Part shown: positions 1 to 42,185 of the stretch, in pieces
Numbering within the stretch: the first letter of the stretch is position 1
How the letters are laid out: each line of letters opens with the position of its first letter
IMG/VR virus record: IMGVR_UViG_3300033153_007465
Coordinates: 1 to 42,185 of that record
Length of the DNA: 42,185 nucleotides
Reading direction: 5' to 3' (one strand)
Source of the DNA: a virus
Notes under the pieces: generated by a model
The model's database searches: none
Seen by the model: only the letters and a program-made list of their open reading frames with translations
Told to the model about the DNA's origin: nothing
Position numbers and translations under genes: made by a program

Positions 1-78
1 GAGCACATTATGCAGGCAGTCAAAGACAAGCAAAAGCTAGCCAAAAGATTGCTTGACGTGCGCAACTTGCTAGCATAG
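1..78 (+). CDS. 3' end of SNF2-family helicase gene (copy of the end of 40725..42149)
   Basis: The window opens in frame in the last 25 codons of the helicase described at 40725-42149 and ends at TAG 76-78. The piece is partial only because the circular genome was opened here. The residues are identical to the C-terminus of the full copy. Confidence 0.9.
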   Translation, partial: EHIMQAVKDKQKLAKRLLDVRNLLA

Positions 79-114
79 TTGATAGCAATGACAAAACAGG
101 ACATGCGTGACTTA
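1..114. repeat. 114-bp terminal duplication, copy 1 (circular join)
   Basis: Bases 1-114 are identical to bases 42072-42185. The repeat covers the last 25 codons of the helicase gene, its stop and the first codons of the next gene, so it is best read as the overlap of a circular (or circularly permuted) assembly. Unique genome length would be 42071 bp. Confidence 0.95.
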
Positions 115-273
115 CTTTTTAATGCTGCAGGCGATGATGGTGTGCCAATACTTTTCAAAGTTGATGGTGTAGAGGACTACCGCCTTACAGAGATTGTTGA
201 GCATATAGATGCAGCAAGTGATGTTTTCAAATTAACGTTGGAGATAAAGAAATGCCCACAGAAAAAACAATAA
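88..273 (+). CDS. small hypothetical phage protein
   Basis: A 61-residue acidic protein of unknown function, beginning MTKQDMRDLLFNAAGD. It follows the helicase stop by 9 nt and overlaps the next gene by 22 nt, so it belongs to the same rightward replication operon. An in-frame TTG at 79 could add three residues; ATG 88 is preferred, although neither has a clear Shine-Dalgarno (SD) sequence. No motif was recognised. Confidence 0.6.
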   Translation: MTKQDMRDLLFNAAGDDGVPILFKVDGVEDYRLTEIVEHIDAASDVFKLTLEIKKCPQKKQ

Positions 274-692
274 AAGATTTCAAACGCTTTTGTGTCAAGC
301 TAGTCAATCAAAAGAAGCGGGCAATGAAAGCCAAGGATGCTTCAACAAAAGAAAACAAAGCGCTCATTGAACTGCAGGCGCAGGCAGTGGAATGGCTCAA
401 AGCTCTTGGCACCAAAAACCATGCATACGGTAAAGCGTTGGTGTATCTGAAGGATTGCACAAACGTGCCCATGCTTGATAAGGGTGTGCTGTACAAGTAT
501 CTCAAAAAGCGAAAAGATTTTGATGATATCATGATGGCAATGATCAATGCCAAGGATGCTGCCGATTTCTACTTTGCTGAAGAGAAGCTTGCCATTGAGA
601 AAAAGAAAGGCTTAACGTTCAAAATTCCTGGTATGGGTAAATCTAAAACCCATCAAACTGCTATAATCAAAGGAGTCAAAGCAGATGGCTAA
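252..692 (+). CDS. hypothetical protein of the replication operon
   Basis: A 146-residue lysine-rich protein, predicted largely helical, with no membrane segment or recognised motif. GGAG at 240-243 sits 8 nt before the ATG and supports this start. It overlaps the 61-residue gene upstream by 22 nt and the possible ssDNA-binding gene downstream by 8 nt. Lying between a helicase and a polymerase suggests a DNA-metabolism accessory, but nothing in the sequence proves it. Confidence 0.75.
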   Translation: MPTEKTIKDFKRFCVKLVNQKKRAMKAKDASTKENKALIELQAQAVEWLKALGTKNHAYGKALVYLKDCTNVPMLDKGVLYKYLKKRKDFDDIMMAMINAKDAADFYFAEEKLAIEKKKGLTFKIPGMGKSKTHQTAIIKGVKADG

Positions 693-1491
693 GAAGAAAA
701 AGAAAACAAAGAACCTGCCTGCCAAGCGTGAGACAGGTGCCCTGATCACACGTGAAGGCCCTGTTAAAGGTGCAGCTTCAAACGTTGCGCAAGAAGATAT
801 CCTAATCCCTGTTGTGTTGCTCATGCAATCCGGCAGTGCGTTTGTGAAAGAGGATGATGAGAAGTACCGCGCAGGTGATCTTGTGCACTCCACATCTCAG
901 GAAGTGATATGCCCGCGTGAAAATGCGCTTGAAGTTGTGCTGCTTGATACATTCAAGACTATGCAATTCTTTGAGCAAGATGGAAGTGATACCGCATGGG
1001 TGAAAACTGAAGCATGGCGTCCTGAGTTTTTGGATCAAGAAAAGTATGACCGTGATTTGCACAAGCCCGTAATCAATTACTACGTGCTGTTGCGTGATGA
1101 GTTGCTAACACCCAATAGCTTCCCTCATGTGATCAAGTTCAAAGGTGGCTCAGGGCGTGCAGGCAAGACACTATCTTCAGCTGTGAAGGATCTTGAAAGA
1201 CGTGGTGCTGCTTCGTTTGCACAGAGCTTTGTGTTAGGAAGTGAAGATGCTACCTTTGAAGATTTCAAATTTAAGGGATGGACTTCAGAGACAGGCACGC
1301 CTTTGACTGCAGAAGAGTATGTGGTGGCTGAAAATTGGTTTGATACCATTCAGTCTCAGGCTTCCCGCATCGTAGTGGATGAGGGTGAAGAGAAGGAAGT
1401 TGAATCAGAAGTAGCTGATAAACCTGCACAGCGTAAGCCACCTAAGGGCAAGGGCAAGGGAAATTCCAAATCTAAGGGCTTGCGGTTCTAG
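685..1491 (+). CDS. replication-associated protein, possible ssDNA-binding protein
   Basis: 268 residues with a Lys-rich N-terminus (MAKKKKKTKN), a globular middle (about 35-220), and a disordered tail with acidic and then KGKGKGNSKSKG-type basic stretches. The segment at about 37-65 (ILIPVVLLMQSGSAFVKEDDEKYRAGDL) resembles the start of phage proteins often encoded beside family A polymerases and suspected to bind ssDNA; this is a similarity recalled by eye, not an alignment. AAGGAG lies about 9 nt before the ATG. It is the last gene before the structured gap leading to the RHH and polymerase genes. Confidence 0.5.
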   Translation: MAKKKKKTKNLPAKRETGALITREGPVKGAASNVAQEDILIPVVLLMQSGSAFVKEDDEKYRAGDLVHSTSQEVICPRENALEVVLLDTFKTMQFFEQDGSDTAWVKTEAWRPEFLDQEKYDRDLHKPVINYYVLLRDELLTPNSFPHVIKFKGGSGRAGKTLSSAVKDLERRGAASFAQSFVLGSEDATFEDFKFKGWTSETGTPLTAEEYVVAENWFDTIQSQASRIVVDEGEEKEVESEVADKPAQRKPPKGKGKGNSKSKGLRF

Positions 1492-1607
1492 CCTAAACCG
1501 CATCACACAGGGCCTGTGCTCTGTGATGATATAGGGCTCACGCGGTCTAGCCGTACTGCGTGACGGTTAGCTTGCAAGAATGGTAATAGCTTGCTAGCTT
1601 GTAGGTG

Positions 1608-1644
1608 AGTAGGCAGTAAGAGCCAAAAGCTTTTGCTGCCTACT
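1608..1644 (+). promoter_or_regulatory. 9-bp inverted repeat hairpin with nested palindrome
   Basis: AGTAGGCAG (1608-1616) pairs perfectly with CTGCCTACT (1636-1644). The loop contains the 12-bp palindrome CAAAAGCTTTTG (1624-1635). The stem is followed by TTAATATTAAGG rather than a U-run, so attenuator or protein-binding site fits better than a canonical terminator. Confidence 0.55.
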
Positions 1645-1654
1645 TTAATATTAA
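1641..1654 (+). promoter_or_regulatory. operator-like 14-mer shared with the divergent control region
   Basis: TACTTTAATATTAA occurs here, 11 bp before the ATG of the 46-residue RHH gene, and again at 28259-28272 in the centre of the 36-bp palindrome between the late and accessory blocks. Its core TTAATATTAA is self-complementary, as expected for a dimer-binding site. A regulatory role is inferred. Confidence 0.4.
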
Positions 1655-1664
1655 GGAGATCAAA

Positions 1665-1805
1665 ATGAAAAAGAGTTTGTTGGTAAGGGTGGAAGCAGCT
1701 ACAAAGAAACGTTTAGATATCTACCGGAAGAAATCCGGGCGCACGTCGCAGGACATTGTTGAAACCGCGCTACTGAGCTTTCTTAAAAAAGCAAAAGTGA
1801 AGTGA
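1665..1805 (+). CDS. small ribbon-helix-helix (Arc/CopG-like) DNA-binding protein
   Basis: 46 residues: a short strand (SLLVRVEAATKKRL), helix A (about 15-22) and helix B (about 27-40, SQDIVETALLSFLKK), the layout of the Arc/CopG/MetJ RHH fold, in which the N-terminal strand contacts the DNA major groove as a dimer. AAGGAGAT ends 4 nt before ATG 1665. The stop overlaps the GTG start of the polymerase gene by 4 nt, so the two are translationally coupled. A palindromic TTAATATTAA lies in its own leader, which suggests autoregulation. Confidence 0.7.
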   Translation: MKKSLLVRVEAATKKRLDIYRKKSGRTSQDIVETALLSFLKKAKVK

Positions 1806-2950
1806 CACAGCATCTCATCAGAACAGTGAAGCAGCTAGAGAAAGCCATAAAGGTTTTGTCTAGCTGCAAAGTTCTTGCGCACGATACAGAGACCACGGGC
1901 CTATATCCCTACCACGGTGACTATGCTTTTTCACATATCTTTGCCAATGCTACGGATGAGTATTACTTTGATTTCTCACGTATACCTCGGAAGCACGCAC
2001 GTAAACTGCAACCCATTTTGGATGATCCAAGTAGGATCATCTTTTACATTAATGCCAAGTTTGACGTGGCAATCAGTAGAAATGACGGTCTTAAATTCCA
2101 CTGCAAGCTAGTAGACGTGCCTGCCCTTGCCCGCGTGGAATACAACAAGCACAAAGCCAATCAGGGCGATTCATTCCTATCAATGGATTACCTAGCTGAG
2201 CATTACTTGGATCGACGCAAAGACGATAAGGTGAAGGCCTACGTCAAAGAGCACGGGCTTTACAAAACCGATGCCATGGGTGATGAGCAAGCACTTGATT
2301 ACGCTGCCGTGCCCATCAAACTAATTTTTCCTTATGCTTGCCAAGACGGACGCTTGACCTATGACCTTGGCATGCGTGTATCCCAACTCATAAATGAAAA
2401 GGCTGATGAGTATGCGGAGGCAAACCCGTACAATAAAACCATGGTCGATCTTTGCAAAAATGAAATCGCCTTCACTAAAGTGCTTTGCAATATTCAGCGC
2501 ACTGGCATGCTGTGCGATGTGCCCTATACCAAGCGGGCCTACAAGCATGAACTACGCGTTTCTGAAACCTCAACCGCTGAGGTTAGGAAAATAATCGGTA
2601 GCAAGTTCAATCCCAACAGCCCTAAACAGATCAGCGCCTACGTCATGGGCAAGCTAGGCTTGCAGTTACCTAAGAAAATGGTAAAAAAGCCTGGTACATA
2701 TAAGAAGATTTGGAAGGGAAATTACAAGACGGATGAGGACACGCTTGCTGCGCTGAATGTGCCAATCCTAAACACGCTGATCAAAGCAAAGAAGGCACAG
2801 AAGAAAGCTAATACGTATTATTCTAACTTCCTTAAATTTAAGGATAGTAAAAACATTGTGCACTGTAACCTGCATCAGGAAACTGCTAAGACTGGTAGAA
2901 CGTCTAGCTCAAAACCCAATTTCCAAAACATGGCTAAGGATGATGTATGA
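1802..2950 (+). CDS. family A DNA polymerase, N-terminal part (3'-5' exonuclease and thumb)
   Basis: 382 residues. A DnaQ-like proofreading domain is visible: Exo I DTETTG (D28, E30), Exo II NAKFD (N84, D88), Exo III YACQD (Y178, D182). The thumb region ends with TGRTSSSKPNFQNM at 364-377, equivalent to the TGR...PNLQN motif of E. coli Pol I. It then stops, where other enzymes continue into the palm. The start is GTG 1802, overlapping the RHH stop by 4 nt. Palm and fingers are encoded by the next gene through an ATGA overlap, so the enzyme is a split polymerase. The N-half should supply proofreading plus the TGR arginine. Confidence 0.92.
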   Translation: MTQHLIRTVKQLEKAIKVLSSCKVLAHDTETTGLYPYHGDYAFSHIFANATDEYYFDFSRIPRKHARKLQPILDDPSRIIFYINAKFDVAISRNDGLKFHCKLVDVPALARVEYNKHKANQGDSFLSMDYLAEHYLDRRKDDKVKAYVKEHGLYKTDAMGDEQALDYAAVPIKLIFPYACQDGRLTYDLGMRVSQLINEKADEYAEANPYNKTMVDLCKNEIAFTKVLCNIQRTGMLCDVPYTKRAYKHELRVSETSTAEVRKIIGSKFNPNSPKQISAYVMGKLGLQLPKKMVKKPGTYKKIWKGNYKTDEDTLAALNVPILNTLIKAKKAQKKANTYYSNFLKFKDSKNIVHCNLHQETAKTGRTSSSKPNFQNMAKDDV

Positions 2951-3660
2951 GTAAGTGGGCAGTGAGAAATTCATTCATTGCACCAAAGGGCTTTGATCTT
3001 TTCTTTTTTGATTACTCCAAGCAAGAGATGCACGTGATTGTGGATCAGTGTGAAGAGATGCCCGTGCTAGAAGAGATGAAGCGTGGCATAGACTTTTACA
3101 CTGCTACTGCAAATGTCATTGAGCGCATAGCCTCTGTGGAGATCTCACGATATGATGCCAAGCAGATTGCCCTTGGCTTGACGTATGGTGAAGGTGAAGA
3201 ATTACTTGCACATAACCTGAAGTGTTCGGTCACAGAAGCCCGTAGGTTTAAGAAGGCATTTTTCAAAGGGCTTCCAAGGGTTGAGAAATTTGCAGAATCT
3301 TTGCAAAAGCAGGTGCGGTATCATGGGTGCATTTTCAATCCGTTCGGGCGTGTGTTGTACTTCAAACGTGATGAGGCATACAAGGCGCTCAACGGATATG
3401 CTCAGGGCACCTCAGCGGATATTACAAAGACTGCAGCGGTAGGTGTGAATCAGGTGGTGGAGGGTAAGCGGTCTGAGATTTGCAACATCGTGCATGATGA
3501 GCTTGTCTTGAAGATTCATCGCAAGGAGCGTAGTCTCATTGAGCCTATTAAAGTTATGATGAGTGAAGCATACCCATACAAGCACGTGCCATTGGCCGTG
3601 GATGTAGAATGGAGTCAAACGTCATGGGGCGCAAAAAAGAAGTGGGCGAGTGGGCAATAA
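2947..3660 (+). CDS. family A DNA polymerase, C-terminal part (palm and fingers)
   Basis: 237 residues carrying the polymerase motifs: motif A DYSKQEMH (D22, E27), motif B R68-YDA-K72-QIA-L76-GLT-Y80, QGTSADI at 153-159 and motif C HDE (H183-E185, catalytic D184). The residue equivalent to E. coli Phe762 is Leu76. In the polymerase this segment directly follows the end of the upstream protein. Its start is a genuine initiation site: AAGGA at 2936-2940, 6 nt before ATG 2947, which overlaps the previous stop as ATGA. The -1 frame has a TGA at 2941-2943, so a frameshift fusion is unlikely. The active polymerase is inferred to be a two-chain complex. Confidence 0.92.
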   Translation: MSKWAVRNSFIAPKGFDLFFFDYSKQEMHVIVDQCEEMPVLEEMKRGIDFYTATANVIERIASVEISRYDAKQIALGLTYGEGEELLAHNLKCSVTEARRFKKAFFKGLPRVEKFAESLQKQVRYHGCIFNPFGRVLYFKRDEAYKALNGYAQGTSADITKTAAVGVNQVVEGKRSEICNIVHDELVLKIHRKERSLIEPIKVMMSEAYPYKHVPLAVDVEWSQTSWGAKKKWASGQ

Positions 3661-3941
3661 CGGATGATGTTAGGCAGCTGTGCAAGCGCCTGAAAGCTGA
3701 GCACCACCCACATTTTTTCTATTGGAAAATCTCAGATAGATTTACTGCAGCTATCCCTGATTGGTTTATTTCCTACCGAGGGCGTTGCTTGTTTTTGGAG
3801 TTGAAGCGTCCGGGTGAAGAGCCCTCAGATTTACAGCTAGCCGTGATGAGGCAGCTGATGCTTGCTGGACACAAGGCTATATGGACAGATGATTACACTG
3901 TGGCGCGTGGTGCTATCAAGTCACTAATCCCCAATCGCTAG
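3624..3941 (+). CDS. VRR-NUC domain nuclease
   Basis: 105 residues matching the stand-alone phage VRR-NUC fold of the PD-(D/E)XK superfamily: IPD at 44-46, ELK at 59-61 (E59, K61), then PSDLQ with Q71. These nucleases often sit beside phage replication genes and are linked to DNA structure cleavage. ATG 3624 has GGAG 9 nt upstream and is preferred to the in-frame ATG 3609. The first 37 nt overlap the polymerase C-part, and the 3' end overlaps the convergent endolysin gene by 26 nt. Confidence 0.88.
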   Translation: MGRKKEVGEWAITDDVRQLCKRLKAEHHPHFFYWKISDRFTAAIPDWFISYRGRCLFLELKRPGEEPSDLQLAVMRQLMLAGHKAIWTDDYTVARGAIKSLIPNR

Positions 3942-4518
3942 GGATCTGCAAATGGAAGTGCTCAGGCCAATCCGCCTTGAAGCTGTGGTGAATCAACACA
4001 AGCTTGCCATCATTTCTAGGGTAAAGCGAATTAATTGATTCTAACAACTCTTTTCGTTGATCAACTGTGTAGGTGTAAACACCTGCAAACTGATCCCTAA
4101 TATCAATGGCACGTCCGGCAGCATGCACGCCTGAGCTATCTTGCACAGCTGCCGCTACCCGTGTGATCACAGGCGTGATGCCCATGTGGTTAGCGTACAA
4201 ACAGAACGTAAAAAACGCCTCACGAAGCCTCTCAGGGCGTGCTTCGAATTCCCCTTTTAATCCAGGCACTTTGAAACTAAAGTCAAATGGTAGATCCGGG
4301 TTCCATTTTGCTGCCGCTTCACGGGCAAGCCGCCGCGATTCTTGACGCTCACGGGCCTCTTTACGCAGCCTTGCTTGTGTTTTGCGGTCTGAGGCTTCTT
4401 GCTTCACAGCTTCAGCTGCATCCTCTTTGCGCTTCTTTGCCTTGCGGCTAAACAGCTTGATGAGCACAGGGATTAGAACCGCTATGATGCCAAGCACGGC
4501 TAGGATGATATCAATCAT
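3916..4518 (-). CDS. M15-type peptidase endolysin with N-terminal membrane segment
   Basis: 200 residues. Residues 2-23 form a hydrophobic segment, 24-70 a highly charged helix, and about 75-200 an M15 (VanY/L-alanyl-D-glutamate peptidase-like) domain: SGVHAAGRAID provides zinc ligands H132 and D139, and EHFH provides E186 (catalytic) and H189 (zinc). It should cleave peptide cross-links of peptidoglycan during lysis. The N-terminal helix suggests signal-anchor export rather than passage through a holin hole. The start at 4518 overlaps the preceding stop as ATGA; the longer frame to 4584 is unlikely. It is the last gene of the late block. Confidence 0.87.
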   Translation of the reverse strand: MIDIILAVLGIIAVLIPVLIKLFSRKAKKRKEDAAEAVKQEASDRKTQARLRKEARERQESRRLAREAAAKWNPDLPFDFSFKVPGLKGEFEARPERLREAFFTFCLYANHMGITPVITRVAAAVQDSSGVHAAGRAIDIRDQFAGVYTYTVDQRKELLESINSLYPRNDGKLVLIHHSFKADWPEHFHLQIPSDWGLVT

Positions 4519-5123
4519 TTGCACAGTGCCCCTCTGAATACGGTTGAGTAGAAAACCTTGCCTTGCGGTAAGGGCACTTCCCACGCAGCCATCGGATCAT
4601 TGCAGCCAATAAACTGGTAATCCTCTTCAACTGGATTGATCCTAATGTAGCTCCATGCAATCATCGTAGTGTCCCGCTGATCACCATCAATATCCTTGTA
4701 CTTAAACCAGGCCTTCACCTTTACAACATACTCTTCATCGTGCTCAGGGAAATTCACTGTGGGTGCTTGGATCACATCAGACAATTTGAAAGATGCCTCT
4801 GTCTCACCCTTGAGGATTGCACCCCTGTGCCCTTCAGATCCATCAGGCTGAATAATCTGAAACCTCACGCACGCGGGGTAATCACAATCGAACTTTGGCA
4901 CACGCAGTTTGATTATGCCGGTGGCAGCACTGCCCGATTGGATCTGTTTGAACAGCATGCCCTTGTGACAGCCTTCACCTAATCCGCACAGCGCGATGGT
5001 TGAAGCCCTGCCCTTTTCAGCGCTCATGGCTGTGTCCACGGGGAAGTGCCCGCAGAAGGATAGGCCGAAAAGACAAAACGCTGCCCCTATGAGACAGCCA
5101 ATAGAGTAATGCGCGCCGGTCAT
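4515..5123 (-). CDS. lysis-cassette membrane/periplasmic protein of unknown function
   Basis: 202 residues with a hydrophobic N-terminus (about 8-28, including IGCLIGAAFCLFGLSF) like a signal peptide or anchor, then a Cys-rich, mostly beta-type exported domain. ATG 5123 overlaps the preceding stop as ATGA and is preferred; two upstream ATGs, at 5153 and 5138, are created by a 15-bp tandem repeat. It lies between the holin-like gene and the endolysin. A spanin-like role is possible, but no spanin signature was seen. Confidence 0.65.
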   Translation of the reverse strand: MTGAHYSIGCLIGAAFCLFGLSFCGHFPVDTAMSAEKGRASTIALCGLGEGCHKGMLFKQIQSGSAATGIIKLRVPKFDCDYPACVRFQIIQPDGSEGHRGAILKGETEASFKLSDVIQAPTVNFPEHDEEYVVKVKAWFKYKDIDGDQRDTTMIAWSYIRINPVEEDYQFIGCNDPMAAWEVPLPQGKVFYSTVFRGALCK

Positions 5124-5326
5124 TTTACAGCTTTCCATTTTACAGCTTTCCATTTTACAGCTTCCTTTGTTTTGAATCGCAGCATGAGGTTTGTGAGGGA
5201 TAAAGTCACAGCGGTACCTGAGCCCTCATAGCCTTGTGTAAGACCGTACAGGCCAACACCCAAAACTAGAATGTTGATCTGTACGGTGAAAGATTTAAGT
5301 GGATGCTTTGACGCCGATGATTGCAT
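5120..5326 (-). CDS. small membrane protein, putative holin
   Basis: 68 residues from ATG 5326. A hydrophobic stretch at about 15-30 (VQINILVLGVGLYGLT) and an amphipathic stretch (LSLTNLMLRFKTKE) are followed by a basic repetitive tail (KAVKWKAVKWKAVK). The KS-T-x-x-N-ILV start and the NLMLRF-TKE end resemble small phage membrane proteins encoded next to endolysins. It overlaps the gene upstream by 32 nt and the gene downstream by 4 nt. Holin function is inferred from size, hydrophobicity and position. A longer frame from TTG 5362 is less likely. Confidence 0.5.
   Translation of the reverse strand: MQSSASKHPLKSFTVQINILVLGVGLYGLTQGYEGSGTAVTLSLTNLMLRFKTKEAVKWKAVKWKAVK
5121..5165 (-). repeat. 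three tandem 15-bp repeats at a gene junction
   Basis: The + strand reads CATTTTACAGCTTTC at 5121 and 5136 and the variant CATTTTACAGCTTCC at 5151. The repeats encode the KAVKW repeats at the C-terminus of the holin-like protein. Each also provides an ATG in the frame of the next gene (MESCK repeats). A recent slippage duplication of the stop/start junction is the simplest explanation. Confidence 0.9.
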
Positions 5327-5561
5327 CAGTAAGGTTTCCAGTCTGTCGCCCGATGGTTTCAAGCGCTACTTTGCGATTCAATGCAAACTCATCATCCACC
5401 TGATCAACGCCCGCAATCGCGTTAGTCAGATTGACAATGTTTTCAGCCATGATAGCTGTGGCAGGTTTCTTAGCGCGAATGTCCCGCACCAACTCAGCCA
5501 GAAACAACCCAACATCATCCACTTCTTTTGCAAGCTCAACTTCTACTTTTACGATAGCCAT
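5295..5561 (-). CDS. hypothetical protein at the start of the lysis cassette
   Basis: 88 residues, mixed charge, no membrane segment, predicted alpha-helical (MAIVKVEVELAKEVDDVGLF...). A strong GGAGG lies about 7 nt upstream of ATG 5561, and the gene follows the fibre gene by about 50 nt. Proteins of this type occur near phage lysis genes, but the function is not known to me. Confidence 0.7.
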   Translation of the reverse strand: MAIVKVEVELAKEVDDVGLFLAELVRDIRAKKPATAIMAENIVNLTNAIAGVDQVDDEFALNRKVALETIGRQTGNLTDAIIGVKAST

Positions 5562-5582
5562 TCAAGGGCCTCCTATTTGATA

Positions 5583-5598
5583 GAGGTGTTGCCACCTC
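5583..5598 (-). terminator. weak hairpin between fibre and lysis genes
   Basis: GAGGTG/CACCTC forms a 6-bp stem with a 4-nt loop in the 49-bp gap after the fibre stop. On the minus strand it is not followed by a clear T-run, so it may only be a partial terminator or an RNA processing site. Confidence 0.25.
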
Positions 5599-5610
5599 GG
5601 TTTACAAAAC

Positions 5611-7743
5611 TTAATCATTTACCTTTATCATATGGAAAGATGCAGCCGTAGCTGAAACAGTCGCTTCAGCAAACAACACAGTTATCTCATCTCCGATAAC
5701 AAGATTCAGCGTGATGGTGCCACTGATATAGTTTGTGTGGCCCGCTAGACTTGGTAGCCTGCAAACACCAAAGATCTTTTCAGGTGTTGCAGCAAATGTA
5801 GCATTAGGATTGGTGTCTTTTTGTGCATCACTTAGGTTTTTACCAATACCACCTTGAATCTTTTCAGCTGATCCACTTGCAAACTCATAATGAATTTCAT
5901 ATTTTCCAGCACTCAAAGGCTTCACTAGCAGCCCATCACTAGAATCATTTGTTAGATCATAGCCACCCGTATTTGTAATCGTGTTAGCAAAGTATGGAAC
6001 TTGTGTGTTGTTTGAACTTAGCGCAGTCGCTACTGTTAAATGTAGCTCGGCATTTGGAACCTCTGAGCCAATGGCAAGTGCATTTTCACTTACAATAATA
6101 TCAAACCAAGCATTAGTAAGGCTTGCATTACCAAATGATGAACGCCCGGCATTAATACTAGCTGTATACTCCGACCTTGCAGGGAGAAAGACTGATAGGA
6201 TACCAGTTGTTGGGTCATACTGTTCTTCAATTCCCCACACTGTGCTACCAGGCCCATTTACTAAAATAGTTGTAGCGATATCACTGTTGCCTGTCTTACC
6301 TGCTGTGCCGTAATGCTCTGTGCGGTAATGCTTGTTCTTGCCTATGAAAATTTCATACCGTGAAGGCTCATTGTTTGTGTCACCTGCTGCCCATGTAACT
6401 CCACCATAAATTTTTACACCATCAGCAATTGATGGGGCTGCTGTTGGATCTCCATTTGTTTCAGTGAATGTAGCAGCGCTACCATTTCGCAGATATGATC
6501 TGTATTCACCAAGCTGTGTAGGTGCTGCACCTGTTACACGTGTGCCGTTTGCAAGAATGCTGCTGATATTAAACGTGCTGCCGTTGTTGAGCGTCACGTT
6601 TGCATCCCAGCCTACTATCGGCACAGTTGCTAAAAATGAATACGCCACAGTTGAGCCAGTAAGTGAGTAAGCGGTTGAGCCAATGGCACCGGGCGCTGTT
6701 GTTTCATCACCTACCATCATTCTTAAACTGATATTATCAGGCGCAAGCGCTACCACTCCTAAAGATGATGTGCCAGCTGCACCACTTCTAGCTGATGCAG
6801 CACCAACTACGCCGCTAGTATTATCTGTGGAGGTGTACACCTTTTGCGCTGTGTACCCGGCAGGAAGTTGAAACTGATACTCTCCTGTGCCTGTAGCCGC
6901 GCCTGCATTGTTATTATGTTTGTAGTCATAGCGTATGATCATGTTAGGGCCAACGCGCCACCAATACGCTTGATCTACTAGTTTTGTAGTGGCCTTCGTA
7001 GGTGTTGCAGTGACAGCTTCAATGACCATATCAAAGCTGTTCAAATCACTGCCTGCTAATCCAAGCGTGGCTACCTGTGGCCCTACAGCAACAGTGTCAT
7101 ACTTGAATGTCCAGGCACTCGCATTAACAGTGGCTACATGATAGATCAGCCGGTAATTCACACTGTCTGTAGCATTGAACGTGACAAGCACCTTACCTGA
7201 TGCACCACCGATCCATGTAGTGCTTGGTGCAATCAGTACAGCGTTATCGACATCATAAATCCAAAGCCTTATATCTGATGCCTCACCTGCTACAAACGCA
7301 GAGCTTGCGGCGTATTCAAAAGAAATCGTAAGCTGCCTGCCAAGATCAGCTGCAGCAATAGCAAATGGATAAGCTACACCTTCACCCTGCCGGTCTGCTG
7401 CATCCTTGGTAATAAGGAAAGAGCCAGTTTCACGCAAAGGGCTAGACACGCTACGTGTAATCGTGACCGTAGGTGCTCCACCTGTGCCGTCCACAGGTGT
7501 TTCTTGAGCCGCGTCTGCATAAGCTGCCCAGTTGACCGGTGCTGTTTCTGCATCTGATTCATCAATGTAGTTGATGCCAAGACCACCTCCACCTGAAATT
7601 TCTGCAAATGCAGAAGCTGCTACACTCCATTTCTTCAGTTTGTCTGTACCTGTTTCAACCCGAACCTCACCGGGCTTACCTACGGCAGGCAGGGTTGAAG
7701 GGCGTAGTACCAGGGCATCTGTACGTGTGTTGCTACTCATCAT
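5611..7743 (-). CDS. tail fibre / receptor-binding protein
   Basis: 710 residues, rich in Thr, Ala, Gly and Ser, with little charge: a typical beta-structured fibre. Residues 1-55 form an attachment-like segment with Gly-rich ISGGGGLG. About 80-210 looks like a jelly-roll carbohydrate-binding domain. The last 130 residues (YFANTITNTGG ... AGKYEIHYEF ... GDEITVLF) resemble a C1q/TNF-like trimerising head. It should form the host-recognition part of the tail. GAGGTGA immediately precedes tandem ATGs at 7743 and 7740. It is the largest of three adjacent fibre-like genes. Confidence 0.75.
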   Translation of the reverse strand: MMSSNTRTDALVLRPSTLPAVGKPGEVRVETGTDKLKKWSVAASAFAEISGGGGLGINYIDESDAETAPVNWAAYADAAQETPVDGTGGAPTVTITRSVSSPLRETGSFLITKDAADRQGEGVAYPFAIAAADLGRQLTISFEYAASSAFVAGEASDIRLWIYDVDNAVLIAPSTTWIGGASGKVLVTFNATDSVNYRLIYHVATVNASAWTFKYDTVAVGPQVATLGLAGSDLNSFDMVIEAVTATPTKATTKLVDQAYWWRVGPNMIIRYDYKHNNNAGAATGTGEYQFQLPAGYTAQKVYTSTDNTSGVVGAASARSGAAGTSSLGVVALAPDNISLRMMVGDETTAPGAIGSTAYSLTGSTVAYSFLATVPIVGWDANVTLNNGSTFNISSILANGTRVTGAAPTQLGEYRSYLRNGSAATFTETNGDPTAAPSIADGVKIYGGVTWAAGDTNNEPSRYEIFIGKNKHYRTEHYGTAGKTGNSDIATTILVNGPGSTVWGIEEQYDPTTGILSVFLPARSEYTASINAGRSSFGNASLTNAWFDIIVSENALAIGSEVPNAELHLTVATALSSNNTQVPYFANTITNTGGYDLTNDSSDGLLVKPLSAGKYEIHYEFASGSAEKIQGGIGKNLSDAQKDTNPNATFAATPEKIFGVCRLPSLAGHTNYISGTITLNLVIGDEITVLFAEATVSATAASFHMIKVND

Positions 7744-7748
7744 TCACC

Positions 7749-8231
7749 TCAAAGTATTGGCATGGCACTTACCCACACCCAAATGTCTACACTGCCTGCG
7801 CTTGACTGATCAAGGTTTGCTCCAACCGATGTGGCAGCAATCTTGATAGACGTTGCGCCTGCGATACTTTCTACATCTGTTAGTGAGTTGGTTTCACTCA
7901 CTGTATCACCTGTGGCCTGAAGCACATCAAAAGAGCCTGCGAATTTATCAAGCGTGGACGCAATACCCACAGTCAGACCGTAAGCCGTGATGCCTGCACC
8001 CGCAAATGCTGTGGAGTGCTTCAGCCATACACCACCGATGCGCTCGAAGGCTGCAAGGCTCAGCAACTCAATATTGTTTGTCAGGCCTGCTGTTTGAAGC
8101 TGTGTGTGAGTGACCGTGTATTTCTTCCACGCACCAACGCTTAAGCCAGCTGCGCGTAGCAGGTTCCACCATGAAGCATCTACAGGTGGAAGGCCATTAA
8201 TCCTAATCGGAACTTCACTGAATAATGTCAT
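7749..8231 (-). CDS. tail-tip/fibre-associated structural protein
   Basis: 160 residues, mainly beta-rich, beginning MTLFSEVPIRINGLPPVDASWWNLLR and ending in VDIWVWVSAMPIL. The N-terminal segment resembles short adaptor regions of phage tail fibres. The start overlaps the preceding stop as ATGA, and the gene ends 5 nt before the fibre gene. The structural role is inferred from the operon position. Confidence 0.65.
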   Translation of the reverse strand: MTLFSEVPIRINGLPPVDASWWNLLRAAGLSVGAWKKYTVTHTQLQTAGLTNNIELLSLAAFERIGGVWLKHSTAFAGAGITAYGLTVGIASTLDKFAGSFDVLQATGDTVSETNSLTDVESIAGATSIKIAATSVGANLDQSSAGSVDIWVWVSAMPIL

Positions 8232-8980
8232 ATTTCATATGCCTCTAGTTTTGCATAGGCCACATTGTTAGTCATTGATCCGCCCGACCGTGCTTGCAAT
8301 TTATATGTGTAGGTGCCAGCAGCTACAACATCTGTATGACTAATTGTACTAACGGGCATTAATTCACTTGTGTAGGGTGTAGTTTGTATGAGTGATACTA
8401 TAGTTGCATCACGGAATATCCGGTAGCCTAGTGTTCCCGTAGTTCCGGAGTTACCTATATAGCCCTCATTTGAAATGTTACCATCATGCACAAGGCCTAC
8501 TTTAATAGGCCTGCCTGCTGATGTAATCGTGCATGTGGCATTTGTCACATCAGCATAGGCACCACTCATGAAATAAGTGCCTGTTGAAGCGCTCAGTGCA
8601 TATCCATCTTGCCCCGCTGTGGTGCCAGTGCCACCATAAATTCTTTTTGAGTTTGATACTGTGCCGTCTTTAAGCCCACTGCCAATGAAGCCACCAACGT
8701 CAATCTTGCCAATTTCAACAGTTGCACGCTTGATAATGATATCACCACTGCCGTCTACGGACAGGCTCACACCATCTGCCGATAAACCTAGATTCAAAAG
8801 CCGGATGCTTGCAGCTAACCATTCATAGGTAGATGTGCCAAGTGAGCCTGCAGCTGTTGTAGCTACACCCGCTGAGTTGCGTGGCACATAATCACCTGCA
8901 AGCACAGTCTTGATCAAATTGATGTGCTGTACCGCGATGATACTAAGCGTTGTGTATGTTGGTATTGTATTGTCGCCCAT
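8228..8980 (-). CDS. tail fibre-like protein
   Basis: 250 residues. The N-terminal part has the pattern AGDYVPRNSAGVATTAAGSLGTSTYEW (about 28-54), frequent in phage tail fibres. Then follow a short Asp/Gly/Ser-rich spacer (ADGVSLSVDGSGDIIIK) and a C-terminal beta domain with YALSASTGTYFMSG. It likely forms a side or tip fibre. It starts 1 nt after the upstream gene and is coupled by ATGA to the next. Confidence 0.7.
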   Translation of the reverse strand: MGDNTIPTYTTLSIIAVQHINLIKTVLAGDYVPRNSAGVATTAAGSLGTSTYEWLAASIRLLNLGLSADGVSLSVDGSGDIIIKRATVEIGKIDVGGFIGSGLKDGTVSNSKRIYGGTGTTAGQDGYALSASTGTYFMSGAYADVTNATCTITSAGRPIKVGLVHDGNISNEGYIGNSGTTGTLGYRIFRDATIVSLIQTTPYTSELMPVSTISHTDVVAAGTYTYKLQARSGGSMTNNVAYAKLEAYEI

Positions 8981-8981
8981 C

Positions 8982-10205
8982 TTAGATCTCCCTGCAGTGA
9001 AAATTTATGAAGCCATTATTGAAACCAATCCTGCGCTCCAAAATTTTATAGTGATCAAAGTCATTGATTACAAAACTAAACAAGCCTTCAGGATATTTAT
9101 CAACTCCGTACACAGCCTTATCATACAAAGGAAGCTCATTTTCCTGTGGCAAAAACACATTAGGGTAATCAATAGATACCCGATCAAGGAGCTTCAGAGC
9201 TATGGTGCTGTAGTCCATTGGTGTGAATAGATCAAACTCCTGCTTAGCATTGCGAAACTCATTCATGATTGGTGTCATGAGATTAGTACGCTTGGTGGTG
9301 TCAGTAACTAGCGTAGAATCAAATTCTTTTTTACGTAGCCCATAAGTCAAAATGGAGCTTGAATCTTGCACAACAGTGCTGCCCCACACAAAATAATTGA
9401 ACACCCTGCCCACACCATTTTTGATGTTTTTAATATCAAGGATGTTATCAATTCCATTAAATGAGCCTTGCCCATAGAAAGTCTTTTGTACATCTGCTGT
9501 TGCAGTACGTGGTGCTGCAATGATGTTATCACCATCCACATAAAGCACTGTGTTAGTGATCAGCAATAATATATCCAAAGCTTCTTTAACCGTTTTATTT
9601 TCTAGCCAAGCTACAGAATCAGAAATGGCATCGGTGCCAACATTGATATTGCCTGCCGTGAGTGTAAGGATATCCGTAATGCGTAACTGATTAAGGCATG
9701 CAAATATAAGCTCTTCAAGGGTATCACCTGCGCTCAAAGCACTGAATGGTGTGAGCACATTTTTGAAAATGCTTTCTCTGCCTAGAACTCGGAAATTGTT
9801 TTCTTGCCTATCCAAGTCCATTGCAAGAGATTCATCATTAAGCAAGCCTGTGAACAATGCAATATCAGGTGATAGCACTGATTGCACAATATCGCCTGCA
9901 ACTGATTGGCCCGATACCATGGGCCTGTCATTTAATGCCCACTCAATTTTGAAAAGTGACTCGTTTCTTTTTAGATTAAAAATAGATTCTAGGTTTGTAA
10001 CATCAGAGTACGCACCTTCACTGTTATTCATCTTAACAGTGAAATTAGTGGGCCTGTAAATTCCAATGTTGTATTCATTGTTATCAAGTGACTGATTGAT
10101 TGACTTGATGCTATTCATCGTCACGTCACGCGTGACTTCAATAAAATCCGCCGCATAATTTCCATCAGTATCAAATGGCTTGATGTGTGCTTTGAGTACG
10201 CCCAT
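8982..10205 (-). CDS. tail tip / baseplate hub-like protein
   Basis: 407 residues with features of central tail-tip proteins: an early VTRDVTMNSIKSINQSLDNNEYNIGIYRPTNF segment, a middle helical part (TLEELIFACL, VKEALDILLLITNTVLYVD, about 165-225) and a C-terminal beta domain (LKLLDRVSIDYPNVF). This alternation recalls siphovirus tail hub proteins that connect tube and fibres. It starts with TAATG overlap at the end of the preceding gene. The assignment rests on order (after tape measure, before fibres) and general resemblance. Confidence 0.65.
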   Translation of the reverse strand: MGVLKAHIKPFDTDGNYAADFIEVTRDVTMNSIKSINQSLDNNEYNIGIYRPTNFTVKMNNSEGAYSDVTNLESIFNLKRNESLFKIEWALNDRPMVSGQSVAGDIVQSVLSPDIALFTGLLNDESLAMDLDRQENNFRVLGRESIFKNVLTPFSALSAGDTLEELIFACLNQLRITDILTLTAGNINVGTDAISDSVAWLENKTVKEALDILLLITNTVLYVDGDNIIAAPRTATADVQKTFYGQGSFNGIDNILDIKNIKNGVGRVFNYFVWGSTVVQDSSSILTYGLRKKEFDSTLVTDTTKRTNLMTPIMNEFRNAKQEFDLFTPMDYSTIALKLLDRVSIDYPNVFLPQENELPLYDKAVYGVDKYPEGLFSFVINDFDHYKILERRIGFNNGFINFHCREI

Positions 10206-11002
10206 TACGCTATAGTTTCCTCTAGCCTCAACTCGATCTTCACACCATTGGTGTAGATCCCTCGCACGCGTGCGGGGTTGTATTCATTAGAAAGCTTCAT
10301 CAAGTAGATATCCTCAAAGCGATTTCCAATTAGTGCTGTGCCAAACTGTGCTTCATCACCTGCAGCTAGCCAAACAAGGAAGCCTTCATTAGCATTGTAT
10401 AAGGTTTCCACCAATGTCATGTCAGCTTGTGAACTCCAATTACGCACACGCAAGCGGCATGAGAAGCCACCAATGTTTTCATTGATGTTAACTTTGCCAG
10501 ATAACATGCTGCGCTTCTTACGATTGCGCGTAGTAATTGGGTTTCTAATCTCAGGCCACCCGACTAGCTGCCCCATAAATTCCGTACAAATAAATTGATG
10601 CAATATCTTATCTGCATCCGCTACCATCGTGCCGGTGATAATAAGTTTTATTTTTTGTGTGGTGACTACAGTGAAGGTATGCACCTTGTTATCATCCGCA
10701 TTGCCTGACACATTAATAGGGGTTGAGAAATCAACATAGGCCGCACCATTCCAATACTGCACAGTATAGGCATCAAAATTTTGGCCCATGAGCATGATGG
10801 TATCAATGTCAGTGGTGTCAATGTAATCAATCTCAATGGAAGTGTTATCACTGTCTTGTGAGCCAGTAGTTTGCCACCCAAAGAAGTTGCCCCTATCAAA
10901 TGCACTATTAATTGTAGTTTGCCCTTGAGAAGCAGTGTACACAACTTCAGTGTTGGTAAGATCCGCCCTATTCTTTCTGTAAAATTTTACCTGTGTTGCC
11001 AT
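10205..11002 (-). CDS. distal tail-like structural protein
   Basis: 265 residues. About 20-140 is a discoidin-like beta region (WQTTGSQDSDNTSIEIDYIDTTDIDTIML) and about 150-265 an alpha/beta domain ending in GVKIELRLEETIA. The position directly after the tape measure gene matches distal tail or tail-tip assembly proteins. AGGTGG lies 5 nt before ATG 11002. Precise function is unproven. Confidence 0.6.
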   Translation of the reverse strand: MATQVKFYRKNRADLTNTEVVYTASQGQTTINSAFDRGNFFGWQTTGSQDSDNTSIEIDYIDTTDIDTIMLMGQNFDAYTVQYWNGAAYVDFSTPINVSGNADDNKVHTFTVVTTQKIKLIITGTMVADADKILHQFICTEFMGQLVGWPEIRNPITTRNRKKRSMLSGKVNINENIGGFSCRLRVRNWSSQADMTLVETLYNANEGFLVWLAAGDEAQFGTALIGNRFEDIYLMKLSNEYNPARVRGIYTNGVKIELRLEETIA

Positions 11003-13567
11003 TTATCCACCTAATGCAATCTGAAGATTACCACGCTCAATTTGCTCAGCCTCAATGAATTCCATCAAACCATCTTTGAGCGTTAGCTCAACTTTGGCAA
11101 CAGGGGTTTCATCATCACCACCCACTTCAGGCCTGCCTACCGATTGAATGAAGTCAGGTGCTAGCGCTTTTGGAACCATGATCTCACCGGGCTCTGTTAG
11201 CATTAGCTGCCTATCCCGTGAGCCTGCATTGATACCGGGTGCAACACCACCGCGTGCAGCTGAGGCTACATTAGCTGATTGCTCAAGGCCAAATGCAATC
11301 ACACTTGCTGCCAAAGCCGTACCCACAATCGGGCCAACAATCGGACCTAGTAATTTGATAGCACCGGTATGTGCCGCAACAGCGCCCTCAGCTGTTCGAA
11401 TTGCAATGGAAGTTAGCGCAGCTGCCTTTCCAATAGTTTTTAAGATATTATTTTCAGACCGCTGAAGCCCGATCAGTTCACCCGATAATCCTTTAGCAGC
11501 CTGTACTTTATCAGAGGCTAGAATTTTATTGAGCGTGGCAACAGTCTTGCCAAATTTAAGCTCATCTTTAATGAATTGCTCACGACGCTTTAACTCAGCA
11601 GCCACTTCTGCTGCCGCTGCCTTTGATCTGATCTTTTCCTTAGTGAGTAATTGCTTCTGAAGTTTTGCTAGATCTTCAGCGTCTAGCTCATCCTTACGCT
11701 CATTTAGAAATTCCTGAAGCTCTTGATCCTGTTCAAGCCTTGCCTCAAAATCTTCTAGTATGGCTTCCCGCTTCATCTCTTCAGCATCACGCTGCTTTTC
11801 TAAATCCTCTTCACGCAGCCGATCTTTTTCAGCATTAAGCTTTTTCTCTTCAGCTAAAAGCGCCGCATTCTTTGCAGCTGCAGCCTCCAACACAGCATCT
11901 AAGTTTGCATCATCAGGTGTTTCTGTTGCACCAACTGATGTGCCTGAAACCACAGCCTCCCGTTGCTTTGGGGTGAGCTTTGCAAATTCCTCTTCACGTC
12001 GCTTCAACTCTTCTAGTTTTTTGATTTCCTTTTCAATAGCTAGTATTTGTTTAACGCGCCTGCCTCTACCTCTAGCGCTGTTTGCAGCTTCTGCATTCTC
12101 TAATTCTTCCTGTTCTTTTTTTAGATCTTTAATACCATCAGTGATTGCTTCAACACCCTTAGGCTCTTGTGGCTTGCCCGTTAGATCAAACAGGGCCTTC
12201 ATGCCGTCGATGATCTCAGGCAAAAAAGCAATGACAGTGCCAAGGCCTAGTGTGAGTGCACCCGTGAATGCTGCTGCAGCAATACGTGAGGCTTTGAGCG
12301 TGACAGTGAGTGCCTTGATAAACCGAACGGTCTTGATGATGCCAAGGCCAAAGGTAGCCGTGCCTAGTGTCACTGCTGTGAGTGCAAGGCCAAATTTTAC
12401 AAGACTAACCAAGCCCTCTTTAGTCTCATCATCCATTTCATTGAAGCGCTGTGCAGCCTGACTTAATGCTTCTGAAACTTCTATTAAGGTAGGCGCAAAG
12501 GCTTCACCGAACGTGACGGCTACAGCATCAACGGACACTTTCAGCCGTGCCATGCTGCGCTCTAGCGTTTCTTGTTTTACACGCAGCGCTTCTGCAAATG
12601 TAGCAGCACGCTGTTGATCATTACCCATCTCACGCAAGATGGTTGAAAACAATTCAGCTTGTTCACCTGTGAGTGATAGCACGGCTGAAAATGCGCGCAC
12701 ATCAGGGAACAGTTTTCGAAGCTCAATGAGGTTTCCACCAAGTGCTGTCTTGGTATCTTGCAGAGCTTTGACAAGACCGTTTTGCTTGATGTTTTGAAGT
12801 GACAAGGCCTTTTGAACGGCAGGAGATTGTTTATTGAGCCTTGCCTGCACGGTGAGCACTGCAGCCATTGCACCACGCATCTCAACAAATGCTTCAGCCG
12901 TGGGCTTGGCACCATTGGCAGTGAGGGAAGTAGCAGCTGCAAGCACCTCATCAAATGACAAGCCTAAGTTTTTTCCAAGGCCTGCTACCTTATTGAACTC
13001 CTGTGCAAGCTCACCAACTGTGGTGACACCAAATTTCTGTGCCGTGAAAAACTTCTCAGCTATTTCCTGAGCCGTGCCTGCCTCATCACCAAAGGCTGTG
13101 AGCGCTGAGGTGAGTGCCTTAACAGCTGTGGAGGTATCTGTTGCACCTGCAATGGCAAGCCTTGTTGCGGCATTGAGGGTATCAATAGCATCTTCAGCTT
13201 TCACACCCGCTGAGATCAAATCAAACAGGCCTTTGTTTAATGTCTCAAAGCTTTCACCTGTTTCTGCACCTAGAGAAACCACTCCTTCTTTAAGCCCTGC
13301 AATTCCCTCTTCCAATGTCTTGGTACTGAAAGATCCTTTATCTAAAAGGGTGACTACGTTTGTGAACGTGCTTTCAAATTTTGAGAAACGAACAGCAGCA
13401 GCACCAACAGCTGCAGCAAGCGCTGTGAATGCAATAGCAGATATACGTGCAGTGCGGGACAGGCCCTTTTCTAAATCATCCGTGAGCTTCCGAACTTTCT
13501 TAAGCTCATCAGAAAATTGCTTTGCACTACCGTTTATTCTTATTATCAGTTCGTTGTCGTTCGGCAT
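11003..13567 (-). CDS. tail tape measure protein
   Basis: 854 residues. The N-terminal part (1-380) has the TP901/PhageMin-type pattern: early coiled coil, hydrophobic AIAFTALAAAVGAAAV near 45-60, and repeated Ala/Thr-rich helices (AATRLAIAGATDTSTAVKAL). Hydrophobic stretches occur near 395-455 and 735-790, a highly charged coiled coil near 480-690, and a C-terminal LTEPGEIMVPKALAPDF segment usual in tape measures. It sets tail length and is ejected with DNA; 854 residues suggests a tail of roughly 100-150 nm by the usual rule. It overlaps the frameshifted tail chaperone gene by 41 nt. Confidence 0.93.
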   Translation of the reverse strand: MPNDNELIIRINGSAKQFSDELKKVRKLTDDLEKGLSRTARISAIAFTALAAAVGAAAVRFSKFESTFTNVVTLLDKGSFSTKTLEEGIAGLKEGVVSLGAETGESFETLNKGLFDLISAGVKAEDAIDTLNAATRLAIAGATDTSTAVKALTSALTAFGDEAGTAQEIAEKFFTAQKFGVTTVGELAQEFNKVAGLGKNLGLSFDEVLAAATSLTANGAKPTAEAFVEMRGAMAAVLTVQARLNKQSPAVQKALSLQNIKQNGLVKALQDTKTALGGNLIELRKLFPDVRAFSAVLSLTGEQAELFSTILREMGNDQQRAATFAEALRVKQETLERSMARLKVSVDAVAVTFGEAFAPTLIEVSEALSQAAQRFNEMDDETKEGLVSLVKFGLALTAVTLGTATFGLGIIKTVRFIKALTVTLKASRIAAAAFTGALTLGLGTVIAFLPEIIDGMKALFDLTGKPQEPKGVEAITDGIKDLKKEQEELENAEAANSARGRGRRVKQILAIEKEIKKLEELKRREEEFAKLTPKQREAVVSGTSVGATETPDDANLDAVLEAAAAKNAALLAEEKKLNAEKDRLREEDLEKQRDAEEMKREAILEDFEARLEQDQELQEFLNERKDELDAEDLAKLQKQLLTKEKIRSKAAAAEVAAELKRREQFIKDELKFGKTVATLNKILASDKVQAAKGLSGELIGLQRSENNILKTIGKAAALTSIAIRTAEGAVAAHTGAIKLLGPIVGPIVGTALAASVIAFGLEQSANVASAARGGVAPGINAGSRDRQLMLTEPGEIMVPKALAPDFIQSVGRPEVGGDDETPVAKVELTLKDGLMEFIEAEQIERGNLQIALGG

Positions 13568-14233
13568 GTCTTTTCTTCAGCCTTTCAAATGCATCCTTGG
13601 CTTGCTTATCTTGCTCAGCCTCTACCTTTGGATCTGCCGTCTTAGCTTCAACCCATGGCTTCATCTTCATTCCGTGTAATTTTGCATTTACTTCTAACTC
13701 TCTGTGCCTTCCCCAATCAACTGTCTTAGTAAGAGCTACAATCTGCCTCAACGTCAAATCATAAAACTGGACTATTGTGTAACCGTATCGGGCAGCAACA
13801 ATATCATAAAGACGGGCGTAGTCCGGAGGCCCTTCTACACTGCTACTGCCTGTGATTTTTTTAAGTCTTTTTCTGCCTCACTTTCTTTTACTGGGTTTGA
13901 ATTTCCAAGGCACTCTGAAAGAGCGTTGTATATTTCCATTCCTTTTGAATATTTTTGACGCTCACTCTCAACTGCAACAATCAAACTTTCAACTGTTGGG
14001 TAATCCTCTTTGCCTTTTTCGGAAAGCAAATGATGCGTGAGGCGCAAGTAGCAATCCATATCTTTGTTGTCTTGGATTCTTGCGGCTAAAACTTCCAGAC
14101 CACTTCTGTTTTCTTTTGTTGCAAATTCAGCATAGGCCCATACCTGAGCGGTTAACGTGAAGGGCTTGAGCACATAACGTTTTCCTTTGAGCACTATTTG
14201 AGAGGGACGTGGGTTTAGATCAGCGTAATGCAT
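13527..14233 (-). CDS. tail assembly chaperone long form (G-T type) by -1 frameshift
   Basis: The frame open from about 13877 to the stop at 13527 lacks a good start in its conserved part but encodes a sensible domain (DYARLYDIVAARYGYTIVQF...). A -1 slip on A7 (complement of 13856-13862) joins it to the upstream chaperone, giving ...DLKK-ITGSSSVEGPPDY... and a product of about 235 residues. This copies the lambda G/GT layout: short form, rarer long form, then tape measure. The alternative TTG start at 13757 would cut away the conserved part. Confidence 0.8.
13835..14233 (-). CDS. tail assembly chaperone short form (G type)
   Basis: 132 residues, starting MHYADLNPRPSQIVLKGKRYVLKPFTLTAQVWAYAEF and mostly helical. 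It lies between tail tube and tape measure, where siphoviruses encode a chaperone that loads tube protein on the tape measure. AAGGAG precedes ATG 14233. Near its 3' end it reads TTA AAA AAA TCA, a slippery A AAA AAA heptamer, then ends 6 codons later in the zero frame. Family membership is inferred from position and frameshift layout. Confidence 0.8.
   Translation of the reverse strand: MHYADLNPRPSQIVLKGKRYVLKPFTLTAQVWAYAEFATKENRSGLEVLAARIQDNKDMDCYLRLTHHLLSEKGKEDYPTVESLIVAVESERQKYSKGMEIYNALSECLGNSNPVKESEAEKDLKKSQAVAV
13856..13862 (-). promoter_or_regulatory. slippery A7 heptamer for programmed -1 frameshift
   Basis: On the minus strand the run of seven A is phased A AAA AAA relative to the chaperone frame. 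Shifting back by one nucleotide enters the open downstream frame exactly, with no intervening stop until 13527. Confidence 0.8.
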
Positions 14234-14260
14234 TTGTATCTCCTTGATTCAAATGTAGGC

Positions 14261-14290
14261 TTGAATTTTCTATAAACACAGGCCTATTAT
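14261..14290 (+). promoter_or_regulatory. sigma70-like promoter for the lone rightward RHH gene
   Basis: TTGAAT (14261-14266), 18-bp spacer, TATTAT (14285-14290). The expected start of transcription falls at about 14297, which is the A of the ATG. No Shine-Dalgarno sequence is present, so a leaderless mRNA is predicted. Confidence 0.5.
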
Positions 14291-14296
14291 GAAACC

Positions 14297-14506
14297 ATGA
14301 AATTGAAAACAGTTCGTTTACAACGCGACAAAATAGCAAACTTCAGATGCACTGTGCCAGAATACAAGCGGCTGAAAGTGCAGGCTAACCTGTATGCCGA
14401 GGGTAAGCTGAGTGATTATCTAAGATTTTGTGCACTGAATTATAAGGTGACAAAGAAGGATCTTGAATCTAACGCGCAGAGTAAGAAAATGAAGGGGAAG
14501 CGCTAA
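14297..14506 (+). CDS. putative RHH regulator, transcribed against the late block
   Basis: 69 residues, strongly basic. The segment FRCTVPEYKRLKVQANLYAEGKLSDYLRFCALNY (about 16-49) fits a ribbon-helix-helix: a short strand, then two helices with the SDYLR pattern common in such repressors. It is the only rightward gene between 3942 and 28497, with its own promoter and possibly a leaderless message. It may be a small repressor or an antisense-acting insertion (a moron). The basic tail (KKMKGKR) could aid DNA binding. Function is inferred only. Confidence 0.65.
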   Translation: MKLKTVRLQRDKIANFRCTVPEYKRLKVQANLYAEGKLSDYLRFCALNYKVTKKDLESNAQSKKMKGKR

Positions 14507-14521
14507 AATCAACACTTCCCC
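14494..14521. terminator. bidirectional terminator-like hairpin
   Basis: GGGGAAG (14494-14500) and CTTCCCC (14515-14521) form a 7-bp stem between the convergent ends of the RHH and tail tube genes. Leftward it is followed by a T-rich stretch (complement of GTAAGAAAATGAAG); rightward by CCTCAAGTTTTA. Confidence 0.45.
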
Positions 14522-14532
14522 CTCAAGTTTTA

Positions 14533-15411
14533 CTAAGCCGCAGCAATAGCCCGGACCTTAGCAATCGCATCCACTGCAGAATCATACAGCAACTTGATTG
14601 TAAGCTCAGGGATAGCAAACACAGTCTCTTCCAAGGCAAGAGGGAAGCCTGCACCTGCAGCCTTGAAGATCTCAATTTCTAGCAGATCTCCATTAGCCCG
14701 TTTCTGAGCCAAGGCAAGCATGCCATGCTCAGGAAATGTGGTAGCCGCTTGACCAATGGTGATTTCACTAATTCCACCATGCGCTTTAGCAAGGCTGAAA
14801 GTAGCGGTATCACCCGCAGTCATTGCAATCGCAGATCCACCACCAGTCAACTCCACGCCTAAGCTTGGAATTTCAGTAGCGCCACCCAACGTAATTGTGA
14901 GTGGGGAGGCTGTGATTTTCAAAGCATCATCTACATAAGTAAGATCAGTGCCCTCAAGAAAATCAATGTCCGTCAATGCATACACATCAACCGCAGTGGG
15001 TGATGTAGCTATAACAACATACTGCCCAGCCTTCAGATCCGCTTCAGATCCGCCCTTGATACCAACAGTCACAATACCAGTAGCAGCCACCAAAGAGGTG
15101 CCTTTTTTATTGGTAAGTGTTCCGCTTGTTCCAAGCGCCGCAGGAGCGGTAGTACTCACAGAAGCACCCAAATACACTTCAAAGAGAAAGTCAGGCATAC
15201 TCTTCACAGTAGCAGTGAACTCGGAGCTAATCGTTTTAGCTTCAGAAGCCCATGCAAACTTATTAGAGCCACCAAACAAATCTTCAAATTCAGCGCTGAG
15301 GCTCAGAGATCCGCCTCCAATAATTTTTAGAATGCCATATGGCAAACCATCAGAACGCTGGTAGGGTGCCATTGAGTGAATACCGTATACAATACGATTT
15401 TCAGACAACAT
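14533..15411 (-). CDS. major tail (tube) protein
   Basis: 292 residues, beginning MLSENRIVYGIHSMAPYQRSDGLPYGILKIIGGGSLSLSAEFEDLFGGSNKFAWASE, the style of siphovirus/myovirus tube subunits, with a beta-rich body and an inserted Gly/Thr-rich Ig-like region (about 95-200). It polymerises around the tape measure to form the tail tube. A strong GGAGGAAAG lies before ATG 15411, consistent with high expression. It lies upstream of the chaperone gene. Confidence 0.8.
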   Translation of the reverse strand: MLSENRIVYGIHSMAPYQRSDGLPYGILKIIGGGSLSLSAEFEDLFGGSNKFAWASEAKTISSEFTATVKSMPDFLFEVYLGASVSTTAPAALGTSGTLTNKKGTSLVAATGIVTVGIKGGSEADLKAGQYVVIATSPTAVDVYALTDIDFLEGTDLTYVDDALKITASPLTITLGGATEIPSLGVELTGGGSAIAMTAGDTATFSLAKAHGGISEITIGQAATTFPEHGMLALAQKRANGDLLEIEIFKAAGAGFPLALEETVFAIPELTIKLLYDSAVDAIAKVRAIAAA

Positions 15412-15571
15412 GTTTCTTTCCTCCCGGAATTACTTTTTCCGTTTTGAGATTTTGAATATAGCGCTCAGGCACTTTATCCTTCACACCCTTTTTCAATTCC
15501 TTGTGATACTTATTTTGATGTATCACAAAGTCTTTCAAAGGATTAATCTCAACTAGTTTCTCTTCTTTCAT
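15401..15571 (-). CDS. small conserved tail-module protein
   Basis: 56 residues, basic: MKEEKLVEINPLKDFVIHQN and onwards, ending VIPGGKKHVV. AGGAGGG lies 5 nt before ATG 15571, and the gene overlaps the tube gene start by 11 nt. The pattern 'NPLKDFVIHQNKYHKELKKGVKDKVPERYIQNLKTE' resembles small proteins encoded just upstream of tail tube genes in other phages. Function unknown. The ORF is easily missed because of its length. Confidence 0.75.
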   Translation of the reverse strand: MKEEKLVEINPLKDFVIHQNKYHKELKKGVKDKVPERYIQNLKTEKVIPGGKKHVV

Positions 15572-15580
15572 CTTTCCCTC

Positions 15581-16069
15581 CTAAGCAACAGACATATTGG
15601 CTTTAACAATAATGCCACCACTTATGATGGGTTTTGAAATGCCCTCAACTTGAAAGCCTACGGGCACTGACTGATCTACTTGAAGCTTCACTATACCTCT
15701 ACCAACTTTATCGAAGTTTTTATTAGCTACTGCTTCAAGCGCACGGGAATATCTCAAAATTTTATAGAAATTTGGCTCAGTGTTGTTACCTCTATCAGGT
15801 ATCAACACCTCAAAGAAAATGCGTGCTTCACGCATGCGGTTATCCTGCTGCCGGTCTGTGGTTTCAGGAGCATTAGACATGCCCCATACTATCCACTCAG
15901 AATGGTTCCACACCTTTGGAATGTGATTCATATACCAAGCATTTTCTTTAATAAGAGGCAAAGCAAAATCTGCTTTGTCAGCATTGACTATACTGATTTC
16001 AGTATTTAGTTGCGCCTTAAAAAGGGTTTCAAGATCTCTTACCAGTTGCTCTAAATCATAAAGTGACAT
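15581..16069 (-). CDS. tail terminator / tail completion protein (putative)
   Basis: 162 residues, alpha/beta, beginning MSLYDLEQLVRDLETLFKAQL with KLQVDQSVPVGFQVEGIS late. Length, charge and position between the virion morphogenesis gene and the tube gene match gpU-like tail terminators that cap the tail at the head side. It starts with TAATG overlap. No signature motif allows certainty. Confidence 0.6.
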   Translation of the reverse strand: MSLYDLEQLVRDLETLFKAQLNTEISIVNADKADFALPLIKENAWYMNHIPKVWNHSEWIVWGMSNAPETTDRQQDNRMREARIFFEVLIPDRGNNTEPNFYKILRYSRALEAVANKNFDKVGRGIVKLQVDQSVPVGFQVEGISKPIISGGIIVKANMSVA

Positions 16070-16632
16070 TAGAAAATCCTACCTGTAACAAGTTGGGTAA
16101 CGTGTTCGTTTATAATATTCAACCAAGCTTCTCTACGCCCTGAAACCACAGCGTCCCTTGCCCGTTCTGCAGGGCCACCATCAATGAAGATCATCTTGCG
16201 CTGTGGTATTTTCTTTCTGTCTTTATCTGATTGGTGAAACTTTGCGTATGAGATGCTTGTGCCCATCTCAAGCTCCTGCTTGCCAACAAAGAAAACAGAT
16301 CCTTCATTATTTCTGCCTAAGATTGAGTTTGATAGCTTGCGGGTGCGTCCTACTAATGCAGGGTAGGCAAATCCAAGCTTGGCTTTCTTCCTATCCTCGT
16401 AATTACTTGTAGTAGTAATTCCACCTGCTTTAGGATCTCCTTTTGCAGGTGCAAGCTTCTGATACAGGCCTTTGCCCTGAAGCGTGAACAGCTTACGGTT
16501 TCCTCTGTACCAATGGTTACCAATCAGATTGAACGGAGTGCGAAAATCACTTGTAGTGCGTGCTAGCCGTTCTAGCCCACGCCTAAACGCTTTGTCATTT
16601 TGAGGAATGAAACTGATTATAGGCTCAGCCAT
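16069..16632 (-). CDS. virion morphogenesis protein (phage tail S / Mu gpG-like)
   Basis: 187 residues, basic. The segment YPALVGRTRKLSNSI and the later SYAKFHQSDKDRKKIPQRKMIFI fit the virion morphogenesis family (Mu gpG, P2 gpS), which act in tail completion or head-tail joining: a 'KxHQxG...iPqR' pattern is the usual hallmark. It starts with a 1-nt TAATG overlap with the connector gene. Its place among head-tail joining genes agrees. Confidence 0.8.
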   Translation of the reverse strand: MAEPIISFIPQNDKAFRRGLERLARTTSDFRTPFNLIGNHWYRGNRKLFTLQGKGLYQKLAPAKGDPKAGGITTTSNYEDRKKAKLGFAYPALVGRTRKLSNSILGRNNEGSVFFVGKQELEMGTSISYAKFHQSDKDRKKIPQRKMIFIDGGPAERARDAVVSGRREAWLNIINEHVTQLVTGRIF

Positions 16633-17102
16633 TACCAGTTATTTCCACCTTTGATTATTGTAGGTGTGTGCTCGGAGCTTTTGAATACAGAGCCACTGAT
16701 GGGTGAAATGTCTTTTGTGCCTGCATCAGTAAGCCGCATGACAGGCACATCAAAACGTTTGGCACCTTTATTCCATTTAGGCAGGGCATCTTTCAATAAA
16801 TCATCCGCTTGCTTATCTAGGTTTCCTTGCAGGCCTTGCACCTGATCTAGGTTAGGCTGTGTGACTTCCAAAATTCCTTTGATCACATGAGCCACCTTGA
16901 GTTTTGATATCTTGCCCACAATCTTCAAGGCTTCAGTGCCGGTAATGGGCGTAACGTAGTAGGCATTGAGCTTTCCATCAATCTCAGCATCAGCTTCTGA
17001 AATGAAATCAGCAAGGGTGCTATCTGTGATCACAGTGTCAGCAGCTTCAATATCAATGCCCCGAAACATTGCTTTTACTTTTGCTTCTGTTGTGTACGCC
17101 AT
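16632..17102 (-). CDS. head-tail connector protein (putative)
   Basis: 156 residues, helical at the N-terminus (MAYTTEAKVKAMFRGIDIEAADTVITDSTLADFISEADAEIDGKLNAYY), the pattern of Mu gp36-like (DUF1320) or gp6-like connectors, in which the helical bundle docks on the portal ring. C-terminal part less structured. Starts with 1-nt overlap. Confidence 0.7.
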   Translation of the reverse strand: MAYTTEAKVKAMFRGIDIEAADTVITDSTLADFISEADAEIDGKLNAYYVTPITGTEALKIVGKISKLKVAHVIKGILEVTQPNLDQVQGLQGNLDKQADDLLKDALPKWNKGAKRFDVPVMRLTDAGTKDISPISGSVFKSSEHTPTIIKGGNNW

Positions 17103-17299
17103 TAGATAATTATCCCTTTCACACCTATTGCTATGAGCAATCCAAGTACAAGAAAAATCAGCCTACGATTTGTGCTAACAGTTGACTTCAAACTTTCATA
17201 CAAAGGCAGCTTGTCTAGCTTGCCACAAATGATCTTTTGTGTGACTTCAATTGATGCAAGCCTTTCTACAGTCTTAAGTTTGAACTCAATGTCATTCAC
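17102..17299 (-). CDS. small protein with C-terminal membrane segment
   Basis: 65 residues: a charged helical part (1-45) followed by a single hydrophobic helix (about 47-65, LIFLVLGLLIAIGVKGIII). The start is GTG 17299, which overlaps the preceding stop by 4 nt (GTGA). A membrane protein inside the head-tail joining genes is unusual. Function unknown. Confidence 0.65.
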   Translation of the reverse strand: MNDIEFKLKTVERLASIEVTQKIICGKLDKLPLYESLKSTVSTNRRLIFLVLGLLIAIGVKGIII

Positions 17300-17859
17300 A
17301 TTGCTACCTCATAAAAGATTGATTCAACTGTTACATCATTGTTTACAGATCCTGAAATCACCTTAAGTAGATATGAGACACCTTGCTTCAAAATTACTTC
17401 ATTGTTTCTTTCTACTATACCACCAACTTTTCCAGCACCTACAACTGTGCCACCAATTCTGTCACCATCTGCACCACCTGTAATTGTGGGAGTAGTAAAG
17501 CAAAGCGTGTTTACATCTGCTATTCCTAAATTCCTATCACTGTTAAGTATGGTGCCCGGTGCCCCGTTTGCAGACAGTGTTGGTGCTTCTCTAAGGTCTA
17601 CAATTACTCCACCACCACTTGAAACAATGTACCTGTAATGCACCCGCACTGAAGTGTTGGGTGCAAGTATGTGCCAATACTTAGTCTCACTTGCCATTAC
17701 TAGAAATTCAGAACACGTATAGTGTTCACCATCATGAATTTTATGGTGCTCAATGTCTACATTGACAAGGTAGCCGCCTGTGCTATCAAATTCAAGCACA
17801 TCTCCATTCTTATCAATCAGCCTCATTCTTTTGAGAGGGCCGGGTGAATGGTTAGGCAT
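17296..17859 (-). CDS. hypothetical virion-associated protein
   Basis: 187 residues, beta-rich. Features HHKIHDGEHYTCSEF, YWHILAPNTSVRVHYRYIV, Gly-rich loops (GGADGDRIGGTVVGAGKVGG) and KQGVSYLLKVISGS. This arrangement resembles a widespread phage structural protein of unknown role found near head-tail genes; recognition is by eye only. The ATG at 17859 has AAGGAAG 5-6 nt upstream and is preferred over the TTG before it. Confidence 0.65.
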   Translation of the reverse strand: MPNHSPGPLKRMRLIDKNGDVLEFDSTGGYLVNVDIEHHKIHDGEHYTCSEFLVMASETKYWHILAPNTSVRVHYRYIVSSGGGVIVDLREAPTLSANGAPGTILNSDRNLGIADVNTLCFTTPTITGGADGDRIGGTVVGAGKVGGIVERNNEVILKQGVSYLLKVISGSVNNDVTVESIFYEVAM

Positions 17860-18026
17860 CAAACTTCCTTTCTAAGTAGATCGATATTCTCTACAAGGAA
17901 ATCTGCCTTGCGTGCAATTTGATTTACCTTTGCCATTACCTGTGGAGGGAGATCAGCATTTTCTTGAATGTCTTTTATTGTACTGATCAAGATTTCATAC
18001 TTTTCTAATAGCACGCTACTCTTCAT
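17859..18026 (-). CDS. small hypothetical protein in head module
   Basis: 55 residues, predicted helical/coiled coil: MKSSVLLEKYEILISTIKDI, then QENADLPPQVMAKVNQIARK, ending ENIDLLRKEV. It overlaps the lectin-like gene by 11 nt and the next gene by 1 nt (TGATG). It fills a stretch otherwise lacking a gene. No known function. Confidence 0.65.
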   Translation of the reverse strand: MKSSVLLEKYEILISTIKDIQENADLPPQVMAKVNQIARKADFLVENIDLLRKEV

Positions 18027-19434
18027 CAGGAATTACCTCTTTGGTAACTGACTTCCAATTATTAGTTTCAATATCCTCAATCTGATACTTCCATCTTTCA
18101 GCGCCTACCTTCATTTCCCAAAACTCACCACTTGGCTGCACAAAATGATCTGTAGAAAACCATCCATCAGCGCCGGTAGGTGTGGGAAGCTTAAACCATT
18201 TATACGGATGAAAAACATCATCATTCACAAAACCACTAACGTAAGGGCGTATATAGATATACTCATTTGCAAGCGGGCCTGCAGGAGTATACATAAATCC
18301 TTCTAGCTCACTTGGTGAGTAAGTTGAGCTTGGAAAAGTTGGATCTACTAACACAGGATCATATGTGATTGTTACAGAATCAACTTTAACCTGTGTCCAG
18401 CCATCAGAATGCAAAAAGATCCTAAGGCCAGCTGTTGCGCGTGTAGTAAAAAATGCCTCAGCATTTATATTTACTATTGCCTTTGCATTTGACTGTGCAT
18501 AGGTGCCATCAGAATCTACAACACCACCTGAATAATATTTCAATTGCCCCGCATTACTCGGGGCATACCCAACTGCATTGCTTGCATCAACTCCAACTTC
18601 TACAGCAGCAAATGTAAACCAATTGCTAGTTTTGAAAGTTGAATTGATATCACAGTAAGGATTGTCAGTAGCATATTTTGTTTCTGCAAGCGATGCAGTA
18701 GGTGCAGTGTAATCAGATGTATGAAGAATTTTATTATGAAAGGTAAACTCATCATGAGTTGCATCAGAATTAAATGCAGCACTTGGAATAGCGCCGCAGT
18801 ATATATTTGTCCATGGTGTTGTCATTGTGCCAGTTGCTGTGATTGGATCACCAACTTGCACACCACCAATCCGAACTTTTGATGCACCTGTAACAACATC
18901 AACGGTTAGCTCAACTTCTTGCTCAACTCCGGCTACTGGTAGCCATGTGGAATTTGGGATATTTGCACTGTAGATAACCCCACTGGCATTATTACGCAGC
19001 GTAAGAAACAACAGGCCACTAGTAGCAACATGATGTAACTCTACACGACATACACCACCACCACTATCACCTGCAAACAATCCGCGATGTGCAGTAGGTG
19101 CATTACTATATCCAGGGGCAATCTTATCCACAATTGTGAATTGGCCACCATTGATATCAGCATTATTAACACCTGCCCAGTTAACCCATTTAACAGCTGC
19201 ACCACCAAGACAATTAAGCTTGCCTGCAGCTACAACTGCACCACCATTGAGGTTTCCAGTTACAACACCATCAGACCATGTGAAATCTTCATTTGTAGTG
19301 AAGCTAGCATACGCTGTGACACCCGCAGGTATCATGTCTTTGGTTTGAAAAAATCCACCGGTAATTTCAGTTTTAGTGGCATCACCTAAAGTAGCATCAC
19401 CTGGAATTGTGAAAGGGATAATTATGGTTGCCAT
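18016..19434 (-). CDS. lectin-like (concanavalin/LamG-type) structural protein in the head module
   Basis: 472 residues, Thr/Gly/Asn-rich, almost all beta. About 60-240 looks like a LamG/ConA jelly roll (QFTIVDKIAPGYSNAPTAHRGLFAGDSGGG...LRNNASGVIYSANIPNSTWLPVAGVEQEVELTVDV). The rest is further beta domains. It lies between the capsid gene and the connector genes, not with the tail fibres, so a head fibre or capsid-surface sugar-binding protein is suggested. Confidence 0.6.
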   Translation of the reverse strand: MATIIIPFTIPGDATLGDATKTEITGGFFQTKDMIPAGVTAYASFTTNEDFTWSDGVVTGNLNGGAVVAAGKLNCLGGAAVKWVNWAGVNNADINGGQFTIVDKIAPGYSNAPTAHRGLFAGDSGGGVCRVELHHVATSGLLFLTLRNNASGVIYSANIPNSTWLPVAGVEQEVELTVDVVTGASKVRIGGVQVGDPITATGTMTTPWTNIYCGAIPSAAFNSDATHDEFTFHNKILHTSDYTAPTASLAETKYATDNPYCDINSTFKTSNWFTFAAVEVGVDASNAVGYAPSNAGQLKYYSGGVVDSDGTYAQSNAKAIVNINAEAFFTTRATAGLRIFLHSDGWTQVKVDSVTITYDPVLVDPTFPSSTYSPSELEGFMYTPAGPLANEYIYIRPYVSGFVNDDVFHPYKWFKLPTPTGADGWFSTDHFVQPSGEFWEMKVGAERWKYQIEDIETNNWKSVTKEVIPDEE

Positions 19435-19435
19435 G

Positions 19436-19792
19436 CTATGAAATTCCTAACACATACACGCGTACAGTTGATCCATCTGTCACGCCGTAAATTTCAGTTA
19501 AGTTGCTCTTCTTGCCTGCAAAAGATAGTACACCATTTTCAAGAATAGGCCACGCTGTAAGGCCAGCTACAGTGATTGAAGAATCACCACCTGTCCAAAT
19601 TATTTCATCTTCCGATACATGGGTAAGCAGAAAATTTTCGTAGTTGTCAGGTGTATTAATTTTCTGTGCAGTTCCGTTTAGATCTGTGGCAACAGCTGCA
19701 AACTTCCCGTCAATTTTTGGGAAGTGCCTTACATGCAATAATACCTTGCTTAGAAGAGAGGTATATAATTTTGGATCATTAGTTGCGCCCAT
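19436..19792 (-). CDS. hypothetical head-module protein
   Basis: 118 residues, mixed alpha/beta, start MGATNDPKLYTSLLSKVLLHVRHFPKIDGK. It is separated by 1 nt from the lectin-like gene. A 6-bp hairpin AGAGCC/GGCTCT (19802-19807, 19814-19819) precedes it. Function unknown. Confidence 0.65.
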   Translation of the reverse strand: MGATNDPKLYTSLLSKVLLHVRHFPKIDGKFAAVATDLNGTAQKINTPDNYENFLLTHVSEDEIIWTGGDSSITVAGLTAWPILENGVLSFAGKKSNLTEIYGVTDGSTVRVYVLGIS

Positions 19793-19828
19793 AAACTAGG
19801 TAGAGCCTTCCATGGCTCTCTCCCCCTC

Positions 19829-20074
19829 TTAGGATTTCTTCCTTGAAACCTTTTTCTTGGTAACTTTCTTTTTGGATTTGGAAACCTCAGCGGGCTTACT
19901 TTTGGCTGTCCCAAACTCAAACCAGTGTTTCACCTCGGGTGATTTCAGAAGTTTCGGATCTCCATCAAAATCGATTTCTTGAAAATCTTGTGTGTGCTTG
20001 GTGCTTACGAGGTGGCTACCAAGGTACATCTCTCCACGCGGGTGCTTGCGCTTCAATCTTACAAACAATTTCAT
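19829..20074 (-). CDS. small basic protein downstream of the capsid gene
   Basis: 81 residues with a Lys-rich tail (KSKPAEVSKSKKKVTKKKVSRKKS). The in-frame TTG at 20086 is disregarded because GGAGG directly precedes ATG 20074 by 5 nt. It sits below the terminator that follows the capsid gene. The basic tail could bind DNA or negatively charged capsid lining; this is inference. Confidence 0.7.
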   Translation of the reverse strand: MKLFVRLKRKHPRGEMYLGSHLVSTKHTQDFQEIDFDGDPKLLKSPEVKHWFEFGTAKSKPAEVSKSKKKVTKKKVSRKKS

Positions 20075-20084
20075 TATGTCCTCC

Positions 20085-20124
20085 AATAAAATAAGGGGAA
20101 GGCAGCACTATTACTGCCTTCCCC
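20085..20124 (-). terminator. intrinsic terminator after the major capsid gene
   Basis: Perfect 11-bp stem: GGGGAAGGCAG (20095-20105) with CTGCCTTCCCC (20114-20124), 8-nt loop. Read leftward it ends in TTATTTTATT (complement of 20085-20094), a classical T-rich tail. It begins 10 nt past the capsid stop. Confidence 0.85.
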
Positions 20125-20133
20125 GACGCTTAT

Positions 20134-21039
20134 CTAACCAACTTGTTTCACGGCTTTGGCCCACAGACCATAACCGAACTTACGACGCACGTTCACGCCT
20201 GCAAGGATCTCCTTGCGCATGAAGGTACGCTCACCCTTATTCTGAATCTCAAACTCAAGAGCCTGACGATTCTGAAGGATAAACGGTTTCAACACACCGG
20301 ACGCATCAATCACATAGAAGTCTTTAGCCGAACTCAGCCGTGACGTTGTGATTACCTTTGCAGCACCCTTCAGAACGTTGGTGGTGTTGCTGATGATCTG
20401 CGCATTAATCAACTCTTCCCAGGCGCTTTCCTGCCCGACCGGAGCGTACACACGTAGATCCAACTCACCTTCATTCCGAGGCTGTGCCTGATCATCCTGA
20501 TAGCCGCGAATCGCAGCACGCGCCGCAGTGAAGCCTAGCTTCAACTCAGCAACGGTAGGTGATGCACCCGAACAGGTATAACCCAACAGGTTATCCTGTG
20601 CAGATCCGCTTTCAGGATGGGCATTCGAAAACATTGCCTGTCCGTCATAGCAAAGCTCCGTGGTGCCAGCAATCAGGCCTTCAAAGAACAGCTTACGCGG
20701 CTGATTACGAGCACGCGCCGCAAGATCCGCGATACGGACTTTCACAGCACCAAGCTGATCATCATCCATCACGTTCTTGTCAATCTTCAGCGTTGCCTCA
20801 TAATCGAGGTTAGTAAGCTCATAGTCGTAGTCATTGAGCCCACTCAGCTGTCTCTCATCAACCCACAAGCGCAGATCAGGAGATTCACCCAGCCACCCAT
20901 ACTTCTCAGAAGCAGCGGTTGAATTAGTTTCCATAATCGCAGGCATCACATCAGCGGGGTTTTCCCCGTTGTTGAACGCCTTAACAAAGTCAGCGCGTAG
21001 GCCTTTTTCCAACAGAAGCAGATTATTAACCTGTCCCAT
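20134..21039 (-). CDS. major capsid protein, Mu gpT-like
   Basis: 301 residues matching the Mu-like major head subunit family: YGWLGESPDLRLWVDERQLSGLNDYDYELTNLDYEATLKIDKNVMDDDQLGAVKVRIADLAARARNQPRKLFF is the typical core (about 47-118). Then come CYDGQAMFSNAHPESG (129-144) and the C-terminal QNRQALEFEIQNK...RKFGYGLWAKAVK. HK97-fold shell subunit. AAGGGGGAA precedes ATG 21039. Directly downstream of the protease/scaffold and decoration genes as in Mu-like head modules, and followed by a strong terminator. Confidence 0.9.
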   Translation of the reverse strand: MGQVNNLLLLEKGLRADFVKAFNNGENPADVMPAIMETNSTAASEKYGWLGESPDLRLWVDERQLSGLNDYDYELTNLDYEATLKIDKNVMDDDQLGAVKVRIADLAARARNQPRKLFFEGLIAGTTELCYDGQAMFSNAHPESGSAQDNLLGYTCSGASPTVAELKLGFTAARAAIRGYQDDQAQPRNEGELDLRVYAPVGQESAWEELINAQIISNTTNVLKGAAKVITTSRLSSAKDFYVIDASGVLKPFILQNRQALEFEIQNKGERTFMRKEILAGVNVRRKFGYGLWAKAVKQVG

Positions 21040-21053
21040 TTTTCATTTCCCCC

Positions 21054-22097
21054 TTACACAGAAACAACATACTCGATGAATAATGACAAAGCGCCGGAGG
21101 CAATATTTGCATCCGTAGCCAAGACATCAACAACAAGCTGTGGTTGAACAACACCGGTTGTTTTGAACATCGTGCCTGCTGTCCCTACTGGGATACACGC
21201 TTGAATGCCCGCATCGTATGGTGTACCTGTTTGAATCGCAACAGCGGTAACCAAATCATTTGCGCTTTCACCCGATGTGATGGCAATAGTCGAACTATCA
21301 TCACCTGTACCGGCAACAGTAGTCTGCACATCATACCAAGCTTTGGTGATAATCGCGTTATCAGGTAGTGTGGTACCAATGTTGTGAGATCCGGTAGCTG
21401 TAGCAGCAAAAGTGAAATCACCACGCCAAACGCGATGTGCTGTTACAACACTGTCACCAAATGCCGATAACTTGGATTCTGTTACCGCAGCAGCAGCAAT
21501 GGTCACGGCACCCGCATTATCCATTGTGGCATCACCACTCATGGCAACAGATGTTACCGTGGTAGCATTACCCACCAACATTTTGGTATCACCGGAAGCA
21601 TCAAACTGCGCAGCTTTTCCAGCAGAGTTGCCAAGCAACACTTTGCCTTCAGCAAGCGCAATCTCTTCACCCAACACATCATCATCACCATCAGCAGCAA
21701 CGTCGATCTTCACCCACGCCTGCGTGGAACTGATATGCGCAACAATGACACCTACCCACTGCAGACCGGCAGCATAGGTGAGCGTAAGCAGCTGATCATC
21801 AGTGGCATACACTTTCTCACCAACGGTAGCCTGAGAAAACCCAGCACCGAGAAGATTGAAAATGCCCTTCTTCATGACCTTACAAGACACATCACCGGCA
21901 GATCCACCGGAGTTGTCTTTGTATTCATACGCGATGCCAGCAAACTTAGCGCCTGCCTCATTCGCACATGGAGCGGCATACCCAGCAGCATTATGCTTCA
22001 CCATAGAGCCACGATAGATAATGTCTACCGCACAAGGGTGTGCAATCTTTTCTGCACCTTTCTCAGCAATTTCTTTGTTAGCAGCTAAAGCAGTCAT
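21054..22097 (-). CDS. capsid decoration protein with fibre-like insertion
   Basis: 347 residues. N-terminal half (about 20-140: IYRGSMVKHNAAGYAAPCAN...FAGIAYEYKDNSGGSAGDVSCKVMKKGIF) resembles small head decoration (DUF2190/gpD-like) proteins. About 165-215 has a fibre motif (SGDATMDNAGAVTIAAAAVTESKL), and the C-terminal 130 residues form a beta domain. It is larger than usual decoration proteins. Starts with TAATG overlap with the gpI-like gene. Likely binds the shell surface. Confidence 0.7.
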   Translation of the reverse strand: MTALAANKEIAEKGAEKIAHPCAVDIIYRGSMVKHNAAGYAAPCANEAGAKFAGIAYEYKDNSGGSAGDVSCKVMKKGIFNLLGAGFSQATVGEKVYATDDQLLTLTYAAGLQWVGVIVAHISSTQAWVKIDVAADGDDDVLGEEIALAEGKVLLGNSAGKAAQFDASGDTKMLVGNATTVTSVAMSGDATMDNAGAVTIAAAAVTESKLSAFGDSVVTAHRVWRGDFTFAATATGSHNIGTTLPDNAIITKAWYDVQTTVAGTGDDSSTIAITSGESANDLVTAVAIQTGTPYDAGIQACIPVGTAGTMFKTTGVVQPQLVVDVLATDANIASGALSLFIEYVVSV

Positions 22098-22534
22098 TAC
22101 TCATCCCCCTCTTCAACGGGATTGGCTTTCCGATACTCTTCATCGGTAAGGTCAAGCTTCTTGCACATCTTCTTTTCCTTGTCGGAAAGCTCAATTGCCT
22201 TACCGCCGCCCTTGTTTGTTCCATCAGGATCAAGATTCATCTTCTCCGACATAGCAAGCACATCCATCATGTCTTTGCCATCCCGCAGCGCCTGAAGCTG
22301 AGCCTTGTTGATCTTGCCATCACTGAAAAGCTTTGTGCGTGCACCTTCAGCTTTGGCATCCTTGGCAGCTTTTTCGAGCTTGGTGTTTTTCTCAGAAAGC
22401 TCTTTGTTATCCGTTTTCAAACTTGTGACTACGTTTTTAACTTTCTCTTCAGAAAGCTGATAGTCAGAAATCTGCTTTTCCAACTCGCTTACCTTAGTTT
22501 TGTGGTCACTAAGGCTAATGGTTTCATTACCCAT
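22097..22534 (-). CDS. possible internal scaffold product (gpZ-like)
   Basis: An in-frame ATG at 22534, preceded by AAGGATGGAAAAGAC, would give a 145-residue protein made only of the coiled-coil C-terminal part. Phage Mu makes its scaffold (gpZ) from an internal start in the I gene, so the same arrangement is plausible here. The start is not proven. Confidence 0.4.
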   Translation of the reverse strand: MGNETISLSDHKTKVSELEKQISDYQLSEEKVKNVVTSLKTDNKELSEKNTKLEKAAKDAKAEGARTKLFSDGKINKAQLQALRDGKDMMDVLAMSEKMNLDPDGTNKGGGKAIELSDKEKKMCKKLDLTDEEYRKANPVEEGDE

Positions 22535-23326
22535 GTCTTTTCCATCCTTCATGTTAACGATTGGCTCCATCCGCAAAAACGGATCATTTACTAATGCGCC
22601 GCCTTTCAAGGTAGGCCCGTGCTCCTGCCTTGTGTGTGGATGAATAAAATTCAAGGTGAATGTTGGTGAAAAATACCTAAACTCTCCGTCACTCAAACTG
22701 AGTGCACCTTTAGGTGTCCATTTTACTTCAGCCAACAATACCTGCCCTGAAATATCTTTGAAAATGTTTTTGATCCATCCCGCTGCTTCCCTACGGTCAT
22801 GATCATAATCAATGCGGATATCAACACCAAGCACTTCGTCTTTGAAGTTCTTGATGAATTGATCAAGCACGCCTTCAGTAATCTCCACTTCACCATAGTC
22901 AGGGTGGAAGCCTTTAACCACTTTGGCTACTTCGATTACGTGCGGTAGGTTTTCACTGAGTTTGATATCCTTGCCTTTACCGTTCTTACTTCGAAGGGAA
23001 AGACATAGGCCCTGTGAAACCTCACGCCACTCACCTACCTGAGCTTTCACACCCCGGCGGATCTCCATCATTTGAAGGCTACTCTCTTTGAAAGCAGATT
23101 CATCAAACTGTGTGAGCACAAACTCAGTAGCAGTATCTTCAATATCGCCCGTGAAAAAGAATTGGCCTTTTGCCCATTCAATCACTTCTGATTTTTCTTT
23201 GAACACAGTGTTGTTGAAGTGTAGGCGCTGTACTATGAAATCCTCTTTGTCTTTGAGGAAATCATCCAACTCCGCTTCACTATCAAACATCTCTTGATCA
23301 AACAGCACACTCTTAATGTCGCGCAT
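22097..23326 (-). CDS. Mu gpI-like capsid protease and scaffold
   Basis: 409 residues from ATG 23326 (AAGGGTG 8 nt upstream; an in-frame GTG at 23341 is less likely). Core: KGFHPDYGEVEITEGVLDQFIKNF, VDIRIDYDHDRREAAGWI, VKWTPKGALSLSDGEFRYFSPTF and GGALVNDPFLRMEPIV, the pattern of Mu I protein. The C-terminal third is charged coiled coil (ELEKQ...LKTDNKELSEKNTKLEKAAKDA), typical of a scaffold that is degraded during prohead maturation. Confidence 0.85.
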   Translation of the reverse strand: MRDIKSVLFDQEMFDSEAELDDFLKDKEDFIVQRLHFNNTVFKEKSEVIEWAKGQFFFTGDIEDTATEFVLTQFDESAFKESSLQMMEIRRGVKAQVGEWREVSQGLCLSLRSKNGKGKDIKLSENLPHVIEVAKVVKGFHPDYGEVEITEGVLDQFIKNFKDEVLGVDIRIDYDHDRREAAGWIKNIFKDISGQVLLAEVKWTPKGALSLSDGEFRYFSPTFTLNFIHPHTRQEHGPTLKGGALVNDPFLRMEPIVNMKDGKDMGNETISLSDHKTKVSELEKQISDYQLSEEKVKNVVTSLKTDNKELSEKNTKLEKAAKDAKAEGARTKLFSDGKINKAQLQALRDGKDMMDVLAMSEKMNLDPDGTNKGGGKAIELSDKEKKMCKKLDLTDEEYRKANPVEEGDE

Positions 23327-25535
23327 TACAACACCCTTCACTTAATGTGATTGATTTGCGTGCCGCTTTACTAATAGGCGGCACAGGCTCAATAGTCGGC
23401 TGGCCTTTTGACGTTTTCAGATTCGCACGCAGGATTGATTTACAGTTGTGATGCAAGGGTGGCTCATACCGTAGAAACTCAGCATCGTTTGTGGCAAACG
23501 TTTGACCGGCTAGCGTCTTACAGATCTCAGACTGTGGATCTGCATTCATAAACGTGAAGCTCTGAATTTCCTCAAGCACTTCCTTGTCAAAGAAGAAATT
23601 GTTGCGGCTGTCATTGATCATCACCGCTGTCACGTTTCCTGCTGCTGTGTCCACAGTGCCCTGTGTGATGTACTTATCAGCAGTATCATCAAGATCCTTC
23701 TTGATCAGTGCAGGATCATTGGTGGAGCTTTCAGAGCCCATAAATTGAAAGGCTACCCTGTCTGTCAGATCTTCTGACTGCCTCTCAACAATGTGCTCTA
23801 CTTCCCTATTCAAAAGAAGCTGCGTGTGTTTAGGCAGCTTTGAGAAGTCATTTAGCTTGATATCTTTCAAGCCTCTCATTCTAAACTTAATCAGGCGCTC
23901 AATGTCTTTTAATTTGACGTTCTGTTTGGATGGTATTTCCGAACGCGCCTGATCTAAGGCTTCTACACTTATAGAAGTGAGAAGTGCCTTCAATTCTTTT
24001 TTATATTTTGCCTTGCCACCTACCTTGATATCATCAATGGCTTTGAGCTTGCCATTAGCAGGTAGCGTTTTGTACTTACGCATTACATCAGCAATATATT
24101 TATCACTGATGAATCTAAGTTGATCCCTCATCAATGCACTCACGGCTTTTGAACGCATTGTAATGAGGCTCACAGGCGTCTTTGCCTTATCAGCCATTTC
24201 AACATCGGTGCGGGAAGCACTGCCCTCGTCTGAAGGTGGTGTGCTGCTAGGTGGATCAGAACCATTATCCCCTGCGCTTCCCTCTTCAGAAGTGCCCCCC
24301 GCACCTTCCTGATTTTCCACTGCCGTGCCTTCTGCCTTCTTAGGCAGATCATGTGCCTTGCGCACGCTATCCTCAAGAAGCTCATCCTTGGTGATCACAC
24401 CGGCTTTTGTGTAGCCTGTGATTACCTTCATTAGCTCTTCACCCGCTTTATCAGTGATGCCCATACTAGTAAGCTTTGGCATCACACTTATGGTGTCACC
24501 ATAATTCAAGCGTACAAGATTTGGGATTAACTCGCGGTTAACGGGCTTTGCAAACCCGTTAGCCAGCATGGAGATAACATTGAATAAAAACTCTGATAAA
24601 TCTTTCCCCAAAGCGAATGCACCACTGTTGCCTCCAACACCAAGTTCAAGAAATGACAGAAGCCAAGCGCCTGCCATTTCTTCATCTTCTGATTTGATTA
24701 CTTTTTGAATTTTCTCAGGATCAAAATTACCATTGGCATCTAAGAAAAGCTCACAATCCTCAGGATAGATAATAAAACTATCCTCAGCTGAGGTGAATGC
24801 TGCAAGCACTGCAGCAGCAGCTTTATACTCTTCACTGTTGGCTGTCCACTTAGATGGAATTTTCAGCCGTGGTGTACCAACTGAAAATCTCTCCATGCCA
24901 ATATACTGAAGCTCTTTAGCAAGGAGCTTGCGCGTGTAAGGCCCATACAAGGATCTCAGTAATGCGGTGCCGTTATTATCACCCTCTTGCTCCATGTAGA
25001 AGATCAGAAGGTTTTCAGCAGGCAGCCACACGTCTAAATCAAGATCACCTGTTACCACTTGATGAATTTTTTCTAAAGCACCTGTGGTGTGATCATGTTT
25101 CCACTCAATGAGGGTTTCCTGATTACGGAAACCAATCTGAGCCAAGCCTGTATACTCACCAAACTCTTTGTCAGTTTTGTTTGCATGCACAGGCTCAAAT
25201 ACTGAATGCCCATGCACAGGAGCAAGCAATGCTTCATGTTGAAATTTCTCAAAATCAATATCTTCAAATAAGATACGCTCAATCAGCGCAGCCACTTCAA
25301 GATCTTTCTTATCATCTGATACTGGCTCAATGCTCCACTTGGCAGCTTTGATTGGTGCTAGCAAGCCATTCAAAACTTTTCTAACCTGAGGCTCAGACCG
25401 GCGCATTTTATTATAGACCGCAGCCGCAAGGTAGCCTTGCAGGGTGGTTATATGATCATCTGAATGTGTGCCGGAAAAAATTGTTGAGCCAGAATTGCCA
25501 ATGGGCTTTTTATTCACTAAATCAGTGAAGCTCAT
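23313..25535 (-). CDS. portal protein fused to MuF-like head morphogenesis protein
   Basis: 740 residues. About 1-390 matches DUF935/Mu gp29 portal proteins (LQGYLAAAVYNKMRRSEPQVRKVLNGLLAPIKAAKWSIEP..., ELGVGGNSGAFALG..., MANGFAKPVNRELIPNLVRLNYG). A low-complexity linker (about 395-445, EGAGGTSEEGSAGDNGSDPPSS) follows. The C-terminal part carries the MuF/SPP1 gp7 signature near 665-715: a Cys (SEICKTLAGQTF) and PPLHHNCKSILRANL. The portal is the DNA gate at one vertex; MuF proteins ride into the head. It overlaps the protease gene by 14 nt. Confidence 0.88.
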   Translation of the reverse strand: MSFTDLVNKKPIGNSGSTIFSGTHSDDHITTLQGYLAAAVYNKMRRSEPQVRKVLNGLLAPIKAAKWSIEPVSDDKKDLEVAALIERILFEDIDFEKFQHEALLAPVHGHSVFEPVHANKTDKEFGEYTGLAQIGFRNQETLIEWKHDHTTGALEKIHQVVTGDLDLDVWLPAENLLIFYMEQEGDNNGTALLRSLYGPYTRKLLAKELQYIGMERFSVGTPRLKIPSKWTANSEEYKAAAAVLAAFTSAEDSFIIYPEDCELFLDANGNFDPEKIQKVIKSEDEEMAGAWLLSFLELGVGGNSGAFALGKDLSEFLFNVISMLANGFAKPVNRELIPNLVRLNYGDTISVMPKLTSMGITDKAGEELMKVITGYTKAGVITKDELLEDSVRKAHDLPKKAEGTAVENQEGAGGTSEEGSAGDNGSDPPSSTPPSDEGSASRTDVEMADKAKTPVSLITMRSKAVSALMRDQLRFISDKYIADVMRKYKTLPANGKLKAIDDIKVGGKAKYKKELKALLTSISVEALDQARSEIPSKQNVKLKDIERLIKFRMRGLKDIKLNDFSKLPKHTQLLLNREVEHIVERQSEDLTDRVAFQFMGSESSTNDPALIKKDLDDTADKYITQGTVDTAAGNVTAVMINDSRNNFFFDKEVLEEIQSFTFMNADPQSEICKTLAGQTFATNDAEFLRYEPPLHHNCKSILRANLKTSKGQPTIEPVPPISKAARKSITLSEGCCNARH

Positions 25536-25539
25536 ATTT

Positions 25540-27177
25540 TCAGCTTTCCCTTACTTTGATTCTACTATTGATTCGCTTGAAAGTATCACGCTTCTCTGTG
25601 CGCTTTGTCAAAGGCTTAGTTTTCTTCTTAGGTATAAACCTACCGGGCTCTACATCCAAGTGACGCCCTATGTTACACATTGCTAACGCATCCGCTCTAT
25701 CCGGTGAGCGTCCTGCAGTGCGTGCTTTGAATTTGTCTTTAGGTTCTACCTGTATTTTACCTGTAGAAGTGAACTTATAGATGATGTTGGGCAGCTGAGA
25801 TGTGTGCTCATCATCATTCATAATATCTAAGTTGTGTTTAATATCCTCTCCGAGCTTACCAAACATCTGCGCTCTGACATTCAAATATGTTTCCTTATCG
25901 CCCTCATCTTCAGGTGACGCACCGGATTGAATTTCTATGATTATGATGTGTTTTCCAAGCTTAGGCTTAGGGCCTGTTTGTGCCTCAACCAGAATGTCAT
26001 ATACACCGGCACCAATACCAACACAGTCAACACTAAGCACAGTAGGCCTTGAATAATTATCTGCCTTCAGAAATGCTATCACCTGCCCTGCAACGTGGGT
26101 TACATCACGCTTTGTAATTGTAAGCCCATCCGTTTCCTTGTAACCAAGCACCTCCACTATACGGCTATCATCGTCACCAAATCGGGCAACGTCTACACCC
26201 ACATATCTAGTGGCATTAATATCAACTTCAATGTCACGCTCAATAGCTGCCTCTACGGTTGAGTAGGGCACCATTGAATAATCATCATCATCCGGAAACT
26301 CACCCCACACCTTGCCCTGTACAAGCGGATGCTTCATCCCGTGCTTGAGCACAAATGGGATTGCCCATTGAGCCTTTAGCAAATAAGTCACGGGCAACTT
26401 GTAGCCCTCAATGCGCTTGAGCCGTGGGCCTGGTTTTAATTTCCGTAGGACCTCAAGCTCACGCTCAACTTTAGCTTTTGAGGTAAAGCCATTTGCTATC
26501 ATGTTAGGTGATTCAAAACAGGACAGGTGAACTTTATGCCAAGCAGGATCATGGAACAGGCTGAAGAATTTGCAGTTGCGCGTGGTAGGATTAGCGATGC
26601 ACACCCACTTCACAATCAAGCCTGAAGTCATGAGCCCTTCAGCCATCGTGTAAATGTCAGCAGGCACACCTGTTGCCTCATCAAATACAATCAGCACATA
26701 TTTAGAATGGAAGCCTGAAAAGTTAGATCCACTTTGCTCCTTTGATGAGCTTTGGGCATCCTTCTTGGTTGAGAAGCCCATTGCATACCACTTGTCATTG
26801 AACTTTAATTCAGTGCCTGTGAGGTGACCGCCTATGGGCCACACAGCATTCTTGTGGGCATCACGCAACTCTCCCCACAGCAGTTTGTTTACCTGCCTGA
26901 ATGTTGGTGCAGTAGTGATTACAATGCTTGGCTTGTACACGGAAAGAAACCAAAGGATCACTCTGCCGAGTGTCCAGGTTTTTGAAATGGAATGAGTTGC
27001 CCGGATGCACACGCGGTCATGAGCTACAATGGCTCTGAGTATTTTGATTACATTTGAAAGAAGGGTAGTTACACCGAGCACCCGAGTGAAATATTTCTCA
27101 GGCCACTTCCTAAAATTGTTTCTGATTTTTATGAGCCGTTGCTTTTGCTCATCAGTCAGTTTCATCATCAAGGGCAT
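25540..27177 (-). CDS. terL: terminase large subunit
   Basis: 545 residues. ATPase domain with a degenerate Walker A, RATHSISKT (59-67), and a good Walker B, VLIVFDEA (161-168). The RNase H-like nuclease has D329 (YVGVDVARFGDDDSR), D384 (LSVDCVGIGAGV) and SPDRADAL (D493, D496). It cuts and packages DNA into the prohead. Start ATG 27177 overlaps the TerS end by 26 nt; ATGs at 27168 and 27165 are alternative starts. Confidence 0.93.
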   Translation of the reverse strand: MPLMMKLTDEQKQRLIKIRNNFRKWPEKYFTRVLGVTTLLSNVIKILRAIVAHDRVCIRATHSISKTWTLGRVILWFLSVYKPSIVITTAPTFRQVNKLLWGELRDAHKNAVWPIGGHLTGTELKFNDKWYAMGFSTKKDAQSSSKEQSGSNFSGFHSKYVLIVFDEATGVPADIYTMAEGLMTSGLIVKWVCIANPTTRNCKFFSLFHDPAWHKVHLSCFESPNMIANGFTSKAKVERELEVLRKLKPGPRLKRIEGYKLPVTYLLKAQWAIPFVLKHGMKHPLVQGKVWGEFPDDDDYSMVPYSTVEAAIERDIEVDINATRYVGVDVARFGDDDSRIVEVLGYKETDGLTITKRDVTHVAGQVIAFLKADNYSRPTVLSVDCVGIGAGVYDILVEAQTGPKPKLGKHIIIIEIQSGASPEDEGDKETYLNVRAQMFGKLGEDIKHNLDIMNDDEHTSQLPNIIYKFTSTGKIQVEPKDKFKARTAGRSPDRADALAMCNIGRHLDVEPGRFIPKKKTKPLTKRTEKRDTFKRINSRIKVRES

Positions 27178-27724
27178 CCATCATATCACTGATACTGCCA
27201 TGATAATGTATATTGGTTGAAGTTGATTCAAACGTATCCTTGACTGCACCTGTGTGCTTACCAAGAAGCTTCATCGCTTTGTCTTTACTCATCAGAGTGA
27301 ATTTGAAAACCTTGCTTGCCTCTTCAATGCACTCACCATCCCGAGCATACCTTGCAGGCTTCTCATGGATCTGCACAGACTGGATCATAGTTCGTATGTA
27401 TTTAGGAATTTTCTCAAGCTCATCCTTCGTGCAGCCCTCTTTACCCATCTCCATAAACTTTGAGAAATCTGCATAAGCTACCTGCTTTAACCTATCTACA
27501 ACCCATTTGGCATCCACATTACAAACCCGATTGCGCTCTTCTACAATCTTATCTATTGCCTCTGCGATGCAAGGTTTAGCTAGCAATCTTCCCACACTCA
27601 CGCGCAGAGATTTATAAGTTTGTTTGTAGCCAGCCTTTTTCATAGCCTGCACACCATTGAAGCTCACCACATAATATCTGCAGAAAAGTTTTTCCTTAGG
27701 CGTTAGCCCTTTGCTTTTTGGCAT
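27152..27724 (-). CDS. terS: terminase small subunit
   Basis: 190 residues. The opening LTPKEKLFCRYYVVSFNGVQAMKKAGYK...LLAKPCIAEAIDK is the helix-turn-helix domain of the Terminase_2 family, which recognises packaging sites and regulates TerL. The C-terminal part is a helical tail ending in acidic DMMDALDDETD. GGGAG is 5 nt before ATG 27724. First gene of the packaging-head module after the RHH-like gene. Confidence 0.9.
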   Translation of the reverse strand: MPKSKGLTPKEKLFCRYYVVSFNGVQAMKKAGYKQTYKSLRVSVGRLLAKPCIAEAIDKIVEERNRVCNVDAKWVVDRLKQVAYADFSKFMEMGKEGCTKDELEKIPKYIRTMIQSVQIHEKPARYARDGECIEEASKVFKFTLMSKDKAMKLLGKHTGAVKDTFESTSTNIHYHGSISDMMDALDDETD

Positions 27725-27759
27725 CTACTCCCCCTACTTCTATTGTACATCAATGCTTA

Positions 27760-28191
27760 CTAATCGGATGGATAAGGAATATCCTCTTCAGATAGCAATG
27801 ATTTATTATGATCATTTGTAATTTTGTGCCAATGCATACCAACAACATGCTTCATCAGACTGTTGATCACCTGACTCATTTTCCATCCCTCACGGTCACA
27901 CACCATCTTGAACTGTGCTCTCACAACCATATCCACAGTTACACCAAAATGAATTTTCTGAGTTACATCTCCAAAGGCAACTGACTCAATTCCTCTCAAC
28001 AGGTTAGCCTCATATGCAAGGCGCTTATCAACTGCTGCTTGAATAGCAGCCTTTTTACGCTCTTCTACACGCTTTCCTAAGCGCACGCCCGCTACTGCCA
28101 TGTCATCTGCAAATGATCTTGGTTTCTTTGCAGGGTATTTTTCCTTGAACGTTTTACTAGGTTTCTTTGCCTTTTTCTTTTTCTTTGCCAT
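27760..28191 (-). CDS. basic protein with C-terminal RHH-like segment, first gene of the late block
   Basis: 143 residues. N-terminus very basic (MAKKKKKAKKPSKTF) and helical up to 65. The segment FGVTVDMVVRAQFKMVCDREGWKMSQVINSLMKHVVG (about 82-118) fits strand-helix-helix of an RHH-type DNA-binding fold. GGAG is 8 nt before ATG 28191. It opens the leftward block next to the palindromic control region, so control of late transcription is a reasonable inference. Confidence 0.6.
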   Translation of the reverse strand: MAKKKKKAKKPSKTFKEKYPAKKPRSFADDMAVAGVRLGKRVEERKKAAIQAAVDKRLAYEANLLRGIESVAFGDVTQKIHFGVTVDMVVRAQFKMVCDREGWKMSQVINSLMKHVVGMHWHKITNDHNKSLLSEEDIPYPSD

Positions 28192-28249
28192 AACTTATCT
28201 CCATTTTGCGCTCAAACCTCAGCGCTCAAGTCTTAGTGGTATATAGCAT

Positions 28250-28285
28250 GTGAATAGATACTTTAATATTAATATATCTATTCAC
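28250..28285. promoter_or_regulatory. 36-bp near-perfect nested palindrome
   Basis: Arms GTGAATAGATA (28250-28260) and TATCTATTCAC (28275-28285) are perfect complements, and the centre holds TTAATATTAA (28263-28272) on the same axis. Only two base pairs of eighteen fail. AT-rich and without a U-run, so a protein operator is more likely than a terminator. The centre shares a 14-mer with 1641-1654. Confidence 0.6.
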
Positions 28286-28373
28286 CCCCCATATATAAAA
28301 GGAATTTGGGAGTGCAAACCGGGAAACCTCAATGATTTCATACAACCCACTTCCAGGCAGGCCTGAGGTTTTC

Positions 28374-28395
28374 GTGATATCAAATTTGATATCAC
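28374..28395. promoter_or_regulatory. perfect 22-bp palindrome
   Basis: GTGATATCAAA followed directly by its reverse complement TTTGATATCAC, with no mismatch. Expected for a dimeric regulator or sharp-hairpin site. A related TCAATATCAC lies about 30 bp to the right. Confidence 0.6.
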
Positions 28396-28446
28396 CTGCT
28401 AGCAAGTGATTGCAATTGCTATCAATATCACGCACCTGCTAATATC

Positions 28447-28475
28447 TTGACAAACAGGCTTGCCTGTATCATGCT
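28447..28475 (+). promoter_or_regulatory. probable promoter of the accessory operon with operator-like repeat
   Basis: TTGACA (28447-28452) followed by the inverted repeat ACAGGC-TT-GCCTGT (28454-28467) and TATCATGCT. The -10 is uncertain: CATGCT has 17-bp spacing, TATCAT only 14. The inverted repeat lies between the boxes, so binding there would repress. Start of the 28498 operon is 30 bp to the right. Confidence 0.4.
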
Positions 28476-28497
28476 CTGAGTCATGGAGGCAATGGAT

Positions 28498-28875
28498 ATG
28501 ATTAATCATGGATGTAGCATTTCTTTAATGCACGGCTACCTTAATACGGAATTCATTCTTGCACTGGCCTGCCGGAAGTTAAACCTCACACCTGAACAGA
28601 TTGAAGAGAAGCTAGGCCGATACACCAAGGGCAAACGCAAGGGTGAGTTGCGTGGCAAGCTTGCTTGGTTTAAGTGTACACGTGGTGGATGGTTGAAGTA
28701 CTCCCGTGAGTATATGGATGGAACTGTAATCAAGCCGGGACAGACATGGGGATACAAGGTTGTGGATGCGTGGAGTGATGAAATCAAAATTGGTTATGAC
28801 TCTACAGGTGCGGCGGATGCATGCTTGGCTGATGAAATAACTGCACTTGCTAAAGCCCGTGTTGGAGGTGAGTAA
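28498..28875 (+). CDS. hypothetical protein, first gene of the accessory operon
   Basis: 125 residues from ATG 28498, with GGAGG (28485-28489) 8 nt upstream; ATGs at 28483 and 28492 are less well placed. Helical N-terminus, then a basic LGRYTKGKRKGELRGKLAWFKCTRGGWLKYSREYMDGTVIKPGQTWGYKVVD. No recognised family. The first gene of an early operon is often a host-takeover protein, but that is only an inference. Confidence 0.7.
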   Translation: MINHGCSISLMHGYLNTEFILALACRKLNLTPEQIEEKLGRYTKGKRKGELRGKLAWFKCTRGGWLKYSREYMDGTVIKPGQTWGYKVVDAWSDEIKIGYDSTGAADACLADEITALAKARVGGE

Positions 28876-29114
28876 TGGATAAACAAGAACTTAGAAAACA
28901 AATTGGTGATCAAATTAGGCAACATGATTTAGATCAGATTAAAGAGCCAATGACAGGGAATCTTGAGGATTACATACTCTCAATTCCATTGATAGCTGCA
29001 GCCCCACGTATGTTGGAAGCCTTGAAACAAGTGATGCATCTAAGTGTGAGTGCTGAAGGAGATGAAATTTTTATTGGGGTAAAGGCTGCCATTGATAAAG
29101 CTGAGGGCAAATAA
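28875..29114 (+). CDS. hypothetical small protein
   Basis: 79 residues, acidic, helical (MDKQELRKQIGDQIRQHDLDQIKE...). The segment LIAAAPRMLEALKQVMHL is the kind of 'APRMLEAL' helix seen in many small phage proteins of unknown function. It overlaps the previous stop as TAATG and the next start likewise. Confidence 0.7.
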   Translation: MDKQELRKQIGDQIRQHDLDQIKEPMTGNLEDYILSIPLIAAAPRMLEALKQVMHLSVSAEGDEIFIGVKAAIDKAEGK

Positions 29115-29359
29115 TGACAAAAAGAAAACTGGATCAAGCATTGAAATATGAACACTCAATAACCTTTACAGGCAGGGGCAGATTTCCTATGGATATGCTG
29201 CGCTATGATAGGTGTTCACCCAAAACAGAAAGTGATAGCAACACAGCTTGTAATCAAGATAAGTTTAGGGATGTAACAGTTGTGCGACATACTCCGGGTG
29301 CTAAGCCTGTTTGGAATTTTGATAGATGGGCTTCTTTTGGATGGAGGCAGGTGAAGTGA
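29114..29359 (+). CDS. hypothetical small protein (DUF-like, HSITFTGRGRFPMDMLRYD)
   Basis: 81 residues. The central EHSITFTGRGRFPMDMLRYDRCSP is a pattern seen in phage early proteins of unknown role. 1-nt overlap with the previous gene. The stop overlaps the following GTG start (GTGA). Confidence 0.65.
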   Translation: MTKRKLDQALKYEHSITFTGRGRFPMDMLRYDRCSPKTESDSNTACNQDKFRDVTVVRHTPGAKPVWNFDRWASFGWRQVK

Positions 29360-29574
29360 CCTACCTATTCAAACTGCAACTGAAGTGTGGCTGTGCATGG
29401 CGAGTGGTGCAAGGTGAGGAGCACAAGGAATTACAGCGGCGCATTGAGCATGGTAAATATAAACAGTGTGAGTGGGAGTTTATAGAAAGTGTACCAAACT
29501 ATTGCAGCATTAAAAGCAGTATTATGGATATACTTCAACGCGATATCAAATGCTATCAGGAGCACAAGAAATGA
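29356..29574 (+). CDS. hypothetical small protein
   Basis: 72 residues from GTG 29356, which overlaps the preceding stop by 4 nt and has GGAGG about 9 nt upstream. An in-frame ATG at 29326 is inside the upstream gene and less likely. Sequence: CGCAWRVVQGEEHKEL...KQCEWEFIES, with three Cys, no clear metal site. Confidence 0.6.
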   Translation: MTYLFKLQLKCGCAWRVVQGEEHKELQRRIEHGKYKQCEWEFIESVPNYCSIKSSIMDILQRDIKCYQEHKK

Positions 29575-29729
29575 ATTTACCAACTGAAACGGATGATGTG
29601 GAAAGCCTAATTCCTCATGTGGTCAAGCTACGTGACAAAGCTTTGCATGAGTGTGATTTTGGAACCGCTGTAATGCTATCACATGTTATTGCATGGCTGA
29701 ATTGGATTAAGAAACAGGTGCAGAAATGA
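29571..29729 (+). CDS. small hypothetical protein
   Basis: 52 residues: MNLPTETDDVESLIPHVVKL, then a helix ending WLNWIKKQVQK. ATGA overlaps on both sides (29571-29574 and 29726-29729) show it is translated as part of the operon. Function unknown. Confidence 0.7.
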   Translation: MNLPTETDDVESLIPHVVKLRDKALHECDFGTAVMLSHVIAWLNWIKKQVQK

Positions 29730-29935
29730 AATTCCCTAGAGTGTCAGGCTACACACGCCTTGAAACTTACCTGCTGCAAGATGTATATGTGGGGATTTAT
29801 GAGAAGGTGGATCAGAATTACTTTGCTGTGTACTACAACAAGGCAGGCAAGTGGAATTGCCTGGACACTTACGCGGATCTACCAAGTGCCTACATGATGA
29901 TTCTTAAAAAGTTTGGGAGGTATACAGATGCCTAA
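29726..29935 (+). CDS. small hypothetical protein
   Basis: 69 residues, aromatic-rich (YTRLETYLLQDVYVGIYEKVDQNYFAVYYNKAGKWN), predicted beta-sheet then a helix. ATGA-coupled to the previous gene and overlapping the Spo11-like gene by 8 nt. No family recognised. Confidence 0.65.
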   Translation: MKFPRVSGYTRLETYLLQDVYVGIYEKVDQNYFAVYYNKAGKWNCLDTYADLPSAYMMILKKFGRYTDA

Positions 29936-30800
29936 AATCCAATATCAACAATACGGCTTACGTGAGGGAAGCCTCAAGATGATTGCAGCTGCAAATGAAA
30001 TCATCGTAGACTTCCAAGGGCAGGGCTTTGATCTGACATTGCGGCAGCTGTATTACCAGTTTGTTTCAAAGGCCCTCATACCCAACAAGCAATCAGAGTA
30101 TGACAAGCTCGGTGTGGTGATCAACAAGGGCAGGCTAGCAGGCCTCATTGATTGGAATGCCATTGTAGACCGCACACGTAATCTTGTGGGCAACACACAT
30201 TGGAGTGCACCACAGGATATTATGAAGGCTTGTATTAACTCCTACGCCCGTGACAAATGGGAAGGCCAGCCAAACCGCGTGGAGGTATGGATTGAAAAGG
30301 ATGCCCTCATAGGTGTGATAGCAGGCATCTGTGAAGAGCTAGACGTGGATTACTTCTCATGCCGTGGGTACACGTCGCAGTCTGAGATGTGGCGTGCCTC
30401 ACGCAGGCTGCTGCGCTATGAGCGTGAGAAGCAGCACCCCATTATACTGCATCTTGGTGATCATGATCCTAGTGGTATTGACATGACTCGGGACATTCAA
30501 GAACGGCTGCACATGTTTAGATCAACTGTAGAGGTGGAGCGCATCGCGCTGAATATGGATCAGATTGAAGAGCTTGAGCCACCACCAAACCCTGCCAAGC
30601 TCACAGACAAGCGGGCTGCAGCATATGTTGAACAGTATGGCATGCAGTCATGGGAGCTAGACGCCTTGAGCCCACAGTACATCACGGATCTCATTGAGAA
30701 GCACGTGGGCATGTACATTGATGAGGATATCAAAGAAGAGGTACAGCAGCGTGAGGATGAGGAAATTGAGAAGTTAAAAGGAGCCATGGGTGATTTATAA
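29928..30800 (+). CDS. Spo11/topoisomerase VI A-like TOPRIM protein
   Basis: 290 residues from ATG 29928 (GGGAGG 7 nt upstream). The N-terminal winged-helix-like part has LTLRQLYYQF at 36-45, recalling the catalytic-Tyr motif of TopoVI-A/Spo11 (Y42/Y43). A TOPRIM-like core follows: VEVWIEKDALIGV (E123) and HLGDHDPSGIDMT (D178, D180). Then PPPNPAKLTDKRAAAYVEQYGMQSWELDALSP, shared with related phage proteins. No B-type ATPase subunit was seen in this genome, so it may be a stand-alone 'Mini-A'-type enzyme or a DNA-binding/recombination factor. Confidence 0.75.
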   Translation: MPKIQYQQYGLREGSLKMIAAANEIIVDFQGQGFDLTLRQLYYQFVSKALIPNKQSEYDKLGVVINKGRLAGLIDWNAIVDRTRNLVGNTHWSAPQDIMKACINSYARDKWEGQPNRVEVWIEKDALIGVIAGICEELDVDYFSCRGYTSQSEMWRASRRLLRYEREKQHPIILHLGDHDPSGIDMTRDIQERLHMFRSTVEVERIALNMDQIEELEPPPNPAKLTDKRAAAYVEQYGMQSWELDALSPQYITDLIEKHVGMYIDEDIKEEVQQREDEEIEKLKGAMGDL

Positions 30801-31035
30801 CGTCAAGGTGTATGAGAAAGTTAATGGGCGAAACACACCCGTGCAGCTTTTTGAACGTGGTGAGAAGGTGCTTTACACAGGCAGGCTCATTGGGTTTGAT
30901 AAGAGTGGTAATGCTATCATTATAATGCCCGATGGTTTTGTAGATTTTGTTAACCCTAAGTACATTCAAGTACTGAATTACCTGGAGGAAAAGAAAGATG
31001 AAAATCTTAGTTGTATTATGCCTATTACTCTTTAG
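30790..31035 (+). CDS. hypothetical small protein with beta-rich fold
   Basis: 81 residues starting at GTG 30790 (AAAGGAG 7 nt upstream), overlapping the previous gene by 11 nt. Beta pattern: VYEKVNGRNTPVQLFERGEKVLYTGRLIGFDKSGNAIIIMPDGFVDFV. The end overlaps the lipoprotein gene that starts at 30998. Confidence 0.65.
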   Translation: MIYNVKVYEKVNGRNTPVQLFERGEKVLYTGRLIGFDKSGNAIIIMPDGFVDFVNPKYIQVLNYLEEKKDENLSCIMPITL

Positions 31036-31153
31036 CGCGTGTGGAACAGGTGTATCATCCGATCCAAAAGCCGCTTGTCAAAACAGGCTTGATAGTGCTA
31101 TCACGGCTATCACTGAATGTGGGTGCAACGTGCCCGATGAAGTAATCAGATAG
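30998..31153 (+). CDS. small lipoprotein
   Basis: 51 residues: MKILVVLCLLLFSACGTGVS, then a short Cys-containing mature part. A typical signal peptide with lipobox FSAC, so lipidation at C15 is expected. TGGAGGAA precedes ATG 30998. The mature part is about 37 residues. Small phage lipoproteins can block superinfection or act in the envelope; this is family knowledge, not seen here. It ends before a 97-bp gap. Confidence 0.75.
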   Translation: MKILVVLCLLLFSACGTGVSSDPKAACQNRLDSAITAITECGCNVPDEVIR

Positions 31154-31188
31154 CCACACCCATTGCCTCCATAGCTTTGACGTGTGGC

Positions 31189-31231
31189 CGGTGAGGTTTT
31201 GCAGGTGCGTGATACTTGTGGAACCTCACCG
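31189..31231 (+). promoter_or_regulatory. 10-bp inverted repeat in the gap between early genes
   Basis: CGGTGAGGTT (31189-31198) and AACCTCACCG (31222-31231), 23-nt spacer. No U-run follows. A riboregulator, attenuator or protein site is possible in the only real gap (31154-31250) of the accessory operon. Confidence 0.4.
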
Positions 31232-31250
31232 AACTTTGAAGGGGAATAAA

Positions 31251-31769
31251 ATGCTAAAAACATCTAAGCAATTACGTGCTGAATTAAAAAAGCTGAAGCC
31301 TAAGATCATATACAGAAGTCACCCGTGCGGCATTAGTGGGCTAACAATCTTACTTGCTATTGAAAAAATACAATCGGATCACTCTATATGCCTTGTTGAA
31401 ATAAAAAACAAAGGGCAAAAGATAATCAAACGTCCTGTTATATGTCTTGGTAGGTATGGTAGGGGCAGCAGAATTACTTTTGCATATCTTGAGAAAAAGG
31501 AAATCATTGAGAAACGGAAGCAAGCCTTACTTGCAAAAATAATTGAAATAGAAAAGAAAGAGGCACTTCAAAAACAAAACAGGTTAGAGCGTGAAGCTCT
31601 TGAGCGTATGGCAGTAAGGAAACGCAGGGCACGTGAACGTGAGTGGGATAGGAAATCAACAATGCGTGAGCGTGAAGCAGAACGTAAGTCAAAACAAACT
31701 AAGGCAAACCAAGAGCGCCGTGAAATGAAGGGCCTTATTAAAAGTATTTTGAAAGAATTGAAAGCATGA
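31251..31769 (+). CDS. charged coiled-coil protein
   Basis: 172 residues from ATG 31251 (AAGGGG upstream). First half mixed (SHPCGISGLTILLAIEKIQSD); second half a long Arg/Lys/Glu coiled coil (KKRKQALLAKIIEIEKKEALQ...REREAERKSKQTKANQERREMKGL). It resembles no family known to me. The 31182 frame upstream is not a real start. Confidence 0.7.
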   Translation: MLKTSKQLRAELKKLKPKIIYRSHPCGISGLTILLAIEKIQSDHSICLVEIKNKGQKIIKRPVICLGRYGRGSRITFAYLEKKEIIEKRKQALLAKIIEIEKKEALQKQNRLEREALERMAVRKRRAREREWDRKSTMREREAERKSKQTKANQERREMKGLIKSILKELKA

Positions 31770-32149
31770 CCTACCCAAAACCTCACTGCGATGCTGTGCA
31801 AGCCCGTGTCAGGCAGTATGAAGATCATGTGCGCACGGGGAAGAAGTATAGTGATTGTAAGTCTGAGCCTAGCGCAAATATTTGTGACACAGTGCCAGTG
31901 TGTGATGATAAGTGTGAAAATGGTTGTTTAATAGATGATTGCACAAAACATTATGGTAATGCCGCAAGAGAAGTTTTATTTGGTAGGCCTAATCTTTTGG
32001 CTTTTGGCACGACAGGCAGTAAGAATTTATTGATCAGGTGGTACCGTGAACTTATTTCGCGGGCAAACACCCGACTGGCTAACGCCAATCAGGTTGAGCG
32101 CATCGTAGGCACACTCACGGACGCGGAGATTGAGAGGTATTTAGCATGA
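31766..32149 (+). CDS. hypothetical protein with Cys cluster
   Basis: 127 residues; Cys at intervals in the middle (ICDTVPVCDDKCENGCLIDDCTK) may coordinate metal or form disulphides; the C-terminal part is helical (LLIRWYRELISRANTRLANANQVERIVGTLTDAEIERYLA). ATGA overlap with the coiled-coil gene. Function unknown. Confidence 0.65.
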   Translation: MTYPKPHCDAVQARVRQYEDHVRTGKKYSDCKSEPSANICDTVPVCDDKCENGCLIDDCTKHYGNAAREVLFGRPNLLAFGTTGSKNLLIRWYRELISRANTRLANANQVERIVGTLTDAEIERYLA

Positions 32150-32355
32150 CACGCACAATAGTTTTTGGGTTTGTGATTCTTAATTTGGTGGTGGCTGTGT
32201 TTATGTTTTCATGCTCACCATCTACTCCAAGGCCACCATCTGCTATTGATAATATGGGCAAGGGATTGCGTCGTTTTGAAAATGATGAAGTGGTTTGTTA
32301 TGTGTACAGAAGCTACAACAGAGGTGGCTTATCTTGCAGGTGGAAAAAACTATGA
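32146..32355 (+). CDS. small lipoprotein
   Basis: 69 residues with a signal sequence ending VFMFSCSP (lipobox near C23), then Pro/Ser spacer and a short exported domain DEVVCYVYRSYNRGGLSCRWKKL with two Cys. Similar exported endings are frequent in phage and plasmid proteins. ATGA overlaps on both sides. Second lipoprotein of the operon. Confidence 0.75.
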   Translation: MTRTIVFGFVILNLVVAVFMFSCSPSTPRPPSAIDNMGKGLRRFENDEVVCYVYRSYNRGGLSCRWKKL

Positions 32356-32789
32356 TCCTCTCCCTAATCCCTGATGAGTTGCATACCAAATGTGAGCCTG
32401 TACCGTTCGGAGTTGAAGATGATTTGAGAAACCAAATCATTGACTCTATGCTTGAATCAATGCGGTTCCATAAAGCAGTAGGGCTTTCATTCAATCAAGT
32501 GGGTGGAACCTCACGCATCGCCGTGTTCAGCTTCATGCCTGATGTAATGATCAACCCGTACATCAGTTGGCAAGGTGCACAGATGGTAACACTCAATGAG
32601 ACATGTGTGAGCTTTCCCGGTAAAGCCGTGCCACTCAAAAGATCTGCTGGCATTAATGTGAATTACTTCAATCGCAAAGGGGATCAGTGCCGTGGTACTT
32701 TTCATGATTTGCAGGCTGTGTGCATCCAACATGAGTGTGATCATCTGCGTGGCATTACAATGATGGACAGGTGGAAAAGACAAAGATGA
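32352..32789 (+). CDS. def: phage peptide deformylase
   Basis: 145 residues from ATG 32352 (ATGA overlap). Deformylase motifs in order: VGLSFNQ at 43-49 (GxGLAAxQ-type), ETCVSFPG at 83-90 with metal ligand C85 (EGCLS-type), and QHECDH at 126-131 with H127, E128 and H131. It would remove formyl groups from nascent N-terminal methionine. Motif 1 is relaxed and motif 2 has T for G; both are seen in divergent phage enzymes. Catalytic residues are kept, so activity is expected. Confidence 0.88.
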   Translation: MILSLIPDELHTKCEPVPFGVEDDLRNQIIDSMLESMRFHKAVGLSFNQVGGTSRIAVFSFMPDVMINPYISWQGAQMVTLNETCVSFPGKAVPLKRSAGINVNYFNRKGDQCRGTFHDLQAVCIQHECDHLRGITMMDRWKRQR

Positions 32790-33130
32790 TCCACGTGCAC
32801 GATGCAATCAGAGCGCACCTGCTGGCACGGTATAATAAGCCGGTCACGTTTGAAGAGCTTTGGGTATCTGAGTGGTCACCACGTTTTGAGCGGTTGATGC
32901 ATAACAGGCTTGTGCTCGGAGCATTCAGGTATGGAAGGTTAAAAGATAAAAAAGGCTGGGATAGAATCGAGTATGCAAAACGGAAGCTTCAGCGGTACCA
33001 AGATACCGGGAATTTAGAAGCACTTGTGGATGTGGCTAATCTAGCCTTGCTTGAGTTTGAAGGAAGCACACACCCTAAGAAACACTTCTCATCTATGGAT
33101 GATACTAAAGAGCATCAAAGGAAAAAGTGA
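32786..33130 (+). CDS. conserved phage hypothetical protein
   Basis: 114 residues from ATG 32786 (ATGA overlap). SPRFERLMHNRLVLGAFRYGRLKDK ... IEYAKRKLQRYQDTGNLEALVDVANLALLEFEGSTHPKKHFSSMDD is a recognisable pattern of a widespread phage protein, all-alpha and possibly related to MazG-like pyrophosphohydrolases. The enzymatic role is speculative. Confidence 0.65.
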   Translation: MIHVHDAIRAHLLARYNKPVTFEELWVSEWSPRFERLMHNRLVLGAFRYGRLKDKKGWDRIEYAKRKLQRYQDTGNLEALVDVANLALLEFEGSTHPKKHFSSMDDTKEHQRKK

Positions 33131-33471
33131 TGGAAAATCCAAATAGTAAAAAGGTGTACACGTGTGAGCATGGCAATCTGAAGGACAGGTGTAGCCAGTG
33201 TAAGATTGAAGCCCTGGCTGCACAGAACGCGGTGTTGCGGGATGTATTGAAAGATATTGCATCATGGAAAAGCTTAACTGCTAGTGTTGCACGTGAAGCT
33301 CTCGCCCTTCCAATCCCTGAAGCAGTGGCAGCATACGAGCACAAGATAGAAGCACGCGGGATGCAAAAAGCCTTGCTAGCTATGTGCAACAGCTGCCCGC
33401 AAGAAGGGCTTGACTGCGAAAAGTGTGAGGATAGGGATGCTATCCGTGAAGCTATAAAGGATATCAAATGA
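33130..33471 (+). CDS. hypothetical protein with zinc-ribbon-like N-terminus
   Basis: 113 residues from ATG 33130, overlapping the previous stop as TGATG. YTCEHGNLKDRCSQC is a short Cys-His cluster; the middle is helical and Cys reappear near the end (MCNSCPQEGLDCEKCED). AAAGGAA is upstream. Function unknown. Confidence 0.65.
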   Translation: MENPNSKKVYTCEHGNLKDRCSQCKIEALAAQNAVLRDVLKDIASWKSLTASVAREALALPIPEAVAAYEHKIEARGMQKALLAMCNSCPQEGLDCEKCEDRDAIREAIKDIK

Positions 33472-33662
33472 GTGATCTAAAACCGTGCCCATTTTGTGAA
33501 TCTACAGATATAAGAGTTAAAGAAGTGTTGGATGAAGCAGATCATTGGGTAGCTTACTGTCTAGGGTGCAATGCTCAAGGCCCGGTGAATTACAACTCCT
33601 GTAAAGACTGTGGTGAAAATGAAGCTCAAAGAGATTGGAACCGTAGAGCGGGTGGCAAATGA
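33468..33662 (+). CDS. Lar-like restriction alleviation zinc-ribbon protein 1
   Basis: 64 residues: LKPCPFCESTDIRV ... WVAYCLGCNAQGP ... AQRDWNRR. This is the pattern of Lar-like proteins: CxxC, CxxC and an A-x-x-x-WNRR end. Family members relieve host type I restriction in lambdoid prophage Rac, but many phage members are untested. ATGA-coupled to its neighbour, which is a second copy. Confidence 0.8.
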   Translation: MSDLKPCPFCESTDIRVKEVLDEADHWVAYCLGCNAQGPVNYNSCKDCGENEAQRDWNRRAGGK

Positions 33663-33868
33663 ATGATCTAAAGCCGTGCCCGTTTTGTAATGCCGCTGAC
33701 AAGCACATACAAATGATGAGTGAAAAGAAACGTGGTAGCAGTGAAATTTATTATTTTGTAAGGTGTGAATATTGTGGTGTGCATACCAAAGAAATCATAG
33801 AAACGTGTGCTCACTGTGGTATTGAAAAATCTAAAAAGGCTTGGAACCGTAGGGATGGTAGCAAATGA
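33659..33868 (+). CDS. Lar-like restriction alleviation zinc-ribbon protein 2
   Basis: 69 residues: LKPCPFCNAADKHIQ ... FVRCEYCGVHTKEIIETCAHCG ... KKAWNRRDGSK. Same architecture as the gene upstream, so a tandem duplication. ATGA overlap. Confidence 0.8.
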   Translation: MNDLKPCPFCNAADKHIQMMSEKKRGSSEIYYFVRCEYCGVHTKEIIETCAHCGIEKSKKAWNRRDGSK

Positions 33869-34143
33869 AATACAAAGGACTAACGCTTAACACGTATTCA
33901 GAAATCGTGAGCTATGTATTGCGAGTTGATGCAAAGGAGCAAGAGGAATTTGTAGAAGCCTATTGCAGGACAGGTGTGTATGCACGGTCAAACATTGGCT
34001 ACATCTCAGGCTACTATGATCCTGAAACTTGTTTGAAGATTCAGAAGATCTTCAAGACGGCACACCCTATTTTTGGCAGGCGTATACCTTCAACGTCTGA
34101 GGCTTTTGATGCAGGCAAGAAGCTTGCGATGGAGCGCACATGA
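33865..34143 (+). CDS. hypothetical protein
   Basis: 92 residues: MKYKGLTLNTYSEIVSYVLRVDAKEQEEFVEAYCRTGVYARSNIGYISGYYDPETCLKIQKIF. All-alpha pattern. ATGA overlaps on both sides. Similar phage early proteins exist, function unknown. Confidence 0.7.
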   Translation: MKYKGLTLNTYSEIVSYVLRVDAKEQEEFVEAYCRTGVYARSNIGYISGYYDPETCLKIQKIFKTAHPIFGRRIPSTSEAFDAGKKLAMERT

Positions 34144-34385
34144 AAGATGAAGTACAGTGGAGATCATACGAGACAAGAATTTATGTAACCTCAGCGGGTT
34201 ATTGGGTGCGGCTTGATATTGATATGATGGGTAGGCTTTACCGTCCCGGCACCAATGATGGAAAGTATCGCATGTGCGTGGAGCGGCTAGACTGGACAGA
34301 CTTGGCTACTGCACAAAAGGCTCTTGAGAATATAGCCGCAATGGATAACTTGGATCTGCTGCACACCCGTGAGGCTAGGCAATGA
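34140..34385 (+). CDS. hypothetical protein
   Basis: 81 residues, beta-rich N-terminus (VQWRSYETRIYVTSAGYWVRLDIDMMGRLYRPGTND) and a helical end (TAQKALENIAAMDN). ATGA overlaps on both sides. No family recognised. Confidence 0.65.
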   Translation: MKDEVQWRSYETRIYVTSAGYWVRLDIDMMGRLYRPGTNDGKYRMCVERLDWTDLATAQKALENIAAMDNLDLLHTREARQ

Positions 34386-34579
34386 AATGCGAATGTGAAA
34401 CCACACAGGGTAAGCGGTATGTGGAGTGCAGCAATACAGCTGTGTGCATCTCAAATTTTGGGTGGCTTCATTGCCCACACTGCGCAGGAGTAGCAGATGA
34501 AAAAATACGCTCAGAAAAAGGTAAAGCGCTCATCAAAGAGTGGCGCAAAAAAGGCAAGCACCGGACAGAAGAGCGTTAG
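34382..34579 (+). CDS. Cys-rich small protein
   Basis: 65 residues: CECETTQGKRYVECSNTAVCISNFGWLHCPHCAG then a basic tail. Two CxC/CxxC pairs suggest a zinc ribbon. ATGA overlap with the previous gene; its last 83 nt overlap the next gene in another frame. Confidence 0.65.
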   Translation: MKCECETTQGKRYVECSNTAVCISNFGWLHCPHCAGVADEKIRSEKGKALIKEWRKKGKHRTEER

Positions 34580-34868
34580 ACGGTCACGTAAGAGACCGGC
34601 TCAGGCATCACAAAAGAAGTACACTGCCGGTGCAAAGCTAAAGAAGGGGCAAGCCGTAGTGCTTAAGAAAGGCAAGGCTGTACCGGCACAGCCTGCCCTG
34701 CTGCCCTGCGCTCACTGTGGTGCACCGGCAAAGTACGTGGAGGTGCGTGGTCTAGTTGAGCATCATATTAAAGCCCGTTGCACCAACACATATGATTGCC
34801 TCATGCGCACTTGCAGTTGGAGCACCTACGTTGATGCGGCCAAGGCTTGGAATAGGAGAGTGAGATGA
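34497..34868 (+). CDS. Lar-like zinc-ribbon protein with basic N-terminal extension
   Basis: 123 residues. The first 60 are Lys/Ser/Ala-rich and histone-like (MKKYAQKKVKRSSKSGAKKASTGQK...). The C-terminal part is a Lar-type ribbon: LPCAHCGAPAKYVE ... RCTNTYDCLMRTCSW ... AAKAWNRRVR. AGGAG is 7 nt before ATG 34497, although this lies inside the upstream gene. The third Lar-like protein here and the only one with a DNA-binding-like tail. Confidence 0.75.
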   Translation: MKKYAQKKVKRSSKSGAKKASTGQKSVRRSRKRPAQASQKKYTAGAKLKKGQAVVLKKGKAVPAQPALLPCAHCGAPAKYVEVRGLVEHHIKARCTNTYDCLMRTCSWSTYVDAAKAWNRRVR

Positions 34869-35095
34869 TTGCTTGGCTGCTTTGTTGGCTATGTGGTCAT
34901 AAATATGATGAGCCTGTATGTGTGGGAGTGAGCCCTAATCGAATATGGAACTTGTGGGAGCAAACATGTAAAAGATGTGGGCACACACAAGCTTGCTCAC
35001 CACCTCCACCTCAGCATTTTAATTGTAGATGTGTGCAGTTACCCTACATGGAATTCACTTCTGCCAATTCTAAATTTCCTTGGAGTATGAGATGA
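34865..35095 (+). CDS. small zinc-ribbon protein with hydrophobic N-terminus
   Basis: 76 residues: hydrophobic MIAWLLCWLCGHKY then CKRCGHTQAC and a Pro-rich stretch. CWLCGHKY...CKRCG suggests a zinc ribbon seen in phage early proteins. ATGA overlaps on both sides. Confidence 0.65.
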   Translation: MIAWLLCWLCGHKYDEPVCVGVSPNRIWNLWEQTCKRCGHTQACSPPPPQHFNCRCVQLPYMEFTSANSKFPWSMR

Positions 35096-35253
35096 AATCA
35101 GAAGTAGAGCATTTGCGTGAATATATTTCTGAAACCATCATTGTAATTGAAAATTTTCAATTTATGCATGATGTGGGCTCTATGCAATTTATTGAGGAAT
35201 TAAAAATTAGATTGAATAATGCTTTAGTGCTTTCTAAATCTGAGCCTTTGTAG
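35092..35253 (+). CDS. small hypothetical protein, last gene of the accessory operon
   Basis: 53 residues: MKSEVEHLREYISETIIVIE, then NFQFMHDVGSMQFIEELKIR and a short end. ATGA overlap with the previous gene. It ends just before an inverted repeat shared with the convergent primase gene. Helical, function unknown. Confidence 0.65.
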   Translation: MKSEVEHLREYISETIIVIENFQFMHDVGSMQFIEELKIRLNNALVLSKSEPL

Positions 35254-35255
35254 GG

Positions 35256-35279
35256 ATCTGACAAACGTGTTTGTCAGAT
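35256..35279. terminator. perfect 11-bp inverted repeat between convergent operons
   Basis: ATCTGACAAAC (35256-35266) and GTTTGTCAGAT (35269-35279) with 2-nt centre, at the meeting point of the accessory and primase genes; it includes the primase stop codon. No T-run on either strand, so it could also be a protein-binding site. The position argues for bidirectional termination. Confidence 0.4.
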
Positions 35280-37703
35280 GGCTGCCTTAATGCCCGTGTA
35301 GATATCACCCTCATAGCCCTTCTTGCCCATGATCTTGTAGAAGGTATGCTTGTTGAATTTGATGTTGCGCCCGCGTGATTCTTCTAGCCAATCCTTGAAG
35401 ATTTCCCACACAGCTGCACGTGGTAGTGTGCTTCCATCCTTGTATGCGGCACTGGCTTCACCTGATTGGATATCATCTAAGAAGCATTGCACCACGTCGT
35501 TTTCTGTTTGCCACTTGGCAAGTGCAGTCTTGCCTGATGGAGGGTTGAGGAAATGCCCGCTCTGCACCACAAGATCACGCAGCCCGCGTATCGCAAAATT
35601 CAACACGCCTTGAGGATTTTGATTGAAGCACCACTGTGCGTAGTTGCGCATGTACTTGCCCTTCACCAAGTTGTTGAACACTATGATTGACCACCTACGA
35701 TCATGCGTGTGATTGCTTCCGTCAAAGGTTTTAGGTAAATCATTAGCTCCAAAAATATGAATAGCAGGCAGAGGCGCGTAAATGTCCTCACGGTTTTTGC
35801 GCTGAATGCGTACCGCTTTCCTATCCTCAATCTGTTTGATAACATCATCTGTAATCACCACGTTTGCATTGATATCCGTGACAAGGTTTACAAGCTTGCC
35901 TGCCATACCTGCCATGTGAAAACCATTTAGCTCATGCGGCTGCACACCACAGATGTTTTCTTTTTGCAGCAGCTTCTCTAAAACCAGGCAGATGGTGCTC
36001 TTGCCACTGAGTGCCTTGCCATGGATGAAAAACAAATGAGGGAATGCAGGCATAAGACATGCCCCGTACATCTGCGATACAGAGCGAATCTTTTCTTTCA
36101 CGTCCGGATCACCTTTGAAAATACGTTTTAGCATTCCCTCAAACTCAGTGTTTACTTCTACAAGCTCCGAGTCATATTCAAATGGTATCAAGTTGGTGAT
36201 GTAATCACGCTTCTCATGCTCACGCCACTGCAAATCATACGCACCGCTTTGCCTATCCTCTACCAAGTGCAACGTGCCATTGATGAAATTAGCTGCCCAC
36301 GGGTGAGGTTTGAAAAAATCAACCGATGGATCAAACGGGCAATTAATCAAGAAGCTCTTGAACGTCTTGTCAATGCGTGAGTAATCCGCACCATAATCAT
36401 ACATCACGCCGATTTGGGATTTGATCCGATCCACGTTGTTATCATCAAGGTGTTCCCAGTGAGTAGTTTTATGGTAAAACAAATCGCGGCCCTGCTTAAG
36501 TATGAGCCCATCACCCGTGAAGGCCTTCTTGTTTATGCTCCACGTGTAACCAAACATCTCACTCATGACTTGCTCAATGCACTCAAACTCTTTGAGCTTG
36601 GCATCATTCATGTCAGCTTTAGTGCTGTCTGCAACTTCAGGGCGCTTCTTAGGATCTAGCTTGCGGTACAGCTTGCACTTTGCAGAGCACTGCGCGGCCT
36701 TCAATGCGTCTTGGCACCCATGGTTGTAGTAGGCCCTACCACGGTAGATATCAGACACCCGCTTGAGCACAGGCCCTGTGTCATGCCCGTTGACTGCTGC
36801 CCACTTCTTAATTGCAGTCTCTGCTTTTTCCTGATGCACACCCACTTTGTACATGTCATTGATCAGGATCAGCGCGGTGTTATTCTTCTCACCCTCATCA
36901 CAGCGGCGCTTAAACATCCGGCGGATGCATAGCTTCTGATCATATTTCTCGAAATTGGTTTGATCATCCTTATCAGATGTAACCTCAGCCACTTCACGTG
37001 CAGATGCCTCAAGCGCAGTTGTGAGGTGCTCGTTGGGCTTCAACCCTTTGGGTATCGGAGGATAAAAGGTTTTTGCACGCCGCTTGAAGCAGCTGAGGTT
37101 TTCCGGACAGATAAGTTTTGGCAGCAGCGTTTTGTAAAACCCGGTCTTAGGGTGCTTGGTATTGAGCACGCGAAACTTGCGGTTGACATTGTACACGCCT
37201 GTATCAAGCGTTGGGTAAAGCTCCTTCAGAGCCACGGCTAGCTGCTTGAGTTTACCGGCTAGTAGAGCATCGGAACTAAGCCCGAACAGTTCGAACGGGA
37301 TTGCGACGTGGTAGCCTTTGGAACCACTGAAGGCAATGGAATAGGTTTCAATTTCATGATCCTCAATAAAGTTTGCAGCATCCTTAAATGACTCGGTGTG
37401 ATCCGTGCTATCAAAATCAAATTGCACAAAGCCAAGGGCAGGCTTGGCTGTGCCTGAGTACTGTGCAAAGGAGCGGCTACCTTTGTGAGGCTGTGGGACA
37501 TAATCATATACTGGTTTGCCCTTTGAATCTTTCTCACCGGTATTGATCTCAATCTTCAGTTGAGACTCAACACAATCAAACGTGCAGTAGTATGCTTCCT
37601 TACCATCATGGATCTTGATTGCTTTGGCCAGTGAGCTTGAGCTTAAGTGCCCCTCGGTGTTCTTCGAAAATTTTGAGCTTACTAGAAAGTTCACCCACTT
37701 CAT
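35274..37703 (-). CDS. primase-helicase (archaeo-eukaryotic primase with D5/SF3 helicase)
   Basis: 809 residues. N-terminal primase: FVQFDFDS (D96, D98), AFSGSKGYHV (124-133), and RKFRVLNTKHPKTGFYKT (175-192). Cys cluster C330, C339, C343 recalls the PriCT/zinc element. NFINGTLHL (472-480) is typical of D5_N helicases, followed by Walker A HGKALSGKST (561-570). It should prime and unwind DNA for replication. AAGGAA is 10 nt before ATG 37703. It stands alone, leftward, between two rightward blocks. Confidence 0.9.
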   Translation of the reverse strand: MKWVNFLVSSKFSKNTEGHLSSSSLAKAIKIHDGKEAYYCTFDCVESQLKIEINTGEKDSKGKPVYDYVPQPHKGSRSFAQYSGTAKPALGFVQFDFDSTDHTESFKDAANFIEDHEIETYSIAFSGSKGYHVAIPFELFGLSSDALLAGKLKQLAVALKELYPTLDTGVYNVNRKFRVLNTKHPKTGFYKTLLPKLICPENLSCFKRRAKTFYPPIPKGLKPNEHLTTALEASAREVAEVTSDKDDQTNFEKYDQKLCIRRMFKRRCDEGEKNNTALILINDMYKVGVHQEKAETAIKKWAAVNGHDTGPVLKRVSDIYRGRAYYNHGCQDALKAAQCSAKCKLYRKLDPKKRPEVADSTKADMNDAKLKEFECIEQVMSEMFGYTWSINKKAFTGDGLILKQGRDLFYHKTTHWEHLDDNNVDRIKSQIGVMYDYGADYSRIDKTFKSFLINCPFDPSVDFFKPHPWAANFINGTLHLVEDRQSGAYDLQWREHEKRDYITNLIPFEYDSELVEVNTEFEGMLKRIFKGDPDVKEKIRSVSQMYGACLMPAFPHLFFIHGKALSGKSTICLVLEKLLQKENICGVQPHELNGFHMAGMAGKLVNLVTDINANVVITDDVIKQIEDRKAVRIQRKNREDIYAPLPAIHIFGANDLPKTFDGSNHTHDRRWSIIVFNNLVKGKYMRNYAQWCFNQNPQGVLNFAIRGLRDLVVQSGHFLNPPSGKTALAKWQTENDVVQCFLDDIQSGEASAAYKDGSTLPRAAVWEIFKDWLEESRGRNIKFNKHTFYKIMGKKGYEGDIYTGIKAAI

Positions 37704-37833
37704 CAGGTGTTTCCTTTAAGATCTTGTTGATAGCAGCAGTGCGTTTGGGGCACTCATTAGGCATGATCCGCACTGCCTTGATGGGCTTTGTGTTTTCTAA
37801 ATAGGCAGTAGGCAGCGGGATGGTTCCAATCAT
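37606..37833 (-). CDS. possible small protein upstream of the primase
   Basis: 75 residues, basic, start ATG 37833: MIGTIPLPTAYLENTKPIKA, then a helical KRTAAINKILKETPDEVGELSSKLKIFEEHRGA part. It has no clear SD and its last 98 nt overlap the primase gene, whose SD lies inside it. It may be real or an open stretch of leader. Confidence 0.4.
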   Translation of the reverse strand: MIGTIPLPTAYLENTKPIKAVRIMPNECPKRTAAINKILKETPDEVGELSSKLKIFEEHRGALKLKLTGQSNQDP

Positions 37834-37836
37834 AAG

Positions 37837-37868
37837 AAGCGCTAAAACTACGCAAGGTTTTAGTGCTT
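37837..37868. promoter_or_regulatory. 12-bp inverted repeat in the second divergent region
   Basis: AAGCGCTAAAAC (37837-37848) and GTTTTAGTGCTT (37857-37868), one mismatch, 8-nt loop, between the leftward primase and the rightward operon at 37906. The right arm overlaps TTGACA (37867-37872), a possible -35; no good -10 is evident. An operator for one or both promoters is inferred. Confidence 0.4.
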
Positions 37869-37905
37869 GACAAGTACTTTATTTTTGATAGCAAAGGGGG
37901 CACTT

Positions 37906-38205
37906 ATGGACACACAATTGACGCAAGACGTAAAAGCAGAACTCAAAAAGAAAGTTGCTTTAGAAGGCAATTTACTTGAAGAAAAAATTGACGCGATGTG
38001 CTCAGCCTTTGACAAACTGAAGCAAGAGGTGCTGCGCCTCAAAGAGATTGCTGATGCGTCACAGGTGCTAGCAGAGAAGCGTGAGGGAGAGATGAATGCT
38101 TTCAGCACATTCATTGGTGAGCTTCAGAACCTCATCCGAACAAATCAGACTGACAGCAGCAAGTATATCAAACTGAAAGACAAGCTCCTTGCCATTAGAT
38201 TATAA
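37906..38205 (+). CDS. coiled-coil protein, first gene of the replication operon
   Basis: 99 residues from ATG 37906, with GGGGG 5 nt upstream: MDTQLTQDVKAELKKKVALEGNLLEEKIDAMCSAFDKLKQEVLRL. Helical coiled coil throughout. Nothing assigns a function. It opens the rightward block. Confidence 0.7.
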   Translation: MDTQLTQDVKAELKKKVALEGNLLEEKIDAMCSAFDKLKQEVLRLKEIADASQVLAEKREGEMNAFSTFIGELQNLIRTNQTDSSKYIKLKDKLLAIRL

Positions 38206-38209
38206 GCCC

Positions 38210-38497
38210 ATGGTCAGAAACGCTCTTGATGAGGCAACGCGCCTGCGTGTGATGGTTGATTACTTGTATGATGGTGCCTACGGCACGCATGCAATTCTCA
38301 TGTACATCAGAGCCAACTTCCATCAATGGTATCAAATGACCGAGTGGCTTTATAAGAATCGCATCAAGGGTAGGAAGCTCGTAGAGTTTTTTCAAAATGA
38401 ATCGCCCGATGGTGGAGGGTATCTAAACGGATGTGCAAAGATACTACGAGCCCTAAGCAATCAAGAGATCAAAGCGGATGTTTTGCGCAGAATCTGA
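38210..38497 (+). CDS. conserved phage early protein
   Basis: 95 residues from ATG 38210 (the in-frame TTG 38189 would overlap the upstream gene by 17 nt). VMVDYLYDGAYGTHAILMYIRANFHQWYQMTEWLYKNRIKGRKLVEFFQNESPDGGGYLNGCAKIL matches a pattern I recognise in phage early proteins; the role is unknown. All-alpha. Confidence 0.6.
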   Translation: MVRNALDEATRLRVMVDYLYDGAYGTHAILMYIRANFHQWYQMTEWLYKNRIKGRKLVEFFQNESPDGGGYLNGCAKILRALSNQEIKADVLRRI

Positions 38498-38691
38498 TTT
38501 GCCTTGCTCCTGCGTGCAACGGGTTTACAAAACACAAGACGGGCTTCTGCCGTGAGCATCGCACCATGCAATGCCGCCACTGTTTGAAAATTTGGGTTTC
38601 AAGTTCCGAACACAAAAACAAACGTAATAGGGGAATTACAACATGCCTGAGTTGCAAGAGAGTACGCCGCAAGAATCTAAACCAGATCTGA
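38431..38691 (+). CDS. Cys-rich zinc-finger-like protein
   Basis: 86 residues, beginning MCKDTTSPKQSRDQSGCFAQ. Several Cys and His: CLAPACNGFTKHKTGFCREH, CRHCLKIW, CLSCKRVRRK. It looks like two treble-clef or ribbon modules. Starts within the previous gene (67-nt overlap) and ends in the next (49 nt). Confidence 0.55.
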   Translation: MCKDTTSPKQSRDQSGCFAQNLICLAPACNGFTKHKTGFCREHRTMQCRHCLKIWVSSSEHKNKRNRGITTCLSCKRVRRKNLNQI

Positions 38692-38873
38692 TACGTAGGC
38701 TCAATAATTCAAACGCCATGATTCATGAGATGGAATTGCTACTAGAGCCCGGTCTTAGGATTGCTTTCAAAATGGAAGTACGTTCACGGTTGAAAGAACT
38801 GTCTGAAGAAAAAGCGCTGCAAACAATGACAGGCCCACAGGCTTTGCGTTATGCCTCAACGTTGCTTTGTTAA
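38643..38873 (+). CDS. hypothetical small protein
   Basis: 76 residues, helical: SKPDLIRRLNNSNAMIHEMELLLEPGLRIAFKMEVRSRLKELSEEKALQTMTG. GGGGA lies upstream of ATG 38643. No family recognised. Confidence 0.6.
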   Translation: MPELQESTPQESKPDLIRRLNNSNAMIHEMELLLEPGLRIAFKMEVRSRLKELSEEKALQTMTGPQALRYASTLLC

Positions 38874-38882
38874 GGAGATAGC

Positions 38883-39095
38883 ATGTCTGATAGCTTTTTT
38901 GATCAGCCTGAAATAGATGCCTCACATATAGCTTCTGATATTTCAGAAAAACATTATAGCTCAGGGTTTACAGATAAAAATTCTCTGTACCGATGGGTAA
39001 AATCTGCTATTGAACACTCGGTTACTAACACGCGCATTGTAACTGAGAGAAGGCTTGAGGATGCTTTTCAAAAGGCTGTTGGAAAAACTAGATGA
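38883..39095 (+). CDS. hypothetical small protein
   Basis: 70 residues: MSDSFFDQPEIDASHIASDI, then a helical IEHSVTNTRIVTERRLEDAFQKAVGKTR end. AAGGAGATAGC precedes ATG 38883. ATGA overlap with the HNH gene. Function unknown. Confidence 0.65.
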   Translation: MSDSFFDQPEIDASHIASDISEKHYSSGFTDKNSLYRWVKSAIEHSVTNTRIVTERRLEDAFQKAVGKTR

Positions 39096-39409
39096 AAATC
39101 CCACTCACCAAAGGCCTGTGTGCTGAGGTAGACGCGGCTGATTACACGTGGCTCTCACAGTGGAAGTGGCACGCCTCAATTAGCTCCAAATGGAAAAAAG
39201 AGAAGTACTATGCAAGACGTAAAGCCACTGTTGCTGAGAGGAAAGCAGGTAGACCGGCTCACGTCTATATGCATCGTGAACTTTGCCCTTGTGATCCTAG
39301 CCTTGATGTTGATCACAGGGATTGTGATTCACTTCACAACAAAAGGAAAAACCTCAGGCCTAGAGATCCAAGAAAGAATAGAATGGAAGGGCTCTACCCA
39401 TGTCTGTAA
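39092..39409 (+). CDS. HNH endonuclease, short form
   Basis: 105 residues: IPLTKGLCAEVDAADYTWLSQWKWHA ... YARR ... YMHREL (H61) ... LDVDHRDCDSLHNKRKNLR (D74, H75, N87). This is the core of AP2-associated HNH homing endonucleases (IPLTxG ... W.W), which cut DNA at insertion-free sites. The usual AP2 domain after 'NLR' is missing, and the ending RDPRKNRMEGLYPCL does not match. It may be truncated but retains the catalytic part. ATGA overlap with the previous gene. Confidence 0.8.
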   Translation: MKIPLTKGLCAEVDAADYTWLSQWKWHASISSKWKKEKYYARRKATVAERKAGRPAHVYMHRELCPCDPSLDVDHRDCDSLHNKRKNLRPRDPRKNRMEGLYPCL

Positions 39410-39618
39410 TCAGAGTTTTGCCAAGTGGAACCGTTATCACCTGCCCGTATTGTTACAACATCATCGGTCACCTCAATCGTGATGTAAGTGCCGGGCAAAT
39501 GCTACTAACCAAGGATATAGAATGGAACACGCAGAAGGAAGTAAACTCGGAGTGCCACAAGTGCAGGGCGCTGTGGTATCGAAACGGAAAGCTACACACA
39601 CCGGCAGGATGGAGATAA
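39400..39618 (+). CDS. zinc-ribbon-like small protein
   Basis: 72 residues: TCPYCYNIIGHLN ... NSECHKCRALWY, two CxxC pairs, as in rubredoxin-like ribbons. Overlaps the HNH gene by 10 nt. Function unknown. Confidence 0.65.
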   Translation: MSVIRVLPSGTVITCPYCYNIIGHLNRDVSAGQMLLTKDIEWNTQKEVNSECHKCRALWYRNGKLHTPAGWR

Positions 39619-39800
39619 TCTTACAAACACCACACTACCGGCTTATAGTGCTAGCACAAGAGCGCTACATGGTTGAGTATAGGGAAAGCAGGGCTTGGAA
39701 GCCTTTGACCGTGGTGGATCACACGCCCATTCCCTCCATGCATGATGCCATGTTTGAAATTGTGAATGCAATCAGAGGTAAAGTCAATGGCATCAACTGA
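39609..39800 (+). CDS. hypothetical small protein
   Basis: 63 residues from ATG 39609: MEIILQTPHYRLIVLAQERY and on. Overlaps the zinc-ribbon gene by 10 nt; an in-frame ATG at 39522 would overlap it by 97 nt. The start remains uncertain. Confidence 0.5.
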   Translation: MEIILQTPHYRLIVLAQERYMVEYRESRAWKPLTVVDHTPIPSMHDAMFEIVNAIRGKVNGIN

Positions 39801-40044
39801 AATGGCTTGCCCTAAATGTGGGCACGTAATGACAGTGGTGGAACGTGAAGATAGAGACAAGATCATTGCTATCCTCAACTGGAAAACAGCAGGTGAAGAT
39901 GATACAGCTAAAAAGTTTGACGATGGTTTTGTGCGTGCCATGGATGAGAAGCTAACCGAGTGGGGTAGCCTCACACCTGGACAGTCAGGCGCGATTGATA
40001 AGATCCTGCGTGGCTTTCGCATCAGTTTGGATAAGTGGGTATGA
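39787..40044 (+). CDS. hypothetical protein with CxxC motif
   Basis: 85 residues from ATG 39787 (AGAGG 8 nt upstream). MACPKCGHVM at the start, then a helical part DRDKIIAILNWKTAGEDDTAKKFDDGFVRAMDEKLTEWGSLTPGQSGAIDKILRGFRI. The 'LTPGQ...aidKI' helix is common to phage primase- or helicase-associated small proteins. ATGA overlap with the next gene. Confidence 0.65.
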   Translation: MASTEMACPKCGHVMTVVEREDRDKIIAILNWKTAGEDDTAKKFDDGFVRAMDEKLTEWGSLTPGQSGAIDKILRGFRISLDKWV

Positions 40045-40232
40045 AATTAGATTTTAGCAAACTGTTCGGTGAGTTTCTTGAATACGTTTTAGACTTCACG
40101 CGGCTACAATACTGCAACGCAAGCTCTTGTGTGTTCCACACGCCTGGTAGTTGTGGCTGCACACGTAAAACAATAATGCTACAAGAAGGCAAATGTCATT
40201 GGTTTGAAGAGAGGAAAAAAGAAAATGTGTGA
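40041..40232 (+). CDS. Cys-rich small phage protein
   Basis: 63 residues: FTRLQYCNASSCVFHTPGSCGCTRKTIMLQEGKCHWFEER. The C...SC.f...g.C....I.I...G.C..F spacing is a recurring pattern in phage and prophage small proteins, probably metal-binding. Starts with ATGA at 40041. Confidence 0.65.
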   Translation: MKLDFSKLFGEFLEYVLDFTRLQYCNASSCVFHTPGSCGCTRKTIMLQEGKCHWFEERKKENV

Positions 40233-40437
40233 GACAACAAACTTAAACGTATGGGTATTTCTACCAACACAAAAGGAATTAGAAATTAAGTGGAAGGTGC
40301 CAAGAAACTACAGGCTTGCTTGTGTTGGTGAAGTGAGATTTAGAATTGAGACAGACACACCTTTAGATGACGTAGAAATTTTTCAACCAGGGTGGAAGCG
40401 GTTGAAAGATCTTGAGAAACTTTATGAAATTGAATGA
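40225..40437 (+). CDS. hypothetical small protein
   Basis: 70 residues from ATG 40225: MCETTNLNVWVFLPTQKELE and beta-rich continuation FRIETDTPLDDVEIFQPGWKRLKD. Overlaps the previous gene by 8 nt and the next by 14 nt. No family recognised. Confidence 0.6.
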   Translation: MCETTNLNVWVFLPTQKELEIKWKVPRNYRLACVGEVRFRIETDTPLDDVEIFQPGWKRLKDLEKLYEIE

Positions 40438-40732
40438 AGAAGAGCAAATCATTCTTGACGCTATTAAGGCAGCAAGAAAAATCCAGACTTTTTTATGGGG
40501 AATGGCTAAAGGCTCATGGGGCTTAGAAGAATGGCGTCGGATGTTTCGCAAGCGCATAAAGAAGATTGATGATATCAATATAGAAAATCCCTACGCCATT
40601 ATAGAATTAAGAAAACGCTTGCTTCAAAATGCCACACTATCAATAGCTTTACTCCATATTTTGCAGCACTATAAACTTTCAGAGCATAGTGATCTGCCAT
40701 CAAATCTACCAGAGTATATGAAGAATGCTTAA
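40424..40732 (+). CDS. hypothetical helical protein
   Basis: 102 residues from ATG 40424: MKLNEEEQIILDAIKAARKI, then WRRMFRKRIKKIDDINIENPYAI and a helical end. GAGAAA upstream. Overlaps the helicase gene by 8 nt. No known domain. Confidence 0.6.
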   Translation: MKLNEEEQIILDAIKAARKIQTFLWGMAKGSWGLEEWRRMFRKRIKKIDDINIENPYAIIELRKRLLQNATLSIALLHILQHYKLSEHSDLPSNLPEYMKNA

Positions 40733-42149
40733 GCCCTACGTCTTTCAGAAAAAAATAATAAAGCGTGCCACTCCAATGGATTGGTACGCTTTATTTATGG
40801 ACATGGGTACAGGCAAGACGCTCACGGTGATCAACTTGCTACGTGCCAAGTGGACACAAGCGGGTGGATTAAAACGCACGTTGGTGTTTGCTCCTATCAT
40901 TGTGCTGCGCAACTGGAAGAAAGAATTTTTACTGAGCACGCAGCTTGAAGCCAAATACATCGGCGTTGTTGAGGGCACAACTGCAAAAAAGAAGCTTGAG
41001 GTGATCAACAATATACAGCACCACATACTCATCATTAACTATGAGGCCCTTAGATCGGAAGATATTAGATTGGCGCTTCAAGCGTGGGGTCCTGTCTGTG
41101 TGGTATGTGATGAATCACACAGAATCAAAAACCCAAATCCAAAAACCAAGACTGACTTCAAAGGCACGTCTACAGAGGTACGGGAAATCTCTAAGCGTAG
41201 CTTGTATCGGTACATTCTTACAGGCACTCCGATCCAAAATAATTTCCTTGATATCTTTGCTCAGTATTTGTTTCTTGACCGTGGTGCTACTTTTGGTGAT
41301 AACTTTTGGAAGTTTCGCAAGAAGTATTACATCAATCGCAACGCTGCTTGGCAGCAAAGCGGTCACGCGGCTGCGTTCCCTGATTGGCAGCTTAATGAAT
41401 CAATGGAACCGGAAATCAAACGCAAGCTAGCTAGAACCTCAACGCAGATGGAGGCAAAAGATTGCGTTGATCTGCCGGAGCTAGTACCCGTGCCCGTTGA
41501 GGTTCCACTGAGCACAGAACAGCAGAAGCATTACGACAAGCTCAAAGCGGATCTGATCACATGGCTTGATGATCAGCCTGACAATCCACTGATGGTGCAA
41601 AATGCACTAGTCAAAGTCATGCGCCTCAATGAAATTGTATCAGGCTACATGCGTCTTGATGATGGCACCATTCACAGCTTCAAGGAAAACCCACGGCTAG
41701 ATCGGCTCATGGAATTGATCAAAGACATGCATCACAAGGTCATTGTGTTTTGCATTTATAAGGAAAATTATAAGCAGATCCGTGAGGCATGCAAAAAGCA
41801 CAAGATCAAGTACACGGAGATCCATGGTGGAGTGAAGGATAAGGAAGGAGCTATTGATGAGTTTAATGACAAGGCTCAAGTCTGTATTGCAAATCCAAAG
41901 AGTGCAGGCGAGGGATGCAACCTTACCGTTGCAAGATACTCAGTATTTTACACACGTGATTTTAATGCCAAAGATTTTTGGCAATCACGCGCCCGTAATT
42001 ACCGTGCCGGATCAATCAAGCAGCACAAAAAAATCACACAGTATCATTTCGTTTCCCCTGCCACGATTGACGAGCACATTATGCAGGCAGTCAAAGACAA
42101 GCAAAAGCTAGCCAAAAGATTGCTTGACGTGCGCAACTTGCTAGCATAG
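40725..42149 (+). CDS. SNF2-family DNA helicase/translocase
   Basis: 474 residues. Motif I MDMGTGKT (25-32), motif II DESHRIKN (129-136), motif III LTGTPIQN (165-172), and a C-terminal domain with VIVFCIYKENY and motif VI FWQSRARNYRAG (about 424-435). This is a compact SF2 translocase like those of many phages, acting in replication or repair. ATG 40725 lies at the end of the previous gene. The final 78 nt recur at 1-78. Confidence 0.93.
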   Translation: MLKPYVFQKKIIKRATPMDWYALFMDMGTGKTLTVINLLRAKWTQAGGLKRTLVFAPIIVLRNWKKEFLLSTQLEAKYIGVVEGTTAKKKLEVINNIQHHILIINYEALRSEDIRLALQAWGPVCVVCDESHRIKNPNPKTKTDFKGTSTEVREISKRSLYRYILTGTPIQNNFLDIFAQYLFLDRGATFGDNFWKFRKKYYINRNAAWQQSGHAAAFPDWQLNESMEPEIKRKLARTSTQMEAKDCVDLPELVPVPVEVPLSTEQQKHYDKLKADLITWLDDQPDNPLMVQNALVKVMRLNEIVSGYMRLDDGTIHSFKENPRLDRLMELIKDMHHKVIVFCIYKENYKQIREACKKHKIKYTEIHGGVKDKEGAIDEFNDKAQVCIANPKSAGEGCNLTVARYSVFYTRDFNAKDFWQSRARNYRAGSIKQHKKITQYHFVSPATIDEHIMQAVKDKQKLAKRLLDVRNLLA

Positions 42150-42185
42150 TTGATAGCAATGACAAAACAGGACATGCGTGACTTA
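42072..42185. repeat. 114-bp terminal duplication, copy 2 (circular join)
   Basis: Identical to bases 1-114. Contains the end of the helicase and the start (42159-42185) of the 61-residue gene fully present at 88-273. Confidence 0.95.
42159..42185 (+). CDS. 5' end of the small hypothetical gene at 88-273
   Basis: The first nine codons of the 61-residue gene, cut by the window end; the complete copy starts at 88. Confidence 0.85.

Follow-up and report, generated by a model that had tools for sequence, protein, structure and literature searches.

A Highly Probable Mini-A Protein in a Virus Genome Record: a Relative of Spo11 and of the Topoisomerase VI A Subunit without a B Subunit

The gene at positions 29928–30800 (+ strand) of the window, by which we mean the whole 42,185-base stretch of viral DNA analysed here (IMG/VR record IMGVR_UViG_3300033153_007465), almost certainly encodes a Mini-A protein, that is, a relative of the topoisomerase VI A subunit (Top6A) and of Spo11 that lacks a B subunit. 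The Mini-A family was reportedly described in phages in 2020, in work attributed to Takahashi, and a short C-terminal motif is said there to set it apart from topoisomerases VI and VIII; to our knowledge, it has no known function. The family itself is already known, and the window protein adds a member to it. It is highly conserved and widespread, with relatives found by collection scans in at least 563 viral contigs and, counting one per species, in 128 prokaryote genomes from many phyla.

The reading that we favour, with some confidence, is that of a tyrosine-dependent DNA-cleaving homodimer that would serve phage recombination or replication. In 2025, SPO11 was demonstrated to cleave DNA by itself (PMC11922746). 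This makes a phage protein of A type that stands alone, and whose active site is intact, a simple test system, both for the action of Top6A in the absence of the B subunit and for whether phages make programmed breaks.

Results and Discussion

The open reading frame has 290 codons, begins with ATG and contains no internal stops. It is preceded by a Shine-Dalgarno sequence rated as strong (GGGAGG, 29915–29920, + strand), which lies 7 bases before the ATG. With this start, ribosome-binding site and uninterrupted frame, the gene to which the earlier note on this DNA drew attention is real. The preceding gene ends inside the frame, with its stop at 29935, and the following gene overlaps its end, with a possible GTG start at 30790, which places the gene in a compact operon. 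The ten neighbours that were searched are small genes; eight have no PHROG match and two match PHROGs of unknown function, in line with their description as tiny unknowns, and none of the genes next to it in the window could be recognised as coding for an annealing protein. The further characterisation as an accessory operon fits these small neighbours but is a local impression only, because other phages keep the gene in replication and recombination modules.

Elsewhere in the record there are genes for a D5-like protein, for an SNF2-type helicase (40725–42149, + strand) and for a family A DNA polymerase. The polymerase (1802–3660, + strand) is encoded by two reading frames that overlap by four bases (2947–2950), with the exonuclease and the start of the polymerase domain in the first and the remainder in the second. 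Also present are a polypeptide deformylase gene (32295–32789, + strand; PF01327, E = 2.5e-32) and a gene for a Pam3 gp34-like protein (685–1491, + strand; PF23977); phage Pam3 has a Mini-A gene as well.

In the PHROG search, residues 3–285 match phrog_6247, 'DNA topoisomerase', with E = 2.3e-112, which together with the invariance of R39, Y43, E123 and D178 discussed below means that the motifs are not due to chance. The protein of Pseudomonas phage NP1 (gp49, YP_009285860.1, 'DNA topoisomerase') is 47% identical over 283 residues (E = 1e-95), which bears out the guess in the earlier note of an orphan A-type enzyme like 'Mini-A'. A single place in the NP1 genome matches the window protein in a tblastn search, and the two proteins have the C-terminal sequence SWELDALSPQY in common. 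Mini-A proteins are truncated Top6A homologues of archaeoviruses and bacteriophages, and NP1 provides the example drawn in Fig. 4 of the review (PMC7614492). The window protein is likewise truncated, with 290 residues against about 369, and it is virus-encoded, its source being a virus record. With the 290-residue protein as query, neither the Pfam and NCBIfam models nor a sequence search of the PDB gave a usable match, and none of the PADLOC models matches it.

Relatives were found by tblastn in 76 records of phages and archaeal viruses, many of them already annotated as DNA topoisomerase, topoisomerase VI or DNA binding protein. A distant member occurs in the archaeal virus HCIV-1 (L282:4980-6011); it has GDFNPSG, with Asn as the second Asp of the DxD, and is possibly less active, judging from this substitution. 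In Parabacteroides phage PDS1 (L286:414-1300), Mini-A is annotated as two overlapping genes, one for the winged-helix part and one for the TOPRIM part, through either gene fission or a frameshift. The member in Clavibacter phage 33 (L287:501-1490) has an extra stretch near the first TOPRIM strand that looks like a tandem duplication.

Among 144 non-redundant divergent relatives, R39, Y43, E123, K124, D178 and E243 are invariant, and D180 is kept in at least 90% of the sequences. The earlier note had placed LTLRQLYYQF at residues 36–45 and a core of E123 and GDHDPSGID (D178, D180) correctly, and had proposed Y42 or Y43 as catalytic. Of these two, Y43 is the one that stands, since Y42 is sometimes Phe among the relatives, and Y43 should therefore be the catalytic tyrosine. 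In Methanosarcina mazei Top6A, Y106 serves as the catalytic tyrosine, E202, D254 and D256 bind the metal, and the R102–E342 pair forms a clasp restraining cleavage (PMC13040014); the exact positions are also found in three of the archaeal Top6A sequences compared. The profile alignment pairs the phage TLRQLYY, IEK and GDHDP with TLRELYY, IET and DGDP of Top6A. By this correspondence, R39-Q-L-Y-Y43 (30042–30056, + strand) would contain the clasp arginine and the catalytic tyrosine (R102 and Y106 in Top6A), E123 (30294–30296, + strand) would be the metal-binding glutamate (E202), and D178-H-D180 (30459–30467, + strand) the metal-binding DxD (D254 and D256).

The invariant E243 lies in the C-terminal motif WELDAL (30651–30668, + strand) and is proposed, from comparison by eye, to match the clasp glutamate E342. 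Because the profile alignment ends at residue 227 and an attempt to extend it failed, we can only infer that E243 is the partner of R39 and the counterpart of E342.

It is at this point that one can consider a catalytically idle DNA-binding or decoy protein, which would, for example, regulate transcription or block a host TOPRIM system. Such a function would suit the 'DNA binding protein' label used by some phage annotators and the Asn in the DxD of HCIV-1. However, with R39, Y43, E123 and D178 invariant, and D180 nearly so, in 144 divergent proteins, the pattern points to selection for catalysis, and we find an idle protein hardly credible.

The relation to Top6A was evaluated by hhalign, for which 144 sequences of the phage family and 63 of archaeal Top6A served as input. 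The comparison gives P = 3.5e-6 and a score of 50.4 over 197 columns, while the null controls reach at most 23.8 for 40 column-shuffled profiles, 13 for reversed profiles and at most 17 for 13 unrelated neighbour families. For the accepted relation between Top6A and JetD, the same set-up yields P = 2e-7. With shallow alignments, an earlier comparison had not reached significance, which came with the deeper ones. The Top6A HMM ranks the family above 518 length-matched decoy ORFs with an AUC of 0.94, the significance of which is not to be taken at face value since the ranked sequences are related to each other, and when single sequences are compared with Top6A models by HMM, the matches are weak (best E about 0.1–0.2). 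On the strength of these profiles we take the homology of the phage family to Top6A to be real, so that the profile-profile check suggested in the earlier note came out in favour of its assignment.

The profiles are also relevant to the suggestion that the protein is a nuclease directed against host or competitor DNA, in chromosome degradation or in anti-plasmid or anti-phage action, perhaps hydrolysing the DNA with the help of a metal as JetD or GajA do. Top6A-related TOPRIM nucleases do act in Wadjet and Gabija (PMC13040014), and the profiles of Top6A and JetD are related, but the phage family has no significant match to JetD (P = 0.14), nor does the window protein match any PADLOC model. 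Moreover, Y43 is invariant, although an enzyme acting by hydrolysis could do without this tyrosine; neither an SMC protein nor a helicase is a constant neighbour of the gene, and lytic phages retain it among replication genes. A nuclease of this type is in our view distinctly improbable.

The AlphaFold2 model calculated from the deep alignment has a mean pLDDT of 95.1 and a pTM of 0.82. Its N-terminal part consists of helix 13–31, a strand at 36, helices 38–47 and 55–70, and strands at 71 and 79, corresponding to a predicted winged-helix domain of residues about 13–80 (29964–30167, + strand), in which R39–Y43 lie on the second helix. This is followed by a predicted TOPRIM domain of residues about 116–216 (30273–30575, + strand) with beta-alpha-beta order, namely strand 116–122 ending at E123, helix, strand, helix, strand 170–176 just before D178, helix and strand. 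In the model, the order of secondary structure is thus winged helix and then TOPRIM, the pairing whose absence from a structure model would, according to the earlier note, have spoken against its assignment. In a Foldseek search of the PDB, no match reached E < 0.001, and Top6A is absent among the best 50 matches listed; these include small TOPRIM, RecR and T7 primase entries, all weak. An initial model, for which 40 close relatives were used, was of mediocre quality (pLDDT 83) and gave uninformative Foldseek matches.

A B subunit was sought with the Pfam models of the topoisomerase VI-B transducer (PF09239) and of the GHKL ATPase (PF02518 and PF13589). None of these is found in the 42,185-base record, which is possibly a fragment, in agreement with the claim that no ATPase B subunit gene is present, nor in 13 phage records carrying the family. 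The window protein has 42 residues before the tyrosine, 63 fewer than the 105 of M. mazei Top6A. The N-terminal latch of Top6 (residues 44–67) is needed for relaxation (PMC13040014), and the shorter N-terminus leaves no room for it. Judged by this length, the latch is probably missing, which makes ATP-driven strand passage unlikely.

These results have consequences for the option of a true topology enzyme, which would relax or decatenate phage DNA either by ATP-independent nicking and resealing or with the help of a host GHKL ATPase (for instance GyrB, ParE or MutL). The relatives are often named DNA topoisomerase, some topoisomerase VIII enzymes relax DNA without ATP (PMC7614492), and nick resealing is possible for SPO11 (PMC11922746). 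However, a B subunit occurs in none of the genomes searched, the relaxation latch is probably absent, and the hosts span many phyla, which makes a specific host partner less likely. We therefore consider a topology enzyme unlikely.

The named neighbours of Mini-A in other phages are mostly replication, recombination and DNA-modification genes, without a fixed partner. In NP1 and PaMx25, the gene closely follows that of an ATP-dependent ligase and immediately precedes that of a Sak4-like annealing protein, with ThyX, RNase H, a Cas4 exonuclease and a helicase nearby. It lies beside a Cas4 exonuclease in phage Fizzles and beside DNA polymerase A in RDJL Phi 1, while ThyX or polymerase exonuclease subunits adjoin it at other loci. 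The named families among 113 immediate neighbours are mainly polymerase, helicase, Sak4, exonuclease and DNA methyltransferase, none of them frequent. A fixed partner gene was sought within 7 genes at 141 loci and was not found, the commonest clusters being a helix-turn-helix protein (21 loci) and an SNF2-type helicase (17 loci). The neighbours are too variable to prove a role.

Mouse SPO11 (PMC11922746) cleaves DNA without partners, as dimers with hybrid active sites, and remains attached to the 5' ends. Mini-A, which has an intact active site, probably has a clasp and lacks an ATPase, would most likely cut as SPO11 does, and from this we infer cleavage, dimerisation and role. In the mechanism that we envisage, two copies would dimerise on DNA, which would pair Y43 of one subunit with the metal site (E123, D178, D180) of its partner. 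The DNA would be cut and Mini-A would stay on the 5' ends, like SPO11 alone in vitro, while the R39–E243 pair could act as a clasp that holds cleavage low. The resulting breaks or nicks would most likely serve recombination-dependent replication or repair of the phage. The cleavage chemistry, which is suggested by the conserved residues, we regard as probable; the role in recombination or replication is a tentative assignment that may well prove wrong.

One can speculate further that Mini-A is the phage counterpart of Spo11, a self-sufficient dimer that would introduce programmed double-strand breaks, with protein linked to them, into phage DNA as it replicates; the breaks would then be processed by exonucleases of Cas4 type and annealed by proteins of Sak4 type. 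This more specific proposal is rather unlikely as it stands. If it were true, break-initiated recombination would be a normal step in the life cycle of many tailed phages.

Comparison with Known Systems

JetD/MksG of Wadjet is, like the window protein, placed in the broader Top6A group, as a TOPRIM nuclease, but the profile similarity is not significant and SMC partner genes do not accompany the window protein. Topoisomerase VIII is a type IIB relative that is also found on mobile elements; it has a GHKL ATPase part, whereas the 290-residue window protein has none fused to it or found encoded alongside. Spo11 is an A-type winged-helix/TOPRIM protein, and the mouse enzyme cuts without partners (PMC11922746). 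On the other hand, Spo11 is eukaryotic and meiotic and works with Top6BL-type partners.

Topoisomerase VI shares the catalytic tyrosine, the TOPRIM Glu and DxD and, according to the model, the order of winged helix and TOPRIM, but its B subunit with GHKL ATPase and transducer was not found with the window protein. At the level of the A subunit, archaeal Top6A needs that B subunit, has 63 more residues before the tyrosine and carries a different C-terminal motif, KAEQQAF; the active-site residues and the motif order are nevertheless those of the window protein, and the profile similarity is significant. Finally, NP1 Mini-A (phrog_6247) comes from a different host and genome, and its gene is situated between the ligase and Sak4 while the window gene is found among small unknowns, but the two proteins have equal length, the same catalytic residues and the same C-terminal WELDAL motif.
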